From contig NZ_CP114288.1 in NCBI RefSeq assembly GCF_027111335.1, forward strand, positions 1,798,001 through 1,862,000: a stretch of DNA of 64,000 nt. Reading direction: 5' to 3'. Made by a program: the position numbers and the translations under genes. Below are positions 1-64,000 of this stretch, piece after piece. Position 1 is the stretch's first letter; every line of letters starts with the position of its first letter. This DNA is from Flavobacterium aquiphilum (GTDB taxonomy: Bacteria > Bacteroidota > Bacteroidia > Flavobacteriales > Flavobacteriaceae). The notes under the pieces were generated by a model. That model ran no database searches and was not told where the DNA came from. It saw only the letters and a program-made list of their open reading frames with translations.

Positions 1-816
1 CAGGATGCCCGTTTTTATGCTGATTTAGGAATCGATTTCTTGAAATACGATTGGTGCAACACCGCAGGGATTAATGCTCCCGAAGCGTATGCCACGATGA
101 GCAACGCGCTCAAAACTGCCGGAAGGCCTATCGTTTTCAGTCTTTGTGAATGGGGAGATAATAAACCTTGGGATTGGGGAAAACCAATAGGAAACCTTTG
201 GAGAATTTCGGGCGACATTTATCCTTGTTTCGATTGTGAATTTCATCACGAAGAAGGAAATTGGTCGTCATGGGGATTCATGAAAATTGCCGAAATGCGC
301 AAAGATATCCGTAAATTTTCCGGACCGGATCATTGGAATGATTTCGATATGATGGAAGTGGGAGACGGAATGACCAATACCGAAGATAAAACTCATTTTT
401 CCATGTGGTGCATGATGGCTTCACCTTTAATCGCCGGAAATGATTTCAGAAAAATGACAAAAGAAACTTTGGCTATTTTAACCAATAAAGAACTTATTGC
501 CGTCGATCAGGATAAATTAGGGATTCAAGGATTCAAACTTTCTGCCGAAGACGGTTTGGAAGTTTGGGTAAAACCGTTATCTGACGGAAATTGGGCAATT
601 ACTTTTCTGAACAGATCAGATGTGAGCAAAAAAATAAATTTCGATTGGAAAAAAAATCCAATAAAAGATGCTGATTTTGGCTATGAAGCCGATTTCAATA
701 AGGTAGCCTTCAAGATAAAAGACCTTTGGAAAAACAAGGAGGCGGGCACGACCAAAAAGAATTTCATGGCCGATATTGCTTCTCATGATGTAATTACGTT
801 ACGATTGATTCCTTAA
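1..816 (+). CDS. GH27 alpha-galactosidase, C-terminal part (5' end outside window)
   Basis: The frame is open from the first base, so the N-terminus lies outside the window; 271 residues are visible. The start of the visible part reads FLKYDWCN, which fits the GH27 segment carrying the catalytic nucleophile Asp (family form KYDxC). HWNDFDMMEVGDG fits the acid/base segment (usual form WNDPDMLEVGN), with F in place of P. A C-terminal beta-sandwich-like tail follows. Family knowledge: such enzymes release terminal alpha-galactose from galactomannan or raffinose-type sugars, usually in the periplasm or outside. A GH5 gene follows after 12 bases on the same strand, so co-transcription in a polysaccharide utilisation locus is likely. 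The exact substrate cannot be read from this part. Confidence 0.9.
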   Translation, partial: QDARFYADLGIDFLKYDWCNTAGINAPEAYATMSNALKTAGRPIVFSLCEWGDNKPWDWGKPIGNLWRISGDIYPCFDCEFHHEEGNWSSWGFMKIAEMRKDIRKFSGPDHWNDFDMMEVGDGMTNTEDKTHFSMWCMMASPLIAGNDFRKMTKETLAILTNKELIAVDQDKLGIQGFKLSAEDGLEVWVKPLSDGNWAITFLNRSDVSKKINFDWKKNPIKDADFGYEADFNKVAFKIKDLWKNKEAGTTKKNFMADIASHDVITLRLIP

Positions 817-828
817 AATTCGAATGAT

Positions 829-1788
829 ATGAATTTCAAATCTAAAATCACCCTGTTTTTGTTCGTGTTAAGTTGCAGTATGGCAAACGCACAATTTGTT
901 AAAAAACATGGACAACTTAGCGTAAAAGGAACACAGTTGGTGGATAAAAATCAAAATCCAATTGTTTTGAGGGGAGTAAGCATTGGTTGGCATAGTATGT
1001 GGCCAAGGTTTTATAATGAGAAAGTGGTCAATTGGCTTAAAAATGATTTTCATTGCACCGTTGTTCGTGCGGCATTGGGGATCGAAATTGGAGAACACCC
1101 TTATGTGAAGGAACCGGAATTCTCCAAAGAAAAAATCGAGGCAGTCATAAAAGGAGCAATCAAATCGGATATTTATGTTATTGTCGATTGGCACAGTCAT
1201 AATATTAATTTGAAAGAAGCCAAAGAATATTTTGATGAAGTTTCCAAGAAATACGGGAAATACCCGAACGTGATTTATGAGGTGTTCAATGAACCGGATT
1301 ACGAAACCTGGGCGGAAGTCAAGTCATATTCCGAAGAAGTAATCAAGGTAATCCGTGCCAATGATCCGGACAATATTATTTTGGTAGGATGTCCCAAATG
1401 GGATCAGGATATTCAATTACCTGCCCAAGATCCTATAAAAGGTTTTGATAATTTGATGTACACCATGCATTTTTATGCGGCAACACATGAAAAATGGCTG
1501 CGTGATAGAACAGATGAAGCAATCAAAAGTGGCTTGCCCATTTTTGTCTCCGAATCAGCCGGAATGGAAGCTTCAGGAGACGGACCAATGAATTATGTTG
1601 CCTGGCAGGAATATATCGATTGGATGGAAACCAAAAAGTTAAGTTGGATTGTTTGGTCTATTTCGGATAAAGATGAAACCTGTTCGATGTTGAAAAAATC
1701 GGCAGATTCTGAGGGGAATTGGAAAGATTCAGATCTTAAGGAATCGGGCTTGAAAACCCGTGAATATTTAAGGAAATACAATAATTAG
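829..1788 (+). CDS. GH5 family glycosidase (endoglucanase-like), secreted
   Basis: 319 aa. Residues 1-21 form a signal peptide ending ANAQ. The (beta/alpha)8 GH5 hallmarks are present: LRGVSIGWHSMWP near the N-terminus, the acid/base Glu in IYEVFNEPDYETW, and the presumed nucleophile Glu in PIFVSESAG. The C-terminal run WIVWSISDKDETCSML resembles subfamily 2 endoglucanases. In most relatives the nucleophile motif is FVTEWG, so SESAG is a variant. It probably hydrolyses beta-1,4-glucan or a mixed-linkage or mannan chain; subfamily placement and substrate are inference. It lies 12 bases behind the alpha-galactosidase and is followed by a terminator, so it is the last gene of its operon. Confidence 0.85.
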   Translation: MNFKSKITLFLFVLSCSMANAQFVKKHGQLSVKGTQLVDKNQNPIVLRGVSIGWHSMWPRFYNEKVVNWLKNDFHCTVVRAALGIEIGEHPYVKEPEFSKEKIEAVIKGAIKSDIYVIVDWHSHNINLKEAKEYFDEVSKKYGKYPNVIYEVFNEPDYETWAEVKSYSEEVIKVIRANDPDNIILVGCPKWDQDIQLPAQDPIKGFDNLMYTMHFYAATHEKWLRDRTDEAIKSGLPIFVSESAGMEASGDGPMNYVAWQEYIDWMETKKLSWIVWSISDKDETCSMLKKSADSEGNWKDSDLKESGLKTREYLRKYNN

Positions 1789-1803
1789 AAAGTTTACTAA
1801 AAC

Positions 1804-1840
1804 AAAAAAATCCAATTTTTGAAGAAATTGGATTTTTTTT
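1804..1840 (+). terminator. Rho-independent terminator after the GH5 gene
   Basis: AATCCAATTT and AAATTGGATT form a perfect 10 bp stem around a six-base loop, flanked by an A-run and followed by a T-run. It sits 15 bases after the GH5 stop. Confidence 0.8.
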
Positions 1841-1903
1841 GTGTTGCAATTTAAAACAGTATATTGCAACATTGTTTTTTTGATTTACCCCGCTTGTAAC
1901 TAA

Positions 1904-4021
1904 ATGAGATTAACTTTAAAATTAACGACTTATTTTAAAATGCTTTTGTTGATCATTGGCATTTGTTCGTTATTTTTATTGTTGTTTCTTTCTCTTTATT
2001 TATACGTGGGTCAGCAGGAAAAAGACGTTTTTAAGGTCAATTCGAATCAGTACAAAACGGAGGTCAGTAAGTTGTTTGATTTTAATTCCAAAACTCAGGT
2101 AGTTACTATTAATGACCTTACTTATTGGGACTCATTGGTCAAATTTACCAAGACAAAAGATACGGTTTGGTACAATACCCACATTGTAAATGAATTTCCA
2201 ACCTATGAAGTGGATTATATCGCTATTTACGGATTGGATAAAAAAAACATAGCCCACACATCAAATCCTAATTTTAAATCGAATAACTTCATTCCTGTCC
2301 AGGCGATGATGCATTTGTATAAAAAAAAGTTTTCTAAGTTTTATATGCGGATTCCTGAAGGGGTGGTTGAAGTTTTTGGAGGAACAATCCATGCTTCGAA
2401 TGATCCTAAAAAGGTAAAATCAAAACCGGCGGGCTACATGTTTATGGCTCGCATTTTGAACCAAAAATATTTTAAAAATTTGGAAGATATGTGCAGTTCC
2501 AAAATTAAGTTTTTGGATAAAAAAGTGATACCGCACAATATTGGAAACAAAAAAGTGACTTCAATAATAGAATTGCGAGACGCGGATAATTTGGTGGTGA
2601 CCAAATTATTTTTTGAAAGGCCTTCGCATTTAAATTTTGAAAAAACCAAAGAATTGTTGCTGATTATTGTGATTGCCACTTTGATAAGTCTTATCTCAGC
2701 AATTCATTATTTCAGAAAATGGGTGTATAAACCATTGAAACTAGTTACCACTATTTTGGAAAGTGACCGTGAAATATCAATCTATCAATTAAAGAAAGAG
2801 CCTGGAGAATTTGGTTATATAGGCAATTTGTTTGAAGATCATAGAAAGAATAGGTCCCAATTGGAAAAATCAAAGGAAAAAGCCGAAGAAAGCGATAAGT
2901 TGAAATCAACTTTCTTGGCCAATCTATCGCATGAGATTAGAACCCCGATGAATGCGATTATTGGCTTTTCGGATTTACTGTTGGATGAAAAGTTGAGTGA
3001 TGAATTCAAGAAAAAATACCTTAAAATTATTAACAGCAGCGGCAAAAGTCTCGTGTCCATTATTGAAGATCTAATTGAGATGTCCAAAATCGAAGCCAAA
3101 CAAATAGCTCCAAAATTTAAAGGGGTTAATATTGAAAAATGCTTAAATGAATTATTCAATACGTTGAAGGTTACTATTCCCGATGATAAAAACATAAGAT
3201 TTTATCAGCAGGAAAGTAATTTTAAGCTAACGAATGATATCTTGACCGATGAAATAAAATTAAAACAAGTCATAATTAATTTGTTGACCAATGCGATAAA
3301 ATTCACTGAAAATGGCCATGTTGCGTTTGGGTACAGCGTTTTTTCCGATCAAAAGTTTTTGGAATTTAGGGTAGAAGATACAGGGATTGGGATTGTCAAA
3401 AAAGATTTGAATGTCATATTTGATCGCTTTAGAAGGGTTGAAGATGATTATTCTATTTCACTAAGCGGTTTGGGATTGGGATTGTCGATTTCCAAAGCTT
3501 ATGTGGAAATGCTAGGTGGCGAAATTACCGTAGAATCGGTTTTTGGCGGGGGATCGGTCTTTAAGTTTACGATTCCGCTACGTTATGACGTCACGGTTCA
3601 TGAGGATGATGAAAGCTTACCAATAATGGCATTTAATGATACTGAAGGTAAGACCATTTTGGTAGCCGAAGATGACAATATTAATTTTTTGCTGCTTAAA
3701 ACCATTTTGCAAAAGAAAAAACATACTGTTTTGAGAGCTAAAAATGGACAGGAAGTCGTCGATATTAATGCCTCAAATCCAAATATCGATTTGATTTTCA
3801 TGGATATAAAAATGCCGGTTATGGACGGTTACGAAGCTTTTGAAATCATAAAAAAAGAAACTCCGGAACGAATTGTCATTGCACAAACGGCACATTCTTC
3901 TGCTGAAGTGAAAGAAAGAATCCTGAAGGCTGGTTTTTCAGGTTATATCACCAAGCCGCTGGATAAAGAAAAAATATTCGAATTAATCAACAAGACTTTT
4001 CAAAATAATGTCATTAGTTGA
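1904..4021 (+). CDS. Hybrid sensor histidine kinase with CHASE4-like sensor and receiver domain
   Basis: 705 aa. A membrane segment at about residues 11-34 and a second at about 249-270 bracket a roughly 210-residue extracytoplasmic region that resembles CHASE4. A coiled-coil linker leads into HisKA, with the phosphoacceptor His343 in NLSHEIRTPMNAIIGFSDLL. HATPase_c motifs follow: an N box around LLTNAIKFTENG and the G boxes DTGIGI and GLGLGLSISKAYVEMLGG. The C-terminal receiver has its acceptor Asp634 in FMDIKMPVMDGYEAF. The protein probably senses a periplasmic signal and passes phosphate internally from His to Asp. No output regulator lies next to it, so the target is unknown. It is a single transcription unit with a strong terminator after it. 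Confidence 0.92.
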   Translation: MRLTLKLTTYFKMLLLIIGICSLFLLLFLSLYLYVGQQEKDVFKVNSNQYKTEVSKLFDFNSKTQVVTINDLTYWDSLVKFTKTKDTVWYNTHIVNEFPTYEVDYIAIYGLDKKNIAHTSNPNFKSNNFIPVQAMMHLYKKKFSKFYMRIPEGVVEVFGGTIHASNDPKKVKSKPAGYMFMARILNQKYFKNLEDMCSSKIKFLDKKVIPHNIGNKKVTSIIELRDADNLVVTKLFFERPSHLNFEKTKELLLIIVIATLISLISAIHYFRKWVYKPLKLVTTILESDREISIYQLKKEPGEFGYIGNLFEDHRKNRSQLEKSKEKAEESDKLKSTFLANLSHEIRTPMNAIIGFSDLLLDEKLSDEFKKKYLKIINSSGKSLVSIIEDLIEMSKIEAKQIAPKFKGVNIEKCLNELFNTLKVTIPDDKNIRFYQQESNFKLTNDILTDEIKLKQVIINLLTNAIKFTENGHVAFGYSVFSDQKFLEFRVEDTGIGIVKKDLNVIFDRFRRVEDDYSISLSGLGLGLSISKAYVEMLGGEITVESVFGGGSVFKFTIPLRYDVTVHEDDESLPIMAFNDTEGKTILVAEDDNINFLLLKTILQKKKHTVLRAKNGQEVVDINASNPNIDLIFMDIKMPVMDGYEAFEIIKKETPERIVIAQTAHSSAEVKERILKAGFSGYITKPLDKEKIFELINKTFQNNVIS

Positions 4022-4034
4022 TTTTGGTCTTTTA

Positions 4035-4071
4035 AAAAAAAACAGGGTTTCATCTGAAACCCTGTTTTTTT
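4035..4071. terminator. Bidirectional terminator between convergent genes
   Basis: ACAGGGTTTC / GAAACCCTGT is a perfect 10 bp stem with loop atct, an A-run before it and a T-run after it. It serves both the hybrid kinase (+) and the GNAT gene (-). Confidence 0.85.
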
Positions 4072-4092
4072 AATTTTTATGTAATTTGTTAG

Positions 4093-4545
4093 TTAAGTAT
4101 TAAGTACAAGGTCATAACTATAAAGATAATCTTCCCTAACAAAACCCATTTTTTGGTATAATTTCTGAGCCACCGTATTGTTTTTTGCCGTTCTTAATCG
4201 TACGTCATGTGAGCCAATCTCTTTGGCGAATTCAACAGTTTTTGCAATTAATTTTTCCCCAATCCCTTTTTTTCTTGCGGAAGAATCCACAAAAATATCG
4301 TTTAGAATTAAAATTTTGTTAAGTGCCAAAGATGAAAAAGTTATATAATTCAATACAAAACCAACTAGTTTTTCTTTATTATCTTCATCGCAGGCCACAA
4401 AAATTGTAGCTTCATCGTTTTCTAATCGTTCTTTTAAGTAAGCGTAATGCTTATCATAATTAGAAGGGTTCTTATAGAAAACAACATATTGATCAAAGAG
4501 ATTTGTCAATTGTTCTAAATCTTGGAGGTTGGCTTTGCGTATCAT
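4093..4545 (-). CDS. GNAT family N-acetyltransferase
   Basis: 150 aa, close to the size of a single GNAT domain. The acetyl-CoA binding loop is in the segment SSARKKGIGEKLIAKTVEFA (consensus R/Q-x-x-G-x-G/A). The C-terminal strand NNTVAQKLYQKMGFVREDYL is the usual GNAT end. It transfers an acetyl group from acetyl-CoA to an amine. The N-terminal MIRKANLQDLEQLTNLFDQY is typical of small-molecule acetyltransferases of the group, but the substrate cannot be told. It stands alone on the minus strand. Confidence 0.88.
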   Translation of the reverse strand: MIRKANLQDLEQLTNLFDQYVVFYKNPSNYDKHYAYLKERLENDEATIFVACDEDNKEKLVGFVLNYITFSSLALNKILILNDIFVDSSARKKGIGEKLIAKTVEFAKEIGSHDVRLRTAKNNTVAQKLYQKMGFVREDYLYSYDLVLNT

Positions 4546-4625
4546 GTCTAGTTAGTTTTTGAGGTTGGAAAACTAAATTTACAAAAAAAAATATATTTTC
4601 AAGCTGTTGATCTATAGATTGTGGT

Positions 4626-4654
4626 TTGAATTCTTCTTTTTGGTGGTAAATTTG
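4626..4654 (+). promoter_or_regulatory. Flavobacterial promoter for the aldehyde dehydrogenase gene
   Basis: TTG at 4626-4628, 18 bases, then TAAATTTG at 4647-4654. This matches the -33 TTG / -7 TAnnTTTG consensus reported for Flavobacterium. It predicts a leader of about 100 bases before the ATG at 4761. Confidence 0.6.
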
Positions 4655-4760
4655 TTAAAATATTGCATTATGATAAATGAAACACTGCAGTTTTGTATGA
4701 ATAATTTTTGAAAAGAGATATAACAACTTAACCGGAATCGGTAATTTAAGAAGTAAACAA

Positions 4761-6128
4761 ATGAGTACAACAGTTAAAATATTTAAGTCTATAAATCCGT
4801 TCACGCAAACCGTTATTGCGGAACATGAAGTTTTATCCAATTCTGAATTGGGACAAAAACTAAAATTATCGGAATTCGCATTTAAGAACTGGCGTAATTC
4901 TACTTTTCAGGAAAGAGCAGAAAAAATGAAAAAGCTAGCCGAAATATTGAAGGCAGACAAAGAAAAACTAGGATTATTAATTACCAATGAAATGGGTAAG
5001 ATTCTTCCTGAGGCAATTTCTGAAGTTGAAAAATCGGCTGGAAATTGCGATTTCTATGCCGAAAATGCTGAAAAAATGCTTAAAGATGAGTATTATGACA
5101 CACCTTTCAAAAGTATGTCTGTTTACGATCCAATGGGGGCAGTGTTTGCTATTATGCCTTGGAATTACCCTTTTTGGCAAGTGTTGCGTTATGCAGCGCC
5201 GGCAATTATGGCTGGTAATGTTACACTTTTAAAGCATGCACCAAATGTTGTAGGGTGTGCCAAAGCCATTGAAAAAGCTTTTCTCGAAGCTGGTTTCCCC
5301 GAAGGCGTTTTTCAACAAATTAATATTGATATTCCGCAAGTAGAAAGCGTGATTGCTTCTGATGTTGTTTCAGGAGTTACCTTAACAGGGAGTGAAATGG
5401 CAGGATCGTCTGTTGCAGCTTTGGCGGGAAAATATATAAAAAAATCGGTCATGGAGTTGGGTGGTTCAGATGCTTTTATCATTTTGAATGATGCAGATTT
5501 GGAAAAAGCAGCAGCAGTTGCCGTCAAATCCAGAATGCTCAACGCAGGCCAAGCTTGTATTTGTGCAAAGCGCTTTATTGTTACAGAAAAAGTGGCTGAT
5601 GAATTTGCAGCCCTTTTTGCTGATAAGGTAAAGGTTTTACAGCAGGGGAATCCACTACAACAAGGAATTCATTTAGGACCTCTGGGAAGAATAGATTTGG
5701 CTGAGAAGTTAAGTTATCAATTAGAAAATTCATTAAAGCAAGGAGCTGAATTAGTAACAGGAGGAGAACGAGACCATTGTAATTTTCAGCCTACATTAGT
5801 TGATTTTGTAGATTGTAATAATATTGTTTTCAAAGAAGAGACTTTTGGGCCATTGGCGACTATTATTAGAGCAAAGGATGAAAATAACGCAATTGAAATT
5901 GCAAACAACCATCGATATGGATTGGCATCGGCAATTTGGACCGAAGATAGAGAGCGGGCATCTATTTTGGCCAGGAAAATTGAAGCTGGCAATGTTTTTG
6001 TCAATTCTTTGGTTCGATCTGATTCCAGAATCCCATTTGGAGGTATCAAAAAATCCGGATACGGGAGAGAGTTGTCCGAGATAGGAATTAAGGAGTTTGT
6101 GAATATGAAGTCGGTAATTATTGAGTGA
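4761..6128 (+). CDS. NAD(P)-dependent succinate-semialdehyde-type aldehyde dehydrogenase
   Basis: 455 aa, the usual length of short-form SSADH proteins. Aldehyde dehydrogenase motifs: IMPWNYPFWQ (cofactor site), general base Glu232 in VMELGGSDAF, catalytic Cys266 in NAGQACICAKRF, and the C-terminal PFGGIKKSGYGRELS. It oxidises succinate semialdehyde or a related short aldehyde to the acid, in the cytoplasm. The CxC at 266/268 matches the redox-switch pair described for human SSADH and present in E. coli GabD. No GABA transaminase lies next to it, so the physiological aldehyde is uncertain. A promoter lies at 4626-4654 and a strong terminator follows. Confidence 0.9.
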   Translation: MSTTVKIFKSINPFTQTVIAEHEVLSNSELGQKLKLSEFAFKNWRNSTFQERAEKMKKLAEILKADKEKLGLLITNEMGKILPEAISEVEKSAGNCDFYAENAEKMLKDEYYDTPFKSMSVYDPMGAVFAIMPWNYPFWQVLRYAAPAIMAGNVTLLKHAPNVVGCAKAIEKAFLEAGFPEGVFQQINIDIPQVESVIASDVVSGVTLTGSEMAGSSVAALAGKYIKKSVMELGGSDAFIILNDADLEKAAAVAVKSRMLNAGQACICAKRFIVTEKVADEFAALFADKVKVLQQGNPLQQGIHLGPLGRIDLAEKLSYQLENSLKQGAELVTGGERDHCNFQPTLVDFVDCNNIVFKEETFGPLATIIRAKDENNAIEIANNHRYGLASAIWTEDRERASILARKIEAGNVFVNSLVRSDSRIPFGGIKKSGYGRELSEIGIKEFVNMKSVIIE

Positions 6129-6184
6129 TTTTTTAAGAGTGTCTTTTTGGATTTTATAAATCAACAAAATTATTTATATTTTTT

Positions 6185-6217
6185 ATACCCCCTAAAAATT
6201 TAGGGGGTATTGTTTTT
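6185..6217 (+). terminator. Rho-independent terminator after the dehydrogenase
   Basis: A 12 bp perfect stem, ATACCCCCTAAA with its complement, has a two-base centre and is followed by TGTTTTTT. It lies 57 bases after the stop. The rest of the 6129-6518 gap is very AT-rich. A weak promoter-like TAATTTCG at 6433-6440 precedes the porin gene; nothing else was recognised. Confidence 0.8.
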
Positions 6218-6518
6218 TATTTATATTTTAATTTGTATTTTTTGATTTTTAAAAACATATAATTGGGATTTAAGTTTAATTTTTTTGGGGTAATTTTTGA
6301 AAAAAGCCATTATTGAATTTTTAAAATAATCACAAAAAAATAGGAATTGCACATTATTTTTGGATGATTTTCGGATATCGATAATTCTTTTCTGAAAGTT
6401 TAAAAAAAATTTTTCTGTTAAGTAAAAGTTAATAATTTCGTCTCAAGAAAGAAAAAAAATAACGTAAAAACCGAGGATTTTTTACCCAATTCGAGTTACT
6501 AATTAAAACCAATTAAAC

Positions 6519-7532
6519 ATGAGAAAAGTTATTACCATTTTATTTTTAACATTGGCAACAAGTTTAACTTTTGCACAAGACGCTCCAGAATCTACTCCAT
6601 TACAAATTTCAGGTTCGGGGGATTTATATTATAAATACGATTTTGCAAAAACACAAAATATTAAAACAAGCTTTGGTACAGACCAAAATTCGGTTTCTTT
6701 GGGGATGCTAGACATTGCTTTGAAGAAAAGCATTAAAAAAGTGTCTTTCGTTGGTGAAGTATCTTTTGGTCCAAGAGGGCAATACCAATCAATACCAAAT
6801 GGTGATGGAACTGATGGAAATTCATTCCACATTCAAAATTTGTATGCAACCTTTGCAGCTACTGATAAACTTAGTTTCACAGCTGGATATATGGGAACTT
6901 TTGTGGGTTATGAGGTTATTTCACCTTTGGGTAATTTCTCTTATTCTACTTCTTATTTGTTTACTAACGGACCATTCCAAAATGCTGGAGTTAAAGCAAA
7001 CTACAAAATTTCGGATAAATTTGGTGCAATGGTAGGTATATTTAATGATTCTTGGAACAGCTATAAAGCAGATCCAATCAAAGGATTGAATGCAGTAGGA
7101 GGACAATTGTCTTTCGTGTCTGGAGGAACAAGTGCTTATTTTAATGTAATGGATGGTTCTGTTAGTGGTACTATTTTGGACTTGACAGCAACTTTCCAAC
7201 TTTCTGAAAAATTCAAATTAGGTTTGAATGCTGCTGATTTTTCAAATAAAAATGATGTAGGATATACTGGAGCTGCGTTGTACCCATCTTATTCTTTTAG
7301 TGATGCATTTGCTTTGGGATTACGTGCAGAGTATTTCAAATATAAAGAAGGTTCAGGGGATACAGATGTAACTGCTTTTACATTGTCAGGAAACTACAAA
7401 GTAAGTGGTTTGACTATTATTCCTGAGTTCAGAATTGATTCTAATTCAGATAAAGTTATGTTCGTTAATTCAGATATGAACCCAACTAGTTCAGCTTCAC
7501 AAGTACTTTTAGCCGTAGTTTACGGATTCTAG
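6519..7532 (+). CDS. Outer-membrane beta-barrel (porin-like) protein
   Basis: 337 aa. The signal peptide is residues 1-19 (MRKVITILFLTLATSLTFA, cleavage before QDAPES). The mature part alternates hydrophobic and polar residues throughout, with many aromatic-ended strands, and ends ASQVLLAVVYGF with a C-terminal Phe, as expected of a BAM-inserted barrel. The start SGSGDLYYKYDF and the strand order resemble the BBP2/OmpL-like porins common in Flavobacteriia. The solute is unknown. It is monocistronic, with a long AT-rich leader region and a terminator after it. Confidence 0.75.
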   Translation: MRKVITILFLTLATSLTFAQDAPESTPLQISGSGDLYYKYDFAKTQNIKTSFGTDQNSVSLGMLDIALKKSIKKVSFVGEVSFGPRGQYQSIPNGDGTDGNSFHIQNLYATFAATDKLSFTAGYMGTFVGYEVISPLGNFSYSTSYLFTNGPFQNAGVKANYKISDKFGAMVGIFNDSWNSYKADPIKGLNAVGGQLSFVSGGTSAYFNVMDGSVSGTILDLTATFQLSEKFKLGLNAADFSNKNDVGYTGAALYPSYSFSDAFALGLRAEYFKYKEGSGDTDVTAFTLSGNYKVSGLTIIPEFRIDSNSDKVMFVNSDMNPTSSASQVLLAVVYGF

Positions 7533-7590
7533 TCAAAGCATTTATTTTAGTTTAGACTTATATAAAATAATAAAAGTATATTTTTTTTTT

Positions 7591-7628
7591 GCTGTCAAAA
7601 TCCATTCGTGGTTTTGGCAGCTTTTTTT
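7591..7628 (+). terminator. Terminator after the outer-membrane barrel gene
   Basis: GCTGTCAAAA pairs with TTTTGGCAGC (10 bp, one G-T pair), followed by seven T. The reverse orientation lacks a T-run, so it serves the plus strand. Confidence 0.75.
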
Positions 7629-7650
7629 ATTTGTTTGAAATTTAACTCAA

Positions 7651-8793
7651 TCAGCTTAGTAAATTTAAAAGAGCAGTACTGATTCGCTCTTTGTCTGAAT
7701 CGGTAAGATTGGAGCCAGATGGCAAGCTTAATCCTTTTTCAAACAATGTTTCGGAAACGTTATTTCCATAAAAAGGATAGTCTTTATAAAGCGGTTGTAA
7801 GTGCATTGGCTTCCATAAGGGTCTGCATTCTATATTGGAATCCAGTAAGGCTAATCGGATGGTTTCCCGATTGATCCCGTTTTTGGTTTCATCAGGATTT
7901 ACAAGTATAGAAGTCAGCCAGTAATTGGAAAAATAGTCTGGACTAGAGGTTGAGAAAACTGAAATTTCAGGTGTCTTTTCAAAAAGAGCTACATAAAAAT
8001 CATGCATCTCTCGTCTTAAGATAATATGTTCGTTCAATACTTTCATTTGGCCTCGACCAATACCTGCGTTGATATTACTCATTTGATAATTGTATCCTAA
8101 TTCGCTGTGCTGATAATGAGGAGCTTCATCTTTTGATTGCGAAGCTAGAAACTCTGCTTTTTTCTTTAATTCATAATTTTGAGTGACAATGGCTCCACCT
8201 CCAGATGTAGTTATAATTTTGTTTCCGTTGAATGAAAAAACACTAATATCTCCAAAAGTACCACACTTTTGTCCTTTATAACAGCTTCCAAGAGCTTCGG
8301 CACTGTCTTCCAAAATAGGGATATTGTATTTATTAGCGATCGTTCTTATTTCGTCAATTTTATAAGGAACGCCATATAAATGTACTGTGATTATCGCTTT
8401 TGGTTTTTTTCCTTTGGAAATCGTATCCAAAATAGCTTCCTCCAAAGCAATCGGACAAAGATTCCAGGTTTCAAGTTCGCTGTCAACAAAAACAGGTGTT
8501 GCGCCTAAGTAGAGAATAGGATTTGCCGATGCTGCAAATGTGAATGATTGACAAATGACAATGTCGTCCTTTTTTACGTTTAGAAGAATTAAACCCAAAT
8601 GAATAGCCGAAGTTGCCGAGTTTAGAGCTGTAACAAAAAGATTTTTAGATAAATATTTTTCCAAATCATTTTCAAATTCGGTAATGTTTGTCCCAACTGG
8701 AGCAATCCAATTAGTGTCAAAAGCTTCTTGTATGTATTCTAATTCGGTTCCTCCCATATGAGGAGAGGATAACCATATCTTTGGTTGGTTCAT
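7651..8793 (-). CDS. DegT/DnrJ/EryC1/StrS aminotransferase, PglE-like
   Basis: 380 aa, full length for the family. The opening KIWLSSPHMGGTELEYIQEA and NWIAPVGTNITEFE closely resemble PglE-type enzymes, which aminate UDP-4-keto-6-deoxy-GlcNAc. The PLP lysine is expected at Lys192 in FSFNGNKIITTSGGG, and LEDSAEALGS holds the Asp that contacts the pyridine nitrogen. Family role: PLP-dependent transfer of an amino group from glutamate to a nucleotide-linked keto sugar used in glycans. No dehydratase, acetyltransferase or glycosyltransferase lies beside it here, so it appears to be an isolated gene whose partners are elsewhere. The exact sugar is inference. Confidence 0.88.
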   Translation of the reverse strand: MNQPKIWLSSPHMGGTELEYIQEAFDTNWIAPVGTNITEFENDLEKYLSKNLFVTALNSATSAIHLGLILLNVKKDDIVICQSFTFAASANPILYLGATPVFVDSELETWNLCPIALEEAILDTISKGKKPKAIITVHLYGVPYKIDEIRTIANKYNIPILEDSAEALGSCYKGQKCGTFGDISVFSFNGNKIITTSGGGAIVTQNYELKKKAEFLASQSKDEAPHYQHSELGYNYQMSNINAGIGRGQMKVLNEHIILRREMHDFYVALFEKTPEISVFSTSSPDYFSNYWLTSILVNPDETKNGINRETIRLALLDSNIECRPLWKPMHLQPLYKDYPFYGNNVSETLFEKGLSLPSGSNLTDSDKERISTALLNLLS

Positions 8794-8894
8794 TGTCTTT
8801 GGGTGAAACTCACAGAATGAATTAAATATGTAAAAATAGCCTTTTTTGAAAAAAGTTTGAAAATGTACTGAACGGTTAGTTGTTTCGGTAACAA

Positions 8895-8928
8895 AAAAAG
8901 CTTTTTGAATCGACCAAAAAGCTTTTTT
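8895..8928. terminator. Palindromic terminator after the amidase gene
   Basis: Two copies of AAAAAGCTTTTT (8895-8906 and 8916-8927) pair with each other around a nine-base loop, with A/T tracts on both sides. It lies 17 bases beyond the amidase stop on the minus strand. Confidence 0.65.
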
Positions 8929-8945
8929 AGATTAAGTGTAAAATT

Positions 8946-9851
8946 TTATTTTTTGTAAATCGAGTAAATGGTACTGATTGTTTTTTCGTCCAAAATATTG
9001 TTGACTTCAGTTTGTATGAAATGAAGTTTGAAAGCGGTGATAGCAGCTGAGAGATTTTTGGTGTTATAACCAATAGCTTGCAAACCTTGTTCAGCATTGA
9101 AATTGTCCGGAGGACAAGGAAGTACTTCGTCCGACCAAACACCAAAACCATTTGCTGCCAAAAGTTTCCATGGGAATAATACGCTTGGATCTATTTTTCT
9201 TGAAGGTGCAATATCCGAATGACCAATTATGTTTTGTGTAGGGATATTGTAATCTTTCTTTAATTTGGTCAACAAAGCCAGTAAAGTATTGATTTGAGCA
9301 TCCGAGAAAGGCTCGGTTCCATTATTGTCCAATTCAATTCCTATAGAACTGGAGTTGATGTCAGTGTTTTTTCCCCAAGAACCGTTTCCGGCATGCCAGG
9401 CTCGAAGGTAATCATTGAGCATATGAACTACTTTTCCGTCCCTGCCAATAACGTAATGAGCACTTACTTGGGTTTGTTGTAAGGTAAAAGTCTTTACAGT
9501 TTGTTGTATCGAATCCTGAGCGGTGTGATGTATAATAACGAAATTAGGTTTTCTTAAATTGAAATTAACTGTTCCTACCCATTCAGAGACGATTCCATTT
9601 TTTAAAATATCTGAGTTTGTTTTCGAAAGTGTGTCCTTGAAATTAAGTAACTGATTGTTGTATCGATAAGCTACGCTGTCAATAACAACATACGGTTCTT
9701 TTTTTAAGTTAACTATTTCTTTTTTGGCAATAGTTTCATTTAAATTTTTTACTTGGGCGTTGTAAACTTTTTCAGTGGCTTTATGTGGATTTTTGGTAGC
9801 GCACGAAACAATAAATAAGGCGGATATGATATAGAAAAAATACTTTTTCAT
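8946..9851 (-). CDS. Lipoprotein N-acetylmuramoyl-L-alanine amidase (Amidase_2)
   Basis: 301 aa. A lipoprotein signal with lipobox FIVSC places Cys17 as the lipidated residue. The catalytic amidase_2 domain covers about residues 105-250. Its zinc ligands are in FVIIHHTAQDS and IIGHSDIAPSRKIDPS, with further conserved pieces SAHYVIGRDGKVVHML, AWHAG and SIGIELDNNG. It cleaves the amide between MurNAc and the stem peptide, probably in murein recycling or remodelling in the periplasm. The C-terminal 50 residues resemble the peptidoglycan-binding tail of AmpD/AmiD-type proteins. It is followed by a palindromic terminator. Confidence 0.92.
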   Translation of the reverse strand: MKKYFFYIISALFIVSCATKNPHKATEKVYNAQVKNLNETIAKKEIVNLKKEPYVVIDSVAYRYNNQLLNFKDTLSKTNSDILKNGIVSEWVGTVNFNLRKPNFVIIHHTAQDSIQQTVKTFTLQQTQVSAHYVIGRDGKVVHMLNDYLRAWHAGNGSWGKNTDINSSSIGIELDNNGTEPFSDAQINTLLALLTKLKKDYNIPTQNIIGHSDIAPSRKIDPSVLFPWKLLAANGFGVWSDEVLPCPPDNFNAEQGLQAIGYNTKNLSAAITAFKLHFIQTEVNNILDEKTISTIYSIYKK

Positions 9852-9882
9852 ATAGGTGAAAAATGTTTTTTATAGAAATTGA

Positions 9883-10365
9883 TTAGTGTTTTTGAGCTTC
9901 AATTTTACTTTTTCGCTCTTCAATCAAGTTTTTAAACTTTTCTTTTTGGTCTTTGTTTAGTATCTCCATCATCTCCATTTCGGTCATCTCATTGAGTACT
10001 TTGAATTCGGCTGTTTTATCTTCGTCGCTACTTTCTTTTTTCATCAAAGCCTCTTGTTTTTTTAATGATTTCACATAGATATTAGTAACAACAACTTCCT
10101 GAAGCGCATCCAAATTAAGTTCTTTTTTATAATAAGCTACAATTTTCCCGGCAGTTACTTCTGCTGGTATTTCTTTAGGTTTGCTTGTTTCGTGTGGCAT
10201 TTGTGACATTTGACTGGCTCTGCCGTAACCGTTTCCATAACCTCCGTAGCCACCACCGTAGCCACCCCCATAACCGCCACCGTATCCATTTCCGTATTGC
10301 GCCGAAATGGTGTTTACCGATAGTAATAATAATAACGCAAAAAATGCTGTTTTTAATGTCTTCAT
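9883..10365 (-). CDS. Secreted Gly/Tyr-rich protein with Spy-like helical tail
   Basis: 160 aa. The signal peptide is residues 1-22 (ending TISAQ). About residues 23-50 are a run of GGGY/GGY repeats. The remaining 100 residues are charged and helical and end LNKDQKEKFKNLIEERKSK. That tail resembles the LTxxQ helices of Spy/CpxP-like periplasmic proteins, but the match is by pattern only. I do not recognise a defined family. It lies between the amidase and rimO on the same strand (31 and 33 base gaps), so co-transcription with rimO is possible. Role unknown. Confidence 0.7.
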   Translation of the reverse strand: MKTLKTAFFALLLLLSVNTISAQYGNGYGGGYGGGYGGGYGGYGNGYGRASQMSQMPHETSKPKEIPAEVTAGKIVAYYKKELNLDALQEVVVTNIYVKSLKKQEALMKKESSDEDKTAEFKVLNEMTEMEMMEILNKDQKEKFKNLIEERKSKIEAQKH

Positions 10366-10398
10366 AAATGTAAGATTGAAAAATTAAAATTCAAAAAT

Positions 10399-11712
10399 CT
10401 AAACTGGTTCTCCGTATAAATCAAATTCTGTTGCTTCAATAATTTTAATCATTGCAAATTCGCCTGTTTTTACATAGTGTTTAGTTGCATCAATTAAAAC
10501 CTCATTATCTACATCGGGGCTGTCAAATTCTGTTCGTCCAACAAAATGACCTCCTTCTTTTCTGTCTATAATACATCTAAAAGTTTTGCCAACTTTTTCT
10601 TGGTTTAAATCCCATGAAATTTGAGATTGCAACTCCATTATTTCATTGGCTCTGTCTTGTTTTACATTGTCAGGGACATCATCTTCAAGAAGATAAGCAT
10701 GAGTGTTTTCTTCATGTGAATAGGCAAAACATCCCATTCGGTCAAATTTCATTTCTTGAACAAAATCTTTTAGAATATTGAAATCTTCCTCTGTTTCCCC
10801 TGGATAACCTACGATCAAAGTCGTGCGAATTGCCATTCCGGGTACTGCAGCTCTAAAGTCTTTCAATAATTGCGTTGTTTTTTCCTGAGTTGTTCCGCGG
10901 CGCATCGATTTCAAAATAGAATCCGATATGTGTTGCAACGGAATATCGATATATTTACAGATCTTAGGTTCGCGTTTCATGATTTCAAGAACATCCATCG
11001 GGAAACCGGTAGGGAAGGCGTAGTGCAAACGGATCCATTCAATACCTTCTACTTTTACCAATGCTTCAAGTAAATCGCCAAGAGCTCTTTTTTTGTACAA
11101 ATCAAGACCATAATATGTTAAGTCTTGAGCAATTAGTATCAATTCTTTTACGCCGTTTTTGGCTAATCCTTCGGCTTCTTTAACCAATTTTTCAATAGTT
11201 TGTGAAACATTTTTTCCTCTCATCAACGGAATGGCGCAAAAACTACAAGGTCTGTCACAACCTTCCGAAATTTTTAAATAAGCATAGTTTTTCGGGGTTG
11301 TTGTCAAACGCTCTCCCAGTAATTCGTGCTTGTAATCGGCACCCAAAGCTTTCAATAAAGCAGGTAATTCGGTGGTTCCAAAATATTGATCGACATTTGG
11401 AATTTCTTTTTCTAAATCGGGACGATATCTTTCAGATAAGCATCCGGTCACAAAAACTTTGTCTACAAGTCCTTTGTCTTTTTTATCGGCATATTCCAAG
11501 ATCATGTTCACCGATTCTGCCTTCGCATTATCAATAAAACCACAAGTATTAATCACGATAATATTTCCTTCATCTTCCGCTTTGGCTTCGTGGGTTACTT
11601 CTTTGCCACTCGCTTTGAGTTGCCCCATCAGCACTTCACTGTCATACACATTTTTGGAACACCCTAACGTGATCACATTTATTTTGTTCTTTTTTAAAGA
11701 CTTCGTTCTCAT
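10399..11712 (-). CDS. rimO: Ribosomal protein S12 methylthiotransferase RimO
   Basis: 437 aa, normal length. The N-terminal MTTase domain carries three cluster cysteines, Cys18 (TLGCSKNVYDSE), Cys57 (VINTCGFI) and Cys91 (VTGCLSERY). The radical-SAM cluster is Cys152, Cys156 and Cys159 in SEGCDRPCSFCAIP, and a C-terminal TRAM domain follows. TLGCSKN with the SEGCDRPCSFCAIPLMRG context separates RimO from MiaB. It adds a methylthio group to Asp of ribosomal protein S12 using SAM and two 4Fe-4S clusters. A TAATTTTG -7 box lies 35 bases upstream of the start (11747-11754, minus strand). Confidence 0.96.
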   Translation of the reverse strand: MRTKSLKKNKINVITLGCSKNVYDSEVLMGQLKASGKEVTHEAKAEDEGNIIVINTCGFIDNAKAESVNMILEYADKKDKGLVDKVFVTGCLSERYRPDLEKEIPNVDQYFGTTELPALLKALGADYKHELLGERLTTTPKNYAYLKISEGCDRPCSFCAIPLMRGKNVSQTIEKLVKEAEGLAKNGVKELILIAQDLTYYGLDLYKKRALGDLLEALVKVEGIEWIRLHYAFPTGFPMDVLEIMKREPKICKYIDIPLQHISDSILKSMRRGTTQEKTTQLLKDFRAAVPGMAIRTTLIVGYPGETEEDFNILKDFVQEMKFDRMGCFAYSHEENTHAYLLEDDVPDNVKQDRANEIMELQSQISWDLNQEKVGKTFRCIIDRKEGGHFVGRTEFDSPDVDNEVLIDATKHYVKTGEFAMIKIIEATEFDLYGEPV

Positions 11713-11746
11713 AGTATTCTCTTCCTTGATAATTTTAGGAATTTTG

Positions 11747-11754
11747 CAAAATTA
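11747..11754 (-). promoter_or_regulatory. Possible -7 element of the rimO promoter
   Basis: On the minus strand this reads TAATTTTG, a match to TAnnTTTG. No well-spaced TTG was found upstream. Confidence 0.35.
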
Positions 11755-11820
11755 CAATTTTTTGTGCAAACCCTCTCTCTTTCCTTTTAAAATGGCGTTT
11801 TTGTTGAATAAAAATAATTT

Positions 11821-11951
11821 GGAGCACCACATTTGGTCTTTTTTAGGGAGATTAGTCCCGCCATCCGCTTCACACGAGCGATAGCAAACTGACGAAGTAA
11901 TCTTATAAGCCGAACCCCGGCTTATAAGGATTTTTACTACTGTCGGGGCTA
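11821..11951 (+). repeat. Dispersed hairpin element, copy A
   Basis: It starts GGAGC, contains GTCCCGC at the left, a central perfect 11 bp hairpin (CTTATAAGCCG / CGGCTTATAAG, 11902-11928), and ends GATTTTTACT...TCGGGGCTA. Compared with the other copies there is extra sequence (bases ~11871-11896) in the left half. It occupies most of the rimO/OmpP1-gene gap (11713-12063). Confidence 0.7.
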
Positions 11952-12009
11952 TTGAAGAAATTTTGTTTTTCATAACCTGAACTCTAGGAAAGCTTTATGT
12001 GTAAAAAAC

Positions 12010-12045
12010 AAAACCACTTTCGAGAATAATCAAAAGTGGTTTTTT
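12010..12045. terminator. Terminator after the OmpP1/FadL gene
   Basis: AAAACCACTTT pairs with AAAGTGGTTTT (11 bp), with T-runs on either strand. It lies 19 bases beyond the stop of the minus-strand porin gene. Confidence 0.75.
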
Positions 12046-12063
12046 AGTGTGTGATTATTTTTT

Positions 12064-13554
12064 TTACATTTCGAATGTAAAAGTCATCGTGAAATTGTTT
12101 TTGTAAGTGTCAATCCAGGCTCTTTCAGTAAATCCTTGTGAAAAGAATTGCTCGCGTGATGAGGTATGTACGTTTACATACGAAAAATCGAGTTTTACAG
12201 GCCCAAAACTATATCCTATACCACCTGAAAAACTATTCAAATCGCCTATGGTAACCGAATCTTTATAAGGGCTTCCTTCAAAACGGTATCCGCCTCTTAG
12301 TCTGAAATGATCAATTTTGTATTCGGCTCCAACTCTTACCTCATTGCTGCTGCCAAGTACATTATGCATTTCATTGTTTATGCCTCTGAAATAGGAGTCG
12401 TTTGTTGGTCCAAATTCAGTGTTGCTGTAGTCCTTATATTTGTAATCCAAGCTTATTAAACCTGTTTTTCCAAAAACATAGGCAAAACTTCCGGTTACAC
12501 TTCCAGGAGTTTGCAAATCATAAGGAGCATAATAATTGACAACATAAGGATCAACTACATTGTGGGCGTTTCTATTGTTAGAAGTTAGTCTTTGTGATAA
12601 TTCATCACGTAAATTATACCATGTTGGTGATTCGTAGGCCAAACCTACACGAACTTCATTGGTTAATTTTGCGATAGCTCCCACTTGGAATGAAAAACCC
12701 GTGCCGTATGTGTGTAAGGTATTTGAAAAATTTAAGTTCTGGATATCGTAAATTGAGTTTGAAGGATTGTTGTTGGATTCATAAAAGTTTGAATTTTGTA
12801 CATAATCCGTAAAATGAGAGTTGAGGTTAAAACCAAGAAATAGAACATCTTTGTATTGAGCACCTGAGTTAAAAATCAATTTTCCATTATGGCCATTGGA
12901 ATAAACTCCGTTTTCTTGATAGTATTTACCACCTGAACGAACATTTGATGTATATGATGTGTTATTGCTTGTTTCAGTTACCGGATTGATAATATATCCC
13001 TGATATCCTAAAAAGGCTTGTTGAGCTCCATGGTCTAGACTAGCATATTCACCGTCTTGTAGTAAACTCAAAGGGACACCATTAGCATAACTGATAAAGT
13101 AATTTGCGACAGAATTAGTTGGACTGGTTCCTGCTGAAAACAATGAATTGTCGTAATTATTAGTCTGCTCGTAATTTATGGACATGGAAAATTTTCTCCA
13201 GTCATTATTTGGGTTTCCAGCTTTAAAAACAAAAACACCTCCTCCTTGATTTAGGTCAAAAGTACTTTCGCTAGACGAAGTGGTAGTCCCGAAATAATTA
13301 GAGTTGTTTTTGGTGTCGTAGTTCCCCATGGTAGCGGCGAATTGATTGTTATTGAAAACAGCCGAACCAGCCGGGTTTACATTTATGGATGATAAATCAC
13401 CTCCCAATGCTCCAAAAGCACCTCCCATTGCTGTGAAACGGGCGGTTCCGTGTAATTCACTTTGCGCATAACGCATAGCGTCTTTGATTTCTTGTGAGTG
13501 TACTGCAGAGAATGACAGCCCTGCTACTATATATAATAATAGGTTCTTTTTCAT
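12064..13554 (-). CDS. OmpP1/FadL family outer-membrane transporter
   Basis: 496 aa. The signal peptide is residues 1-20 (ending AVHS). The mature N-terminus has the conserved region RFTAMGGAFGALGGDLSSIN followed by VNPAGSAV, the FadL/OmpP1 hatch-like region. The remainder is strand-rich and the C-terminus ends FTMTFTFEM with terminal aromatics. Family knowledge: 14-strand barrels for hydrophobic compounds such as long-chain fatty acids. The ligand is not known here. The upstream gene encodes a tyrosine/glycine-rich lipoprotein on the same strand with a 42-base gap, so the two probably form an operon. Confidence 0.88.
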   Translation of the reverse strand: MKKNLLLYIVAGLSFSAVHSQEIKDAMRYAQSELHGTARFTAMGGAFGALGGDLSSINVNPAGSAVFNNNQFAATMGNYDTKNNSNYFGTTTSSSESTFDLNQGGGVFVFKAGNPNNDWRKFSMSINYEQTNNYDNSLFSAGTSPTNSVANYFISYANGVPLSLLQDGEYASLDHGAQQAFLGYQGYIINPVTETSNNTSYTSNVRSGGKYYQENGVYSNGHNGKLIFNSGAQYKDVLFLGFNLNSHFTDYVQNSNFYESNNNPSNSIYDIQNLNFSNTLHTYGTGFSFQVGAIAKLTNEVRVGLAYESPTWYNLRDELSQRLTSNNRNAHNVVDPYVVNYYAPYDLQTPGSVTGSFAYVFGKTGLISLDYKYKDYSNTEFGPTNDSYFRGINNEMHNVLGSSNEVRVGAEYKIDHFRLRGGYRFEGSPYKDSVTIGDLNSFSGGIGYSFGPVKLDFSYVNVHTSSREQFFSQGFTERAWIDTYKNNFTMTFTFEM

Positions 13555-13596
13555 TAGGTTGATCTTAGTGTTGGTTAGTTTTAATTAGGATATTCT

Positions 13597-14598
13597 TTAT
13601 CTTCGGCCTCCGCCAGACGTTCTGGCTCCGCCACCGCCGCCGCCACTGTATCCGCCACCGCCACTGTATCCACCACCGCTTGACATTCTAGTAGTACTAC
13701 CGCTAGACATATTGCTTCCACTGCTTCTGTAGCTGTTGTTGCTAGGTGTATAGCTTGATCGTTGATAGTTACTACTAGGGGAAGAGTATCGGCCCTCAGA
13801 AGAGTAAGATCTGGATTGATTTGTGCTGTAATTTCGTGATGCAGCGTTACTGTTTCTGTTTGTAAACGTTGATGAAGTTCTACTTGTTATACCGTTAACA
13901 CTGTTCCTGTTGTAAACACTATTATAGATACTGTTTCTTCCGGTAGTACCAGTTCTGGAGTAAGAAGTGGCTCTATTGGAATAAGGAGTAACTCTATTTG
14001 TATAGTTGTTGTAACCGCCACCGTAAGAAGAACCTCTTCTGCTGTAATTATATGCATAAGGTGTAGCATGGGCATAACCATAACCATATCCTGGATATCC
14101 ACAGCCTGGGTAATAACCACCCCAACCATAGTAAGGGTAACCCCATCCGTAATATGGATATCCCCAACCATAGTAAGAGTAGCCATAATAAGGATAACCC
14201 CATCCAAATCCGGCATACCAGTATGGATCTGAGTAATAAACTACTGTTGTACTATCTGGTTTACTGCCCCAAGATGCATAACCTGTTACTGTTGATGGTG
14301 CTTGAATGGAATCATTATCGACATTGTAGTTGCTTGAGTAATTATTAACATCGGTGAAAATTTCATCAGAACTTCCGCTGGTGTTTTGCAATGAGCTAAA
14401 GTACTGTTTGTATTGATTTGCAGATGAATTAGGTTGGTTGTCCTTTGTAACAACTTTCTCTCCATTTGTGTTATAGACACCGTCATTGTCGTAATAGGAA
14501 CTGTTTTGGTAAGAACCACAAGAGGTTACCGCCAAGCCCAAAAAAACTATCAAGAAATAAAGAGGTGTTTTTCGAGTAATTAATGTTTTAGTTTTCAT
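13597..14598 (-). CDS. Low-complexity Tyr/Gly/Ser-rich lipoprotein
   Basis: 333 aa. The N-terminus has a lipoprotein signal with lipobox AVTSC. Residues ~125-180 are a striking YYGWGYPYYGWGYP-type tandem repeat. Further on come Arg/Ser/Asn-rich stretches and a Gly-rich end (YSGGGGYSGGGG). The composition suggests an exposed, disordered surface lipoprotein, but no known domain was recognised. It is the first gene of an apparent operon with the OmpP1/FadL gene and is divergent from proS. A TAAATTTG -7 box on the minus strand (14629-14636) sits about 30 bases upstream. Confidence 0.75.
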   Translation of the reverse strand: MKTKTLITRKTPLYFLIVFLGLAVTSCGSYQNSSYYDNDGVYNTNGEKVVTKDNQPNSSANQYKQYFSSLQNTSGSSDEIFTDVNNYSSNYNVDNDSIQAPSTVTGYASWGSKPDSTTVVYYSDPYWYAGFGWGYPYYGYSYYGWGYPYYGWGYPYYGWGGYYPGCGYPGYGYGYAHATPYAYNYSRRGSSYGGGYNNYTNRVTPYSNRATSYSRTGTTGRNSIYNSVYNRNSVNGITSRTSSTFTNRNSNAASRNYSTNQSRSYSSEGRYSSPSSNYQRSSYTPSNNSYRSSGSNMSSGSTTRMSSGGGYSGGGGYSGGGGGGARTSGGGRR

Positions 14599-14618
14599 TT
14601 CGGCAGATTATTTTATTG

Positions 14619-14646
14619 TTGGACAATACAAATTTAGTTAGTTTTG
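14619..14646 (+). promoter_or_regulatory. Promoter of proS
   Basis: TTG at 14619-14621, 17 bases, TAGTTTTG at 14639-14646: an excellent match to the flavobacterial consensus. It overlaps a possible upstream TTG start (14644) and so favours the ATG at 14701 as the proS start. Confidence 0.7.
14629..14636 (-). promoter_or_regulatory. Possible -7 box for the divergent lipoprotein gene
   Basis: On the minus strand it reads TAAATTTG. It lies within the spacer of the proS promoter, so the two promoters would overlap back to back. Confidence 0.4.
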
Positions 14647-14700
14647 CGTAATTATTTAGTTAATTTATATATAAACAAATATTATGCCAAATTATTCAAA

Positions 14701-16179
14701 ATGAGCAAGAACCTTACAACAAGAGCAGAAGATTATTCAAAGTGGTACAATGAATTGGTTGTTAAGGCCGATTTAGCTGAAAATTCAGGAGTTAGAGGCT
14801 GTATGGTGATAAAACCTTATGGGTATGCCATATGGGAAAAAATGCAAGCGGAATTAGATAGAATGTTTAAGGAGACAGGGCATCAAAACGCCTATTTTCC
14901 TTTGTTTGTTCCTAAAAGTATGTTTGAGGCTGAGGAGAAAAATGCTGAAGGGTTTGCCAAGGAATGTGCTATTGTTACTCATTATAGATTGAAAAATGAT
15001 CCGGACAAAGCCGGAAAATTAATGGTGGATCCAAATGCGAAGTTGGAGGAAGAATTAATTGTTCGTCCTACCAGTGAGGCTATTATTTGGTCTACATATA
15101 GAGGATGGGTACAATCATACAGAGATTTACCGTTGTTAATAAACCAATGGGCGAATGTGGTTCGTTGGGAAATGAGAACCAGATTGTTTTTGAGAACAGC
15201 TGAGTTTTTATGGCAAGAAGGACATACTGCGCATGCGACGAAAGCAGAAGCAATAGAAGAATCTGAAAAAATGATGAATGTGTATGCTGATTTTGTTGAG
15301 AATTTTATGGCTATTCCGGTTATAAAAGGACTGAAAACAGAAACGGAACGTTTTGCTGGAGCAGAGGAAACTTATTGTATAGAGGCGTTGATGCAGGATG
15401 GAAAAGCATTGCAAGCGGGAACTTCGCACTTTTTAGGTCAAAATTTTGCAAAGGCTTTTGATGTGAAATTTGCTAACGCAGAAGGAAAGCAAGAGTATGT
15501 TTGGGGGACTTCGTGGGGTGTTTCTACTCGATTAATGGGAGCGTTGGTAATGACGCATTCTGATGATCAGGGGTTGGTGTTGCCGCCTAACTTGGCTCCG
15601 ATCCAAGTTGTAATTGTTCCTATTTATAAGAGCGACGAACAACTAGATGCTATTTCAAACGAAGTGGATGTGTTAGTTAAAGCATTGAGAAAATTGAATA
15701 TCTCCGTTAAATTTGATAACAGAACCACTCAGAAGCCAGGATTTAAATTCGCTGAATGGGAATTAAAAGGGGTGCCTGTTCGAATTGCGGTAGGGCCAAA
15801 AGATTTGGAAAACGGAACTTTTGAGGTGGCAAGAAGAGATACTTTGGCAAAAGAAGTGGTTTCTAAGGATGGAATTGTAACTTACATCAGTGATTTATTA
15901 GAGCAAATTCAAAAAGATTTGTTTGAAAAAGCATTAAATTATAGAAATACTCATATTACCGAAGTGAATAATTTTGATGAATTTAAATCGGTTTTAGAAG
16001 GAGAAGGAGGCTTTGTATCAGCGCATTGGGATGGTACTGCAGAGACTGAGGAGAAGATCAAAGAATTGACTAAAGCAACCATAAGATGCATTCCTTTGGA
16101 TAGGGTTGAAGAGGCTGGAAGCTGTGTGTTTACTGGGAAAAGCTCAGTTGGAAGGGTGTTGTTTGCTAAGGCATATTAA
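14701..16179 (+). CDS. proS: Prolyl-tRNA synthetase (short, eukaryote/archaea-like form)
   Basis: 492 aa from this ATG. The first residues [19 protein letters not shown] fit the family start. Class II synthetase motifs are visible: motif 2 around [21 protein letters not shown], and motif 3 in the region [16 protein letters not shown]. There is no editing insertion, and the C-terminal zinc-binding-like extension ends GRVLFAKAY with terminal Tyr, as usual for this form. It charges tRNA-Pro with proline in the cytoplasm. An in-frame TTG at 14644 would extend the N-terminus, but it overlaps the promoter -7 box, so I prefer 14701. It is divergent from the lipoprotein/OmpP1 pair and sits just before the tRNA-Glu cluster. 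Confidence 0.95.
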
Positions 16180-16208
16180 AAAAAAATAATTTTTTTTTGC
16201 ATCAGCTA

Positions 16209-16238
16209 TTGTGCTTCTCAAAAATAGTTGTATTTTTG
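16209..16238 (+). promoter_or_regulatory. Promoter of the tRNA-Glu cluster
   Basis: TTG at 16209-16211, 19 bases, TATTTTTG at 16231-16238. It lies 38 bases before the first tRNA. Confidence 0.65.
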
Positions 16239-16276
16239 CATCCGCATTACAGAAGTAAGGCGTTTTACAAAAGTAG

Positions 16277-16348
16277 GGTCCGTTCGTCTATCGGTTAGGA
16301 CGCCAGGTTTTCATCCTGGTAAGGGGGGTTCGATTCCCCCACGGACTA
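16277..16348 (+). tRNA. tRNA-Glu (UUC)
   Basis: 72 nt. Acceptor GGTCCGT/ACGGACT, anticodon stem CCAGG/CCTGG with loop TTTTCAT (anticodon TTC), T stem GGGGG/CCCCC with TTCGATT. The 3' CCA is not encoded. Confidence 0.97.
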
Positions 16349-16397
16349 CAAGAAGTGTTTAGATTGAAAAAATTCTGAGAATACAAAAAAGATTACT

Positions 16398-16469
16398 GGT
16401 CCGTTCGTCTATCGGTTAGGACGCCAGGTTTTCATCCTGGTAAGGGGGGTTCGATTCCCCCACGGACTA
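16398..16469 (+). tRNA. tRNA-Glu (UUC), second identical copy
   Basis: Identical over all 72 bases to the copy at 16277-16348; the spacer between them is 49 bases. Confidence 0.97.
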
Positions 16470-16513
16470 CAAATTTTTTCAATCTAGAATGTTCCAGAAC
16501 TTAGAGGGATAAT

Positions 16514-16585
16514 GGTCCGTTCGTCTAGGGGTTAGGACGCCAGAATTTCATTCTGGTAACAGGGGTTCGATTCCCTTACGGACTA
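16514..16585 (+). tRNA. tRNA-Glu (UUC), divergent third copy
   Basis: The acceptor stem and the anticodon TTC are the same. The D loop, anticodon stem (CCAGA/TCTGG) and T stem (AGGGG/CCCTT, one G-T pair) differ from the first two copies. Pairing is kept throughout, so it should be functional. Confidence 0.95.
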
Positions 16586-16621
16586 CATAAAATGAAATAA
16601 TTAAGATAAAAAGATAACAAA

Positions 16622-16873
16622 ATGGCAAATCATAAGTCAGCTCTAAAAAGAATTAGAAGTAACGAAAAGAGAAGAGTATTAAATAGATACCAACATAAAA
16701 CTACTCGTAATGCTATTAAAGCGTTAAGAATTGCAACTGATAAATCTGATGCTACTGCTAAATTGTCAAGTGTAATCTCTATGATTGATAAATTAGCAAA
16801 GAAAAATATTATTCATGATAACAAAGCTTCAAACTTGAAGTCTAAGTTAACTAAACATGTTGCTAAATTGTAA
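16622..16873 (+). CDS. rpsT: 30S ribosomal protein S20
   Basis: 83 aa, normal size. The start MANHKSALKRIRSNEKRRVL and the later KNIIHDNKASNLKSKLTKHV are diagnostic for S20. The protein binds 16S rRNA early in assembly of the small subunit. It lies 36 bases after the third tRNA-Glu with no clear promoter of its own, so it may be read from the tRNA promoter. A good terminator follows. Confidence 0.97.
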   Translation: MANHKSALKRIRSNEKRRVLNRYQHKTTRNAIKALRIATDKSDATAKLSSVISMIDKLAKKNIIHDNKASNLKSKLTKHVAKL

Positions 16874-16897
16874 GTAATATAATTTACATAAATAAAG

Positions 16898-16924
16898 AAG
16901 CTCCTTTTTGAGGAGCTTTTTTTA
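16898..16924 (+). terminator. Rho-independent terminator after rpsT
   Basis: AAGCTCCT / AGGAGCTT, perfect 8 bp stem, loop ttttg, followed by a T-run. Confidence 0.85.
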
Positions 16925-16958
16925 TGCCTTATTTTTTGTGATTAAAAAATGTTGGTTT

Positions 16959-17357
16959 TTATATTTTGGCTTTTAGATCGTTTAGCATTTCAACGGTAAT
17001 AGGTTTTGGAAGGAATTCAATAACATTGGGATATGATTTTGATTTCTTGATGTCTTCAGGATCTATTGTTGAAGTTAAGATGACGATTTTTGTGTTCTTT
17101 AGATTTTGATAATTGGATGTATTAAATAAATCAATAAACTCCCAGCCCCCCATTATAGGCATGTTTAAGTCTAAAAAGATTATTTCGGGTTTTTTTTCTT
17201 GGTTAGGGTTGTTATTGATGGTGTTTATTAGACTAATGGCTTGTTGACCATTAATGGCGTTTATTATGTCTTTTGCGAACGAAGCTTTTTGTACTACTTT
17301 TTTGAATAGCATTAACGTGATAGGATCGTCATCAATGCACATGATAATTTCTAACAT
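16959..17357 (-). CDS. Single-domain response regulator
   Basis: 132 aa, receiver domain only. The acidic pocket is in CIDDDPIT, acceptor Asp63 in IIFLDLNMPIMGGWEF, the switch Thr/Ser in VILTSTIDPED and Lys in FLPKPITVEML. There is no output domain, so it probably acts by protein contact or as a phosphate shuttle. It lies 4 bases downstream of a PAS histidine kinase on the same strand and is almost certainly its partner. This arrangement is common in Flavobacteriia. Confidence 0.93.
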   Translation of the reverse strand: MLEIIMCIDDDPITLMLFKKVVQKASFAKDIINAINGQQAISLINTINNNPNQEKKPEIIFLDLNMPIMGGWEFIDLFNTSNYQNLKNTKIVILTSTIDPEDIKKSKSYPNVIEFLPKPITVEMLNDLKAKI

Positions 17358-17361
17358 CTTA

Positions 17362-19071
17362 TTATGATTTAAAAGTTAGTGTGAATTCAGTTCCTTTATC
17401 AACTTCGCTTTGTATACCAATATTGCCTCCCATTGTTTCTATTTGTGATTTAACCAAGAATAAACCGAGGCCTTTGCTGTCTGGGTAATCATGGAATCTT
17501 TGGTAAAGACCAAAAATTTTATTTTTATTTCTTTCTAGATCAATCCCGATTCCATTGTCTTTGAAAATAATTTTTATAGTATTGTTTTCTTCTTCAGTTA
17601 TTATGATGTCAATTGTCAAGTCCCTGTTTTTTGATCTGTATTTTAGAGAATTGGTTAATAGATTAATGAAGATACTTTCGAAATAAGCTTTGTTAGTGTT
17701 TATTTTAGTGATGGTTCCGTAATCAATATTCAGTTGAGGTTTTATGTCGTCTAACTGAATTTGGAGTTGATTTAGAATATTTTTGAAAACGTCCCGAATC
17801 AGCAGTTCTTCGTTTTGTATGGAAGTACTGTCTTTTATCGTAATTACCTTAGCAAGGTCATTGATGGTGTTGTTTAAAAAATGGGTTGACATTTTAAAAC
17901 CTGCTAGGATTTCTTTTAATTCTTCATCTTCAATTGTGAAATCTTCGATTAGGTTTAGTAATCCCATTAGGTTTGAAAGTGGAGCTCTTAAATTGTGAGA
18001 TGTAATATAGGAAAATTGTTTTAAATCCTTATTGTTTTGGGTTAATTCCCGGATAAGTATTTCTTTTTCTTTTTCTAATTTTTTCTCTTCAGTAATATCT
18101 CTTTGTATGGAAATCCAGTGGGAAAGATCGTGTTCTACATTGTAAACAGGAATAAACGAAAGCCTAACCCAATATTCGGATTGATCTTTTTTGTACAGAA
18201 TGATTTCCAGGAAGCATTCTTTTCTATTTTTTATGGAATCGGTTAGTTTCTCTATTTCGTGTAAATCGGAATTTTTTCCCATAAAAGAATTAAGGGATTT
18301 GCCTATAACTTCGGAATGCTCATAACCTGACATTCTATTAAAAGCAGGGTTAGCAAAAACTATTTTTGGAACTTGATTGTCATTTGAGATAGCTTCTGTA
18401 ATAATGATTGCATCTCTAGCTTCTGTAAAAACAGTTTCGAGTAATTTCAAACGGTTTTCCTCTTCTTTTTGTTTGGTAATATCCTGTATGGTACCAATCA
18501 TTCGGATGGCTTTTCCGTTTTCGTCTTTTATTATAAAACCTCTGTCGAGAACATATTTGTATGATCCATCAGAGCATTTAAAACGATACTGGTCTTGCCA
18601 TTTTTCTGTTTTTTGCTCTAAAAAAGAATAGAGTTTGATAGACATTTTTATACTGTCTTCCGGGTGAATGTTGTCAAACCACCATCTGGAATTATGTCCT
18701 ACCTGATTTTGGCTGTAGCCGAATATTTCTTTGATTCCTTTATTCCATGTAATATGGTCTTCAGGTATTTTCCAATCCCAAATAGTGTCGCTGGTGGCTT
18801 TGGCAACAATGTCGTATTTGTCGTTTGATTCTTTTAATTTATCGTTGGTTTGTCTAAGATTTTTGTTGACTTCGGAATTTTTTTCGTCGTTTTTGGATAA
18901 AATGTATCTGAAAAAAAGACCTGTAATAGTTATAAAAAAAAGGTCTTTGACAAAATTGAAAGTAAAAGTGGTTAAGTAAGGTAAATGTTTAGCCAATTTA
19001 TAGCTAACAATAGCTAAAAACAAAGTAGAAAGAATGTAAATTAGCGTTATTTGGTTGGCCTTGTTTTTCAT
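17362..19071 (-). CDS. PAS domain sensor histidine kinase
   Basis: 569 aa. Two hydrophobic segments occupy residues ~7-26 and ~32-58. A short coiled coil leads to a first PAS/PAC (~85-205; WDWKIPEDHITWNKGIKEIF is typical), then a second PAS/PAC (~207-330). The HisKA-like box has the Bacteroidota form ITSHNLRAPLSNLMGLLNLI with His353 as likely acceptor. HATPase_c follows with NSLKY, DNGIGI and GLGLFLVKSQIETMGGNIGI. It has almost no periplasmic loop, so it probably senses an internal or membrane signal through PAS. It pairs with the receiver protein 4 bases downstream. Divergent from typA. Confidence 0.93.
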   Translation of the reverse strand: MKNKANQITLIYILSTLFLAIVSYKLAKHLPYLTTFTFNFVKDLFFITITGLFFRYILSKNDEKNSEVNKNLRQTNDKLKESNDKYDIVAKATSDTIWDWKIPEDHITWNKGIKEIFGYSQNQVGHNSRWWFDNIHPEDSIKMSIKLYSFLEQKTEKWQDQYRFKCSDGSYKYVLDRGFIIKDENGKAIRMIGTIQDITKQKEEENRLKLLETVFTEARDAIIITEAISNDNQVPKIVFANPAFNRMSGYEHSEVIGKSLNSFMGKNSDLHEIEKLTDSIKNRKECFLEIILYKKDQSEYWVRLSFIPVYNVEHDLSHWISIQRDITEEKKLEKEKEILIRELTQNNKDLKQFSYITSHNLRAPLSNLMGLLNLIEDFTIEDEELKEILAGFKMSTHFLNNTINDLAKVITIKDSTSIQNEELLIRDVFKNILNQLQIQLDDIKPQLNIDYGTITKINTNKAYFESIFINLLTNSLKYRSKNRDLTIDIIITEEENNTIKIIFKDNGIGIDLERNKNKIFGLYQRFHDYPDSKGLGLFLVKSQIETMGGNIGIQSEVDKGTEFTLTFKS

Positions 19072-19218
19072 TGAACCAAATATAAATAATAAATGTTAAA
19101 ATTTGAAATATCTGTTTAAATTAATTAGAGGCGTGTGAAATTTCATTGGGAACAAGTGCTTAAATGTTAGTAAAATATCAAAGAATTGTGCAAAGGTTTT
19201 TTATGTCAAAATAAAGTG

Positions 19219-19226
19219 TACATTTG
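19219..19226 (+). promoter_or_regulatory. -7 box of the typA promoter
   Basis: TACATTTG, an exact TAnnTTTG match, 19 bases before the typA ATG. A well-spaced TTG is not obvious; the -33 region is T-rich. Confidence 0.5.
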
Positions 19227-19245
19227 CACCCATTAAAAATCACAG

Positions 19246-21042
19246 ATGGAAGCTATTAGAAACATTGCAATTATTGCCCACGTCGATCACGGTAAAACAA
19301 CTTTGGTTGATAAAATTATGTATCACTGTCAATTATTTCGTGAAAACGAAAATACAGGTGATTTAATCCTTGATAACAATGACTTAGAGCGTGAAAGAGG
19401 TATTACCATTACTTCTAAGAATGTTTCTGTAGTTTACAAAGGAACGAAAATTAATATTATCGATACTCCTGGCCACGCCGATTTTGGTGGAGAGGTTGAA
19501 CGTGTATTGAATATGGCAGACGGTGTTTGTTTATTGGTAGATGCTTTTGAAGGACCAATGCCGCAAACGCGTTTCGTATTGCAAAAAGCAATTGATTTAG
19601 GATTAAAACCATGTGTTGTAATCAATAAAGTAGATAAAGAAAACTGTACTCCTGAAGAAGTTCACGAAAAAGTTTTTGACTTGATGTTTGAATTAGGAGC
19701 TCAAGAATGGCAGTTGGATTTCCCAACAGTTTATGGTTCTGCTAAGAATAACTGGATGTCAGACCACTGGGAAAACAAAACAGAAAATATCGAGCCGTTA
19801 TTGGATATGGTTATTGAAAATGTACCAGCTCCAAAAGTATCTGAAGGAACTCCACAAATGTTGATTACTTCTTTGGATTTCTCTTCTTTTACAGGTCGTA
19901 TCGCTATCGGTCGTTTGGAAAGAGGTGTTTTGAAAGAAGGAATGCCAATTTCTTTGGTAAAAAGAGATGGTAAAGTTTTAAAATCGAGAGTTAAAGAACT
20001 ACATACTTTTGAAGGTCTTGGGCGTAAAAAAGTAGAGCAAGTTGTTGCTGGAGATATTTGTGCTGTTGTTGGTATCGAAGGTTTTGAAATTGGTGATACA
20101 ATTGCCGATTTTGAAAATCCGGAAGCTTTGCAAACAATCGCTATCGATGAGCCAACAATGAGTATGTTGTTTACTATCAACGACTCACCGTTTTTTGGTA
20201 AAGAAGGTAAGTTTGTAACTTCTCGTCACATTAGAGAAAGATTGACAAAAGAGTTAGAGAAAAACTTGGCAATGCGATTGGGAGAAACTGATTCTGCCGA
20301 TAAATTCATGGTTTTCGGACGTGGAGTATTGCACTTGTCAGTTCTTATTGAAACAATGAGAAGAGAAGGATATGAGTTACAAATTGGTCAACCACAAGTA
20401 ATCATTAAAGAAATTGATGGTGTAAAATGTGAGCCAGTTGAGGAATTGACTATCGATTTACCAGAAACACTTTCAGGTAGAGCTGTAGAGTTTGTGTCTA
20501 TCCGTAAAGGTGAGATGTTGAGTATGGAAGGAAAAGGAGAGCGTATGATTGTAAAATTCAACATTCCGTCTCGTGGTATCATCGGTTTGCGTAACCAATT
20601 GTTGACTGCAACTGCTGGTGAAGCTATTATGTCACACCGTTTCATTGGTTATGAACCATACAAAGGTGAGATTCCTGGACGTAACAACGGTTCATTAATT
20701 TCTATGGAAAACGGAAAAGCAATTCCTTATTCTATCGATAAATTACAAGATCGTGGTAAATTCTTCGTTGATCCAAACGAGGATATTTATGAAGGTCAGG
20801 TAATTGGTGAAAACACTCGTAGCGATGATATGACTGTAAATGTTACTAAAACTAAGAAACTGTCAAACGTTCGTTCTTCTGGAGCTGATGATAAAGCAAG
20901 AATCATTCCTGCAATCAAATTCTCTTTGGAAGAAGCTTTAGAGTATATTCAAAAAGACGAGTACGTAGAGGTAACTCCAAAATCACTTCGTTTGAGAAAA
21001 ATATATTTATCTGAAACAGACAGAAAAAGATTCAAATTCTAA
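19246..21042 (+). CDS. typA: Translational GTPase TypA/BipA
   Basis: 598 aa, full length. G1 AHVDHGKTT (residues 11-19), effector region [12 protein letters not shown]3 [16 protein letters not shown]4 NKVDK, then EF-G-like domains II, III and V and the BipA-specific C-terminus ending [10 protein letters not shown]. This ribosome-bound GTPase aids 50S assembly and growth under stress such as cold. Codon choice is distinctly more C-rich at third positions than in neighbours, as expected for a well-expressed gene. It has its own promoter and terminator. Confidence 0.97.
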
Positions 21043-21067
21043 TTTGAGTTTTAAAATAAATAGTAAG

Positions 21068-21104
21068 AATCCCAAATTCGATAAGAGTTTGGGATTTTTT
21101 TTTT
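21068..21104 (+). terminator. Terminator after typA
   Basis: AATCCCAAA / TTTGGGATT, 9 bp stem with an 11-base loop and an unbroken T-run that continues directly into repeat copy B. Confidence 0.8.
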
Positions 21105-21211
21105 GGAGCAGAAACATAAGGCATTTTTTGGAGGCATTGGTCCCGCTTTTCGTTGCAATCTTTTTATTTTTAAAGAAAAAATAAAAAGGATTTTCACTTC
21201 AATCGGGGCTA
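21105..21211 (+). repeat. Dispersed hairpin element, copy B
   Basis: It starts GGAGCAG, has GGTCCCGC and CGTTGCAATC, a central A/T hairpin (21160-21188, 12 bp), then GATTTTCACTTC and TCGGGGCTA. GTCCCG and CGGGGC can pair as an outer stem. It begins at the last T of the typA terminator. Confidence 0.75.
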
Positions 21212-21234
21212 AAGGGAAGCATTGTCTCTTTTTA

Positions 21235-21654
21235 CTAATGCGCAGGATTCATTTTTATGTTCATTTTTAAATCAGAGGAAACAGTGAATTTTGCGTCATC
21301 GTATTTTGGAGGCCCCATAAAACCTTTTGCGTTATTAGAGCAAGCAACTGGCTCTTTTGGCATTCCGATGATATACTTATCGAGTTTTCCGTTTTTATTT
21401 TCGTCATGATAGACCTTAACAGTGTATTCTCCTTTTGGAATTCCGGTAAAAGTAAGAGTAGCCGAATTGGATTTAATTTCTGACGAAGCTATTTTGAAGG
21501 CTTTTTTGAGATAACTTCCTTTGGAATTGTACAGTTCGGCGATTACTGTTCCTGAGTTGTTTTTTATGTCTGAAACGGTAACAGTAAGATTTGAATTTTG
21601 GGCAAATCCTATGCAGGAAATAAATGATAGTATTGGGATGAAATGCTTTAACAT
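21235..21654 (-). CDS. DUF2141 secreted protein
   Basis: 139 aa from the ATG at 21654; an upstream in-frame start would put residues ahead of the signal peptide, so this one is preferred. The signal peptide is MLKHFIPILSFISCIGFAQ. The mature domain is the DUF2141 sandwich: LTVTVSDIKNNSGTVIAEL, IPKGEYTVKVYHDENKNGKL and the cysteine-containing ACSNNAKGFMGPPKYDDAKF. Function unknown; family members are predicted periplasmic or outer-membrane associated. A close paralogue lies at 51805-52218. It stands between repeat copy B and a long inverted repeat. Confidence 0.85.
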   Translation of the reverse strand: MLKHFIPILSFISCIGFAQNSNLTVTVSDIKNNSGTVIAELYNSKGSYLKKAFKIASSEIKSNSATLTFTGIPKGEYTVKVYHDENKNGKLDKYIIGMPKEPVACSNNAKGFMGPPKYDDAKFTVSSDLKMNIKMNPAH

Positions 21655-21739
21655 AATTGTTTTAGTTATAAATTGTTTTTCAAAAAGGACAAATATCACA
21701 CCTGAAAGCAATTGTTTTTGATTATTGTGAACTGCGTGA

Positions 21740-21780
21740 GGGATGGAAGCAAGTTACCTTGTAACGCGGACAGCCCGACC
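21740..21780 (-). repeat. Degenerate short relative of the dispersed hairpin element
   Basis: GGGATGGAAGC, then GTTAC/GTAAC hairpin, then GCGGACAGCCCGACC. The order GAT-GAAG / hairpin / GCGGA-AGC mirrors the minus orientation of copies C and E, but the conserved blocks are short. The assignment is by pattern only. Confidence 0.35.
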
Positions 21781-21840
21781 ACAATAAAAAAAGGGGCGAC
21801 TCAAGATAATCTAAAATAGTCCCTTTTTTTTATTGTGGTC
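21777..21840. terminator. Long inverted repeat / terminator after the large T9SS gene
   Basis: Arms GACCACAATAAAAAAA and its near-complement at 21821-21840 pair over about 19 bp with one mismatch. The U-run lies inside the arm. It is 17 bases past the stop of the 1494-residue protein (minus strand). Confidence 0.55.
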
Positions 21841-21857
21841 ACGCCCAAATAATAATT

Positions 21858-24800
21858 TTAACGAGTCAAAGAAAAATGTCCTTTGGCTTCACGACCGTCT
21901 TCCAGTTTTATGGTGTACCAATAATCGTCGGCAGGCATTGGATTACCTATATAGGTACCGTCCCAGCCATTGCTTGAGGCTGTGATTTGCTTGATTACTT
22001 TGCCGTATCGATCGTAAATAAAGATTTTAGCCCCAGAATTGAAAGTTTCATCTGCGCCTTTGAGGTTCCAATAATCATTGTATCCATCATTATTAGGAGT
22101 GAAAAATTTTGGAATTCCCAACACTGCAATAGTTTTTGAAATTGTTCCGCAGCCGTTTTTGTCATGGACGTAGAGATCGTGTATGCCAGCTCGAACATTT
22201 TCAAAGAAATTTGAATCTTGGTAGGGACCATTTGGAGCATCAATACTGTATTCGTAATCTCCAAGTCCGGATGCATTCGCTTCGACAGTATTGGATACAG
22301 ATAAATCGGAAATAGAAACGGAGTCGAGGTGTGCAATATCCGAAGCTGTTACAGTAATAGTTCGGGTTCTGCTACAGCTATTATCGGATTTATTAGAAAC
22401 TTCCACAGTAAATTTTCCTTCTTCATTAACGTCTAAAGTTTCACTAGTTTCGCCTGGGATTATACTTCCGTCTTTTGACCAAACATAATTGTAGGTGCTG
22501 GCAGGTATATTGCCTATAATTCCTGCATCGAGTTTGACAAAAAAGGTAGGTAAATTAGAACAGATTAATTTGTTTGCGCTTAGATTGCTGTTGATGTCAA
22601 TATCTGGTTTGGGATTAACGATTAATGTTATATAAGCTCCTAATCCAAAGCAAGCATTATCAAGATTGCTATCAACACGTACCCAAATTTGTTGTTGATT
22701 TAGAGTTGTGTTTCTGTAATTGGCAGGATTTGTAATTGGATTAGTCTCTGCCAATGCATCAGCCTCATTAGCATAATATTTTATAGAATAGTTTGACGTC
22801 GGAGTGGGAAGCATGGCTTGAATATCAGTTGTTACACTGCTGAAATTAAAGGCAGTTATGCCGTCTTTGTCGTCATTGGCCGCATCTATAAAATCATCAC
22901 AAACCGTAAATGTTCTTTTAAAATTAGAATTGATTTGAGTTGTAGAAACCACTAAATTTAATTGTGATACCGAAAAACATCCGTTCGAATTTTCGACTCT
23001 TACCCAAATACTTTTACTATTGCTTGTATAAATAAGGGGATTTGTAATAAGTGTCGTAGCATCTTTTGCATTTGCTCCCGCCGATGTAGTATAATACGTA
23101 AAAGTTTCATTAGCAAAATTGCTTGAGATAAAACTGTTTTTTTCTGTCACATTAAAATTCGAAATCCCGTCAGTATCATCATCACATTGCACAATTGTAA
23201 TGGGAGAATTTAAAACAGGTAAAGTATTGAGGGTTAATTTTGCGGAATTGGCAGAGGTTAATCCACAGGCATTATTGTATCTGTTTAAAAGAACTCGATA
23301 TTGGTAACCATTCATTGCAAGAATTCCTTTTTGAAGGATCAAATTTGCGGTTTTGGTTCCGGTATAAATAGCACCATCAGCCAATGAATTCCATGTATTA
23401 CCTCCATCAGTGGAAAGTTGCCATTGAAAACTATCAGCATTGGACTCGATACTGAAAATTGCTTTTTGTAACTCACAAATAGTTTGGTTTTCGGGTTGTT
23501 TGGTTATAATAATTGGTGTTGCAGTTAAGTAATTGAGGTTAGGAGCAGTGTAGCCATTCGTTCCGCTGGTTACTATACCATTAGCGCTTACCGTAAGCGG
23601 TTTGTTTCCTAATTTGCCGTCAAAATCAGGATCGGAAAAACCGGCTTCGATAACGTCATTACAACCGTCATTATCACTGTCTATTTCTGTGTGGTTTTTT
23701 ATTCCATCACTATCAGAATCTTGAATAGTGTATTTTAAAATACCGCTGTCAGGATTAGTTTCTAAAGCATCGAATAGTCCATTGTTTCCAAAGCTAATAC
23801 CATCTATGATTCCGTTTTTGTTTGCATCAGGAGCATTGCTTCCAGATTCGACTAAATCATAAATTCCGTCATTGTCACTGTCTAAATCAAGATAATCGGG
23901 AATTCCGTCATTGTCGGTGTCGATTGGTGTTGTTAAAGTAGCAAACATATCGTCCAATCCATCAGAATTAGCATCCGTATTGGATAATGCTTTTGGTTTT
24001 GCCTGTACTTCTACCAAATCAGGAATACCATCGTTGTCTGAATCCAAATCTAATTGATCAGGGATTCCGTCACCATCGGTATCTTTAGGGATACAAGTCG
24101 CAATAAGTTTGAATGTTGATTTGTTTCCGGCGGTATCCAAAAGATTTTTATGTGTGATTTTGAAAGATTGTGTTTGATACGATTGGAATTTAAAAGTTCC
24201 TGTCCCCGCAGGTAAAGGAATATTTCCGTTCAATCGGAAACGAATTTCGAAAGAAGAGAATTGAGTAACTCCGCTTTCATAGATTCCATCATAATTGGTG
24301 TCAATCAATAATTGATTGTCAGGGTTTAAGACAGTGACTGTTTTATCAATGTCTGAATTGATTATGTATTCAGAATCGGAATTCAATAAGTCAGTTGAGT
24401 TTGCCGTAGAAACATATTCTAAACTTAGATTTATTGGTTTCACAAAATTCAAATTATAACTTACCGAAAAACCTTTTCCAGCCAAAACTTCGGTAACAAA
24501 ACTACCGTCTGTTTTTCCGGTAAAAGGGATTGCAGCAGCAGGCGTAGAATTGGTTAAGGTTCCTGTGAAAGTATTGGAATAAATTCCGGTTGCTACTGTT
24601 CCTGAAGTTGGGTTAGAAATGTTTAAGTCTTGGTTTCCATAAGATTCGGTGCAATTGGTTAGTCCGTCATTGTCATAATCGATATCGATATTATCATTGG
24701 CCAAATCATTGTCGTTGTTCGTTGCACACTCGCTTACCGGAATTTTATCTGAGAAAACATCGCTTACACAGCCTGAGATACTGCCTTTTACTTGATAAAA

Positions 24801-26342
24801 ACCGGGTTGAGTAGGTTTGTAGTTATTATTTGTTTCATTGGGAATCAAAACATCGTTTTTGTACCACTGGAAAGTGTCATAGGAGGACAAAGTATTTATT
24901 TTTAAAGATACGTTTGGGATACAGGCCGAATTACTTAAGGCTATTTTACTGCCGACAATTTCAGGTTTTAAATCAAAACCGGAATAATAGCCTCCATAGG
25001 TTGCTGCCCCATTGGTTCCAAAATAAGAAACATATACTTGTTTACTCGATTTTACTGCTATATTTCCAGATAATCCAGGGATGGTATAACGTACAAATGA
25101 TGTGGTTCCTTGTATTGGAACAGGTAGAGTAGTTATAGGGCTGTTATTTACTAAAACGGACGCTCCTGTTTCAGTAACAATATTTAAATATCCACTAAAA
25201 CTATTATTACCAATGGATTGTATTAGCGGAATATTGTCAACTGCATTTGGTGTAGAACAATTTATAGGAGGAACAAAAAACAAATTTTGATTAGCAGGGA
25301 CATTAGAACCTCCAATGCTTTGATAAGCAAAGACACTTTCAGAAGTAGTAACATACATATTTCCGTTTATGAATTGGCTTCCGTCAATTGCTACATATTC
25401 ACCTTTATTGAGTGTTTTATACGAGATTGTACTGCCATTAAGAAAGATTTGAGTATTATCATAATGAGCAATTAATAAAACACGTTCTAATTCATCTGTT
25501 CCAAGTCCTTTTACGAATACATATTCTTTTCCTGTTTTTTCCAATGGAACAATTTGGTCAAAACCAACATCTCTTCCCGTTGGCGCTCCATTGCTGCCAA
25601 CTAGTGTACTGTTGCTTCCGCCGAAGGAACCAGAGTTAACCACAACAGGTTTGTCTGTAGCAACCAGTGCCCCAATCATTTTAGAACTATTGGATGGAGT
25701 GCCTCCATAATTATTGTTTTGCAAAGCCAATACATAACTTTCATTTTTATTTAAAGTGATAGATATAGGTCCAGAAACAGTAGTTCCGTTTAAAAGGATA
25801 GTTCCGTTTGGAATATTTGAAATGGTGACATTGGTTCCATTTTCTGTAGCCATTATAGAAGCAAAATTCAATAAGGTTGTATCGTAAAGGGGATTTAGCA
25901 TTGCGCCAAGTCTAAAGATAGTTCCGAGGGCACTATTTCCTTTAGAAACTAATCCTCCTGCATGGCTATAGGTTCCATTGTTACTGAGACCGGCATTAAC
26001 TCTGGCACTTACATAAATCAAGTCTTCGGCTTCAATTACGTATCCACGGTTGGTCACAATTCCGGTACTGGTTATTGGGGTAAATAATTGAGTGTTGGTG
26101 CCTGTTCCAATATCATATCGGTAGGGGGTACTACTATTTACGGTTCCGTTTACTACACTTCCACCATTTGCAATTATTTTAAAATTCACATTTGTAAGAC
26201 TGGGAGTCGAGATGTATAAGTATTGATCGCTTGCTAATCCATTGGCTGAAATTATAGGCGGAATATAATGAGTTTTACTAAATTGGGCGAAACAATTTGC
26301 GGTGAAAAATAGTAATATCAGGAAGCGTAATTTTTTTTTCAT
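21858..26342 (-). CDS. Very large T9SS-secreted surface protein with calcium-binding repeats
   Basis: 1494 aa. The signal peptide is residues 1-19 (ending ANCFA). The N-terminal ~480 residues resemble the IgGFc-binding-type N-terminal region found in flavobacterial adhesins (by pattern). Then come Ig/PKD-like segments. At residues ~750-900 there are thrombospondin type 3-like repeats of form DxDxDGIPDxLDLDSDNDGI, which bind calcium. More Ig-like segments follow. The last ~85 residues are a CHU_C/gliding-motility type B sorting domain: FFTPNNDGYNDYWNLKG, IFIYDRYGKVIKQI, NGWDGTYIGNPMPADDYWY, ending GHFSLTR. It should be exported by Sec and T9SS and attached to or released from the surface, probably as an adhesin. 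The upstream gene encodes another protein of the same class. Confidence 0.88.
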   Translation of the reverse strand: MKKKLRFLILLFFTANCFAQFSKTHYIPPIISANGLASDQYLYISTPSLTNVNFKIIANGGSVVNGTVNSSTPYRYDIGTGTNTQLFTPITSTGIVTNRGYVIEAEDLIYVSARVNAGLSNNGTYSHAGGLVSKGNSALGTIFRLGAMLNPLYDTTLLNFASIMATENGTNVTISNIPNGTILLNGTTVSGPISITLNKNESYVLALQNNNYGGTPSNSSKMIGALVATDKPVVVNSGSFGGSNSTLVGSNGAPTGRDVGFDQIVPLEKTGKEYVFVKGLGTDELERVLLIAHYDNTQIFLNGSTISYKTLNKGEYVAIDGSQFINGNMYVTTSESVFAYQSIGGSNVPANQNLFFVPPINCSTPNAVDNIPLIQSIGNNSFSGYLNIVTETGASVLVNNSPITTLPVPIQGTTSFVRYTIPGLSGNIAVKSSKQVYVSYFGTNGAATYGGYYSGFDLKPEIVGSKIALSNSACIPNVSLKINTLSSYDTFQWYKNDVLIPNETNNNYKPTQPGFYQVKGSISGCVSDVFSDKIPVSECATNNDNDLANDNIDIDYDNDGLTNCTESYGNQDLNISNPTSGTVATGIYSNTFTGTLTNSTPAAAIPFTGKTDGSFVTEVLAGKGFSVSYNLNFVKPINLSLEYVSTANSTDLLNSDSEYIINSDIDKTVTVLNPDNQLLIDTNYDGIYESGVTQFSSFEIRFRLNGNIPLPAGTGTFKFQSYQTQSFKITHKNLLDTAGNKSTFKLIATCIPKDTDGDGIPDQLDLDSDNDGIPDLVEVQAKPKALSNTDANSDGLDDMFATLTTPIDTDNDGIPDYLDLDSDNDGIYDLVESGSNAPDANKNGIIDGISFGNNGLFDALETNPDSGILKYTIQDSDSDGIKNHTEIDSDNDGCNDVIEAGFSDPDFDGKLGNKPLTVSANGIVTSGTNGYTAPNLNYLTATPIIITKQPENQTICELQKAIFSIESNADSFQWQLSTDGGNTWNSLADGAIYTGTKTANLILQKGILAMNGYQYRVLLNRYNNACGLTSANSAKLTLNTLPVLNSPITIVQCDDDTDGISNFNVTEKNSFISSNFANETFTYYTTSAGANAKDATTLITNPLIYTSNSKSIWVRVENSNGCFSVSQLNLVVSTTQINSNFKRTFTVCDDFIDAANDDKDGITAFNFSSVTTDIQAMLPTPTSNYSIKYYANEADALAETNPITNPANYRNTTLNQQQIWVRVDSNLDNACFGLGAYITLIVNPKPDIDINSNLSANKLICSNLPTFFVKLDAGIIGNIPASTYNYVWSKDGSIIPGETSETLDVNEEGKFTVEVSNKSDNSCSRTRTITVTASDIAHLDSVSISDLSVSNTVEANASGLGDYEYSIDAPNGPYQDSNFFENVRAGIHDLYVHDKNGCGTISKTIAVLGIPKFFTPNNDGYNDYWNLKGADETFNSGAKIFIYDRYGKVIKQITASSNGWDGTYIGNPMPADDYWYTIKLEDGREAKGHFSLTR

Positions 26343-26560
26343 AAGTTTGGTTAATAGCTATATAATGAATGGGATAGCCAAACCAAAAATAAGTTTTATT
26401 GAACAATTTTGGTTATCTATTTACCAAAAAAATAATTTTTATTTTAATTTTTTTTAAAGATGTGATGTTTTTCTTCCCAACATTTCAGAATCGAGTCTGG
26501 TTAACAATTTATCCTTTTTGAAATTAGATTTATGTGGTGATGATTTATTTGAAAAAGTAT

Positions 26561-28888
26561 TTATCTTTTTAAAGAAAAATGGCCTTTTATTATTTTACCA
26601 TCTACAAAACTTATAGCAAACCAATAATCATCTGAAGGCAATTCTCTTCCTGAATATGTGCCATTCCATCCATTGTTGGATTCATTGAGCTGTTTTAGTA
26701 ATTTTCCGTAGCGGTCAAAAATTGTTATAGTCGATTTTGGCAAAGCATCCAGATTTTTAATTTTCCAAGTGTCGTTAAATCCGTCATTGTTTGGAGTGAA
26801 AAACCGAGGATAATCGAGAACGTAGATTTTATAAGGAGCCGAAATTCCACAGCCATTTTTGTCTCTTACGGTTGCCCAGTATATTTCCGGACTGATACCT
26901 TTGAATTCTGGGCTGTCTTGGTATGAATTTCCATCTAATGAGAATTCATAAACCCCGGTACCAGAGTATGAAATTAAAACAGAATTATCATTTCCTGAAA
27001 AATCAGATACGGTTACATTAGTAATAGTTGCTATTCCGGAAGGTTTTACAATGAATTTTTTTGTTTTTTGGCATCCGCCAGAATTTGTCACAGTAACGGT
27101 ATATTCTCCCGGAGCGTTAATAGTTGTCGTGTTGGTTGTAGAACCGTTACTCCATAGATAACTTGTAAATCCGGTATTTACAGATAGAGTTTTAGTAGAA
27201 CCCTCACAAATAAAAGTTGTTTCGTCTTGAAAATCAGCTGGATTAAAAGTGTTTACAACAAGTGTTTCCGGAGTGATTTTATAGCAATCAGGGCCATTTA
27301 CAATTCGTGCATAAATGATTTGCTGATTTGGAACTGTATTGGTAAAAAGATTAGGTAATTGGTTCTTTTGCGCAATGGCATCGGTTTGATTTTGATAATA
27401 TTCAACGGTTAATCCGGCTGGTAATCCATTAAGGACTTGAGGAGTAACTTTGGCATTCAAATCAAATTGTGTTATTCCGTCCTGAGTTGCATCTGTATCA
27501 CAGCTTTGAATTGGATTTTGCGGAGAAATAGGTTTGTTGGAAATGGCTAATGTCAATTGTGCATAATTGGTACAGTCAAAAGCATTACTCACTCGGGCAG
27601 TAAGTATTTCGTTGGGCACTGAATTGGTATAAGCGGTTGTATTCCCGATAGGATTTGTTTGATTTTGTGCATCAGTCAACGATTTGTAATAAGCCAATTT
27701 TGTCAATTTTGGATCGTTATTTTTAATAATGTTATCGGCTTTGGTCAAATTAAATACTGAAATGCCATCACTATTGTCATCACATTGGTATAAGGTTGTA
27801 TTGTTTAAAACAATTTGAGGAGCATATTCTATTTTTATTTCATCTTCGGCGGTGCAAGTAGCTGGTAACAAAGTAACTTTTACTTTATAAGTACCAGGAC
27901 TGTTAACGGTCAGGCTAGGTTTTGTTTCGCCGGGTATAGGAGTTGCTGAACCGTCTTTGTACCATTCGTAAGCATAAGTTGCAGGGAGTTTGGAGTCAAT
28001 TGTAAAAGTATCTCCATAGCACAAAGGATTATTGGTTGCCGAAGTACGGTCTGCACCTAAATCAATATTTGCAGTAAAACTTCCCGCTTCTAAAAAAATA
28101 GCCGAATCATAATACTCAAATTTATCGTCAGCAATAACCAATTTGATATGGTACGTTTTACCAATGACTACATCGGCGCGAGCATTTAATTTTACAGTTT
28201 GTCCACTATAATTTACGGGGCTTGCAGCAGGATTATAACCTCCAAAATAAGTTTCATTTACGGCAGGGCAACCTGTATGTGGCGTTCCAGAGACAACGAC
28301 ATCAGGAATAATAGGGTGTATGTTTTTGGAAGAAACCGGAGTTGTTGTTCCTGGTATTACGGCTATATTTTGATAAGTCGCGGTTCCTTTTTCTTTAATC
28401 AAAAAAGCAAAAGCGTCAGAGAATTGGCATGGAAAATAAAGCTGATATTCGTTTGACGCAAAAATATAATTGAAACTGATGGCTGTTGTTAGTGGTACAA
28501 AATCAAATTCGAGTACCGTAGCGTTGATACTGGTAATTCCTAAAGTTTGATCCAAATCAGGATCTCCTTTCCAAGAAGTACTTCCGCCACCTTGTCCGTT
28601 TGTATAAGGCCCTATAGATGCTTTGCTGGCCGAAGTAGATAATATAACACCTTCTTTAAGCGGGAAATTACTGGTACCTGCATTGAAATAGGCAAAACTT
28701 TTTTGACCGGCGGTAAAATTATCTCCTGTAGCACTGAAATTGGAAACAGTCGCACAAGTACTTTTAACCAAAACATTTTCAACGAGTTGTTGAGCAGTTT
28801 GGGTGTCATCTACTGTAATATACTGAGCGCTTGCAGCAGTAGAGAAAGTGCAAAGTATTAAAAATAAAAGATTTTTTATACCGTTCAT
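26561..28888 (-). CDS. Choice-of-anchor L domain protein with T9SS type B sorting signal
   Basis: 775 aa from the ATG at 28888; the longer frame would start at a TTG three codons earlier. The signal peptide ends ASAQ. Residues ~25-260 match the choice-of-anchor L domain (TAQQLVENVLVKSTCATVSN, GVILSTSASKASIGP, FNYIFASNEYQLY). Ig-like modules follow. The C-terminal ~85 residues are a type B sorting domain (FFTPNNDGFNDTWKIKN, IFDRYGKLLKQL, GWNGTYSGRELPSDDYWF, ending GHFSLKR). It is a surface or secreted protein, probably an adhesin. The ABC-2 permease stop lies only 14 bases upstream on the same strand, so it may be read with the transporter genes. Confidence 0.88.
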   Translation of the reverse strand: MNGIKNLLFLILCTFSTAASAQYITVDDTQTAQQLVENVLVKSTCATVSNFSATGDNFTAGQKSFAYFNAGTSNFPLKEGVILSTSASKASIGPYTNGQGGGSTSWKGDPDLDQTLGITSINATVLEFDFVPLTTAISFNYIFASNEYQLYFPCQFSDAFAFLIKEKGTATYQNIAVIPGTTTPVSSKNIHPIIPDVVVSGTPHTGCPAVNETYFGGYNPAASPVNYSGQTVKLNARADVVIGKTYHIKLVIADDKFEYYDSAIFLEAGSFTANIDLGADRTSATNNPLCYGDTFTIDSKLPATYAYEWYKDGSATPIPGETKPSLTVNSPGTYKVKVTLLPATCTAEDEIKIEYAPQIVLNNTTLYQCDDNSDGISVFNLTKADNIIKNNDPKLTKLAYYKSLTDAQNQTNPIGNTTAYTNSVPNEILTARVSNAFDCTNYAQLTLAISNKPISPQNPIQSCDTDATQDGITQFDLNAKVTPQVLNGLPAGLTVEYYQNQTDAIAQKNQLPNLFTNTVPNQQIIYARIVNGPDCYKITPETLVVNTFNPADFQDETTFICEGSTKTLSVNTGFTSYLWSNGSTTNTTTINAPGEYTVTVTNSGGCQKTKKFIVKPSGIATITNVTVSDFSGNDNSVLISYSGTGVYEFSLDGNSYQDSPEFKGISPEIYWATVRDKNGCGISAPYKIYVLDYPRFFTPNNDGFNDTWKIKNLDALPKSTITIFDRYGKLLKQLNESNNGWNGTYSGRELPSDDYWFAISFVDGKIIKGHFSLKR

Positions 28889-28902
28889 AGCATACAAATA
28901 TA

Positions 28903-29739
28903 CTACAAATCTCTGTTTTTTAATATTTTAAATGAAAGGAATAAAAATACCATTGTCCAGCATAAAACGATAAAAATACTCGAAAAATGGACGCTATAAT
29001 CTTTAAGATTTTCAACTCCCATTTGTGTTCCAATCGATTTAACAATCGACAATCTCGAAAAGGGTTCCAATATTAAATTTGCCATTGATTCCAACGGGAA
29101 AAATTGGGTGATGTAACCTGCTGTTTTGCCTTCAGGGAAAAGACGGAAGTTCAAAAATGCTTTAGCAATGCCTTCAATAATATTCCAAATCAATAAAAAT
29201 CCTAAAGCAAATGCAGAGCGTTTAACCAAGATTCCTAAGAGCAGGCAGAAAGAGAAAAATCCAACCAGTTTTACGAAAAATGCCAGAATGTATTCCAAAT
29301 CCGAAAAAACGATACCAATTTCAGTATAGGATGAAAAACTATAACCCAAAATTAAAGTTAGAACAAATACAAAAACTGCTGAGCATAGTGAGAAAAAAAT
29401 AATGGTAATGAATTTGGAGAGAATAAATTCTTCTTTGCTCAATCCGTCAATAAGGTTTTGTTTTAAAGTTCCATAACTATATTCATTAGCCATCATAGAA
29501 ACAATTACAATTGCTAAAAAAAGCTTAAAAATAGCCGCAATATATGTGTTAAAATGCCAGATATAAGGAAAATTAAAAATCCCCATTTCTGCAACCTGAA
29601 AATGGATATTTCCAATGTTAAATTTAATTGAAGCGATTAGCGCTATGAAAGAAAGCAATATAAAGTAAGTCAAAGTAAGAATACGACTGGCTTTGTTCAG
29701 CCATATTTTTTGTAATTCTATAGAGAGTAAACGTTTCAT
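28903..29739 (-). CDS. ABC-2 type transporter permease
   Basis: 278 aa with six strongly hydrophobic segments. The amphipathic start MKRLLSIELQKIWLNKASR is typical of ABC-2 permeases, as is the conserved MANEYSYGTLKQNLIDGLSK between helices 2 and 3. It pairs with the ATPase encoded 70 bases upstream to move an unknown substrate across the inner membrane. The choice-of-anchor L protein follows after 14 bases; whether it is functionally linked is not known. Confidence 0.9.
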   Translation of the reverse strand: MKRLLSIELQKIWLNKASRILTLTYFILLSFIALIASIKFNIGNIHFQVAEMGIFNFPYIWHFNTYIAAIFKLFLAIVIVSMMANEYSYGTLKQNLIDGLSKEEFILSKFITIIFFSLCSAVFVFVLTLILGYSFSSYTEIGIVFSDLEYILAFFVKLVGFFSFCLLLGILVKRSAFALGFLLIWNIIEGIAKAFLNFRLFPEGKTAGYITQFFPLESMANLILEPFSRLSIVKSIGTQMGVENLKDYSVHFSSIFIVLCWTMVFLFLSFKILKNRDL

Positions 29740-29809
29740 GTTTTTAATTTTAGATTTCAGAATTTAGATTTTGGATTTGACATTGCCATTGATATTGAAT
29801 TTACCATTG

Positions 29810-30706
29810 TCATTTGCCCTTAGTTAATTCCAGAAATTGTTCTTCCAGGCTGTTTTTTCTTTTTACCAAATGACTCAAACAGATATTGTTGGAAAACAGA
29901 AAATAATTCAAATCTTTTGATTCTAATTCCGATTTTAAGTAAACCAAAATTTTTCCTCCAGCATTGGTTATTTTGTCAATTGCTGGATGAGTATGTAAAA
30001 CACGAATAAGGTTCTCAGTATCCTCTGCCTGTAATTCAAAGAAACCTTCATTGGCTGAAATTCCATCAACAGAACCCGAATAAAGAACTTCTCCTTTTCT
30101 CAAAACTAAAACATGGGAACATACCTTCTCGACTTCGTCCAATAAATGGGAAGCCAATAAAATGGTAGTCCCTTTGGATGCAATTTTTTTGATGATGTCC
30201 CTTATTTGGTGAATTCCCTGTGGATCTAATCCATTGGTTGGTTCGTCCAGAATCAATATTTCAGGGTCGTTTAATAGGGCAGAGGCAATCGCTAAACGTT
30301 GCTTCATTCCCAAAGAAAAAGTGCTGAACCTGCTTTTTTTTCGATCCTCAAGACCAACCAATTCTAATTTCTCTGAAATTTTTGAGTAGTTGATGTTTTT
30401 TATTTTGCAAACCAATTTCAGGTTTTCCTCGGCACTCATATAAGGGTAAAAATTGGGTCTTTCAATAATAGCTCCCACTTTTTTGAGGGCTTCGTGTGTT
30501 TGCTCGCTACCGCCAAACCAACTGTATTCGCCTGAAGTTTTATTTACAACATTCAGGACAATTCCCAGAGTAGTCGATTTTCCGCTTCCATTCGGGCCAA
30601 GAATACCATAAACATTGCCTTTTTGTATTTCCAGAGAAACATTTTTTAAGGCCTGAAGACTGCCATAACGTTTGTTGAGGTTATGTATTGAAAGAATTGT
30701 TTCCAA
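29810..30706 (-). CDS. ABC transporter ATP-binding protein
   Basis: 298 aa if started at the TTG at 30706, which gives ETILSIHNLNKRYGSLQAL, the normal start of this family. The frame stays open to a TTG at 30871, but the extra 55 residues look unlike an ABC protein. Motifs: Walker A in GILGPNGSGKSTTLG, signature FSLGMKQRLAIASAL, Walker B ILILDEPTNGLDP, and H-loop ASHLLDEVEKV. The C-terminal ~80 residues form the accessory domain of ABC-2 exporters. It provides ATP hydrolysis for the permease encoded downstream. The start is the only doubtful point. Confidence 0.92.
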   Translation of the reverse strand: METILSIHNLNKRYGSLQALKNVSLEIQKGNVYGILGPNGSGKSTTLGIVLNVVNKTSGEYSWFGGSEQTHEALKKVGAIIERPNFYPYMSAEENLKLVCKIKNINYSKISEKLELVGLEDRKKSRFSTFSLGMKQRLAIASALLNDPEILILDEPTNGLDPQGIHQIRDIIKKIASKGTTILLASHLLDEVEKVCSHVLVLRKGEVLYSGSVDGISANEGFFELQAEDTENLIRVLHTHPAIDKITNAGGKILVYLKSELESKDLNYFLFSNNICLSHLVKRKNSLEEQFLELTKGK

Positions 30707-30859
30707 ATTACTAAGTGTTTTTCGTATTGGACGAGGCAATTTTACTTTTGTTACTTTGGTACTGAAATATTTTCTTTTAATCAGTTTGTAGCTAAGAAAC
30801 AAAAAATGGTTTGATTGATAAAAATCAAATTTATTTATTGATTTTAAAAGTAAAACAAC

Positions 30860-30890
30860 TTGAATAAACAACCGTATTAGCTTAAATTTG
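30860..30890 (+). promoter_or_regulatory. Promoter of the 356-residue hypothetical gene
   Basis: TTG at 30860-30862, 20 bases, TAAATTTG at 30883-30890. Since the -7 box ends at 30890, the GTG there cannot be the start; the ATG at 30908 fits, with a leader of about 12 bases. Confidence 0.5.
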
Positions 30891-30907
30891 TGGCAAATCT
30901 ATCTGAA

Positions 30908-31975
30908 ATGAGCGAAGAGCAGTTAATGTTTTTTAAAAAGCCGTGTTATCCCATAAATAATTCCTTGATGAATTATTTGGAAAGGTTTGATCTAGTGTCG
31001 AAAGAGCCTGTAGTTTATGAAGATCTTTTGCGGTTTTCGGGAGCGATTAGTGTTTTTGACAAAAACGATCAGGATACCTTGTGGGTTAGGGTATATTATA
31101 ATGAATTTGAAAGGGAAGAAATAGATTTTAATCTTAAAAAAGTTTATTCTTTATTGTATTCAGACGGAAAGACCGATATCCTGCAATACCTCAATGTCGA
31201 TGCAATTGACTATTGTACTTTTGGAAATTCAAAGCCGTTCCGAATCAAAGTAAGAAACATTCTGAACGACAACTATACTTATTTTTATATCAAAAAAGCT
31301 GATGCATCAAGGGTTTACGGTTTAGAATTGGAACACCTTCTTTCGCCTTACAAAATCAGCTTCTTGGTATTTAAAGATACTTTAATAGAAGAGCATATTA
31401 CTGGAATTCCAGGAGATGTTTTCATGCAAACTTTATTGCATAAATGTTCCGAAACCGAAAAAGCGCAAATAGCCAAAGAATTTGTTAAGTTTAACGAACG
31501 GTGTATGATTCGTTTGTTGGGTGATATGCGTTCGTACAACTATGTAGTCATTCCAATTCACGATTTTGATCAGGTAGTCTATAAAATAAGACCAATAGAT
31601 TTTGACCAGCAATGTTATGAAGGAAATTTCAAAGTGTACAGACCACAGTTTTTCAAGGAAAATTATCCGATGATTCTGAATATAAAGAATAAACTTCAGG
31701 AGCGGTCTATAGAACAATACAAAAATGAAGAACGGTCAGCATTGGCAAAACGAATCAATACTGCCGAAAATAGAATCAAGATTTTGATGAAAATTATGGG
31801 TAATGACAATATTTCTACAGATGAGAATTTGAGTCAGCTGAAAGTAGAATTGTATCGTTATACAAACGATATAAATTTTAAAAATGCAAAATCGATGGGG
31901 AATGTATTGAGCGCTGCTTTTGAATTTGTTACACGAAATTTCAACGCTACCAATTTATTTAGACCGGGATTTTAG
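30908..31975 (+). CDS. Hypothetical protein, possibly kinase-like
   Basis: 355 aa from the ATG at 30908 (a GTG at 30890 lies in the promoter). No signal peptide or membrane segments. No family was recognised with certainty. Residues ~202-237 read LLGDMRSYNYVVIP...VVYKIRPIDFDQQ, which recalls the catalytic loop and DFD/DxD part of HipA/CotH-like atypical kinases (GD.R..N followed by a D-F-D). The C-terminal ~110 residues are charged and helical. It stands alone between divergent transporter genes and a small zinc-ribbon gene. The kinase idea is inference from motif spacing only. Confidence 0.7.
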   Translation: MSEEQLMFFKKPCYPINNSLMNYLERFDLVSKEPVVYEDLLRFSGAISVFDKNDQDTLWVRVYYNEFEREEIDFNLKKVYSLLYSDGKTDILQYLNVDAIDYCTFGNSKPFRIKVRNILNDNYTYFYIKKADASRVYGLELEHLLSPYKISFLVFKDTLIEEHITGIPGDVFMQTLLHKCSETEKAQIAKEFVKFNERCMIRLLGDMRSYNYVVIPIHDFDQVVYKIRPIDFDQQCYEGNFKVYRPQFFKENYPMILNIKNKLQERSIEQYKNEERSALAKRINTAENRIKILMKIMGNDNISTDENLSQLKVELYRYTNDINFKNAKSMGNVLSAAFEFVTRNFNATNLFRPGF

Positions 31976-31986
31976 TAAAAATGGTA

Positions 31987-32226
31987 TTATATAGAAGAAA
32001 ATTTCTTTCTATTATAATTCAATAAAGTTTCATTTATTTCTTTTAACTGGGGAGTCAGAAATGTTTTTCTGTCTTGTAAATCATTAGTTAATTCTACCTG
32101 ACAGTTAGTACATTTATATTCTTTAAAATGTCCTGTTACGTTTCTGACAGTCACTATTTTGTGTCCAAAAATGGAGCAGGCAGTTTTTTTGTCAACAAAT
32201 TTTGACATGAATTCTAAAAAGCTCAT
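31987..32226 (-). CDS. Small zinc-ribbon-like hypothetical protein
   Basis: 79 aa from the ATG at 32226 (MSFLEFMSKFVDKKTACSIF); a longer reading to 32280 adds 18 unlikely residues. Residues ~25-55 contain CSIFGHKI...EYKCTNCQVELT, with Cys at three positions and a His that could form a zinc site, similar in pattern to small DUF1660-like proteins. Function unknown. Convergent with the upstream hypothetical gene, with a 12-base gap. Confidence 0.65.
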   Translation of the reverse strand: MSFLEFMSKFVDKKTACSIFGHKIVTVRNVTGHFKEYKCTNCQVELTNDLQDRKTFLTPQLKEINETLLNYNRKKFSSI

Positions 32227-32442
32227 AGTGTGTGGATTATAATTTTTAACAAACGTATAATAAATACACTTATTATTCAAATAAACCCGATGAAATACAC
32301 GCTTTTTTTTAGTAAGAAGTGTAAATCTTACAATAATGTTATTTTTGACAAAATCTATAGTGTTTATTGTTTAAAAAAATATACAACCATCTAAGTAGAT
32401 GATAATTGTGTTTTATATAAAAGAAATATTGTAAACGAATTT

Positions 32443-32450
32443 TAGCTTTG
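32443..32450 (+). promoter_or_regulatory. Possible -7 box for the lipoprotein gene at 32540
   Basis: TAGCTTTG matches TAnnTTTG, 90 bases before the start. The nearest TTG is too close (11 bases), so only the -7 part is supported. Confidence 0.3.
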
Positions 32451-32539
32451 AGCTTTTTGAACTTGTCAGTTGAATAGGTTTATGAAAATTAAAAAGCTTA
32501 AATTGCTTTATATTCATGTTTTTAAAAAAAATAATCGAT

Positions 32540-33400
32540 ATGAAAAAGTTATTTTTAGTTGCAGTTTCTATTGCTTTGTTAGCATGTCAGGAGCAATCCA
32601 ATACTAATTTAAAAACGCTTTATCCGCTTCCGAAGAAATTAAAGGAAGTTTCAGGAATAACCTATTTTCCGGAGGCAAATATAATTTATACATTGGAAGA
32701 CAGTGGTAATAAAAATGCAATTTATGCGATTAATTCCGAAGGGAAACTGGCTAAAACAATAACAATTTCAAATGCTGAAAATGTTGATTGGGAAGATATT
32801 ACCAAAGATAAAGCCGGGAATATTTATATTGGTGATTTTGGAAATAATGATAACGAACGCAAAGATTTGTGTATTTATAAAGTTGCCAAAAATCAATTGA
32901 ATAAAGATTTGGCTGTAGCCGAATATAAAATTTCCTTTTCCTACCCTGAACAAACCGAATTTCCTCCAAAGAAAAAAGAACTATTTTATGATGTCGAAGG
33001 CTTTTTTGAGCAGGGAGGTTATTTTTACCTATTCACTAAAAATCGAAGCAAAGGTTTTGACGGAACTGCTTTTATTTACAAAGTTAAAAATGCGAGGGGA
33101 ACACAGAAAGCAGTCAAAATAGGAACTTTTAAAACCTGTGACAATTACAATCATTGTGTTTTGACAAGCGCAACTATCAGCCCGGATGAGAAGAAAGTAG
33201 TGCTTTTGAGTCACGATAAAATTGTTGTGTTTAAAGATTTTAAAGGAGATTTATTTCATAAAGGAAAACAAACAGAAGTAAGTCTAAACCATTTTACGCA
33301 AAAAGAAGCCATCGTTTTCAAAGACAATAGCACATTACTTATCGCTGACGAAAAAACGAATAAAGTAGGAGGAAAGGTTTATGAGTTTCGTCTTAAATGA
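32540..33400 (+). CDS. Lipoprotein with SdiA-regulated-like beta-propeller
   Basis: 286 aa from the ATG at 32540, which gives a proper lipoprotein signal MKKLFLVAVSIALLACQEQ (lipobox ALLAC). The frame opens earlier at 32516 but the extra residues break the signal. The body has propeller-like repeats: KLKEVSGITYFPEANIIYTL, NVDWEDITKDKAGNIYIGDF, YDVEGFFEQGGYFYLFTKN, and the end EAIVFKDNSTLLIADEKTNK. These fit SdiA-regulated/phytase-like propellers of Bacteroidota. The enzymatic role, if any, is not clear. Convergent with the large phosphoesterase gene. Confidence 0.75.
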   Translation: MKKLFLVAVSIALLACQEQSNTNLKTLYPLPKKLKEVSGITYFPEANIIYTLEDSGNKNAIYAINSEGKLAKTITISNAENVDWEDITKDKAGNIYIGDFGNNDNERKDLCIYKVAKNQLNKDLAVAEYKISFSYPEQTEFPPKKKELFYDVEGFFEQGGYFYLFTKNRSKGFDGTAFIYKVKNARGTQKAVKIGTFKTCDNYNHCVLTSATISPDEKKVVLLSHDKIVVFKDFKGDLFHKGKQTEVSLNHFTQKEAIVFKDNSTLLIADEKTNKVGGKVYEFRLK

Positions 33401-33403
33401 GTT

Positions 33404-33476
33404 ACTAAGTCTCTAAGATACTAAGTTGCTAAGAAAAGGACTTAGAATCTCAGAGTCTTAGTAGCTTAGAAACTTG
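33404..33476. repeat. CTTAG/CTAAG-type inverted repeat between convergent genes
   Basis: Left part has ACTAAG, CTAAGATACTAAG and TTGCTAAG; right part has ACTTAG, TCTTAGTAGCTTAG. The two halves are roughly complementary around AAAAGG. It fills the whole gap, so it could act as a two-way terminator. Confidence 0.6.
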
Positions 33477-33478
33477 GA

Positions 33479-36400
33479 TTAAAAACTATACGCCGCTCCA
33501 AAAATAACTCGTCCTGCTTCGTCAGGAGATTGGAAATAAGAGATACGGGCAGTTATGAGATTAATTGTATTTAGCCATAATCCGCCACCATAATCTTGAT
33601 GCCATTTTTTAGAATCTTCTCCCTGAAGCCAGACTCTTCCATAATCAAAACCGGCTAGAATTCCATAAGTCAGTGGGGCAATGGTATGACGAATTTTTCC
33701 AAGACTAAACCGTAAATCACTGCTTTGTGAGTAATAGGAATTTCCTAAAAAGCGTTCGTTTCTATAGCCGCGCAAGTCCAAATCACCGCCTAAACTAGCG
33801 CCCTGATAAAATTCGTAGTTATTATTTAAAACAGCTTTTCCTTTAAAAAGTGTTGCCAAAACTAATTTTCCGTTGTGGTCAATTTTATGGGTGAAAAGTA
33901 AATAACTTTCAACGGTTGGGAAATTTTGTTTGGAATCATCCAAATTAGTCAGCCATGATGCAGAAGCCATAAAAGTCATTCCAAGAGTTGGTTTCGAAGC
34001 AAAATCTGCATTTTTGAAAAGGTATTTCACTTTTGCTCCGCCAAAAACCTGACGGTCAAAAACGCTTGGGTTTATAATTCCCGGAGTATTTATGAATCGG
34101 CCTTCGGTTTCTTCGACTTCCATTTGTTGTAACATCGGCTGAAAACTAAATTCACCTCCATAGCGTCCAACATGTCTGATTGCCCCGGAAACATTGAATT
34201 TTTGAATACGAACCCGGTTGTAATCCATTCCAAATTCATCATCATGATTTTGAGTTTCATTTCCGTATCCAAAATAATTCATCGCAAAGTTAGGCGTCGT
34301 ATATTGTGATTCCACGTCGATAACCCATTTCCCCAATAATCCGGGAAAATGCGCTTCATAATTGAATTCCAAACCACTAGTCGCAAAATAATAGGAACTG
34401 TTTAAAATATGCTTTTGTGTATAAGGATTCTGTTTGAAATTATTGACTGTATAATTTAAATTAAAGCCTACTTTGACGCCATCATCCGGATTATAGCCAA
34501 TACTTGGAAATCCGGAAACAACATTATACTTAGGTTTTTGATAATTATATAAATTGACGTCATAGTCATCGGTAAGTTGAGTTTGGGTTTTAGAATCTAA
34601 TTTATATGTATTTTCTTTTGATTTAAAATCGTAAACTATAACTTTTTTTCCGTTCTCAATGTTGTAAGTATCATTGTTTTGCCCGCCAATCAACCTGATT
34701 TTTATATTTGATTTTTGGTTTCCAATTACTTCAAAAGTATCATTGTCATCCAAGCCATAAATCCATAAATTTTTCGTTTTGGCATCGCTTACGTTTTTGG
34801 TATAAACTAAATCATCACCTTCTTTTTTGATTCTTAAAACCTTTATTTCGATGCTTTTTTTAGCATTATGACTGATAATGAATTTATCTTTTTTATCCGT
34901 TCCAACAATTATTACAGTGTGGCTTAGCGCATCAAAATATTCTGAAGCATATTTTTGAAGATCTTTTTTTCTGCTTTTTAATTTCTTTTTGATGTCTTCA
35001 ATGGTTTCGTCTTGAACTTCTTTCGGCATGTTTTTAAAAGCATTGTCAATATCTTCGTCGGATAAATTTTCCTGAATAAATTGGGCTTCCGCAATCCAAT
35101 CTTTTTCTTCTGTAGTTCTTAGCAAAGCTAAATCTAATGGGTACGGCTCTCTTTCCAACCATTTAACATTGTCTATTTTACTGTCAAAAGTTCGCATATG
35201 GCGAAGTGCAGGAATGTTCATTAAGAGCGATAATAAAGTTCCGTCGTATTTAGAAAAAGCTTGGTCGCGGTCTCGTGGAATGGGTTTGTAAACAATTTTG
35301 TCTCCTACCTTATATTCACCCCAACGCCATTGATCGCTGTGTCTGTCCCAATCGCCAATCAAAATGTCAAATAAACGCGCTTTTATATATTCTTTCTCAT
35401 CGACCGAGTATTTCTCATCTTTATGAAGATTTTTCAGCATATCGTCTGTACTTATGATATCTGTTGGGTTTCCGAAATTTTTTGCATCCAAATGATTATC
35501 ACTTGGGCGCTCTTCAACCATATACAATTCGTTTCCAAAATTTGAATTGAACTCTTTCAAACCCTCTTGTTTCGGAATATAATACAAAACCGGATTGGTA
35601 TGTGAAATGCCCAATTGGTCGCACATGCTCGCAGTCACGAAAGGAGCATAAGGATGGGATGTTGTGTAAAAATCCAACAGAAAATTCTCTGTATATGTTT
35701 TCTCAAAATCATTTACAATATATTGATCCTTAAAAGCAACCGACTGCAAAAATTGAGTGGCATTTTTTTTCATGGCACGCAGTACGTATTCTCTCCCTTT
35801 TGAATCTGACATTCGTAATGAAGAAGATTGATGTCCTCCGCCTTCGCGAATGGGTTTCAGACCGCCCATCAAAGTATCCAAAGTGGCAGTTTTTACTTCA
35901 ATCGGTACACTGTAGTATTTTCTATAATGTTTCCCAAATAAAAAATTATGGACAATACTTTTGCGGGTCATCTCGGGAGAATAAATGGAAGTCGTAATAG
36001 TTGATGGAAAGTTATTTGCAATTGAAGAAGACCAATTAAATTCCTTTGTTTTTATAATGTCATGTTCAAACAGTTTTTTTTCCTGATTGTTTTCATTTCC
36101 AAAGAAAGCGACTTTTGCATCACCGTTTTTGTATAATGTCAGTGTTGTGTAACCATTTCCTCCGTATGAAAAATCATTGGGATTAATTGCTCGCGCAGTT
36201 TCAGATTTTGAGCCGGCTCCACTAATGATTTGGTTGATGTTCTCGTTGTTGATGTATTGTAAATTATGGTCATGTCCAGAAACAACGATTACATTTTTAT
36301 GCTTTTGAAGAAGTGTCTTAACTCGTTTTGCGTAAATCGTGTATTGTTTGTTTTGAATATCCTGCGAACTTGCACCCGATGTTTTTCTGACTAAATTGAT

Positions 36401-37213
36401 AATCGAACCAATTACAGGCAGCGGAATTTTATTTTCTAAGGGATAGAGTTGCTTTTCCCATGAAAATTGCCCACCGTGTGAACCGTTGCTCATTAACGGG
36501 TGATGAACGGCAAGAATTACTGTTTTTTCTTGATTTTTATTTAAAATGCTTTCCAGTTCATTAAAAAAATCCTCTCTTGTTTTGATGTCACAATTGTCAT
36601 TGATTGTGGGATGATTGTTCCAATCTTCCAAAAACCATTCACTGTCAATGGTTATTAAGGTTGTTGTTTTATTAATAGCTACATCTTCAATTGGGCAGGC
36701 TTTTCTAGGCAGAAATGCTTTTTTATCATTCAAATGTTTGGTTACGAAATCGGCTTGGCGTTCTAAACCTTTGATGCCGTTGTACCAATCATGATTCCCC
36801 GGAATCACAATTGTTTTTCCTTTAAATCCTTCTGCTAATTTTAATTGGTTCGTTAGTTTTTTTTCTGCCAATGCAACCTCAGAAGCATTTTTATTGCTAG
36901 GAAAGCCTTTTGGATAGATATTGTCGCCCAAAAACAGCAAAGTGGCTTTTTTGCTTGATTTTTTAAGTTTTTGGTGTAGTAATTCTAATGTTTGTTGTGC
37001 CTGTTCTTCATCGGCATTTCCGGCATCTCCAATTAAATAGAAAGTATGTGAAATCCCTAGGGTATCAGATGAACTGTATGTCTTGTTGGCGCTCACATCT
37101 TTTCCGTACTGCGCTTTATGCGTAGCGCAGGAATTAAGAATTACTGAGACAACTATTAGCAGGGAATAGTTTTTAATTTTGGCAATAAAATGGTTATCCA
37201 AAAACAATTTCAT
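33479..37213 (-). CDS. Lipoprotein metallophosphoesterase fused to kinase-like module and outer-membrane barrel
   Basis: 1244 aa. A lipoprotein-type signal ends VILNSC at about residue 29. Residues ~55-330 are a calcineurin-like phosphoesterase with all metal motifs: GDAG, FLGDNIYP, IPGNHDWYNG, AVHHPLMS and SGHDHNLQ. Residues ~480-670 include ILIGDWDRHSDQWRW and PIPRDRDQAFSKYDG, reminiscent of CotH/HipA/Fam20-like kinase loops. The C-terminal ~350 residues form a surface-antigen/BamA-like barrel ending FGAAYSF. It probably sits in the outer membrane with the phosphoesterase on one side. Substrate unknown. Phosphoesterase and barrel are clear; the middle kinase-like call is inference. Divergent from the HD-PycTM gene. 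Confidence 0.85.
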   Translation of the reverse strand: MKLFLDNHFIAKIKNYSLLIVVSVILNSCATHKAQYGKDVSANKTYSSSDTLGISHTFYLIGDAGNADEEQAQQTLELLHQKLKKSSKKATLLFLGDNIYPKGFPSNKNASEVALAEKKLTNQLKLAEGFKGKTIVIPGNHDWYNGIKGLERQADFVTKHLNDKKAFLPRKACPIEDVAINKTTTLITIDSEWFLEDWNNHPTINDNCDIKTREDFFNELESILNKNQEKTVILAVHHPLMSNGSHGGQFSWEKQLYPLENKIPLPVIGSIINLVRKTSGASSQDIQNKQYTIYAKRVKTLLQKHKNVIVVSGHDHNLQYINNENINQIISGAGSKSETARAINPNDFSYGGNGYTTLTLYKNGDAKVAFFGNENNQEKKLFEHDIIKTKEFNWSSSIANNFPSTITTSIYSPEMTRKSIVHNFLFGKHYRKYYSVPIEVKTATLDTLMGGLKPIREGGGHQSSSLRMSDSKGREYVLRAMKKNATQFLQSVAFKDQYIVNDFEKTYTENFLLDFYTTSHPYAPFVTASMCDQLGISHTNPVLYYIPKQEGLKEFNSNFGNELYMVEERPSDNHLDAKNFGNPTDIISTDDMLKNLHKDEKYSVDEKEYIKARLFDILIGDWDRHSDQWRWGEYKVGDKIVYKPIPRDRDQAFSKYDGTLLSLLMNIPALRHMRTFDSKIDNVKWLEREPYPLDLALLRTTEEKDWIAEAQFIQENLSDEDIDNAFKNMPKEVQDETIEDIKKKLKSRKKDLQKYASEYFDALSHTVIIVGTDKKDKFIISHNAKKSIEIKVLRIKKEGDDLVYTKNVSDAKTKNLWIYGLDDNDTFEVIGNQKSNIKIRLIGGQNNDTYNIENGKKVIVYDFKSKENTYKLDSKTQTQLTDDYDVNLYNYQKPKYNVVSGFPSIGYNPDDGVKVGFNLNYTVNNFKQNPYTQKHILNSSYYFATSGLEFNYEAHFPGLLGKWVIDVESQYTTPNFAMNYFGYGNETQNHDDEFGMDYNRVRIQKFNVSGAIRHVGRYGGEFSFQPMLQQMEVEETEGRFINTPGIINPSVFDRQVFGGAKVKYLFKNADFASKPTLGMTFMASASWLTNLDDSKQNFPTVESYLLFTHKIDHNGKLVLATLFKGKAVLNNNYEFYQGASLGGDLDLRGYRNERFLGNSYYSQSSDLRFSLGKIRHTIAPLTYGILAGFDYGRVWLQGEDSKKWHQDYGGGLWLNTINLITARISYFQSPDEAGRVIFGAAYSF

Positions 37214-37239
37214 AATTTAGTGCTATAAAAATACTCTTT

Positions 37240-38424
37240 ATGAATCTAGTAGAACAATCCGAAGATTTCATCAGTACATTACTCAAAGATAAACTTTCCA
37301 ATTTATATTCTTACCATAATTTTAATCATACTTTGACTGTCGTAAATGCGGTTAAAGAGCTTTGCAAGAAAGAGGAAGTAAGCGATGACGATAAAAAGGC
37401 TCTTTTGGTTGCAGCTTGGTTTCATGATTCAGGTTACATTGATGGGTATGAAAATCACGAGGAAAAGAGCGTAAAAATTGCTGTAGATTTTTTAAAGGAA
37501 AAAGGGCAATCAGATGAATTTATAGCCAATGTATCAAATTTGATTTTGGCAACAGTCAAAGAACACGAACCCAAAACACATTTGGAAAAAATAATCAAAG
37601 ACGCTGATTACGTTCATCTTATAAAAACTGAATATACCACAACTTGCGAATTATTGCGTTTAGAACTGAAAAACACAGGAATAGCAGCATTTTCAAATGC
37701 AGAGTGGACACGGGAAAATCTAAACTTTTTACTGAATAAACATCGTTTTTATACCGATTATGCAATAAAAAAATGGCAGCCATTGAAAGAGAAAAACTTG
37801 GTTCTTATTCAGAAAAAAATGAACAAACAGGAATTGAAAGCAGCCTCAGCACTTGAAGAAGAAAATAAAAAGAAAGAAAAAGTCGAAAAACCGGATCGTG
37901 GCATTGATACTTTGTTTCGAGTAACGTTGGGAAATCACACTCGATTGAGTGGCATAGCCGATAGCAAAGCCAATATTTTATTGTCAGTAAATGCAATTAT
38001 TATCTCTATTGCTCTTTCTTCGATCATTCCGAAATTGGACAGTCCAAAAAACGCGCATTTGGTAATCCCTACTTTCATTATGCTGATGTCGAGCGTTATC
38101 ACCATTATTTTCGCGATTCTTTCGACACGTCCAAAAGTGACTTCGGGATTTTTTACACGGGAAGATGTTGAAGACAAAAAAGTAAATTTGATGTTTTTTG
38201 GGAATTTCTATAAAATGTCTTTGGAAGAATATGATTGGGCAATGAACGAAATGATGAAAGACCGTGATTATTTGTATTCTACGATGATCAAAGACTTGTA
38301 TTACCTCGGATTGGTGTTGCAGCGAAAATACAACTTGCTGCGAATTGCCTATAATATTTTTATGGTCGGGATAATCGTGACAGTGATTGCTTTTGTAATT
38401 GCCTTTAAAAGTCTTGGCTCTTAA
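37240..38424 (+). CDS. HD phosphohydrolase fused to Pycsar effector transmembrane domain
   Basis: 394 aa. Residues ~20-190 are an HD domain: His30, His62-Asp63 (AAWFHDSGYIDGYENHEEKS) and Asp121 (IIKDADYVHLIKTEY). A charged linker follows. Residues ~225-390 match the PycTM (DUF5706) effector domain, TLFRVTLGNHTRLSGIADSK then two hydrophobic helices, with a third near the C-terminus. Known biology: PycTM proteins are membrane effectors of Pycsar antiphage systems, activated by cCMP or cUMP from a neighbouring cyclase. No cyclase gene is next to it here. The HD domain could degrade the signal; that is inference. Convergent with the GAF gene, sharing a terminator. Confidence 0.88.
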   Translation: MNLVEQSEDFISTLLKDKLSNLYSYHNFNHTLTVVNAVKELCKKEEVSDDDKKALLVAAWFHDSGYIDGYENHEEKSVKIAVDFLKEKGQSDEFIANVSNLILATVKEHEPKTHLEKIIKDADYVHLIKTEYTTTCELLRLELKNTGIAAFSNAEWTRENLNFLLNKHRFYTDYAIKKWQPLKEKNLVLIQKKMNKQELKAASALEEENKKKEKVEKPDRGIDTLFRVTLGNHTRLSGIADSKANILLSVNAIIISIALSSIIPKLDSPKNAHLVIPTFIMLMSSVITIIFAILSTRPKVTSGFFTREDVEDKKVNLMFFGNFYKMSLEEYDWAMNEMMKDRDYLYSTMIKDLYYLGLVLQRKYNLLRIAYNIFMVGIIVTVIAFVIAFKSLGS

Positions 38425-38430
38425 AAACGA

Positions 38431-38454
38431 AGCTCAACTAAAACTAGTTGAGCT
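38431..38454. terminator. Shared terminator overlapping the GAF-protein stop codon
   Basis: AGCTCAACTA / TAGTTGAGCT, perfect 10 bp stem, loop aaac. It overlaps the last four codons of the minus-strand gene. T-runs are weak on both sides. Confidence 0.5.
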
Positions 38455-40813
38455 CGTCTAATAAATCTTGATAAGTAATCTTTTTGGTTGCAGGATTTAC
38501 AGTATTGTTAATCACTTTTACACGAATCGCCCTCAAACCTGAAACTCCCTGAAGGTCTTCGACTTCGAATTGCTCGATTTCGGGTTCGAGTATTTTTTTA
38601 TGTTGCAGGTATTTAATATATTTTAAGTATTCAGTTTCTTCGTTGTTTTGAGAATAAACAATCGTGATTTTTTCTTTTTCTGTAATTCGGTCTTTTGTTC
38701 CTTTTATATATGATTTGTCGATACGTTTTTTAATAACTTCATATCTTGCATTGTACGTTCCGTCAACATCAAATCGTTTTTCATCCATTCTAAAACGAAT
38801 AGAAAGCGGTACACTGAAAACTAGAATTAACGATGTTACATCCAATTCGTAAGGAAGCGATTCTTTGAGTTGATGATGTTCCAATTCCATTTCACATAAC
38901 GTTTGCAACTGCCATAAACGCAAGTTGTGCAGATACATTATATCAAAATGTTTGGTTGGCGAAATCGAAGCTCCAATGTATAAATTATGTTCGACACCAT
39001 CTGTTTTAAATCGCTCGTAATAATGAGGATAAATTTGTTGTGCTTCGAGTTGTTTTTCATCTAAAATTGAGGCTAGTTTCTTGTTGATAATAGACATCGC
39101 ATTATCAAATTTTTTTCTTTCCTGATAAAACAAACCTGATTTTTCATCCAAACTTTCAAAATACGATTCTTCTAATTTCTCGTTTTTGGCAAAGCCTTTC
39201 GTGTTTTTTAAAATAGGATGGATTTCCTCCTCAATATAGCGTTGAATATGTTGTTCGGTGTCGGCTTTTAGAGGGAATTTTAATTCGTTTCGAAAGGATT
39301 CCAATTCAAATTTTCTTTGCTCCAAAAGTACCATGTTTGCACTAGGGGTATGATTGTCAAAAATCTCCAAAAGTGCGTTGAGCTGATTTTTTAAATCTTT
39401 TTTGACAGTCTCGTTTCGGTGTTCAGTGGATCCTTTGATATCGATTTGACCATACAACGGATATACATTTTTAAAGACAATTTCTTTAAAAATATAATCT
39501 TTCGTATGATTGATATTTTGAAAATAATTTTGGGTTTCTTTTTTGAATTTCCAATAAACGCTTGGATGGATTGTAGTGTATTCACGCTGAATAATAGCTT
39601 CAATCTGATGTTGCATATCGGTATTATAACGATCGATAGTATCAGTTAAATACGGTAAAACTAATTCGAGTTTAGTGATATTGATGCTGTTTATATCTCT
39701 TGGATTTTCTGAAACTAATTCAACAACGCCCAATAAATTTCCATCTTTTATTACCGGAGCAAAAACACAGCTTTGAATATTTTGTCTTAGTAAATGTTCT
39801 CCAAGTTTTTTATTTGAAGATTCTTCTATAAATTTTTTAACATTTGAAATTACAAAAGGCTCTTTATTATGAAGCAAATTCTCAAAGGAACAGCCAAAAA
39901 AATCGTTTTTACATTCAACTTCCTGATCAGATGAAAGTAAAAAACTCTGCATCTGTTTATCAAATTTGATGGGCTTTATGAATTTTTCTTCTTCTGGATT
40001 ATAGATGATGAAGCCAACTCTCAAACTCGGAATTTTAAAGATTGACCTGAAAATGTTTTCAATAATATCGTTAGATGCAACAGAATTGGTATTGGGTTTT
40101 AATAAGTTGCTTTTTAAATTTGAGATCGCACTTTCTATAGTGGCATCAAATAAGGAAACAATTCCAAAACCTTTTAAAATCCAGCTTTCTTTTGGGAATT
40201 TTGATTTCCAAAGTTCAATATCATCATAGTTGTCAATTAGTAAATCAATATCGTCTTGCGTCAAATGTATAGCGTTTTCAGTTGGTGTAATTTCAATGAA
40301 ATCAGCATTGTACAAAATGCGATAGTGTTTTTCGATACCATTTTCATCAGGAATGTCGTAGAAAAAAGGTCTGTTAAAGTCAATGCGCTGTTTGTAATAA
40401 CCGCTTAGAATTAAACAGCAGTTGGTTATATAGAACTGATGATCGTCAAAATCACGAATTTCCATGTAAAATTCATTACCTGCGTTACTCAAAATTTTCT
40501 TGAAACGCTCTGTATAATTGAAAGATACATTTTGAAACGGAATAGTAACAGCCTTGATTTCATTGTGAGTTAAAGCAGTTGGGAATAAATCAGCTAAAAG
40601 ATTTTTAATTAAAGGTTCATTTTTTTTGATCAAAGAATAATCTCGGATTCCGGTTCTAAATTCCGGCAAAGTTTCTATTTCTTTTAGTAGTGCTTTGGCA
40701 TAGTTTGATCTGTAATCAACGTTTGATAAAGCGATTTCTTCAAAAGATTCGATCAGTTTATGAAAGGAAATTATGGTTTGGAAAGGACTATCTTTATGTA
40801 AATGAGTATCCAT
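38444..40813 (-). CDS. Large cytoplasmic GAF domain protein of unknown role
   Basis: 789 aa, no signal peptide or membrane segment. Residues ~255-410 look like a GAF domain (RVGFIIYNPEEEKFIKPIKF, QSCVFAPVIKDGNLLGVVEL, YLTDTIDRY). The rest is mainly charged helical sequence, with a C-terminal part from ~620 to 789 of mixed strands (RYEVIKKRIDKSYIKGTKDR). No catalytic domain was recognised. GAF domains bind small ligands or nucleotides; none can be assigned. The partner gene is not obvious, the nearest neighbours being HD-PycTM (convergent) and a nucleoid-associated protein (same strand, 159-base gap with a terminator between). Confidence 0.75.
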   Translation of the reverse strand: MDTHLHKDSPFQTIISFHKLIESFEEIALSNVDYRSNYAKALLKEIETLPEFRTGIRDYSLIKKNEPLIKNLLADLFPTALTHNEIKAVTIPFQNVSFNYTERFKKILSNAGNEFYMEIRDFDDHQFYITNCCLILSGYYKQRIDFNRPFFYDIPDENGIEKHYRILYNADFIEITPTENAIHLTQDDIDLLIDNYDDIELWKSKFPKESWILKGFGIVSLFDATIESAISNLKSNLLKPNTNSVASNDIIENIFRSIFKIPSLRVGFIIYNPEEEKFIKPIKFDKQMQSFLLSSDQEVECKNDFFGCSFENLLHNKEPFVISNVKKFIEESSNKKLGEHLLRQNIQSCVFAPVIKDGNLLGVVELVSENPRDINSINITKLELVLPYLTDTIDRYNTDMQHQIEAIIQREYTTIHPSVYWKFKKETQNYFQNINHTKDYIFKEIVFKNVYPLYGQIDIKGSTEHRNETVKKDLKNQLNALLEIFDNHTPSANMVLLEQRKFELESFRNELKFPLKADTEQHIQRYIEEEIHPILKNTKGFAKNEKLEESYFESLDEKSGLFYQERKKFDNAMSIINKKLASILDEKQLEAQQIYPHYYERFKTDGVEHNLYIGASISPTKHFDIMYLHNLRLWQLQTLCEMELEHHQLKESLPYELDVTSLILVFSVPLSIRFRMDEKRFDVDGTYNARYEVIKKRIDKSYIKGTKDRITEKEKITIVYSQNNEETEYLKYIKYLQHKKILEPEIEQFEVEDLQGVSGLRAIRVKVINNTVNPATKKITYQDLLDELN

Positions 40814-40911
40814 CTTGATTTTTGATTTAAACTATAAAATTAGTGATAAATTAAGAACGTTTGACAATTTGTAATTTCTTTCGATTATAGTGATATAGAT
40901 ATTAATCCATA

Positions 40912-40947
40912 AAAAACGGCAGCTTCAAATGGGCTGCCGTTTTTTTG
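40912..40947. terminator. Terminator after the nucleoid-associated protein gene
   Basis: ACGGCAGC / GCTGCCGT, with A-run before and T-run after, loop of nine bases. It works in either direction. Confidence 0.8.
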
Positions 40948-40972
40948 ATAGGAAATTGAAATAGAATAAATT

Positions 40973-42031
40973 CTAGCTTTTTTGTTCTTTGTTGAAATAA
41001 ACCAAATAGTAATACATCTGTTTTTCTTCGTCCCAACCTTTTTCAACAAATTTCTCTGCACTTTCCGGGTTGATGAAATCCATTTTAATTTGGATATGTG
41101 TGTCCAAGTTAATTACGTTTTTTATTGATTTTCTCGCATCACTTACCGCTGCATTGGCAATAGGGAATGAGGTTACATCTTCAATACTGTATTTCTCTCC
41201 TTTATCAACTTTGTAGTTTTTAAACTCCGGAATCAAATCAGGATTGTCCAATACTTCGTTCAAGAAATTGCTCTCTTCGAATTGATCGTTTTTTGCAAAA
41301 TAATTCACCGAACGGTTCATGAACATTACTTCTTCCTTTTTGTCTTCGGCAGGGAAAACAACATCTTTGGCAAATCCTTGACAGAATTTCAAGTATTTTT
41401 TGGTGATAAAGTTTTCGTCCTCAAAAGCATCAACAGAAAGGAAATGCTCTAACCAATATCTAGCATCATAACGATTGCTGTCCACAGAAAGGATTTTGTA
41501 GCCTTCTTCTTTTTTGTAATTAAAAATAAGACAACCTTTGTCCATTTTGTTCAAACTCACACCGTGTTGAAGAATCATCTCTAGTTGCGTTCCTTTTTCC
41601 TCAAACTGTAAAAAGTCGGATTGGATTTCACTTTTGTAAATACCGATGGCGTCCACCACATTGTTGTCAATGTTCAAATTGGTCAAATACGTCACATAGA
41701 CCTCACCGTTTTTGATGTGCGGATGGTTGGACTGTTCAAAAAGATGTTTGGTTATCTTTTTGGAAACATCATGCAACGAATTTGGATTAGCAAAAATTTC
41801 AGTCGCATATTTAAACATGTCATTGTAGTCCAAATCTACTTCGTGTGCAAACTGAAAGTAGTTTTCTTCCTTTTCTTTAAAAGGCTTAAAGAAAAACTCT
41901 TTCATCAAAGGCACAATTTCATCGCTCAATTTAAATGGTTCTTCCGATAAAAAAAGAGGCTCGTTACGGCTCATATTTCCCACACGGTGTATGGAAAGCG
42001 TCTCAATGTGCGTGTTGTATAAGTTGATCAT
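40973..42031 (-). CDS. Nucleoid-associated protein (NdpA/YejK family)
   Basis: 352 aa. It has the family layout: MINLYNTHIETLSIHRVGN at the N-terminus, a middle part with NNVVDAIGIYKSEIQSDFLQ, then LNKMDKGCLIFNYKKEEGY and VDSNRYDARYWLEHFLSV, and a variable C-terminus. Proteins of this family associate with the nucleoid; their job in Bacteroidota is not well known. It follows a PRiA4_ORF3-type gene on the same strand with a 91-base gap that contains a hairpin, so the two may be separate units. Confidence 0.88.
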   Translation of the reverse strand: MINLYNTHIETLSIHRVGNMSRNEPLFLSEEPFKLSDEIVPLMKEFFFKPFKEKEENYFQFAHEVDLDYNDMFKYATEIFANPNSLHDVSKKITKHLFEQSNHPHIKNGEVYVTYLTNLNIDNNVVDAIGIYKSEIQSDFLQFEEKGTQLEMILQHGVSLNKMDKGCLIFNYKKEEGYKILSVDSNRYDARYWLEHFLSVDAFEDENFITKKYLKFCQGFAKDVVFPAEDKKEEVMFMNRSVNYFAKNDQFEESNFLNEVLDNPDLIPEFKNYKVDKGEKYSIEDVTSFPIANAAVSDARKSIKNVINLDTHIQIKMDFINPESAEKFVEKGWDEEKQMYYYLVYFNKEQKS

Positions 42032-42056
42032 TTTTTGTTTTTTAGATGATAGATGG

Positions 42057-42103
42057 AAGAGCCAAGAAAAAAGACGGAATTAAAGTCTTTACTCTTGGCT
42101 CTT
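42057..42103. terminator. Long hairpin between the PRiA4_ORF3 and nucleoid-associated genes
   Basis: AAGAGCCAAGA / TCTTGGCTCTT pair over 11 bp, with an inner AAAGAC/GTCTTT stem. It is 20 bases past the stop of the minus-strand upstream gene. Confidence 0.65.
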
Positions 42104-42122
42104 TATTCTTATAGTCTTTTTG

Positions 42123-42665
42123 TTAATTCCAATTCTCCTCAAACCCGTAGTCTTCAAAGCTGTCGTCGCCTTCAAACATATCTAGGTCGTCTTCGTCCAA
42201 ATCGTCTTCAAATTCACCGTAAATATCGTCGTGCATGCTATCGGCTTCAAAGTTTTTTTCAAGGGCTTCGGCCGGCATTTCGCCATGCGAAAATAAAGTT
42301 TCAGGATAGGTTGCGCCCACGTGCTCCTCTTCGATAGCAGCCAATTCTACTAAGAAAGTCCACATATTGATGAAATCGTAAACATAAATAATCTTAGTGT
42401 TTTCCTCGTCTAGTATGTCAGATAACTGATAGTCACTCATGATTTTTTGTTCACCCTGAACATCGCCTGTATCAAAAAGCGAAATTTCATCTTCCTGATT
42501 CCAAGTTTCATCACAAGTATAAAAAGAAGCTACTTCCATTCCGTCAAAACCAAATGAATTGAAAATAGCATTGTGTAAATCTTCTAAAGTATCTTCTGAA
42601 AGTATTGCTATGTCTCTGAAAATGTCTTCTTCTGCATCTAGAATGACTCTGAATTTATAAACCAT
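42123..42665 (-). CDS. PRiA4_ORF3 family protein (IS1096 TnpR-like passenger family)
   Basis: 180 aa. The first 100 residues (YKFRVILDAEEDIFRDIAIL, DTLEDLHNAIFNSFGFDG, ASFYTCDETWNQEDEISLFD) fit the plasmid pRiA4b ORF-3/IS1096 TnpR passenger family. The C-terminus is strongly acidic (FEDDLDEDDLDMFEGDDSFE). Although named after mobile elements, most Bacteroidota copies are chromosomal and stand alone; the function is unknown. No transposase or inverted repeat was seen around it. A TACATTTG -7 box on the minus strand at 42689-42696 lies 24 bases upstream. Confidence 0.82.
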   Translation of the reverse strand: MVYKFRVILDAEEDIFRDIAILSEDTLEDLHNAIFNSFGFDGMEVASFYTCDETWNQEDEISLFDTGDVQGEQKIMSDYQLSDILDEENTKIIYVYDFINMWTFLVELAAIEEEHVGATYPETLFSHGEMPAEALEKNFEADSMHDDIYGEFEDDLDEDDLDMFEGDDSFEDYGFEENWN

Positions 42666-42688
42666 AATCTTAATTTTTATTGAAGGAG

Positions 42689-42696
42689 CAAATGTA
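42689..42696 (-). promoter_or_regulatory. -7 box for the PRiA4_ORF3 gene
   Basis: On the minus strand it reads TACATTTG, an exact TAnnTTTG match 24 bases before the start. No spaced TTG was found. Confidence 0.4.
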
Positions 42697-42763
42697 AAGC
42701 TTAATTTTAGAATTTAATTTATGAATTGGGTTTTGTTGAAAAGATTTTTGGTTATGTTATTCG

Positions 42764-43921
42764 TTATTTCATCACATTGTAATCTTTTATAGTTTTTATA
42801 ACTAATGTTTCTACCATATCGTAACTCATCCCAAACTGTTTTTCTAAAACGGAATTAAAATTAGCTTTGTTAGAATTGTACAATTCCCAAATTCCTTTTT
42901 CACCCTGTTTTTCATACACAAGTTTACAAATCACGCCTCCAGTGACATATAAAATATTGTTGTCAAATTCGTTACGGAGTTTAAAAGTCATTATGTCTTC
43001 AATAGTAAGGTTGTTTTGTTTTTGAAATGTTTTTGAAACACCTTTTAGGGCTTCTTCAAAAGTTGTATTGCCTCCGGGGCCTGCTAACCAAGTAGCTAGA
43101 CCTTCTGTAACAATCATTGGACATCCAGCATCACCATTTTTTGGAATAGGGAATAACATGTGAATAAATTCATGAGGAAAATAGGCCTTTCCATAAGTGG
43201 TAAAAATTTCTTTTGTAGAAGTAAATGTTTGACCACCTAAATAAGACATCCAATAATCAAAATTGTAGAGTTTACCCATTGCATCAGGATTTGGTAACAG
43301 ATAATAAGTAAAAGGCTCTACTTTAACGTTAAATTGTTTTGCTATTTTTTCGCAAAAAACTACCGACTTAGCAGCTTCCTCTTTGTTGAAAACACAATCG
43401 GGATGAACTACATAATTAATGAATTTGTACTGATGTTTTTCCCATTTTTGGGTGTCATATAAGATTGTGTTTTCTAATTTAAATTCTCCTTTGTTATTTC
43501 TTACAGCATATAATTTGGTAATCCAATCTGGGGTATATTTATCATATTCTGCATCAGGACATTTTTGTTCAAAAATAGTTTTTATCTGATATCTGTTTAT
43601 CGCAATACTATCAATTTGTAATATTTTAGGTGTATAGGAACTAAAATACTTAATTGAATTACTATAAACAAACATCAAATTGGAAGATCTGTCAGGTCTT
43701 AATTTATTTTTCACATAATATTTAGCTTCATCAACATTCCAATTTGGATTTTGATAAATACTATCAGGTCTTGAATTAAGGTAGTTTTTATACATATGAT
43801 ATACTTGTTTAATTGCAACCTTGGAAGTATCTACTCTGGCTGAAATATTTGGTGTAATGGTTTGTGCTTTAGAACTTATACTCGTTAAAATAATTAAAAG
43901 GAGCAATTGATATTTTTTCAT
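42764..43921 (-). CDS. Secreted HExxH metallopeptidase-like protein
   Basis: 385 aa. The signal peptide is residues 1-20 (ending SSKAQ). The zinc-peptidase motif HEFIH is at residues 250-254 (FPHEFIHMLFPIP), with a likely third-ligand/helper segment TEGLATWLAG around Glu273, the gluzincin pattern HExxH-(~18)-E. This fits peptidase MA-like proteins, probably periplasmic or outer-surface. No known substrate. The N-terminal ~120 residues form a separate small domain of unknown type. It sits after a probable pseudogene remnant on the same strand. Confidence 0.7.
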   Translation of the reverse strand: MKKYQLLLLIILTSISSKAQTITPNISARVDTSKVAIKQVYHMYKNYLNSRPDSIYQNPNWNVDEAKYYVKNKLRPDRSSNLMFVYSNSIKYFSSYTPKILQIDSIAINRYQIKTIFEQKCPDAEYDKYTPDWITKLYAVRNNKGEFKLENTILYDTQKWEKHQYKFINYVVHPDCVFNKEEAAKSVVFCEKIAKQFNVKVEPFTYYLLPNPDAMGKLYNFDYWMSYLGGQTFTSTKEIFTTYGKAYFPHEFIHMLFPIPKNGDAGCPMIVTEGLATWLAGPGGNTTFEEALKGVSKTFQKQNNLTIEDIMTFKLRNEFDNNILYVTGGVICKLVYEKQGEKGIWELYNSNKANFNSVLEKQFGMSYDMVETLVIKTIKDYNVMK

Positions 43922-43925
43922 TTGT

Positions 43926-44074
43926 TTAAAATTGATAATTCGTTGATAATATTTTAGCCTTATCCCTCAAAAAAAACTTTGCAAGTAGCGGCAAGTTTTG
44001 GGTTTCGGTAAGTTTGTTATTACTGAATGTAGTTTGAGTAAGAATTAAAAGAAAGAGTAACAAGGTTTTTTCAT
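43926..44074 (-). pseudogene. Frameshifted remnant of a secreted protein N-terminus
   Basis: Minus-strand ATG at 44074 is followed by AAAAAA. Adding one A to this run would give MKKTLLLFLLILTQTTFS, a clean signal peptide, then NNKLTETQNLPLLAK; as it stands the frame is broken. The remnant ends within 45 codons. The peptide recalls the N-terminus of flavobacterial S41-type peptidases, but only weakly. The rest of the 43922-44238 gap is AT-rich with nothing else recognised. Confidence 0.35.
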
Positions 44075-44238
44075 ATGGGGGTTCTTTTAAAAGTGAGATA
44101 AGTTTTATCAAAAATAGAATTATAAATTTCAAATGCAACCATATTCAAACAAAAAATGCACAAAATTCACTAATAAATCTGTGAAAATTTGTGCAATTTG
44201 TTGAGAAATTTTGCTTTAAGGACTTCTTGTCTTTACGA

Positions 44239-44835
44239 TCAAATTTTTATAGCTTTTGAAATCCTCTTTCTAAGCTGATGGTATTTTTTATGAGTTGGAT
44301 AATATCTATTTGGAGTCATGTTGTTAAAAATCAATGCGGTAAAAAGCAAAATCAAAACACCTAACAGAACCGGCGAAAACACATACATATACCCTAAGGC
44401 CTTTATTTTGTCAGAACCAATGATGGCAATCAAAGCTGTCGCTCCTCCCGGTGGGTGCAGCGTTTTGGTTATCTGCATCAGAATAATGGCAAATGAAACG
44501 GCGAGGGGAGCGGCTATCCAAATAATATCCGGAATCAATTTATGAACGGTAACTCCAATTAAGGCCGAAATTAAATGTCCGCCAACCAAATTTCTAGGTT
44601 GCGAAAACGGACTTTGTATAATTCCATAAATCAATACACTCGACGCTCCAAAAGAACCAATCAGGTAAACCGCGTCATTTCCTTTAAAGTGGATGGATTG
44701 AATATAAGCAAGAATTCCAATACCAACAAACGAGCCTAAAAATGACCAAAATTGTTCTTTATAATCGACTAAAGTTTCTTTGTAAAGGATGTATTTTGTT
44801 TTGCGATAAGTTCGCTTTATTTTTTGAACAGGCAT
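44239..44835 (-). CDS. HPP family membrane protein
   Basis: 198 aa with four hydrophobic segments. The name-giving HPP motif is in TKTLHPPGGATALIAIIGSD. Some HPP proteins in cyanobacteria are reported to import nitrite, but the substrate of this one cannot be told. The basic N-terminus (QKIKRTYRKTKYILYK) is cytoplasmic. It is 14 bases downstream of the ClC gene on the same strand, so both are probably co-transcribed as an anion-handling pair (inference). Confidence 0.9.
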   Translation of the reverse strand: MPVQKIKRTYRKTKYILYKETLVDYKEQFWSFLGSFVGIGILAYIQSIHFKGNDAVYLIGSFGASSVLIYGIIQSPFSQPRNLVGGHLISALIGVTVHKLIPDIIWIAAPLAVSFAIILMQITKTLHPPGGATALIAIIGSDKIKALGYMYVFSPVLLGVLILLFTALIFNNMTPNRYYPTHKKYHQLRKRISKAIKI

Positions 44836-44849
44836 GAGGTAACTTTATT

Positions 44850-46133
44850 TTACTGAACGTGTTGTTTTACTAAACTTGGTGAGTAGGTATAAACGGTAAA
44901 AGGGTAAATCATTTTTGCGGTGTATTTAGAAATCAAACAAACCACCAAAATTGGTATAAATAGTGTGTAATTATTCGTCAATCCGCAGACAAGGAAAATA
45001 GAGGTAAAAGGAGCATGAATACTTGCACTAAGAACTGCTGCCATTCCGATGACGATAAAATTAAGCGGAATAACATTGGCTGAAAAATAAGTGTTTAAAA
45101 CCATTGCAACCAATAGCCCTAAAAAAGCCCCAATAAAAAGACTCGGCGCAAAAACACCTCCGTCTCCTCCTGAAACGAGAGTTGCAGATGTGACAATAGG
45201 TTTTAGAACTAGGATTCCGATAAATGTTAAGACTAGCGAAAAGCTTAATTGCATTTCGTTTGGATTAGTGGTCAATTCTTTGATCGAATGATATCCTTCG
45301 CCGTAAAGTTGAGGGAATAGGAGCAAAGAGATGCTTAGAATACAAGAACCAATAATGATTTTATAATAATGGGTATCTATTTTTGAAAACTGATTTTTGA
45401 AAAATAGAACGCATCGGGTTAAATACACCGAGAAAAAACCCGCCAAAATTCCCAAAAGAATAAAATACGGGATTGCCTTCAAATACCAAGTGGTAATATT
45501 TACAATAAACAATGGTTTTTCGTCCAAGATGAAAATAAGTCCGAAAGCGGTAAGAACCGCGATCAAATTTGTGATTAAAAATGTCTTCGTTACTTTTCTT
45601 GAAATCACTTCCAAAGCAAAAAGAATCCCCGCAATTGGACTGCTGAACAAAGCGGTGATTCCTGCTGCAACTCCGGCACAAATTAATTCGGTTTTATATT
45701 CCTTGAAAACGTTTTGTTTTCTTTGGGCTACAGAACCAATTGTTGCCGATGCGACAACTGTGGATACTTCGATTCCTGTTGAACCTCCAAAAATTACGGT
45801 TAACAATCCATTGATGAAGTGGGACGAAATTTTATAATTGGGTAAATTCTGCGATTTGGAAGCAGTGCTTTCAAAGATTTCCTTAATTCCTTTGTTTTCT
45901 TTTTTCTTAAAAAGATATTCCCTCAGAAAGTAAATGACAGACAATCCAAATATTGGGAAAAAGATATAATACAAAGGATTTATCGTCGCCTGATGGGCAA
46001 ATATTCCTTCATAATATTCAGTCAATCTTTTTAAGGCAATACCTAAAAATGCAGATAGAAAACCAATTAAAATAGATACAACAACTAATTTTTGCAGTTT
46101 TGTAAATTGAAAATTACGTACAGTTGGAATCAT
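44850..46133 (-). CDS. ClC-type chloride channel/transporter
   Basis: 427 aa, about ten membrane segments and no C-terminal CBS domains. The ClC selectivity parts are visible: FGGSTGIEVSTVVA (position of the gating Glu, usual form GxxxGxEGP), SSPIAGILFALEVI, and VSGGDGGVFAPSLFIGAFLG. The first motif departs from GREGP, having GIEVS. It probably moves chloride or another anion across the inner membrane. The HPP gene follows after 14 bases. Confidence 0.92.
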   Translation of the reverse strand: MIPTVRNFQFTKLQKLVVVSILIGFLSAFLGIALKRLTEYYEGIFAHQATINPLYYIFFPIFGLSVIYFLREYLFKKKENKGIKEIFESTASKSQNLPNYKISSHFINGLLTVIFGGSTGIEVSTVVASATIGSVAQRKQNVFKEYKTELICAGVAAGITALFSSPIAGILFALEVISRKVTKTFLITNLIAVLTAFGLIFILDEKPLFIVNITTWYLKAIPYFILLGILAGFFSVYLTRCVLFFKNQFSKIDTHYYKIIIGSCILSISLLLFPQLYGEGYHSIKELTTNPNEMQLSFSLVLTFIGILVLKPIVTSATLVSGGDGGVFAPSLFIGAFLGLLVAMVLNTYFSANVIPLNFIVIGMAAVLSASIHAPFTSIFLVCGLTNNYTLFIPILVVCLISKYTAKMIYPFTVYTYSPSLVKQHVQ

Positions 46134-46320
46134 TTTCTTTTTTTTAACCGAATCGGTTGGATTAATTTTGATAAAAACGAACCTTTAAATTAGATAAAAA
46201 TGTCCGTTTTAATTTTTGAGAATTACAAAATTAGATAAACAAAATCGGAAATGGTTAAAATCTCAATGATAATTGCCCTGTTTTGTGATTTTTTTAAGAA
46301 ATGCATTTAGCAAAAAATAA

Positions 46321-46509
46321 ACATATAAGTCATATAAGAGTATTAAAGTCTGATGTTTGACTCGAAAAAAATCTTTTGGATAAAAGAGCATATAAGAGTA
46401 AAAACTAAAGTTTAATAGTGTATTTATCTTTTATGGGCTAATTATTGAAGACAATACGAGTCTAAAGTGTTTGCCTTTGCTTACTTAAAAAACGTACATG
46501 ACTTATATG
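46321..46509. repeat. CATATAAG-type inverted repeat region
   Basis: CATATAAGTCAT (46321-46332) and its exact complement ATGACTTATATG (46498-46509) bound about 165 bases of AT-rich DNA, which also holds CATATAAGAG (46390-46399) in direct orientation. No gene was found in the 46134-46538 gap. Confidence 0.45.
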
Positions 46510-46538
46510 GTGAAAATAGGAAATAGAGTTTAAAATGT

Positions 46539-46928
46539 TTATTTCTCATAAAACTCAATGGGAGTGTCATCCGGGTCAGCCATGAAGAAAAATTTCTTTT
46601 TGGTAAATTCATCAATACGAATTTCCTCAGCAGTGTAACCTTGTTCAATGATGTGTTTTCGGGTTTCCTGAATATCATCAACTTCAAAAGCCAAGTGACG
46701 TAATCCGGCAGCTTCCGGTCGGGAAACCCTTTTCGGCGGATTCGGGAATGAAAACAGTTCGATGATATAGTTTCCGTTAAGAGCTAAATCAAGTTTATAG
46801 GATTGTCGTTCTTCGCGGTAGATTTCTTGTGTGATTGTTAGTCCTAAAATCGAGGTATAAAAATGTTTTGATTTTTCATAATCGGAACAAATAATAGCGA
46901 TGTGGTGAATTTTGTTTAATCTTATCAT
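46539..46928 (-). CDS. VOC family protein (glyoxalase-like, YaeR type)
   Basis: 129 aa, one VOC domain of two beta-alpha-beta-beta-beta modules. It begins IRLNKIHHIAIICSDYEKSK and has GLRHLAFEVDDIQETRKHI and TPIEFYEK; the His near the start, the His in GLRHLAF and the final Glu are the expected metal ligands. The protein is close in pattern to YaeR/GloA2-like proteins of unknown substrate. It stands alone. Confidence 0.85.
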   Translation of the reverse strand: MIRLNKIHHIAIICSDYEKSKHFYTSILGLTITQEIYREERQSYKLDLALNGNYIIELFSFPNPPKRVSRPEAAGLRHLAFEVDDIQETRKHIIEQGYTAEEIRIDEFTKKKFFFMADPDDTPIEFYEK

Positions 46929-47018
46929 AAGTATATCATTGTTGATAATTTGGTATTTGGATTTAATGCTAATGTATTACAATCTATTTTCGGAATATGC
47001 ATTTTGTGTTTGAAAAAA

Positions 47019-48053
47019 TTATAGTGTGAATCCAATTCTGAATCCACCCCATTTATGTGTTCTTCCTGTTTTGAATTCCTTCGAAAGAGCAGAACGAGAA
47101 TACTCGAGGTAAAATGTTTTGGAATGCAAAATTATTCCGAAATTTTTTTGAAAAGTAAATCTTTCCATATTCTCATTAGCGATAACATAGGGACTATTTT
47201 GATTAAAAAGACCACCTTGCAAACTAGCATCATATCCAACAACGGTAACAAGACCCTGCCAATAACCATAGATTTGGAAATTATTTTTGTTTTTTAGGGA
47301 AACGAAAGGGGAGTTGATTTTTCCAAAAGTAGTCGTCAATCCTCCTGATATATTTGTGTTCAGTGTTCCTAATCGGAGTTTTGCGTTAGAATTTAATGCA
47401 AATAAATTATTGAGTCGATACAATTGCTTCTCGTGTGAAATTTCACAATTTAGGATTAAATCATTTTGGATTTGGTATTGCCAACCATAAGGAGTTGTAC
47501 CACTAATCCATTCGTGAATTTCAGTTTGTATTTCTCGGCCTAAAGCATAGGGACCAATAATTCCAATAGTTAGATTTGAAGAAAGTGTAGTTTTATGTAT
47601 TGTATCAGTTGAAATTAAAAATGGTTTTAGCATGGCTGCTGCCGCAAAAGGTCTGTTATCATAAAGGATTTCGTTCGATTTGAGACTTGTTGGTGTAAAA
47701 CCCATTTGTTCAAATGATGCCCCGTATTTTTGTTCGCTGTTTTTTAATTTTATAAACAATATATTTATTGGGTTTTTAAGCAATTTTGGACTTACCAATT
47801 CAAGATTGTGACCTTGGGTATAGTAATAATCGGTATTTGCAAAAAAGTCATTATCGTAATTATAACGAAAATAATGATTGCTTTTTATTTCCCTGAAAGA
47901 AGCTGTATTGTCAATTCTTTGGGAAAATGACAGTAAAGGTAAAAAGAGTAAACTAAGGGTGTAATATTTCTTATAGTCATGGATCCAAAAAAGTATGGTA
48001 TTTTTTGAATTTTTTATCCATTTGAAAATAATGATATTAACTAGATAAATCAT
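47019..48053 (-). CDS. LpxR-like lipid A deacylase, outer membrane
   Basis: 344 aa. The segment NYDNDFFANTDYYYTQGHNL matches the LpxR family site (N-D-x-x-x-x-T-D-x-Y-Y-T-x-G), and the strand pattern with final GGFRIGFTL is a beta-barrel. LpxR removes the 3'-acyloxyacyl group of lipid A in the outer membrane; here the substrate is inferred. The first ~45 residues contain a hydrophobic stretch ending LLSFSQR as a signal peptide after an unusually long leader. The start at 48053 overlaps the upstream stop as ATGA, suggesting translational coupling. Confidence 0.8.
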   Translation of the reverse strand: MIYLVNIIIFKWIKNSKNTILFWIHDYKKYYTLSLLFLPLLSFSQRIDNTASFREIKSNHYFRYNYDNDFFANTDYYYTQGHNLELVSPKLLKNPINILFIKLKNSEQKYGASFEQMGFTPTSLKSNEILYDNRPFAAAAMLKPFLISTDTIHKTTLSSNLTIGIIGPYALGREIQTEIHEWISGTTPYGWQYQIQNDLILNCEISHEKQLYRLNNLFALNSNAKLRLGTLNTNISGGLTTTFGKINSPFVSLKNKNNFQIYGYWQGLVTVVGYDASLQGGLFNQNSPYVIANENMERFTFQKNFGIILHSKTFYLEYSRSALSKEFKTGRTHKWGGFRIGFTL

Positions 48054-48310
48054 TGCAAGTAGATCATCGTTGGTAAGTTGGCTTCGGGATTTTGTTCCAA
48101 TGCTTTGGTATGTAATTTATCAATTAGCTTTTTGGTGTTCTCTATCGAATTTATTCTAAAGAGAAAGAGCACTTCATTTTCATCATCGACATTTTGCCAA
48201 ATATGTTCCAAAAACATTTCTTCGGAAGCATGAAAAGCTTTGTCTTTTTCCAAGACTTCTTTGATTGTCTGAAAAGGGACATTTCTGAGTTTTGCTAAAA
48301 GGTGTGGCAT
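48050..48310 (-). CDS. Small hypothetical protein coupled to the LpxR gene
   Basis: 86 aa from the ATG at 48310 (MPHLLAKLRNVPFQTIKEVL); an ATG at 48364 would give 104 aa with a basic leader (KKSKSLFSKTLIPKK). I cannot decide between them. The sequence EVLFLFRINSIENTKKLIDK looks like the strand-helix part of a ferredoxin-like alpha/beta dimer domain. Function unknown. The TGA stop overlaps the ATG of the LpxR-like gene by four bases. Confidence 0.65.
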   Translation of the reverse strand: MPHLLAKLRNVPFQTIKEVLEKDKAFHASEEMFLEHIWQNVDDENEVLFLFRINSIENTKKLIDKLHTKALEQNPEANLPTMIYLQ

Positions 48311-48481
48311 TTTCTTTGGGATTAAGGTTTTTGAAAATAAAGATTTTGATTTTTTATATACCATTAAGAAATTAAGTTTAATTAAGGCTTAATGATTCTT
48401 AATTTTAATGGTAAAAATGTTATTGCTTTATCTTGATTATTTCAAGAATGGTTAATTCTGAGATAGTTTTTTTACTGAAAA

Positions 48482-48940
48482 CTAAAACTTGTTCTTCGCT
48501 ATTTTCTCATGAATTTTTACTGTTTCCTGCAATGCTGCAGTACAATACCAAGGCGTTAATTCGGCTTCTAGTAAATTGGCTTTTATGGCCGGATCGGTTT
48601 CAACAAGAGCTTGGGCTTCTTCAATTGTTTCAACATTAAAAACATAAATACCCCTGTAATTTCGTTCGTTTTTCATAAAAGGCCCGGCAACAGCCAATTT
48701 TCCTTCTTTGGCTAATTTATTGATGTTGGCCATGTGACCTTCAAATAACTTTTGGGTTTCTTCTTTTGTGGCCGTTGTATTGGTGCCTGATTTTAGGAGA
48801 CAAAATACATATTTTTTCATTCCGCGTTCATCTGCATTCAGGGATTTGGCGAGTTTTTCGTCATAAGCGGAATTCGCTTCCTGAGAGAAAAGCAGATTGA
48901 GATTAGTAAGAAGCAACAAGGTAAGGATAGCTTTTTTCAT
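48482..48940 (-). CDS. Secreted YciI-like protein
   Basis: 152 aa. The signal peptide is residues 1-20 (ending NLLFSQ). The mature part is a ferredoxin-like YciI domain: KKYVFCLLKSGTNTT, FEGHMANINKLAKEGKLAVA, GPFMKNERNYRGIYVFNVET, EEAQALVETDPAIKANLLEA, ELTPWYCTAAL. The His in EGHMAN and Asp in VETDP correspond to the conserved pair of the family. Activity is not established; export makes it unlike the cytoplasmic E. coli protein. Confidence 0.85.
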   Translation of the reverse strand: MKKAILTLLLLTNLNLLFSQEANSAYDEKLAKSLNADERGMKKYVFCLLKSGTNTTATKEETQKLFEGHMANINKLAKEGKLAVAGPFMKNERNYRGIYVFNVETIEEAQALVETDPAIKANLLEAELTPWYCTAALQETVKIHEKIAKNKF

Positions 48941-49033
48941 CAGTAGTTGGTTTTATATATCAAATTTACGAATTCTAAAGATTTATTAGATGCTTGATTT
49001 TGATTCTTAAATTTTTAGGTTTTGAAATTATCT

Positions 49034-49080
49034 GCAAAAATCTGCGAAATCTGCGTGCTTATTTTTTTCACGCAGATTTC
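49034..49080. repeat. CTGCG-type inverted repeat
   Basis: GAAATCTGCGTG (49046-49057) and CACGCAGATTTC (49069-49080) pair perfectly over 12 bp; a short run of (A)AATCTGCG units precedes it. It lies in the 48941-49346 gap next to repeat copy C. Confidence 0.6.
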
Positions 49081-49140
49081 GTAGATTTTTAATGTTGGCG
49101 CGACTTTTAAATACTCGTAAAAAACGAAAATCTTGATTTT

Positions 49141-49242
49141 TAGCCCCGATTGAAGTAGAAATCCTCTTGTGCTGGGGTTCAGTACAAGAGATTGTAGCGT
49201 AAAGCGGGAGTGAACTTGTGAAAAACACAAATGTTCTGCTCC
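49141..49242 (-). repeat. Dispersed hairpin element, copy C (reverse)
   Basis: Read on the minus strand: GGAGCAGAAC..., CTCCCGCTTTACGCTACAATC broken by the hairpin CTCTTGT...ACAAGAG (49164-49190, 11 bp with one G-T pair), then GATTTCTACTTCAATC and GGGGCTA. CCCG at 49145-49148 and CGGG at 49205-49208 can pair as an outer stem. Confidence 0.75.
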
Positions 49243-49346
49243 AAAAAAATAACACTACAATTCATCCCTAATTTTCCGCAATTGGGTCAGAACAATTTCA
49301 GTTCCTTTTTTTTCTTAATGACATTTGTCTCATCAAAACCATAAAT

Positions 49347-51506
49347 ATGAAGACTTTATTTTTAGCATTTGTTTCGTTATTCAGTATTACACTTTTTTCC
49401 CAAACGACCATTTCAGGTAGAATTGTTAATGAAAAAGGAGTTCCGATCGCCGGTGTCAATGTTTATATCGAAGGCAGTTATGATGGCGCATCGACTTCGG
49501 AAAACGGTGATTTTGCTTTTGAAACCACCACCACCGGAAATCAAAATTTGGTGGCAAGTTCCTTGGTTTACGAAACGTCCAACACAATGATTGATGTGGC
49601 ACATTTTAAAAACCAAACGATCAAACTTAGAGATAATGTTAATTCTCTTGATGCCGTTGTGGTTACTGCCGGATCGTTGGAATCCGGAAGTAAAGCGAGA
49701 GTTTCGGTTTTAAAACCGTTAGATATTGTGACTACTGCGGGTTCTGTTGGGAATATTGTGGCTGCGTTGCAAACTTTACCGGGAACGCAAGCGGTGGGTG
49801 AGGACGGGAGACTGTTCGTTCGCGGAGGCGAGGCCAATGAAACTCAAACTTATGTTGACGGAATGCGGGTGCCTCAGCCTTATAATTCGACTCCGAATAA
49901 TTTGCCTACACGCAGCCGTTTTTCGCCTTTCCTTTTCAGTGGGATTTCGTTTTCAACCGGAGGATATTCTGCCGAATATGGTGATGCTTTGTCGAGTGTT
50001 TTGCTTTTGAATACGATTGACGAACCGGATCAGGCAAAAACCGAAATCTCAATTATGTCGGTTGGAGCGGGGCTAGGAAATACTCAAAAATGGAAAAAAA
50101 GTTCTTTTAGTATCAATACTTCGTATATCAATTTGGCTCCTTATCAGGCGCTTGTTCCGCAGGATGTGGAATGGAAAAGCGCTCCTCAGGCTTTGTCCGG
50201 AGAAATGGTGTACAGATACAATTTTGAAAGAGGTATTTTCAAAATGTACGCGGCATTTGATGCTTCCCAATTTATCATTAAGCAGGAAAATATCAATTCG
50301 GTTGATAAAATCACGGTTGATTCCAAGAATGATAATTTCTATTTGAATTCGTCGTACAATGGTTCTTTTGGAACCAATTGGAACATAACGGCGGGAATGA
50401 GTTATGGCTATAATCAAGTGAAATCCGATATTGATTTAGACAAATTGGGAAATGATGAAAACGCTGTTAACTTCAAACTGAAACTGAAAAAAAACATATC
50501 AAATCGTTTTAAACTGTCTTTTGGCGCGGATTATTTTATCACCAAATACAATGAGAGTTTTACTAGAAATACAGAAAATAAATTTGATTACGGCTATGAC
50601 AACAATATTGGTGCTTTGTACACAGAAGCGGATATTTTCTTTTCCAAAAAATTGGCGGCCAAGGTTGGTGTTCGCGCTTCCGCAAATGACTTGACAAACG
50701 ATAATGTGATTTCGCCGAGAATTTCTTTTGCTTACAAAATGGCTAAATTCAGTCAGCTTTCTTTTGCTTACGGTGATTTCTCCCAAACTCCAAGTGTGGA
50801 GTATATCAAGTTTTCCAAATTCAATCAGTTTGAGAGCGAGAAAGCTTCCCATTACATATTGAATTACCAATACAGTAAAGAAGGACGTACACTGAGAGCC
50901 GAGGCCTATTACAAAGATTACAGTAATTTGGTTCGTTTTGATACGCCTCAGGTGGCTTACAATTCAATATTTACAAATGATGGAAAAGGATATGCCAAAG
51001 GCTTGGATTTGTTTTGGAGAGACAATAAAACCATCAACCATTTGGAATATTGGGTTTCCTATTCATACATTGATACAGAACGTTTGTACAAGAATTATCC
51101 AACTCAGGTGACTCCAAATTTTGTTGCAAATAATAGTTTGTCGATAGTGACCAAATATTGGATTACGGATTGGAAATCACAGGTGGGTCTGACCAATTCC
51201 TTCAGTTCCGGAAGACCGTATAACAATCCAAATGAAACTCAATTTATGAACGGAAAGACAAAATCATACAACGATTTGAGTTTTAACTGGGCTTATTTAT
51301 TGACAACCCAAAAGATTTTGTACTTCTCGGTTTCGAATATTTTGGGAGCAAACAATGTGTATGGGTATAATTATGCCCTTAAACCCGATGCAAATGGCGA
51401 ATACAGACGAAGCGCGATCAAGCCTGCTGCGGATCGGTTTTTCTTTGTCGGTTTCTTTTGGACCATCAGCAAAAACAAAAACGACAATCAGTTGAAGAAT
51501 TTGTAG
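49347..51506 (+). CDS. TonB-dependent receptor
   Basis: 719 aa. The signal peptide is residues 1-18 (ending TLFSQ). Residues ~20-100 are a carboxypeptidase-like/CNA-B domain (ISGRIVNEKGVPIAGVNVYI), residues ~105-220 the plug (LKPLDIVTTAGSVGNIVAAL, VRGGEANETQTYVDGMRVPQ), and the rest a 22-strand-type barrel ending in FFVGFFWTISKNK. TonB-driven uptake through the outer membrane; the ligand is unknown. It is the first gene of a block reading on to a two-component system of LytS/LytTR type. Confidence 0.93.
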   Translation: MKTLFLAFVSLFSITLFSQTTISGRIVNEKGVPIAGVNVYIEGSYDGASTSENGDFAFETTTTGNQNLVASSLVYETSNTMIDVAHFKNQTIKLRDNVNSLDAVVVTAGSLESGSKARVSVLKPLDIVTTAGSVGNIVAALQTLPGTQAVGEDGRLFVRGGEANETQTYVDGMRVPQPYNSTPNNLPTRSRFSPFLFSGISFSTGGYSAEYGDALSSVLLLNTIDEPDQAKTEISIMSVGAGLGNTQKWKKSSFSINTSYINLAPYQALVPQDVEWKSAPQALSGEMVYRYNFERGIFKMYAAFDASQFIIKQENINSVDKITVDSKNDNFYLNSSYNGSFGTNWNITAGMSYGYNQVKSDIDLDKLGNDENAVNFKLKLKKNISNRFKLSFGADYFITKYNESFTRNTENKFDYGYDNNIGALYTEADIFFSKKLAAKVGVRASANDLTNDNVISPRISFAYKMAKFSQLSFAYGDFSQTPSVEYIKFSKFNQFESEKASHYILNYQYSKEGRTLRAEAYYKDYSNLVRFDTPQVAYNSIFTNDGKGYAKGLDLFWRDNKTINHLEYWVSYSYIDTERLYKNYPTQVTPNFVANNSLSIVTKYWITDWKSQVGLTNSFSSGRPYNNPNETQFMNGKTKSYNDLSFNWAYLLTTQKILYFSVSNILGANNVYGYNYALKPDANGEYRRSAIKPAADRFFFVGFFWTISKNKNDNQLKNL

Positions 51507-51512
51507 AGGAAG

Positions 51513-51640
51513 GGTTTAATTGTTTTAATCGTTTAAAGGTTTAATTGTTTAAAATTGGGTTTGTTCAACCAATTGCAAATTTTGAATAGCCTCCAGCTTC
51601 AGCTGGAGAGAAATAAATGAATAAGGGAAAGGCTTTAGCC
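51513..51640. repeat. Cluster of short repeats after the receptor gene
   Basis: GGTTTAATTGTTT occurs twice (51513-51525, 51538-51550), then the palindrome CTCCAGCT-TC-AGCTGGAG (51591-51608) and GGCT-TT-AGCC (51631-51640). The two small hairpins could form in RNA. Confidence 0.55.
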
Positions 51641-51804
51641 AAAATAAATGGGTTCATAACAGTTCATCTATTAAAATCAACAGTTCAGTTATTATAAATT
51701 TTAAAATGGTTGCAACCAATATAAATTTGTTCAAGAATAAAAGGAATAACAATACAATCAAGAGTTTCAATAGTAAATCAATCACAACTAAAAAATCAAT
51801 CACC

Positions 51805-52218
51805 ATGTTAAAAATCATTACAGCAATCGCATTTTTTATCTGCAGTTTATTGTCTGCTCAAAATGTAAATCTTACAGTTTCTGTTTCGGGTTTAAAGAGC
51901 AACAAAGGAACCTTGAGAGTAGGTTTGTATAATTCGGAAAACATGTTTTTAAAAACGGCCTTCAAAGGAATTTCATCCGAAATCAAAAACAACAGTGCGA
52001 CCGTAACTTTTGTTGGTATTCCAAAAGGAGTTTATGGAATTTCGGCCTTTCAAGACGAAAATAATGATGGTAAACTTGACAAGAATATCGTGGGAATTCC
52101 TTCAGAAGATTTTGCTTGTTCAAACAATGCCAAAGGATTTATGGGGCCTCCAAGATATGAGGATGCTAAATTCGAGGTCAATAAAGATTCAAAAATAGAT
52201 GTAAAATTCAATAACTAA
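51805..52218 (+). CDS. DUF2141 secreted protein, second paralogue
   Basis: 137 aa from the ATG at 51805; the frame opens 33 codons earlier but the added residues destroy the signal peptide (MLKIITAIAFFICSLLSAQ). The domain is the same as at 21235-21654: VNLTVSVSGLKSNKGTLRVG, IPKGVYGISAFQDENNDGKL, FACSNNAKGFMGPPRYEDAK. Function unknown. It lies between the TonB receptor (about 300 bases upstream, across repeats) and a small periplasmic protein 25 bases downstream. Confidence 0.85.
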   Translation: MLKIITAIAFFICSLLSAQNVNLTVSVSGLKSNKGTLRVGLYNSENMFLKTAFKGISSEIKNNSATVTFVGIPKGVYGISAFQDENNDGKLDKNIVGIPSEDFACSNNAKGFMGPPRYEDAKFEVNKDSKIDVKFNN

Positions 52219-52243
52219 ACAAAACCATTTAAACTTAATTAAG

Positions 52244-52864
52244 ATGAAAAAAATTATCGCTATTATCGCATTATTTACAGCTGTTATAAGTTCAGCGCAA
52301 GGACAATTTGAGCAAGGCATGGGGAAAGCAATGCAGCTTTGGAAAGAAGGGAAAAATACTGAGGCCTCCGATTTGTTTGAGCGAATCGCGGCGGCAGATA
52401 AAACGAGTTGGTTACCTAACTATTATGTGGCATTGGTAAATACGACTTCTTCATTTAAAACGCAGGATAAAACACAAATCAGCGCAATGCTTACCAAAGC
52501 ACAGAACGTACTGGATGTTGAAATGATAAAAAATCAAAATAATGCTGAGCTTTATGTGTTGCAGGCTTTGATTTACACGGCTTGGGTAATTATTGATCCA
52601 ATGACAAACGGAATGAAATATTCGGCCAAAGTAATGGAAGCTTACGCAAAAGCAAAAGCGATAGACCCAAATAACCCGAGAGTTGTTTTTGGTGAAGCTG
52701 ATTATCAGTTGGGAGGGGCAAAATGGACGGGCGTGGATACCAAACCGCTTTGCGCCCAAGTTGATAAAGCTATTGAACTTTTTGCTACTTTTAAACCGGA
52801 AACCCCTTTTTCACCAAAATGGGGATTGGAAAGAGCATTGGAAGCTCAGAAAAATTGCAAATAA
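52244..52864 (+). CDS. Secreted tetratricopeptide-like protein
   Basis: 206 aa. The signal peptide is residues 1-19 (ending VISSAQ). The remaining helical repeats (MGKAMQLWKEGKNTEASDLF, WLPNYYVALVNTTSSF, AELYVLQALIYTAW, YAKAKAIDPNNPRVVF) are TPR-like. Periplasmic location and a scaffolding role are inference. It is 20 bases before the LytS-type kinase gene and part of the same run. Confidence 0.8.
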   Translation: MKKIIAIIALFTAVISSAQGQFEQGMGKAMQLWKEGKNTEASDLFERIAAADKTSWLPNYYVALVNTTSSFKTQDKTQISAMLTKAQNVLDVEMIKNQNNAELYVLQALIYTAWVIIDPMTNGMKYSAKVMEAYAKAKAIDPNNPRVVFGEADYQLGGAKWTGVDTKPLCAQVDKAIELFATFKPETPFSPKWGLERALEAQKNCK

Positions 52865-52884
52865 TTTAGAATAAACAGAATAAG

Positions 52885-54249
52885 ATGGAAAATCAAAGAA
52901 TATATGTTTTCTCAGAAATGAAAAAAGGAGCTTTAACGAGTTTAAAGATGGCTTTGATTTTTACATTGATATTCTCTGTGATATTTAGAAACGATTTCAG
53001 TTTTGAAAATCTTTGGAAAACATTTTTGGTTAGTTCTATGTATTCTTTTGGGCTTGGTTTTGGAAATGGGGTGATTAATTTTTTTTTGAATAAAAAATGG
53101 GATTGGTTGGAACAAACCAACATGAGGGTTTACTTTGGTATAATTGCGACTGTTTTGTACACTGTCCCTGCTGTTTTAGGGATTAATTATGTCACTTTTA
53201 TTGTTTTCCAAAAAAATGACCCGTCTGTGTTCTTTAGTTCAAAAATGGTACTGATACACCTGTTTTATATCATTTTATCATTAGGAGTTTCTGTTTTTAT
53301 GCATGCCCGAAGCTTTATGCTGAATTGGAAACAAGCTTCAAAATCGGAGGTGACCCAACAAAGAATCATTGCAGGAACGGCCAATGCAAAGTTTGAAACT
53401 TTAAAAAACCAAATCGATCCGCATTTTCTTTTTAACAGCCTGAATGTTTTGAGTTCGTTAATCGAAGAGAATCCGGATAATGCACAACGGTTTACCACTT
53501 CTTTGTCCAAGATTTACCGCTATGTTTTGGATCAGAAAGACAAAGAACTGGTTTCGGTTGCCGAAGAGTTGTCTTTTGCAAAAACGTATATGAACCTACT
53601 GAAAATGCGCTTCGAAAACAGTTTGTTTTATGAATTGCCCGAAACAGTTTTGAATCCCGAAGCCAAAGTGGTGCCGCTTTCATTACAGTTATTGTTGGAA
53701 AATACGGTAAAACATAATGTGGTTAGTGAACAGAGGCCATTGCATATCAGGATATTTATTGATGGGGATTATTTGGCGATTCAAAATGATTTTCAGAAAA
53801 AGGAAGTGATGCAAACCCGTCAGGGAGTGGGATTGCAAAACATAGTGGACCGCTATGGAATTATTACGAACCGAAAGGTTTTGATCGAACAAAATGAAAA
53901 AACATTTACGGTTAAGATTCCGATTTTAACCAAACAAATTAGTGTCATGGAAATAAATACAGATTATAACGATGAAAATAGAGCTTATTATAGAGCCAAA
54001 AAAAGAGTTGAAGAATTAAAAGGATTTTACGGAAATCTTATTTCCTATTGTTGTGTGATTCCGTTTTTAGTCTTCATTAATTTACAGTTTTCACCCGGAT
54101 TTCATTGGTTTTGGTTTTCGGCTTTGGGGTGGGGCTTTGGGGTGGTCATGCATGCCTTCAAAGTTTTTGGTTACAGCTCTAACTGGGAAGAGCGAAAAAT
54201 CAGGGAAATTTTAGAAAAAGAGAATAATAATCAGAAAACCTGGAGATGA
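52885..54249 (+). CDS. LytS-type histidine kinase with C-terminal 2TM domain
   Basis: 454 aa. Four hydrophobic segments occupy residues ~17-142. The His_kinase (LytS/YehU) box follows with His180 in NQIDPHFLFNSLNVLSSLIE, then an HATPase-like part (LLLENTVKHN, QGVGLQNIVDRYGI). From ~residue 355 a second module begins, YYRAKKRVEELKGFYGNLIS then two helices and SNWEERKIREILEKE: a 2TM (PF13239-type) domain. Two stand-alone 2TM genes follow, the first overlapping this stop as ATGA. The LytTR regulator ends the block. Such kinases phosphorylate a LytTR regulator; a C-terminal 2TM domain on the kinase is the notable point. Confidence 0.9.
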   Translation: MENQRIYVFSEMKKGALTSLKMALIFTLIFSVIFRNDFSFENLWKTFLVSSMYSFGLGFGNGVINFFLNKKWDWLEQTNMRVYFGIIATVLYTVPAVLGINYVTFIVFQKNDPSVFFSSKMVLIHLFYIILSLGVSVFMHARSFMLNWKQASKSEVTQQRIIAGTANAKFETLKNQIDPHFLFNSLNVLSSLIEENPDNAQRFTTSLSKIYRYVLDQKDKELVSVAEELSFAKTYMNLLKMRFENSLFYELPETVLNPEAKVVPLSLQLLLENTVKHNVVSEQRPLHIRIFIDGDYLAIQNDFQKKEVMQTRQGVGLQNIVDRYGIITNRKVLIEQNEKTFTVKIPILTKQISVMEINTDYNDENRAYYRAKKRVEELKGFYGNLISYCCVIPFLVFINLQFSPGFHWFWFSALGWGFGVVMHAFKVFGYSSNWEERKIREILEKENNNQKTWR

Positions 54250-54557
54250 TTATGGAACGAAATTTTATTGAAGATGATAAATATTATTTGGCAAAAAAGA
54301 AAGTCGAAAATATTAAAGGGTTTTACGGAAATCTAATTGCTTTTGTAGTTGTAAACGCAGTTTTACTTTTTATAAACCTATACACATCACCACAAAATTT
54401 ATGGTTTTATTGGCCTTTAATGTGGTGGGGAATTGGAGTGGTTTTTCATGGATTGAAAGTTTTCGAAGTTTTTCCAACTGTGGGAAAAGACTGGGAAGAG
54501 CGAAAAATCAAAGAGTTTATGGAAAAAGAAAAACAAAATACCAATAAGTGGAAATAA
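54246..54557 (+). CDS. Stand-alone 2TM domain protein 1
   Basis: 103 aa. It has the pattern AKKKVENIKGFYGNLIAFVV, hydrophobic helix, WWGIGVVFHGLKVFEV, then DWEERKIKEFMEKEK. It closely resembles the C-terminal domain of the kinase just upstream. Its start overlaps the kinase stop by four bases. Role unknown; it may form a membrane complex with the kinase. Confidence 0.88.
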   Translation: MIMERNFIEDDKYYLAKKKVENIKGFYGNLIAFVVVNAVLLFINLYTSPQNLWFYWPLMWWGIGVVFHGLKVFEVFPTVGKDWEERKIKEFMEKEKQNTNKWK

Positions 54558-54571
54558 TTAAATAAAAGAAT

Positions 54572-54958
54572 ATGGGACGATTTAGAAGACAATTTTACGA
54601 AGAATTGGAAAGGGAATATAGAAAAGAATATGGGAACGAATTTACCTCTGATGAAAGTTTTATGGCGGCGTATAGAAAAGTGAAAAGGATAAAAGGATTC
54701 TATACACATTTGAAGATTTATATCATAGTGAATGTGATTATCATTGTGGCAAGTACAAATAGAGGGATTTTTACTGATGGTATTCAGGCAAGTGGTTTAT
54801 TGGAATGGCATACTTATTCGACAGCATTTTTTTGGGGAATAGGTTTGCTTGCTCACGGATTATCTGTTTTTGGTTCCAATATTTTCTTTAGTGACGATTG
54901 GGAACAAAAGAAAATTAAAGAATTCATGGACAAAGAAAAAAGCCAGAAGTGGGAGTGA
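54572..54958 (+). CDS. Stand-alone 2TM domain protein 2
   Basis: 128 aa. An N-terminal charged extension (RRQFYEELEREYRKEYGNEF) precedes the 2TM pattern AYRKVKRIKGFYTHLKIYI, FFWGIGLLAHGLSVFG, DDWEQKKIKEFMDKEK. It follows the first 2TM gene after 14 bases and precedes the LytTR regulator gene. Same likely role as its neighbour. Confidence 0.87.
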   Translation: MGRFRRQFYEELEREYRKEYGNEFTSDESFMAAYRKVKRIKGFYTHLKIYIIVNVIIIVASTNRGIFTDGIQASGLLEWHTYSTAFFWGIGLLAHGLSVFGSNIFFSDDWEQKKIKEFMDKEKSQKWE

Positions 54959-54959
54959 A

Positions 54960-55075
54960 AAGCAAAAAGCAAATGGCAAAAACCAAAAAGCAAAAAGCAA
55001 ACAAAAAGTAAAATAATAAAAAGCAGAAAGCAGAAGACGGAAAACTGAATTCTGCTTTCTGCATTCTAATTTCTA
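54960..55075. repeat. A-rich low-complexity stretch with 13 bp inverted repeat
   Basis: AGCAAAAAGCAAA-type units are followed by GCAGAAAGCAGAA (55023-55035) and its complement (55050-55062). Short CTAAC-type units follow. It separates the 2TM gene from the LytTR gene. Confidence 0.5.
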
Positions 55076-55099
55076 ACCTCTAACTTCTAACCTCAAAAA

Positions 55100-55870
55100 A
55101 TGACCACAATAATTATAGAAGACGAAAAACCGGCAGCAAGATTGTTGCAAAGAAAACTCGAAAAAATTGATGTTCAGGCTGACGTAATGCTTCATTCGGT
55201 TGAGGAAGCGCTCAACTGGTTTTCCGAAAATGATCACCCCGATTTGATCTTTTTGGACATCCAATTATCGGATGGTTTGTCGTTTGAAATATTCGAAAAA
55301 ATAGACATCAAAAGCGCAGTTATTTTTACGACCGCTTATGACGAATATGCACTTCGGGCATTCAAATTAAATAGTATCGACTACCTGTTGAAACCCATCG
55401 ACGAAGACGATTTGGAAGTGGCGGTGATCAAGTTCAAGGAGCGTTATCAACTTTCAAAAACAACGCTAAAAGGACCCATGCAGTTGGACTTCGAACAGAT
55501 CCGAAAAATGCTTTCGAACCCTTTCGAAAAAACATTCAAAAAAAGATTTACCGTCAAAATAGGGCAGCACCTCAAAGTGATTTCCACCGACGAAATTGAA
55601 TGTTTTTTTAGCGAAAATAAAGGAACCTACATTCACACTTTTGATAACAGAAATTATTTGGTGGACTCCACTTTGGAAGTTTTGGAGCAGGAATTGGACA
55701 TGACCGAATTTTATCGAATCAGCAGAAAGTTTATTATTCCGCTCAAGGCGATAAAGGAGATTACCGTGTACAGCAACTCTCGATTAAAGATTATTTTGCC
55801 CACTTACAGGGAAGATGAGGTGATTGTAAGCCGCGAAAAGGTATCAGATTTCAAAAATTGGATAAATTGA
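55100..55870 (+). CDS. LytTR family response regulator
   Basis: 256 aa. Receiver with acceptor Asp53 (PDLIFLDIQLSDGLSFEIFE), switch Thr in VIFTTAYDEYALRAF and Lys in DYLLKPIDEDDLEVAV. Residues ~155-256 form the LytTR DNA-binding domain (KKRFTVKIGQHLKVIS, FFSENKGTYIHTFDNRNYLV, FYRISRKFIIPLKAIKEITV). It should be phosphorylated by the LytS-type kinase upstream and bind direct repeats in promoters. Bases 54958-55099 carry repeats rather than a promoter that I can recognise. Confidence 0.95.
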   Translation: MTTIIIEDEKPAARLLQRKLEKIDVQADVMLHSVEEALNWFSENDHPDLIFLDIQLSDGLSFEIFEKIDIKSAVIFTTAYDEYALRAFKLNSIDYLLKPIDEDDLEVAVIKFKERYQLSKTTLKGPMQLDFEQIRKMLSNPFEKTFKKRFTVKIGQHLKVISTDEIECFFSENKGTYIHTFDNRNYLVDSTLEVLEQELDMTEFYRISRKFIIPLKAIKEITVYSNSRLKIILPTYREDEVIVSREKVSDFKNWIN

Positions 55871-56219
55871 AAAATACTTGAAATTATTGTTTATATGTTT
55901 TTATTTAAAATACTGAATTTGTGTTTTTTAAATGTAATATATAGATTTTGTTTATGGTGGTTTTTTAGTCCAAGATCAGCCCAAAAACGACTAAGAAGAA
56001 GGTTGTTGTTTGAATTTTAAAATTTGAATTGAATGTTGGGATTTTTTTTGCAGAGAGCTTAAAAATATTTTCGACTGTTTAGTCGTTTGTGAAATTATCA
56101 TCCCCTCTTTTTTTAAAATTAAGAACTGTTTTTTCTCTTTAGAAAGTTTTATATGATTTCGATATTTAAATTTGGACTGATAATTTTTTGTTAATCATTT
56201 CTCTCAAATTGTTTAAAGA

Positions 56220-56244
56220 TTGTACATTCGTTCAGTCAGTACAA
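56220..56244. promoter_or_regulatory. Short inverted repeat before the thioredoxin gene
   Basis: TTGTAC and GTACAA are separated by 13 bases, ending 13 bases before the ATG at 56258. It may be an operator; no other signal was seen in the 55871-56257 gap. Confidence 0.25.
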
Positions 56245-56257
56245 ATAAATTTTCAGG

Positions 56258-56737
56258 ATGAAACATTTACTCTATTTAATTTTTCCGCTTCTTTTTTCGA
56301 ATGCAATAGTTGCTCAAAAAGTAGCCGTTTATGATAATTATGTCACTTTAGAAAAAAAGATTTTGAACGATAAAAGTACCACTTATGTTGTCAACTTTTG
56401 GGCGACTTGGTGTGCGCCCTGCGTAAAAGAATTGCCCCATTTTGAGAAATTAAATTCGGAGAATAAAAAGGTAAAAGTGGTCTTGGTAAGTTTGGATTTT
56501 AAGAATCAGTATGAGACCAAATTACTGCCATTTGTGAAGAACAGAAAGATCAATTCTGAGGTCGTTTTACTTACCGATAAAGATTATAATGCATGGTTGC
56601 CCGTTGTGAGTAAAGATTGGTCGGGATCGATTCCGGCGACCTTAATTATCAAGAATGGAGAGAAGAAAGTTTTTGCCGAAAGGTCATTTTCAAGCTATGA
56701 GGAACTCAATGAATTTGTAAATACGAATATTAACTAA
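56258..56737 (+). CDS. TlpA-like thiol-disulfide oxidoreductase
   Basis: 159 aa. The signal peptide is residues 1-20 (ending AIVAQ). Thioredoxin fold with the redox pair in VNFWATWCAPCVKELPHFEK and cis-Pro in GSIPATLIIKN. Periplasmic; it probably reduces protein or cytochrome thiols. A second thioredoxin-like gene follows after 13 bases. Confidence 0.92.
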   Translation: MKHLLYLIFPLLFSNAIVAQKVAVYDNYVTLEKKILNDKSTTYVVNFWATWCAPCVKELPHFEKLNSENKKVKVVLVSLDFKNQYETKLLPFVKNRKINSEVVLLTDKDYNAWLPVVSKDWSGSIPATLIIKNGEKKVFAERSFSSYEELNEFVNTNIN

Positions 56738-56750
56738 ACCTTCTATAATT

Positions 56751-57356
56751 ATGAAAATTTTGTCAGGTCTTTTATTGTTTGTTTCCGTTTTTTTCATTGC
56801 GGGATTTGCTCCGGATACTCCAACACCCTACAAGATTGGTGATAAAGCCACTGATTTTAAATTAAAATCGGTTGACGGGAAAATGTATAGCATGGCTGAT
56901 TTTAAAGCCGCAAAAGGCTTTATTGTCGTTTTCACCTGTAATCATTGCCCTTTTGCTAAAAAGTATGAAGACAGAATCAATGATTTGGCTAAAAAGTACA
57001 AACCGCAAGGCTATATTTTATTGGCCATTAACCCAAACGATCCGGCAGTTGAACCTGACGACAGCTTCGAATTAATGAAAGTAAGAGCCAAAGAAAAAGG
57101 TTTTGCCTTTCCTTATTTGGTTGATGAAGGGCAAAAAATATACCCTCAATATGGCGCCACCAAAACGCCTCATGCTTTTTTGTTGGACAAAAATCTAATC
57201 GTGAGATACATTGGAGCTATCGATGACAATGTGGATAGTGCGAGTGAAGTAAAAGAAAAATACCTTGAAAACGCCATTGCGGCTCTAGAAACCGGAAAAA
57301 CGCCTTCTCCGGAAACCACAAAAGCGATAGGCTGTTCGATTAAGGCAAAGAAATAA
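56751..57356 (+). CDS. Thioredoxin/AhpC-TSA-like family protein, secreted
   Basis: 201 aa. The signal peptide is residues 1-20 (ending FAPDTP). The AhpC-TSA-like fold has the CxxC motif in VFTCNHCPFAKKYEDRINDL, then NPNDPAVEPDDSFELMKVRA and TPHAFLLDKNLIVRYIGAID. Likely a periplasmic redox protein; partner unknown. It follows the TlpA-like gene closely and probably shares its transcript. Confidence 0.9.
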   Translation: MKILSGLLLFVSVFFIAGFAPDTPTPYKIGDKATDFKLKSVDGKMYSMADFKAAKGFIVVFTCNHCPFAKKYEDRINDLAKKYKPQGYILLAINPNDPAVEPDDSFELMKVRAKEKGFAFPYLVDEGQKIYPQYGATKTPHAFLLDKNLIVRYIGAIDDNVDSASEVKEKYLENAIAALETGKTPSPETTKAIGCSIKAKK

Positions 57357-57380
57357 TTTGATTTGAATTGCGCAGAAAAG

Positions 57381-57415
57381 GAGTAAAGACAAGTTCGTTT
57401 TTACTCTTTTTTTTT
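57381..57415 (+). terminator. Terminator after the thioredoxin-like pair
   Basis: GAGTAAA / TTTACTC stem, 12-base loop, followed by nine T. The T-run leads straight into repeat copy D. Confidence 0.8.
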
Positions 57416-57545
57416 GGAGCGGAAAGATTTAGCATTTTTGGAGGTATTGGTCCCGCCATTCGTTGCAATTCCCGATAAAGAAAAAACTACGGCTAAAAAA
57501 GCCTTGTTTTTCTAAATCGGGAGATTTTCACTTCTGTCGGGGCTA
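57416..57545 (+). repeat. Dispersed hairpin element, copy D
   Basis: GGAGCGGAAAG..., GGTCCCGC, CGTTGCAATT, hairpin (57470-57522, interrupted arms TCCCGAT..ATCGGGA with inner AGAAAAA/TTTTTCT), GATTTTCACTTC, TCGGGGCTA. The central hairpin is the longest of the five copies. The copy starts at the last T of the terminator. Confidence 0.75.
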
Positions 57546-57610
57546 AGGGCAGACATATGACTTTTTTGGAATCAATCTTGTTCAAAGACCTAACAGGTTT
57601 TCAAAATCCG

Positions 57611-58390
57611 TTAGGTTTCAGATTTTATAAAAGCTTTCCTGATTCCAATCAGAACCAAAATCAAAACCGAATAAGCCACGAAAAACGGCGCGATCATTTC
57701 AACCCTGTTCAAAGACAACAATAATGCAATCAATAGCAATTGAAAACCCAATCCATAAAGGGAAACCAAGGTCATAAACCAGTTTGGAAAGGTTTTTACT
57801 TTATAGGCCGAACTGTCCAAAGTATGGATTATTTTGTCGAAAACACCATAAACAACAGTGTAGATTGCAAACAAAATATCTACAGATTTTTGACTTTCAC
57901 CCGGTAAAGCACGAGGGGAATGATCTTCGAAAATTTGGCTAGTTGCATCTCCACCCGCCGAATGGTTTCTCAAAATCACATAGTAGTAATTGAAAAGCGT
58001 ACCCTGAAGCTGTATCCCAATGAAAGCCAATAGGCTTAGCCAAAAAGTAGTTTGGGATATATAACAGATCGCCATGAAAATCAAAAAATTAAGGATGAGG
58101 TCGAATATACTATCGAGGTATCTGCCGGAATAGGATGGTGTTTTTTTGACACGTGCGAGTTCGCCATCCACAGCATCGATTATTGATTTTAAAATCAGAA
58201 AAAAGGAAGCGGTAAAGTAGTGGTTTTGCAAAATGCAATAAATCGCAATCAATCCCGAAACACCGAAAATCAGGGTTACATGTATGGGAGTGAAGCGGGT
58301 GTTTTTTAGCCAATTTGCCCATAAACGTGCCAATGGTCTGCCGTAATCGGAAAGATCGAGAAATTGATGTTTTGGGGCGAGTTTTGGCAT
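57611..58390 (-). CDS. CDP-alcohol phosphatidyltransferase family protein
   Basis: 259 aa, about six membrane segments. The catalytic motif D-x2-D-G-x2-A-R-x(8)-G-x3-D-x3-D is visible: DAVDGELARVKKTPSYSGRY then LDSIFD. Members join a CDP-linked alcohol with a second alcohol, making phospholipids or related lipids. The acceptor is unknown. It is a single gene, minus strand. Confidence 0.93.
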   Translation of the reverse strand: MPKLAPKHQFLDLSDYGRPLARLWANWLKNTRFTPIHVTLIFGVSGLIAIYCILQNHYFTASFFLILKSIIDAVDGELARVKKTPSYSGRYLDSIFDLILNFLIFMAICYISQTTFWLSLLAFIGIQLQGTLFNYYYVILRNHSAGGDATSQIFEDHSPRALPGESQKSVDILFAIYTVVYGVFDKIIHTLDSSAYKVKTFPNWFMTLVSLYGLGFQLLLIALLLSLNRVEMIAPFFVAYSVLILVLIGIRKAFIKSET

Positions 58391-58487
58391 TTTATAGCAA
58401 ATAATTAGGATGGAATAATAAAGTGTAACTGCAAAAATAACGCTTTTTTAACCTAGAATTTACGTTTGGAAGTTGGAATAGGTTAAT

Positions 58488-58531
58488 TAGCCACGGATGA
58501 TACGGATGCAACTGATTTATGCGGATTTTTT
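58488..58531. repeat. Solo CCACGGAT-type element
   Basis: TAGCCACGGATGATACGGATG followed by a partly repeating tail. The start TAGCCAC is shared with the 20 bp terminal repeats of the GxxExxY unit (61279-61792), so this may be a worn single end of the same class. Confidence 0.35.
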
Positions 58532-58543
58532 TGAGTTAGTTGA

Positions 58544-58630
58544 GTCATTGCGAGGGACGAAGCAATCACGCGAAATTAAGCAAGTAAAGAGGGTGAAAAC
58601 AAGTGTGATTGCTTCGTTCCTCGCAAAGAC
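58544..58630. repeat. SLRGTKQS-type palindromic repeat
   Basis: GTCATTGCGAGGGACGAAGC...AATCAC (58544-58569) pairs with 58605-58630 (26 bp, two mismatches) around a 35-base loop. The gap 58391-58806 holds this, the solo end and copy E; no gene was found. Confidence 0.65.
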
Positions 58631-58677
58631 ATACGGAATGAAAATAATATTTTCAAATAAGCCTATTGCTTACTCTT

Positions 58678-58792
58678 TAGCCCTGATAGAAGCGAAAATC
58701 CTCCTGTGTCTCGTTTTTTCAACGAGACACAGGAGGGTTGTAGCGGATAGCAGGAATCCATGCCTGCCTGATAAAGCCTATTCTTTCGCTCC
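58678..58792 (-). repeat. Dispersed hairpin element, copy E (reverse)
   Basis: Read on the minus strand: GGAGCGAAAG..., CCTGCTATCCGCTACAACC, a perfect 16 bp central hairpin (58700-58736), GATTTTCGCTTC, TCAGGGCTA. In the outer stem, CCTG at 58682-58685 pairs with CAGG at 58751-58754, in place of CCCG/CGGG elsewhere: a compensatory change. Confidence 0.78.
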
Positions 58793-58806
58793 TAAAAAAA
58801 ACATTT

Positions 58807-59826
58807 TTATTTGCTCAATCGATGCAAAGTATAAGTCATTGCGGTCAGTAAAAAGAAAGCGTTGACTTGGTGAGTTAAGCCCAACCAAAGCGGAACGTAG
58901 CAAAGCAGGGTGTAAACGCCCAAAATGAATTGCAGGAATACAATGAAAACCAAAGCGTTTAGACCATTTTTTTGTTGGGAGTCGAGATTGGATTTTTTGC
59001 CTTTGAAATATAAGAATAGAATGAATCCCACTACTACGTATGCCAATGTTCTGTGAACGAACTGCACGCCGCTTTTTCCTTCGACAAGATTTAAGAAGAG
59101 TGTTTTTTGCTCGATGAACACACTTTCGTGGATGAATTGCCCGTCACTCATCATGGGCCAGTGGTTGTGTACTAGACCGGCATTGAGCCCTGCAACAAAA
59201 CCTCCGTAGATGATTTGCAAAAGCAAGAGAATCAATGTGATTCGGGCTATTTTTTTCAAAGGAATATTTGGGGCTTTTTTGTCAGGATAAATTAAATCCA
59301 AAGCTACCCAAAGTGTATAAGCAAATGTGATGAAGGCAAAAGTCAGGTGCAACGAAAGACGGAAATGACTCACGTCCGGGTTATCCACTAAACCGCTTCG
59401 AACCATAAACCAACCGAAAAATCCCTGCAAAGCACCCATTCCAAGAAGTATAAAGCATTTGTTTAAAGTTGCTTTGTCAATCTTTTTCTTCCACAGAAAA
59501 TAAAAGAAAGGAACGATAAATACAAGGCCAATTATTCTTCCGATGAAACGGTGGAACCATTCCCAAAAATAGATGAATTTATAGTCGGATAGGGTAAAAT
59601 CGTTGTGGATGTTGATTTTTTGGTATTCAGGAAATTGTTTGTATTGCTCGAAAGCTTCCTGCCATTTGGCTTCGGTAAGAGGAGGGAGCGTATCGGTTAC
59701 CAGATGCCAATCGGTCATGGATAAACCGGAATTTGTCAATCGGGTGATACCGCCCACGACAACCATTACAAACACTAAAAAGCAACCGGAAAGAAGCCAG
59801 ATAATTACGGATTTGTTATTTTTCAT
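58807..59826 (-). CDS. ctaA: Heme A synthase (CtaA/COX15)
   Basis: 339 aa, eight membrane segments. The family signatures and haem-ligand histidines are visible: VGGITRLTNSGLSMTDW, WEWFHRFIGRIIG, SLHLTFAFITFAYTLWV, GLVHNHWPMMSDGQFI, FVHRTLAYVVVG and LGLTHQVNAFFLL. It oxidises haem O to haem A for cytochrome oxidase. It follows the CCA enzyme gene by 25 bases on the same strand, so possibly one transcript. Confidence 0.93.
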   Translation of the reverse strand: MKNNKSVIIWLLSGCFLVFVMVVVGGITRLTNSGLSMTDWHLVTDTLPPLTEAKWQEAFEQYKQFPEYQKINIHNDFTLSDYKFIYFWEWFHRFIGRIIGLVFIVPFFYFLWKKKIDKATLNKCFILLGMGALQGFFGWFMVRSGLVDNPDVSHFRLSLHLTFAFITFAYTLWVALDLIYPDKKAPNIPLKKIARITLILLLLQIIYGGFVAGLNAGLVHNHWPMMSDGQFIHESVFIEQKTLFLNLVEGKSGVQFVHRTLAYVVVGFILFLYFKGKKSNLDSQQKNGLNALVFIVFLQFILGVYTLLCYVPLWLGLTHQVNAFFLLTAMTYTLHRLSK

Positions 59827-59851
59827 TTTTAAATATGTTAATCTTTTTCAA

Positions 59852-61285
59852 TTATTTCTCCGTTTTTTTCAAACCCATTTTTTCTGCTTTTGCCATCATA
59901 AATCCATAAGCGGCGTCATAATCATTGGCAATTTCTCCTTCTAGTATGGCTTCTTTAATGGCTTCTTTCAGCGTTCCGATTTCGCGAGAAGGTTTTAAGT
60001 CGAAAATTTCCATAATCTCCTCACCGGAAATAGGTGGTTGAAAATTACGAATATGGTCGCGTTCTTCTACTTCCACGATTTTTTGGCGGACAATTTCAAA
60101 ATTTTTATGATACTTTTTGAATTTATTTGGGTTTTTCGTTGTGATATCGGCTTCGCAGAGTGTCATAAGATTTTCGACATCTTCGCCGGCATCAAAAACC
60201 AAGCGTCTTACGGCCGAATCGGTTACGATATCCTGTGCCAAAACGATTGGACGGGAACTCATGATAACCATTTTTTGCACAAATTTCATTTTGTGATTCA
60301 ACGGCATGTGTAGGCGTTCGAATATCTTTTTTGCCATTTTTCCACCTAGAAATTCATGTCCGTGAAAAGTCCAGCCTTGTTTTTTGTTGAAGCGTTTAGT
60401 TGGTGCTTTTCCAATATCGTGAAGCAATGCAGACCAGCGTAACCAAACATCATCAGTGTTTGGGCAAATATTGTCAACTACTTCAAGGGTGTGGTAAAAA
60501 TTGTTTTTGTGTGTGTGTCCTTCGATTTCTTCTACTTGGTTTAAAGCGGTCAGTTCCGGAAGAATAATATCCAAAAGCCCTGTTTTATACAGTAATAAAA
60601 ATCCAACTGAAGGTTTATCGGTAGAAAGGATTTTGTTTAATTCCTCAACGATTCGCTCACCAGAGATTATTTTGATGCGCTCGGCATTTTTGGTAATCGA
60701 GTCCAATGAATATTTGTCAATGTCAAAACCCAATTGAGTCGCAAACCGAATTCCTCTGAGCATTCGCAAAGGATCATCAGAAAAGGTGATATCGGGGTCA
60801 AGAGGTGTTTTTATGATTTTGTTTTCCAAATCAGCAATACCTCCGAAAGGGTCAGAAAGATCTCCGAAAGTGTTTGGATTTAAAGATAAAGCCAACGCAT
60901 TTATTGTGAAATCGCGTCTGTTTTGGTCGTCTTCAAGCGTTCCGTTTTCTACAATTGGATTTCGACTGTCCTGATTATAGGATTCTTTTCGGGCTCCCAC
61001 AAATTCAATTTCGGTGTCCTCAAAGCGCAACATTGCGGTTCCATACGTCTTGAAAACCTGAACTTTTGGTTTTTTAGGAAGCAAATCAGAAACTTTTAAA
61101 GCCAATTCGATTCCGCTCCCAACAGCTACAACATCAATGTCTTTTTTGAAATCCCTTTTTAAAAGTAAGTCACGGACAAAACCGCCAATGACATAGCTTT
61201 CGACATTAAGTTCTTGGGAAGCCTGCGCAATGACTTCGAATATTTTATTATTTAGAGCTTTTTTGTAATTATTTAAAGTAGCCAC
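59852..61285 (-). CDS. cca: CCA tRNA nucleotidyltransferase with HD domain
   Basis: 477 aa. Class II nucleotidyltransferase: [12 protein letters not shown] and Asp49-x-Asp51 ([14 protein letters not shown]), tRNA-binding [13 protein letters not shown], flexible loop and helix bundle, then an HD phosphohydrolase part ([17 protein letters not shown]). It adds or repairs the 3' CCA of tRNAs; the tRNAs here do not encode CCA. The start is GTG at 61285, which lies inside the terminal inverted repeat of the GxxExxY unit; the first seven bases of the gene are repeat sequence. A stop codon lies 7 codons upstream in frame. An earlier native start may have been replaced (inference). Confidence 0.94.
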
Positions 61286-61792
61286 AGATTCACAGATTTT
61301 TTTTCAAAATATTATTTGATAATTCTTTTGTATTCAAGGGAAGTCTTATTGAAATTAACTAAAATTGCAAGTCTATGACCTGAAACGTGTAGATAATTCA
61401 AACATTGAGAAATATGTTTTTCATGTATTGAATCAGTGGATTTTATTTCAATAATGATTTTATCTAAAACGACAAAATCAGCATAGAATTTATGATTTAA
61501 AATTGTGTCTTTGTAATGAACTAAATATTCTTTTTCTCTTTCGAAAGAAATTTTAATCCTGTTTAACTCATATTCGAACGCATCTTTGTAAACAATTTCA
61601 GAAAAACCTTTACCCAAATGTTTGTGAACTTCAATTAAGGCTCCAATAATTTTATAAGTATCTTCTTCGTATAAATAATTTGACATGTAATGACTTTAGT
61701 AAATCTCAAATTTAGAATAAAATTATGTTTCATATAGGTTTTTAGATTAAACTCATATGATTTTTAGATTTTAATCTGTGAATCTGTGGCTA
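61279..61792. mobile_element. 514 bp unit with 20 bp terminal inverted repeats around a GxxExxY gene
   Basis: TAGCCACAGATTCACAGATT at 61279-61298 has its perfect complement at 61773-61792. The unit fills the gap between the Sua5 and cca genes. TAATTATTT occurs outside the left end (61266-61274) and overlaps the right end (61791-61799), a possible but weak target duplication. No transposase is present, so movement would have to be in trans or by another mechanism. Confidence 0.5.
61312..61686 (-). CDS. GxxExxY family protein
   Basis: 124 aa, full length for the family. The name-giving motif is in HLGKGFSEIVYKDAFEYEL. Further on, FYADFVVLDKIIIEIKST shows D-(x)n-E-x-K, the arrangement of PD-(D/E)xK nuclease-like folds. 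The remaining LNYLHVSGHRLAILVNF and final KRIIK are typical. These proteins occur in several copies per genome in Bacteroidota and have no known function. It is enclosed in perfect inverted repeats. Confidence 0.9.
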   Translation of the reverse strand: MSNYLYEEDTYKIIGALIEVHKHLGKGFSEIVYKDAFEYELNRIKISFEREKEYLVHYKDTILNHKFYADFVVLDKIIIEIKSTDSIHEKHISQCLNYLHVSGHRLAILVNFNKTSLEYKRIIK

Positions 61793-61798
61793 ATTATT

Positions 61799-62365
61799 TT
61801 ACTTACGAATCACTTTTACCTGTGAATCATTAGTTAATTTAATGATTGTAGATGCTTTTTCGGTGATTTTATCGTGGTGCAAATTTACAACATAGTCCAC
61901 GCCTTTTATAATTTCGGGGCTAATTTCTTTGAAACTTTTTGGAGTTGGTTGCCCTGAAATATTAGCCGAAGTGGAAACCAATGGTTTCTTCATGCGTTCC
62001 ATTAATTTGAAACAAAAAGGTTCTTTAACAATGCGCATTCCCAATGTGTTATCAGGTGCAATAATATTTGGAGCCACATTTCGCGGTTGATCTAGGATTA
62101 ATGTCGTTGGTTTTTCGGACAAATCGATGATTTGCCAAGCAACTTCCGGAATTTCCTTGAAAACATTGTAAACCATTTTTTCGCCATTCATTAGGCAAAT
62201 CATGCTCTGTGTTTCGGCTCTTTGTTTGAGTTTGTATATTTTAGCAATCGCTTCAGGGTTAGTTGCATCACAACCAATTCCCCAAACAGTGTCAGTAGGG
62301 TATAGTATGATTCCGCCTTCTTTTATGACTTCAAATGCGTTGTGTACTTCTTGATTAACGTCCAT
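61799..62365 (-). CDS. L-threonylcarbamoyladenylate synthase (YrdC/Sua5)
   Basis: 188 aa, YrdC domain only. Motifs: LYPTDTVWGIGCDATNPEAI, RAETQSMICLM, LGMRIVKEPFCFKLMERM, and KPLVSTSANISGQPTPKSF. It uses threonine, bicarbonate and ATP to make the intermediate for t6A37 of tRNAs that read ANN codons. It lies 6 bases before the glycosyltransferase stop on the same strand. Confidence 0.93.
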   Translation of the reverse strand: MDVNQEVHNAFEVIKEGGIILYPTDTVWGIGCDATNPEAIAKIYKLKQRAETQSMICLMNGEKMVYNVFKEIPEVAWQIIDLSEKPTTLILDQPRNVAPNIIAPDNTLGMRIVKEPFCFKLMERMKKPLVSTSANISGQPTPKSFKEISPEIIKGVDYVVNLHHDKITEKASTIIKLTNDSQVKVIRK

Positions 62366-62371
62366 TTTGTA

Positions 62372-63349
62372 TTAGTTTAATTGTCTTTTGCCTCTTATTT
62401 TGTCCGACAAATTTCGGAAAAAATAGAAAAAAGGGTTCGATTTTTTTAACGAGTCATTACATTTTTTGAATTGGTCTAAGTAGATTTCTGCTATTTCATT
62501 AAAATTCACAGGAAATCCTTCTTTAGCTTCTTTGGATGCTGTTTTGAATTTTATATAATTCCTGTAATAGACTTTGGCCAATTGATTACATTCCTTAAAT
62601 GATTTAGGTACGTCATGACCTAATATATGGTTGCTTTTTAATTGGTATTTTTTTGACTTATTGGCCTTAAGATTGTCACTAAAACCACTTTGCTGATTGC
62701 CATGAATTCTATAGGAAATCAATCTTTCGGTTAAATATCCTAAATTGTTTCGGTAGGCAATGGCTATAGCAATCCATTCATCATGATAAAACTTTTTAAT
62801 ATTTGGAATGGGGAGAATTAATTCTTTTATTTCCTTTTTTAAACAAAGTGTGGCGCCAGTTACCATATTCGCTTTAAATATGATGTGGTCGTATAGTTTT
62901 ATAGGTTTCTCTAACTGACTTTCCATGAAAAAAGTGAAATCCCAAAGGCTGTTTTGGGTAAAATTTTCACTTTTGCCATTTATTAAATCCCCGTTTGTAA
63001 AAACTGCTTCCATTGATGGATTTACTTGAAAATATTTAATTATTTTCTCGACTTTGTTTTTTTTCCAAATATCGTCTTGATCACTCAAAAAGATATAATC
63101 TCCAGTGCAATTAGAAATGGCTTTTTCAAAATTCTTGCTAATCCCAAGATTGATATGATTTTGATGCAGTGATATTTTATTGGGATATTCGATCTGAAAT
63201 TGTTTAATGATTGCGATGGTTTTATCACTAGATCCATCATCACAAACGATTATTTCGTCAATAGTTATTGTTTGGGTTAAAATACTTTCAAACTGTTCTT
63301 TGATATATTTTTCGCCATTATAAGTACACATGGCAACAGATAGTCTCAT
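62372..63349 (-). CDS. Glycosyltransferase family 2
   Basis: 325 aa. GT-A fold: VAMCTYNGEKYIKEQFESIL, IVCDDGSSDKTIAII, metal site FLSDQDDIWKKNKVEKII (DxD-like), acceptor region ITGATLC-like, and HDEWIAIAIAYRNNL. Similar to surface-polysaccharide rhamnosyl/other transferases; the sugar is unknown. It is part of a polysaccharide cluster together with the next gene (91-base gap). Confidence 0.9.
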   Translation of the reverse strand: MRLSVAMCTYNGEKYIKEQFESILTQTITIDEIIVCDDGSSDKTIAIIKQFQIEYPNKISLHQNHINLGISKNFEKAISNCTGDYIFLSDQDDIWKKNKVEKIIKYFQVNPSMEAVFTNGDLINGKSENFTQNSLWDFTFFMESQLEKPIKLYDHIIFKANMVTGATLCLKKEIKELILPIPNIKKFYHDEWIAIAIAYRNNLGYLTERLISYRIHGNQQSGFSDNLKANKSKKYQLKSNHILGHDVPKSFKECNQLAKVYYRNYIKFKTASKEAKEGFPVNFNEIAEIYLDQFKKCNDSLKKSNPFFYFFRNLSDKIRGKRQLN

Positions 63350-63439
63350 AGTATTTTTATGTTAATGCAATAATCAAAAGTGCAAATATACTTTTTGTAA
63401 AAGGTTTTCTTTGCTGTGTTTTGAGATAATTTAATGCAA

Positions 63440-64000
63440 TTATTGAAAAACTTGATTAATCCATTTTTCTAAAGTGTATTTTTCGGAAATGGTCTCGGGA
63501 ATCTTTTCATACTCACTATTGAAAAAAGCCAAAGGAATATGGGGCTTTTTCTCATCAATGATCAATATGTTATTTGGATTGTAAAAATCATAATTTTTAA
63601 TATCGACATTTGTAGTGATTAACTTTTTTTCAAGACCTATGCTTTCAAATACTCTGAAAGTAAGTCCGTTTTGTCCACTTCGATTAATGTCTAATAGCAC
63701 TTTAGAATTACATAGATTGTCTATTACTTCTACTAACGGAATTGGTTTTTTGGTGTATTCCAGATTTTTATCCTGTTTTTTATTTTTTTTATCGAAAATC
63801 ACAATTTTATAATTGATGTTATTCGTCTTTAAAACTTCAGCTATTCTTGATAAGATAATTAATCGATTGTCTTTGGAACTAATGTTATAAACCTGAAATT
63901 GTACCTTACTCTGATTTTGTGCTTTTATCGGATAAATCCAATTGGTTATAAAATGTAAATTATATTTTTTACAATCATTTTTTTCAAATGAATATACTTC
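63440..64000 (-). CDS. Glycosyltransferase-like polysaccharide gene, 5' end outside window
   Basis: The frame continues open past position 64000, so the start lies outside; 186 codons are visible. The visible start reads EVYSFEKNDCKKYNLHFITN, then LIILSRIAEVLKTNNINYKI, SGQNGLTFRVFESIGLEKKL and FYNPNNILIIDEKKPHIPLA. The pattern NGLTFRVFESIGLEKKLITT fits the C-terminal end of lipopolysaccharide/capsule biosynthesis glycosyltransferase-like proteins in Flavobacteriia. Family assignment is by pattern; activity unknown. GTG at 63802 is an internal codon, not the start. Confidence 0.7.
   Translation of the reverse strand, partial: EVYSFEKNDCKKYNLHFITNWIYPIKAQNQSKVQFQVYNISSKDNRLIILSRIAEVLKTNNINYKIVIFDKKNKKQDKNLEYTKKPIPLVEVIDNLCNSKVLLDINRSGQNGLTFRVFESIGLEKKLITTNVDIKNYDFYNPNNILIIDEKKPHIPLAFFNSEYEKIPETISEKYTLEKWINQVFQ

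Follow-up and report, generated by a model that had tools for sequence, protein, structure and literature searches.

The window, a stretch of 64,000 nucleotides, holds five copies (A to E) of one dispersed element at positions 11821, 21105, 49141, 57416 and 58678, and when the sequence was read each of them was present where an earlier, sequence-only reading had placed it. The gene upstream of copy E is one that we take to be COX15/ctaA-like. Also in the window are three tRNA genes in close tandem (16277-16585) and, beside copy E (58545-58630), an inverted pair of TTGCGAGG.ACGAAGCAATC repeats, which by eye occupies the same place in a related genome, G180 (locus L169), with a different middle, and is degraded in another, G173 (L175).

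All five copies belong to Flavo-1 (RF01705, Rfam type sRNA), a family listed in 2010, in the part of that source available to us, as a probable structured RNA of Bacteroidetes (PMC2864571). In an Rfam scan four of the five scored above the gathering score of 42 bits. Copy A scored below it, probably because a 27-nt insert sits in one of its arms, and was found with our own covariance model, R1, over positions 11884-11950. Because its training set was 34 of the 54 copies that have a 78-nt core, R1 favours the GGGGTT hairpin class described below. Other copies, too, have inserts of the copy A type, in one arm or the other. The sequence-only reading wrote the element in the complementary orientation; the Flavo-1 strand is minus for A, B and D and plus for C and E. 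The sequence-only reading was right that this is a dispersed structured element; it missed the membership in an Rfam family, and it missed that the hairpins are shared modules that appear to change place. The features are collected in Table 1.

Table 1. Positions of Flavo-1 parts in the window (coordinates of the window) and of other elements in the genomes or loci indicated.
Feature	Position	Strand	Basis or remark
Copy A core, GGGGTT-tip hairpin at 11902-11928	11850-11954	-	RF01705 29.2 bits (below cut-off); R1 E 4e-10
Copy A insert (ACTTCGTCAGTTTGCTATCGCTCGTGT on element strand), between frame and hairpin	11872-11898	-	sequence
Copy B core, T-rich-tip hairpin	21135-21214	-	RF01705 82.2 bits
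Copy B GGAGC box, preceded by terminator-like hairpin and T-run	21105-21109		terminator by eye
Copy C core, GGGGTT-tip hairpin	49138-49215	+	RF01705 70.8 bits
Copy D core, long-hairpin class (CGATTTAGAAAAACAAGGC..); GGAGC box 57416-57420	57445-57548	-	RF01705 52.7 bits
Copy E core	58675-58761	+	RF01705 match above gathering score
Copy E 5' arm of frame (AGCCCTGATAGAAGCGAAAAT), two GNA-type 3x3 internal-loop halves	58679-58699	+	sequence, Rfam, pairing analysis
Copy E variable hairpin, 16-bp stem (58700-58715 with 58721-58736), 5-nt loop, CTCG..CGAG tip class	58700-58736	+	sequence, fold
Copy E 3' arm of frame (GTTGTAGCGGATAGCAGGA)	58737-58755	+	sequence, Rfam
Copy E tail box GCTCC and A-run (GGAGC of the earlier reading, other strand)	58788-58799	+	sequence, consensus
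IS982-family insertion sequences	G000:C1:557501-558514, 4993236-4994249, 1494845		ends resemble best-preserved long Flavo-1
GCGTGAGGG-type related element	G000:C1 995382, 1156140, 1665341; G173 413136, 2901361, 4264133, 4310098; L268:17096; L297:11009; L163

In the home genome (G000; 5.05 Mb, one contig) at least 139 matches to Flavo-1 were found at E <=0.01, 133 of them over the cut-off, among the best 150 of 1626 candidates that were scored; G173 has 96 matches and G180 has 48. Across 37 Flavobacterium genomes, the home genome included, counts ran from 0 (two genomes) to at least 65, with one or more matches in 35, and a search of 60 genomes gave a match in 40 and a match over the cut-off in 38. 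Among 80 loci around a gene that we presume to be gldA-like, R1 gave 24 matches at E <=1, in 18 loci. The positions in the home genome depart from a uniform distribution (KS p 0.002). No listed copy lies at 3.01-3.58 Mb or at 2.38-2.69 Mb of G000:C1, that is, across 567 kb and 309 kb, and these stretches are possibly acquired DNA near the terminus.

Pairing, covariation and the strand that folds

On the element strand the commonest core reads AGCCCCGAT-X-G-N-A-R-Y-G-N-A-AAT-C, followed by the hairpin and then by GATT-G-N-A-R-Y-G-N-A-X'-AGCGGGA. The two arms, which we call the frame, form short helices split by two 3x3 internal loops of the GNA/GNA type, with a bulged C under the hairpin; in each loop the G.A opposition is found in 32 and the A.G opposition in 33 of 34 copies. 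Loops of this type with sheared G.A pairs are stable in both RNA and single-stranded DNA. A variant of the frame, GGCATCC..GATAYAG, is also present among the copies. A long form carries an extra tail ending in CTGCTCC and an A-run, and in a short form AGCTCC follows the arm directly. The consensus of 169 aligned copies comprises the AGCCCCGAT..GCGGGA arms and the GCTCC/A-run tail, and in the best-preserved long copies the ends reach inverted repeats, AACCTGAGTTCGATTATTA..TAATAATCGAACTCAGGTT.

The suggestion that selection acts on the structure is supported by covariation. The 34 copies analysed are related and came from a search and selection with a structure model, both of which favour the figures; 98.7% of their cells are paired, 113 cells are changed on both sides, and 15 of 22 pairs have changes on both sides, values not reached in any of 500 shuffles. 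The replacement of CCCG/CGGG by CCTG/CAGG in copy E, read earlier as compensatory, is a real compensated pair: in 165 parsed frames (100 of 131 from the home genome and 65 of 78 from G173) it is C-G in 120, T-A in 30, A-T in 9, G-C in 5 and T-G in 1. The 16 bp counted for the copy E hairpin were likewise confirmed, and its fold is far from chance whether computed as DNA (z -5.4) or as RNA (z -5.5).

The hairpin stems of three genomes contain 56 G-T wobbles against 12 A-C mismatches (30:4, 15:6 and 11:2), although the structure model behind the search is specific to one strand, misses decayed copies and may favour G-T over A-C. These counts exclude 42 of 275 copies, whose starts were unusual or which contained odd letters; a stem was obtained for 217 of the remaining 233 (112/116, 73/79 and 32/38). 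In two genomes the counts were 44 and 9 (p 1e-6), and at frame pair 15-56 there are 20 T-G against 3 C-A. The pairing constraint on Flavo-1 thus fits a strand-specific one, in which a single strand folds, as RNA or as DNA.

Hairpin classes and orthologous sites

The hairpins had been described as unrelated in sequence. This did not hold: the five window copies sample four recurring classes that are seen again among the genomic copies, namely a GGGGTT tip in A and C, a T-rich tip in B, a long CGATTTAGAAAAACAAGG hairpin in D and a CTCG..CGAG tip in E. The tip classes that we recognised are the GGGGTT loop, CTCGTCCCAAAAGACGAG (in both orientations), TTTCTTTAAA, the long CGATTTAGAAAAACAAGGC form and CCCGATAGCTATCGGG. 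Extraction gave no result in 27 of 209 copies, and 154 of the 182 hairpins extracted are distinct. In the stretches of the home genome that were fetched, the tip modules lie inside listed copies, the exceptions being the unlisted copy A and loose matches of the GGGGTT type, the loosest pattern having 47 matches inside copies and 11 outside. The genomes differ in how often each tip class occurs (chi-square 30.2, 8 d.f., p 2e-4). Near-identical hairpins are found in both long-form and short-form copies, and an identical twin exists for 11 of 131 hairpins in the home genome and 21 of 78 in G173. The rarity of identical donors implies either that the events are old or that compensatory drift also alters the hairpins. 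Since a few stems are common, chance may account for some cases in which copies share a stem and have swapped tips.

Comparison of orthologous sites separated the history of the frame from that of the hairpin. Pairs of copies in which both flanking regions match (mean identity 82-85%) numbered 36 between the home genome and G173, 30 between the home genome and G180 and 15 between G173 and G180, three sets that share genomes and are not independent. Flank-based comparisons used the 131 of 139 home copies for which flanks were fetched; a first comparison with G173 used 78 of its 96 copies, and the comparison in 36, 30 and 15 pairs used all 96. The hairpins exceed the 95th percentile of random pairs in 5/36, 8/30 and 4/15 cases, respectively, and the remainder average 0.52, 0.50 and 0.49 identity against 0.51-0.52 for random pairs. 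The tip class agrees in 13/36, 10/30 and 6/15 pairs, with 8.7, 6.6 and 3.6 expected at random. Mean frame identity at the same sites is 0.72-0.81, against 0.64-0.67 at random. Taken singly, 13/36, 12/30 and 10/15 of the 5' frames and 17/36, 10/30 and 8/15 of the 3' frames lie above the random 95th percentile; many single frames are too diverged to stand out, and inheritance of the frame holds on average.

Position by position, we examined the first set of home-G173 pairs. Of its 40 flank-matched G173 copies, 3 have no listed home copy, and orientation differed in 2 of the remaining 37, which were left out; parsing of the frames left 26 of 35 pairs, 21 of them with a replaced hairpin. In these 21 the outer covarying pair reaches 0.79 and the next about 0.45 in chance-corrected agreement, which falls to 0.30 and 0.34 (5' side) and 0.16 and -0.03 (3' side) at the inner pairs, and is about zero beside the hairpin. 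Over the first dozen or more flanking positions it is mostly 0.3-0.7, fading outward, and flank positions outside the element are nearly randomised between species. Frame pair 10-61 shows a two-sided change in 8 of the 21 pairs and a one-sided change in none, a pattern for which conversion with independent tract ends would need selection, or else a symmetric mechanism would be needed. No recent hairpin swap between close strains was seen; the species compared differ by 15-18% in the flanks, so that single events and tract ends lie beyond resolution.

Individual sites illustrate the range. At the copy E site, G173 and G174 carry Flavo-1 with different hairpins (by eye, and for G173 also by script comparison), G180 has a tail remnant only, and six close relatives (L170-L174 and L176) are without the element (by eye). 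Before a metH-like gene the hairpins are nearly the same in the home genome, G173, G180 and F. degerlachei and differ in F. frigidarium, F. weaverense and F. sp. 1355. Elsewhere a far larger insert (..GCGACCAACGGAAGCTC.. or similar) stands in place of the hairpin, at G000:C1 1572290-1572432, at 4316021-4316163 in G180 and at L302:10946-11078; this insert is common to the home genome, G180 and a metagenome-assembled genome and is absent from the orthologous copy in G173. We also observed a related dispersed element that has the same inner frame within an outer GCGTGAGGG..CCCGA..CACGCCC frame; its hairpins, too, are replaced at orthologous sites, as judged by eye for the home copies at 995382 and 1665341 against G173.

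The mirror image of the orthologous comparison is a set of 148 same-genome pairs with the same hairpin, which involve 108 copies and are not independent, one segmental duplicate having been removed. Here the flanking element sequence agrees at a near-random 0.06-0.19, the outer covarying pair at 0.57 and pairs further in at 0.33 and 0.43; agreement is 0.16 at the unpaired positions beside the hairpin and -0.08 at positions 12/59. Subfamily structure may contribute to this combination of low agreement beside the hairpin with 0.57 at the outer pair. For 56.1% of 275 copies, the closest hairpin at a non-orthologous site is one from the same genome; permuted labels gave a mean of 37.7%, and none of 500 permutations reached the observed value. 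Taken together, the replaced orthologous hairpins, the mirror test and the same-genome nearest hairpins suggest that hairpins travel between sites within a genome and that frames stay.

Gene context and candidate movers

Of the 131 home copies with flanks, 18 overlap a predicted reading frame (12 of these shorter than 100 aa). The 113 others were classified as lying between tandem genes in the same (33) or the opposite (35) direction, between convergent genes (23) or between divergent genes (22). Intergenic regions of at least 80 nt without a copy show a similar mix (203 tandem, 45 divergent and 42 convergent), and the orientation of Flavo-1 to genes is random. Promoter-like sites are not enriched upstream (8 of 275 copies, shuffled mean 5.8), and the hypothesis that the element has its own promoter is not supported. 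Nor is there a U-run directly after the hairpin, as an intrinsic terminator would have; in the copies read, GATTG.. or GATA.. stands there. In 43 of 227 copies, for example at window 21080-21110, the other strand has a terminator-like hairpin and T-run that end at the GGAGC box, the 3' edge of Flavo-1, compared with 10 of 227 at a control position, which hints at insertion beside terminator T-tracts. A bias toward one replication strand (82 of 139 copies on the G-rich strand, p 0.04) was set aside as weak; the switch points were estimated from sampled stretches, and dnaA, at 1.53 Mb in the home genome, lies away from the skew switch.

Two kinds of transposase were considered as the mover. PF01797 matches, which mark candidate RAYT genes, are present in 33 of 60 genomes, and G003, G010, G026 and G027, all rich in Flavo-1, have no such match. 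Scanning of 15 Y1 (RAYT-like) loci gave no Flavo-1 match in the six lower-scoring ones, with flanks of up to 1.5 kb, and a single one, about 0.7 kb away at L144, in the nine higher-scoring ones. In two rich genomes, G008 and G012, the RAYT-like genes inspected (L162 and L165) are flanked by different palindromes, GCGCGGATTTGCAATCCGTGCC. These Y1-type genes lie between repeated GATAGCGCGGATTTGCAATCCGTGCCC palindromes, which are probably their own REPs. At L163 a related GCGTGAGGG-type element lies roughly 0.6 kb downstream of the RAYT-like gene. The mark of a REP is a short palindrome with GT[AG]G at its foot, although RAYT subclass 2.6 lacks this tetranucleotide according to the accessible part of PMC6006769; the consensus of the 169 aligned Flavo-1 copies has no GT[AG]G there. 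Most of the evidence is against a RAYT partner.

The home genome has an intact IS982 element whose ends resemble those of the best-preserved long Flavo-1 copies and whose transposase scores 267 bits against NF033520 (cut-off 130). Of the IS982-family insertion sequences in Table 1, that at 1494845 seems to lie within the arm of a Flavo-1 hairpin (L366). With an end profile seeded partly from the copies counted, TIR-like ends were found at the expected distance in 22 (5') and 34 (3') of 209 copies, both in 11, against 0 and 2 in controls. An IS982 transposase over the cut-off is present in 6 of the 60 genomes, as against 38 for Flavo-1, and no match was found in several Flavo-1-rich genomes, such as G003, G026, G031 and G036; with the transposase missing from most hosts searched, IS982 was rejected as a general mover. 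Target-site duplications were sought at three site pairs that have no listed home copy. Only G173 4246671 resembles an empty site, and it is too diverged; at home position 774356 a degenerate Flavo-1 copy is present. No clean empty site that would define the element boundaries was found in the relatives compared, which are too diverged. Three elements of about 250-390 bp in G173 (C1:614035-614291, 4186467-4186724 and 3829676-3830068) have AACCTGAGTTCGATTATTA-type ends and another interior (..CGCTCCTATGGAGCT..), and probably constitute a separate MITE family. Neither RAYT nor IS982 explains the Flavo-1 family as a whole.

Interpretation and relation to known systems

The mosaic of frame and hairpin, the recurring modules, the strand-specific pairing constraint and the random orientation are observed. 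The reading of them that we favour, and consider somewhat more probable than not, is that Flavo-1 acts at the DNA level, as a dispersed palindrome of mobile origin, and that its hairpin core passes from copy to copy while the frame stays at its site. The outer frame would be inherited by descent, and the central core of about 30 to 70 nt would be copied from one genomic copy to another, presumably by ectopic gene conversion or by template switching during replication. A conserved arm of 15 to 25 nt on each side could provide the homology when the element is single-stranded. Selection would then remove broken frame pairs and so account for the joint changes of paired positions. From the constraint on pairing it follows that something uses or binds the folded single strand itself; the machinery that formerly spread the element is one candidate, and a replication or repair protein another. 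Of the readings offered earlier, a mobile non-coding origin gains from the dispersal described above (at least 139 matches in one genome, 0 to at least 65 per genome in the genus) and from TIR-like ends on a minority of copies, and a structured RNA becomes less likely, given the random orientation, the lack of promoter enrichment and the mixed published placement relative to transcripts. We regard as improbable a bolder version, a hairpin-cassette exchange system in which a putative dedicated enzyme recognises one folded strand of the frame by its GNA/GNA loops and 2-bp helices and swaps the hairpin between sites; if true, intergenic hairpins would be a reshuffled, variable trait of Flavobacterium genomes.

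The alternative implied by the Rfam entry is a structured RNA gene or cis-regulatory RNA, with a folding transcript and the hairpin as a free spacer. The covariation and the excess of G-U over A-C fit it, as does the type sRNA, and in the accessible part of a 2021 F. psychrophilum transcriptome several 5' transcript regions coincide with Flavo-1 matches (PMC9723704). The same source, in that part, describes the matches as indistinctly sense or antisense, places many outside transcripts and gives no function. Copies point with and against tandem genes about equally, promoter-like sites are not enriched over shuffled sequence, and exchange of hairpins between copies would be unexpected of RNA genes; we consider this reading unlikely. 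Hairpins could also have drifted in place by compensatory changes until the old sequence was gone, with no exchange at all. Full turnover by double changes is conceivable, given that flanks are near-randomised between species, stems do stay paired, and the four similar hairpins at the metH site form a gradual series. The recurrence of tip modules on nearly unrelated frames and almost only inside copies in the fetched stretches, the clustering of nearest hairpins within genomes and the near-identical hairpins in long- and short-form copies make drift on its own an improbable account.

Hairpin sharing might instead merely reflect transposition, Flavo-1 being a non-autonomous transposon (MITE) of the IS982 family. 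The excess of TIR-like ends over controls, the resident IS982 with matching ends and transposase and an IS982 MITE of about 240 bp described in Cardinium (PMC9769881, in the part available) speak for this; most copies have no recognisable outer repeats, the transposase is confined to few genomes and lacking from several rich ones, and same-hairpin copies mostly differ in their outer sequence, and we think such an origin improbable as an explanation of the sharing. Movement as a REP-type element by a RAYT (TnpA-REP) transposase of Bacteroidetes subclass 2.6 appears very improbable. Atypical secondary structures lie beside subclass 2.6 genes, according to the part of PMC6006769 available, PF01797 matches are present in 33 of the 60 genomes, and L163 has its related element, but 14 of the 15 Y1 loci are without Flavo-1, L162 and L165 have another palindrome at their flanks, and four rich genomes lack a PF01797 match.

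On the reading we favour, a family listed since 2010 as RNA looks more like an element of DNA, and its predicted copies would have to be interpreted differently; for a dispersed repeat, covariation alone is no proof that it functions as RNA. The separate histories of frame and hairpin would be a natural record of intragenomic recombination at hairpins.

Flavo-1 resembles REP/BIME elements with their RAYTs as a high-copy intergenic palindrome with a strand-specific fold and a suspected role at the DNA level, and differs in being much longer, in its interchangeable central hairpin, and in that no GT[AG]G head at the foot and no RAYT link were found. With IS982-family MITEs, such as MITECca01 (PMC9769881, as far as available), it shares IS982-like TIR ends on a minority of copies and a similar size of the long form. 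It is unlike them in that most copies are without recognisable TIRs, the core is conserved and folded, and IS982 is absent from most hosts searched. Integron attC sites also fold from one strand, with conserved arms that contain unpaired bases and a variable terminal hairpin. Flavo-1 is like them in all three respects, and unlike them in having no gene cassette and, by eye, no attC core motif. To the Flavo-1 RNA as described in the accessible part of PMC2864571 the likeness extends to sequence and structure model, occurrence in Bacteroidota, the conserved stem and the variable central hairpin. As listed it is an RNA; here it is a larger element with recurring modules, hairpin exchange, random orientation and no promoter enrichment. 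In the open-licence literature, as far as it was accessible, we found no description of hairpin exchange in Flavo-1. The family itself is thus already known, and what is new is the replacement of hairpins at fixed sites and the separate histories of frame and hairpin.
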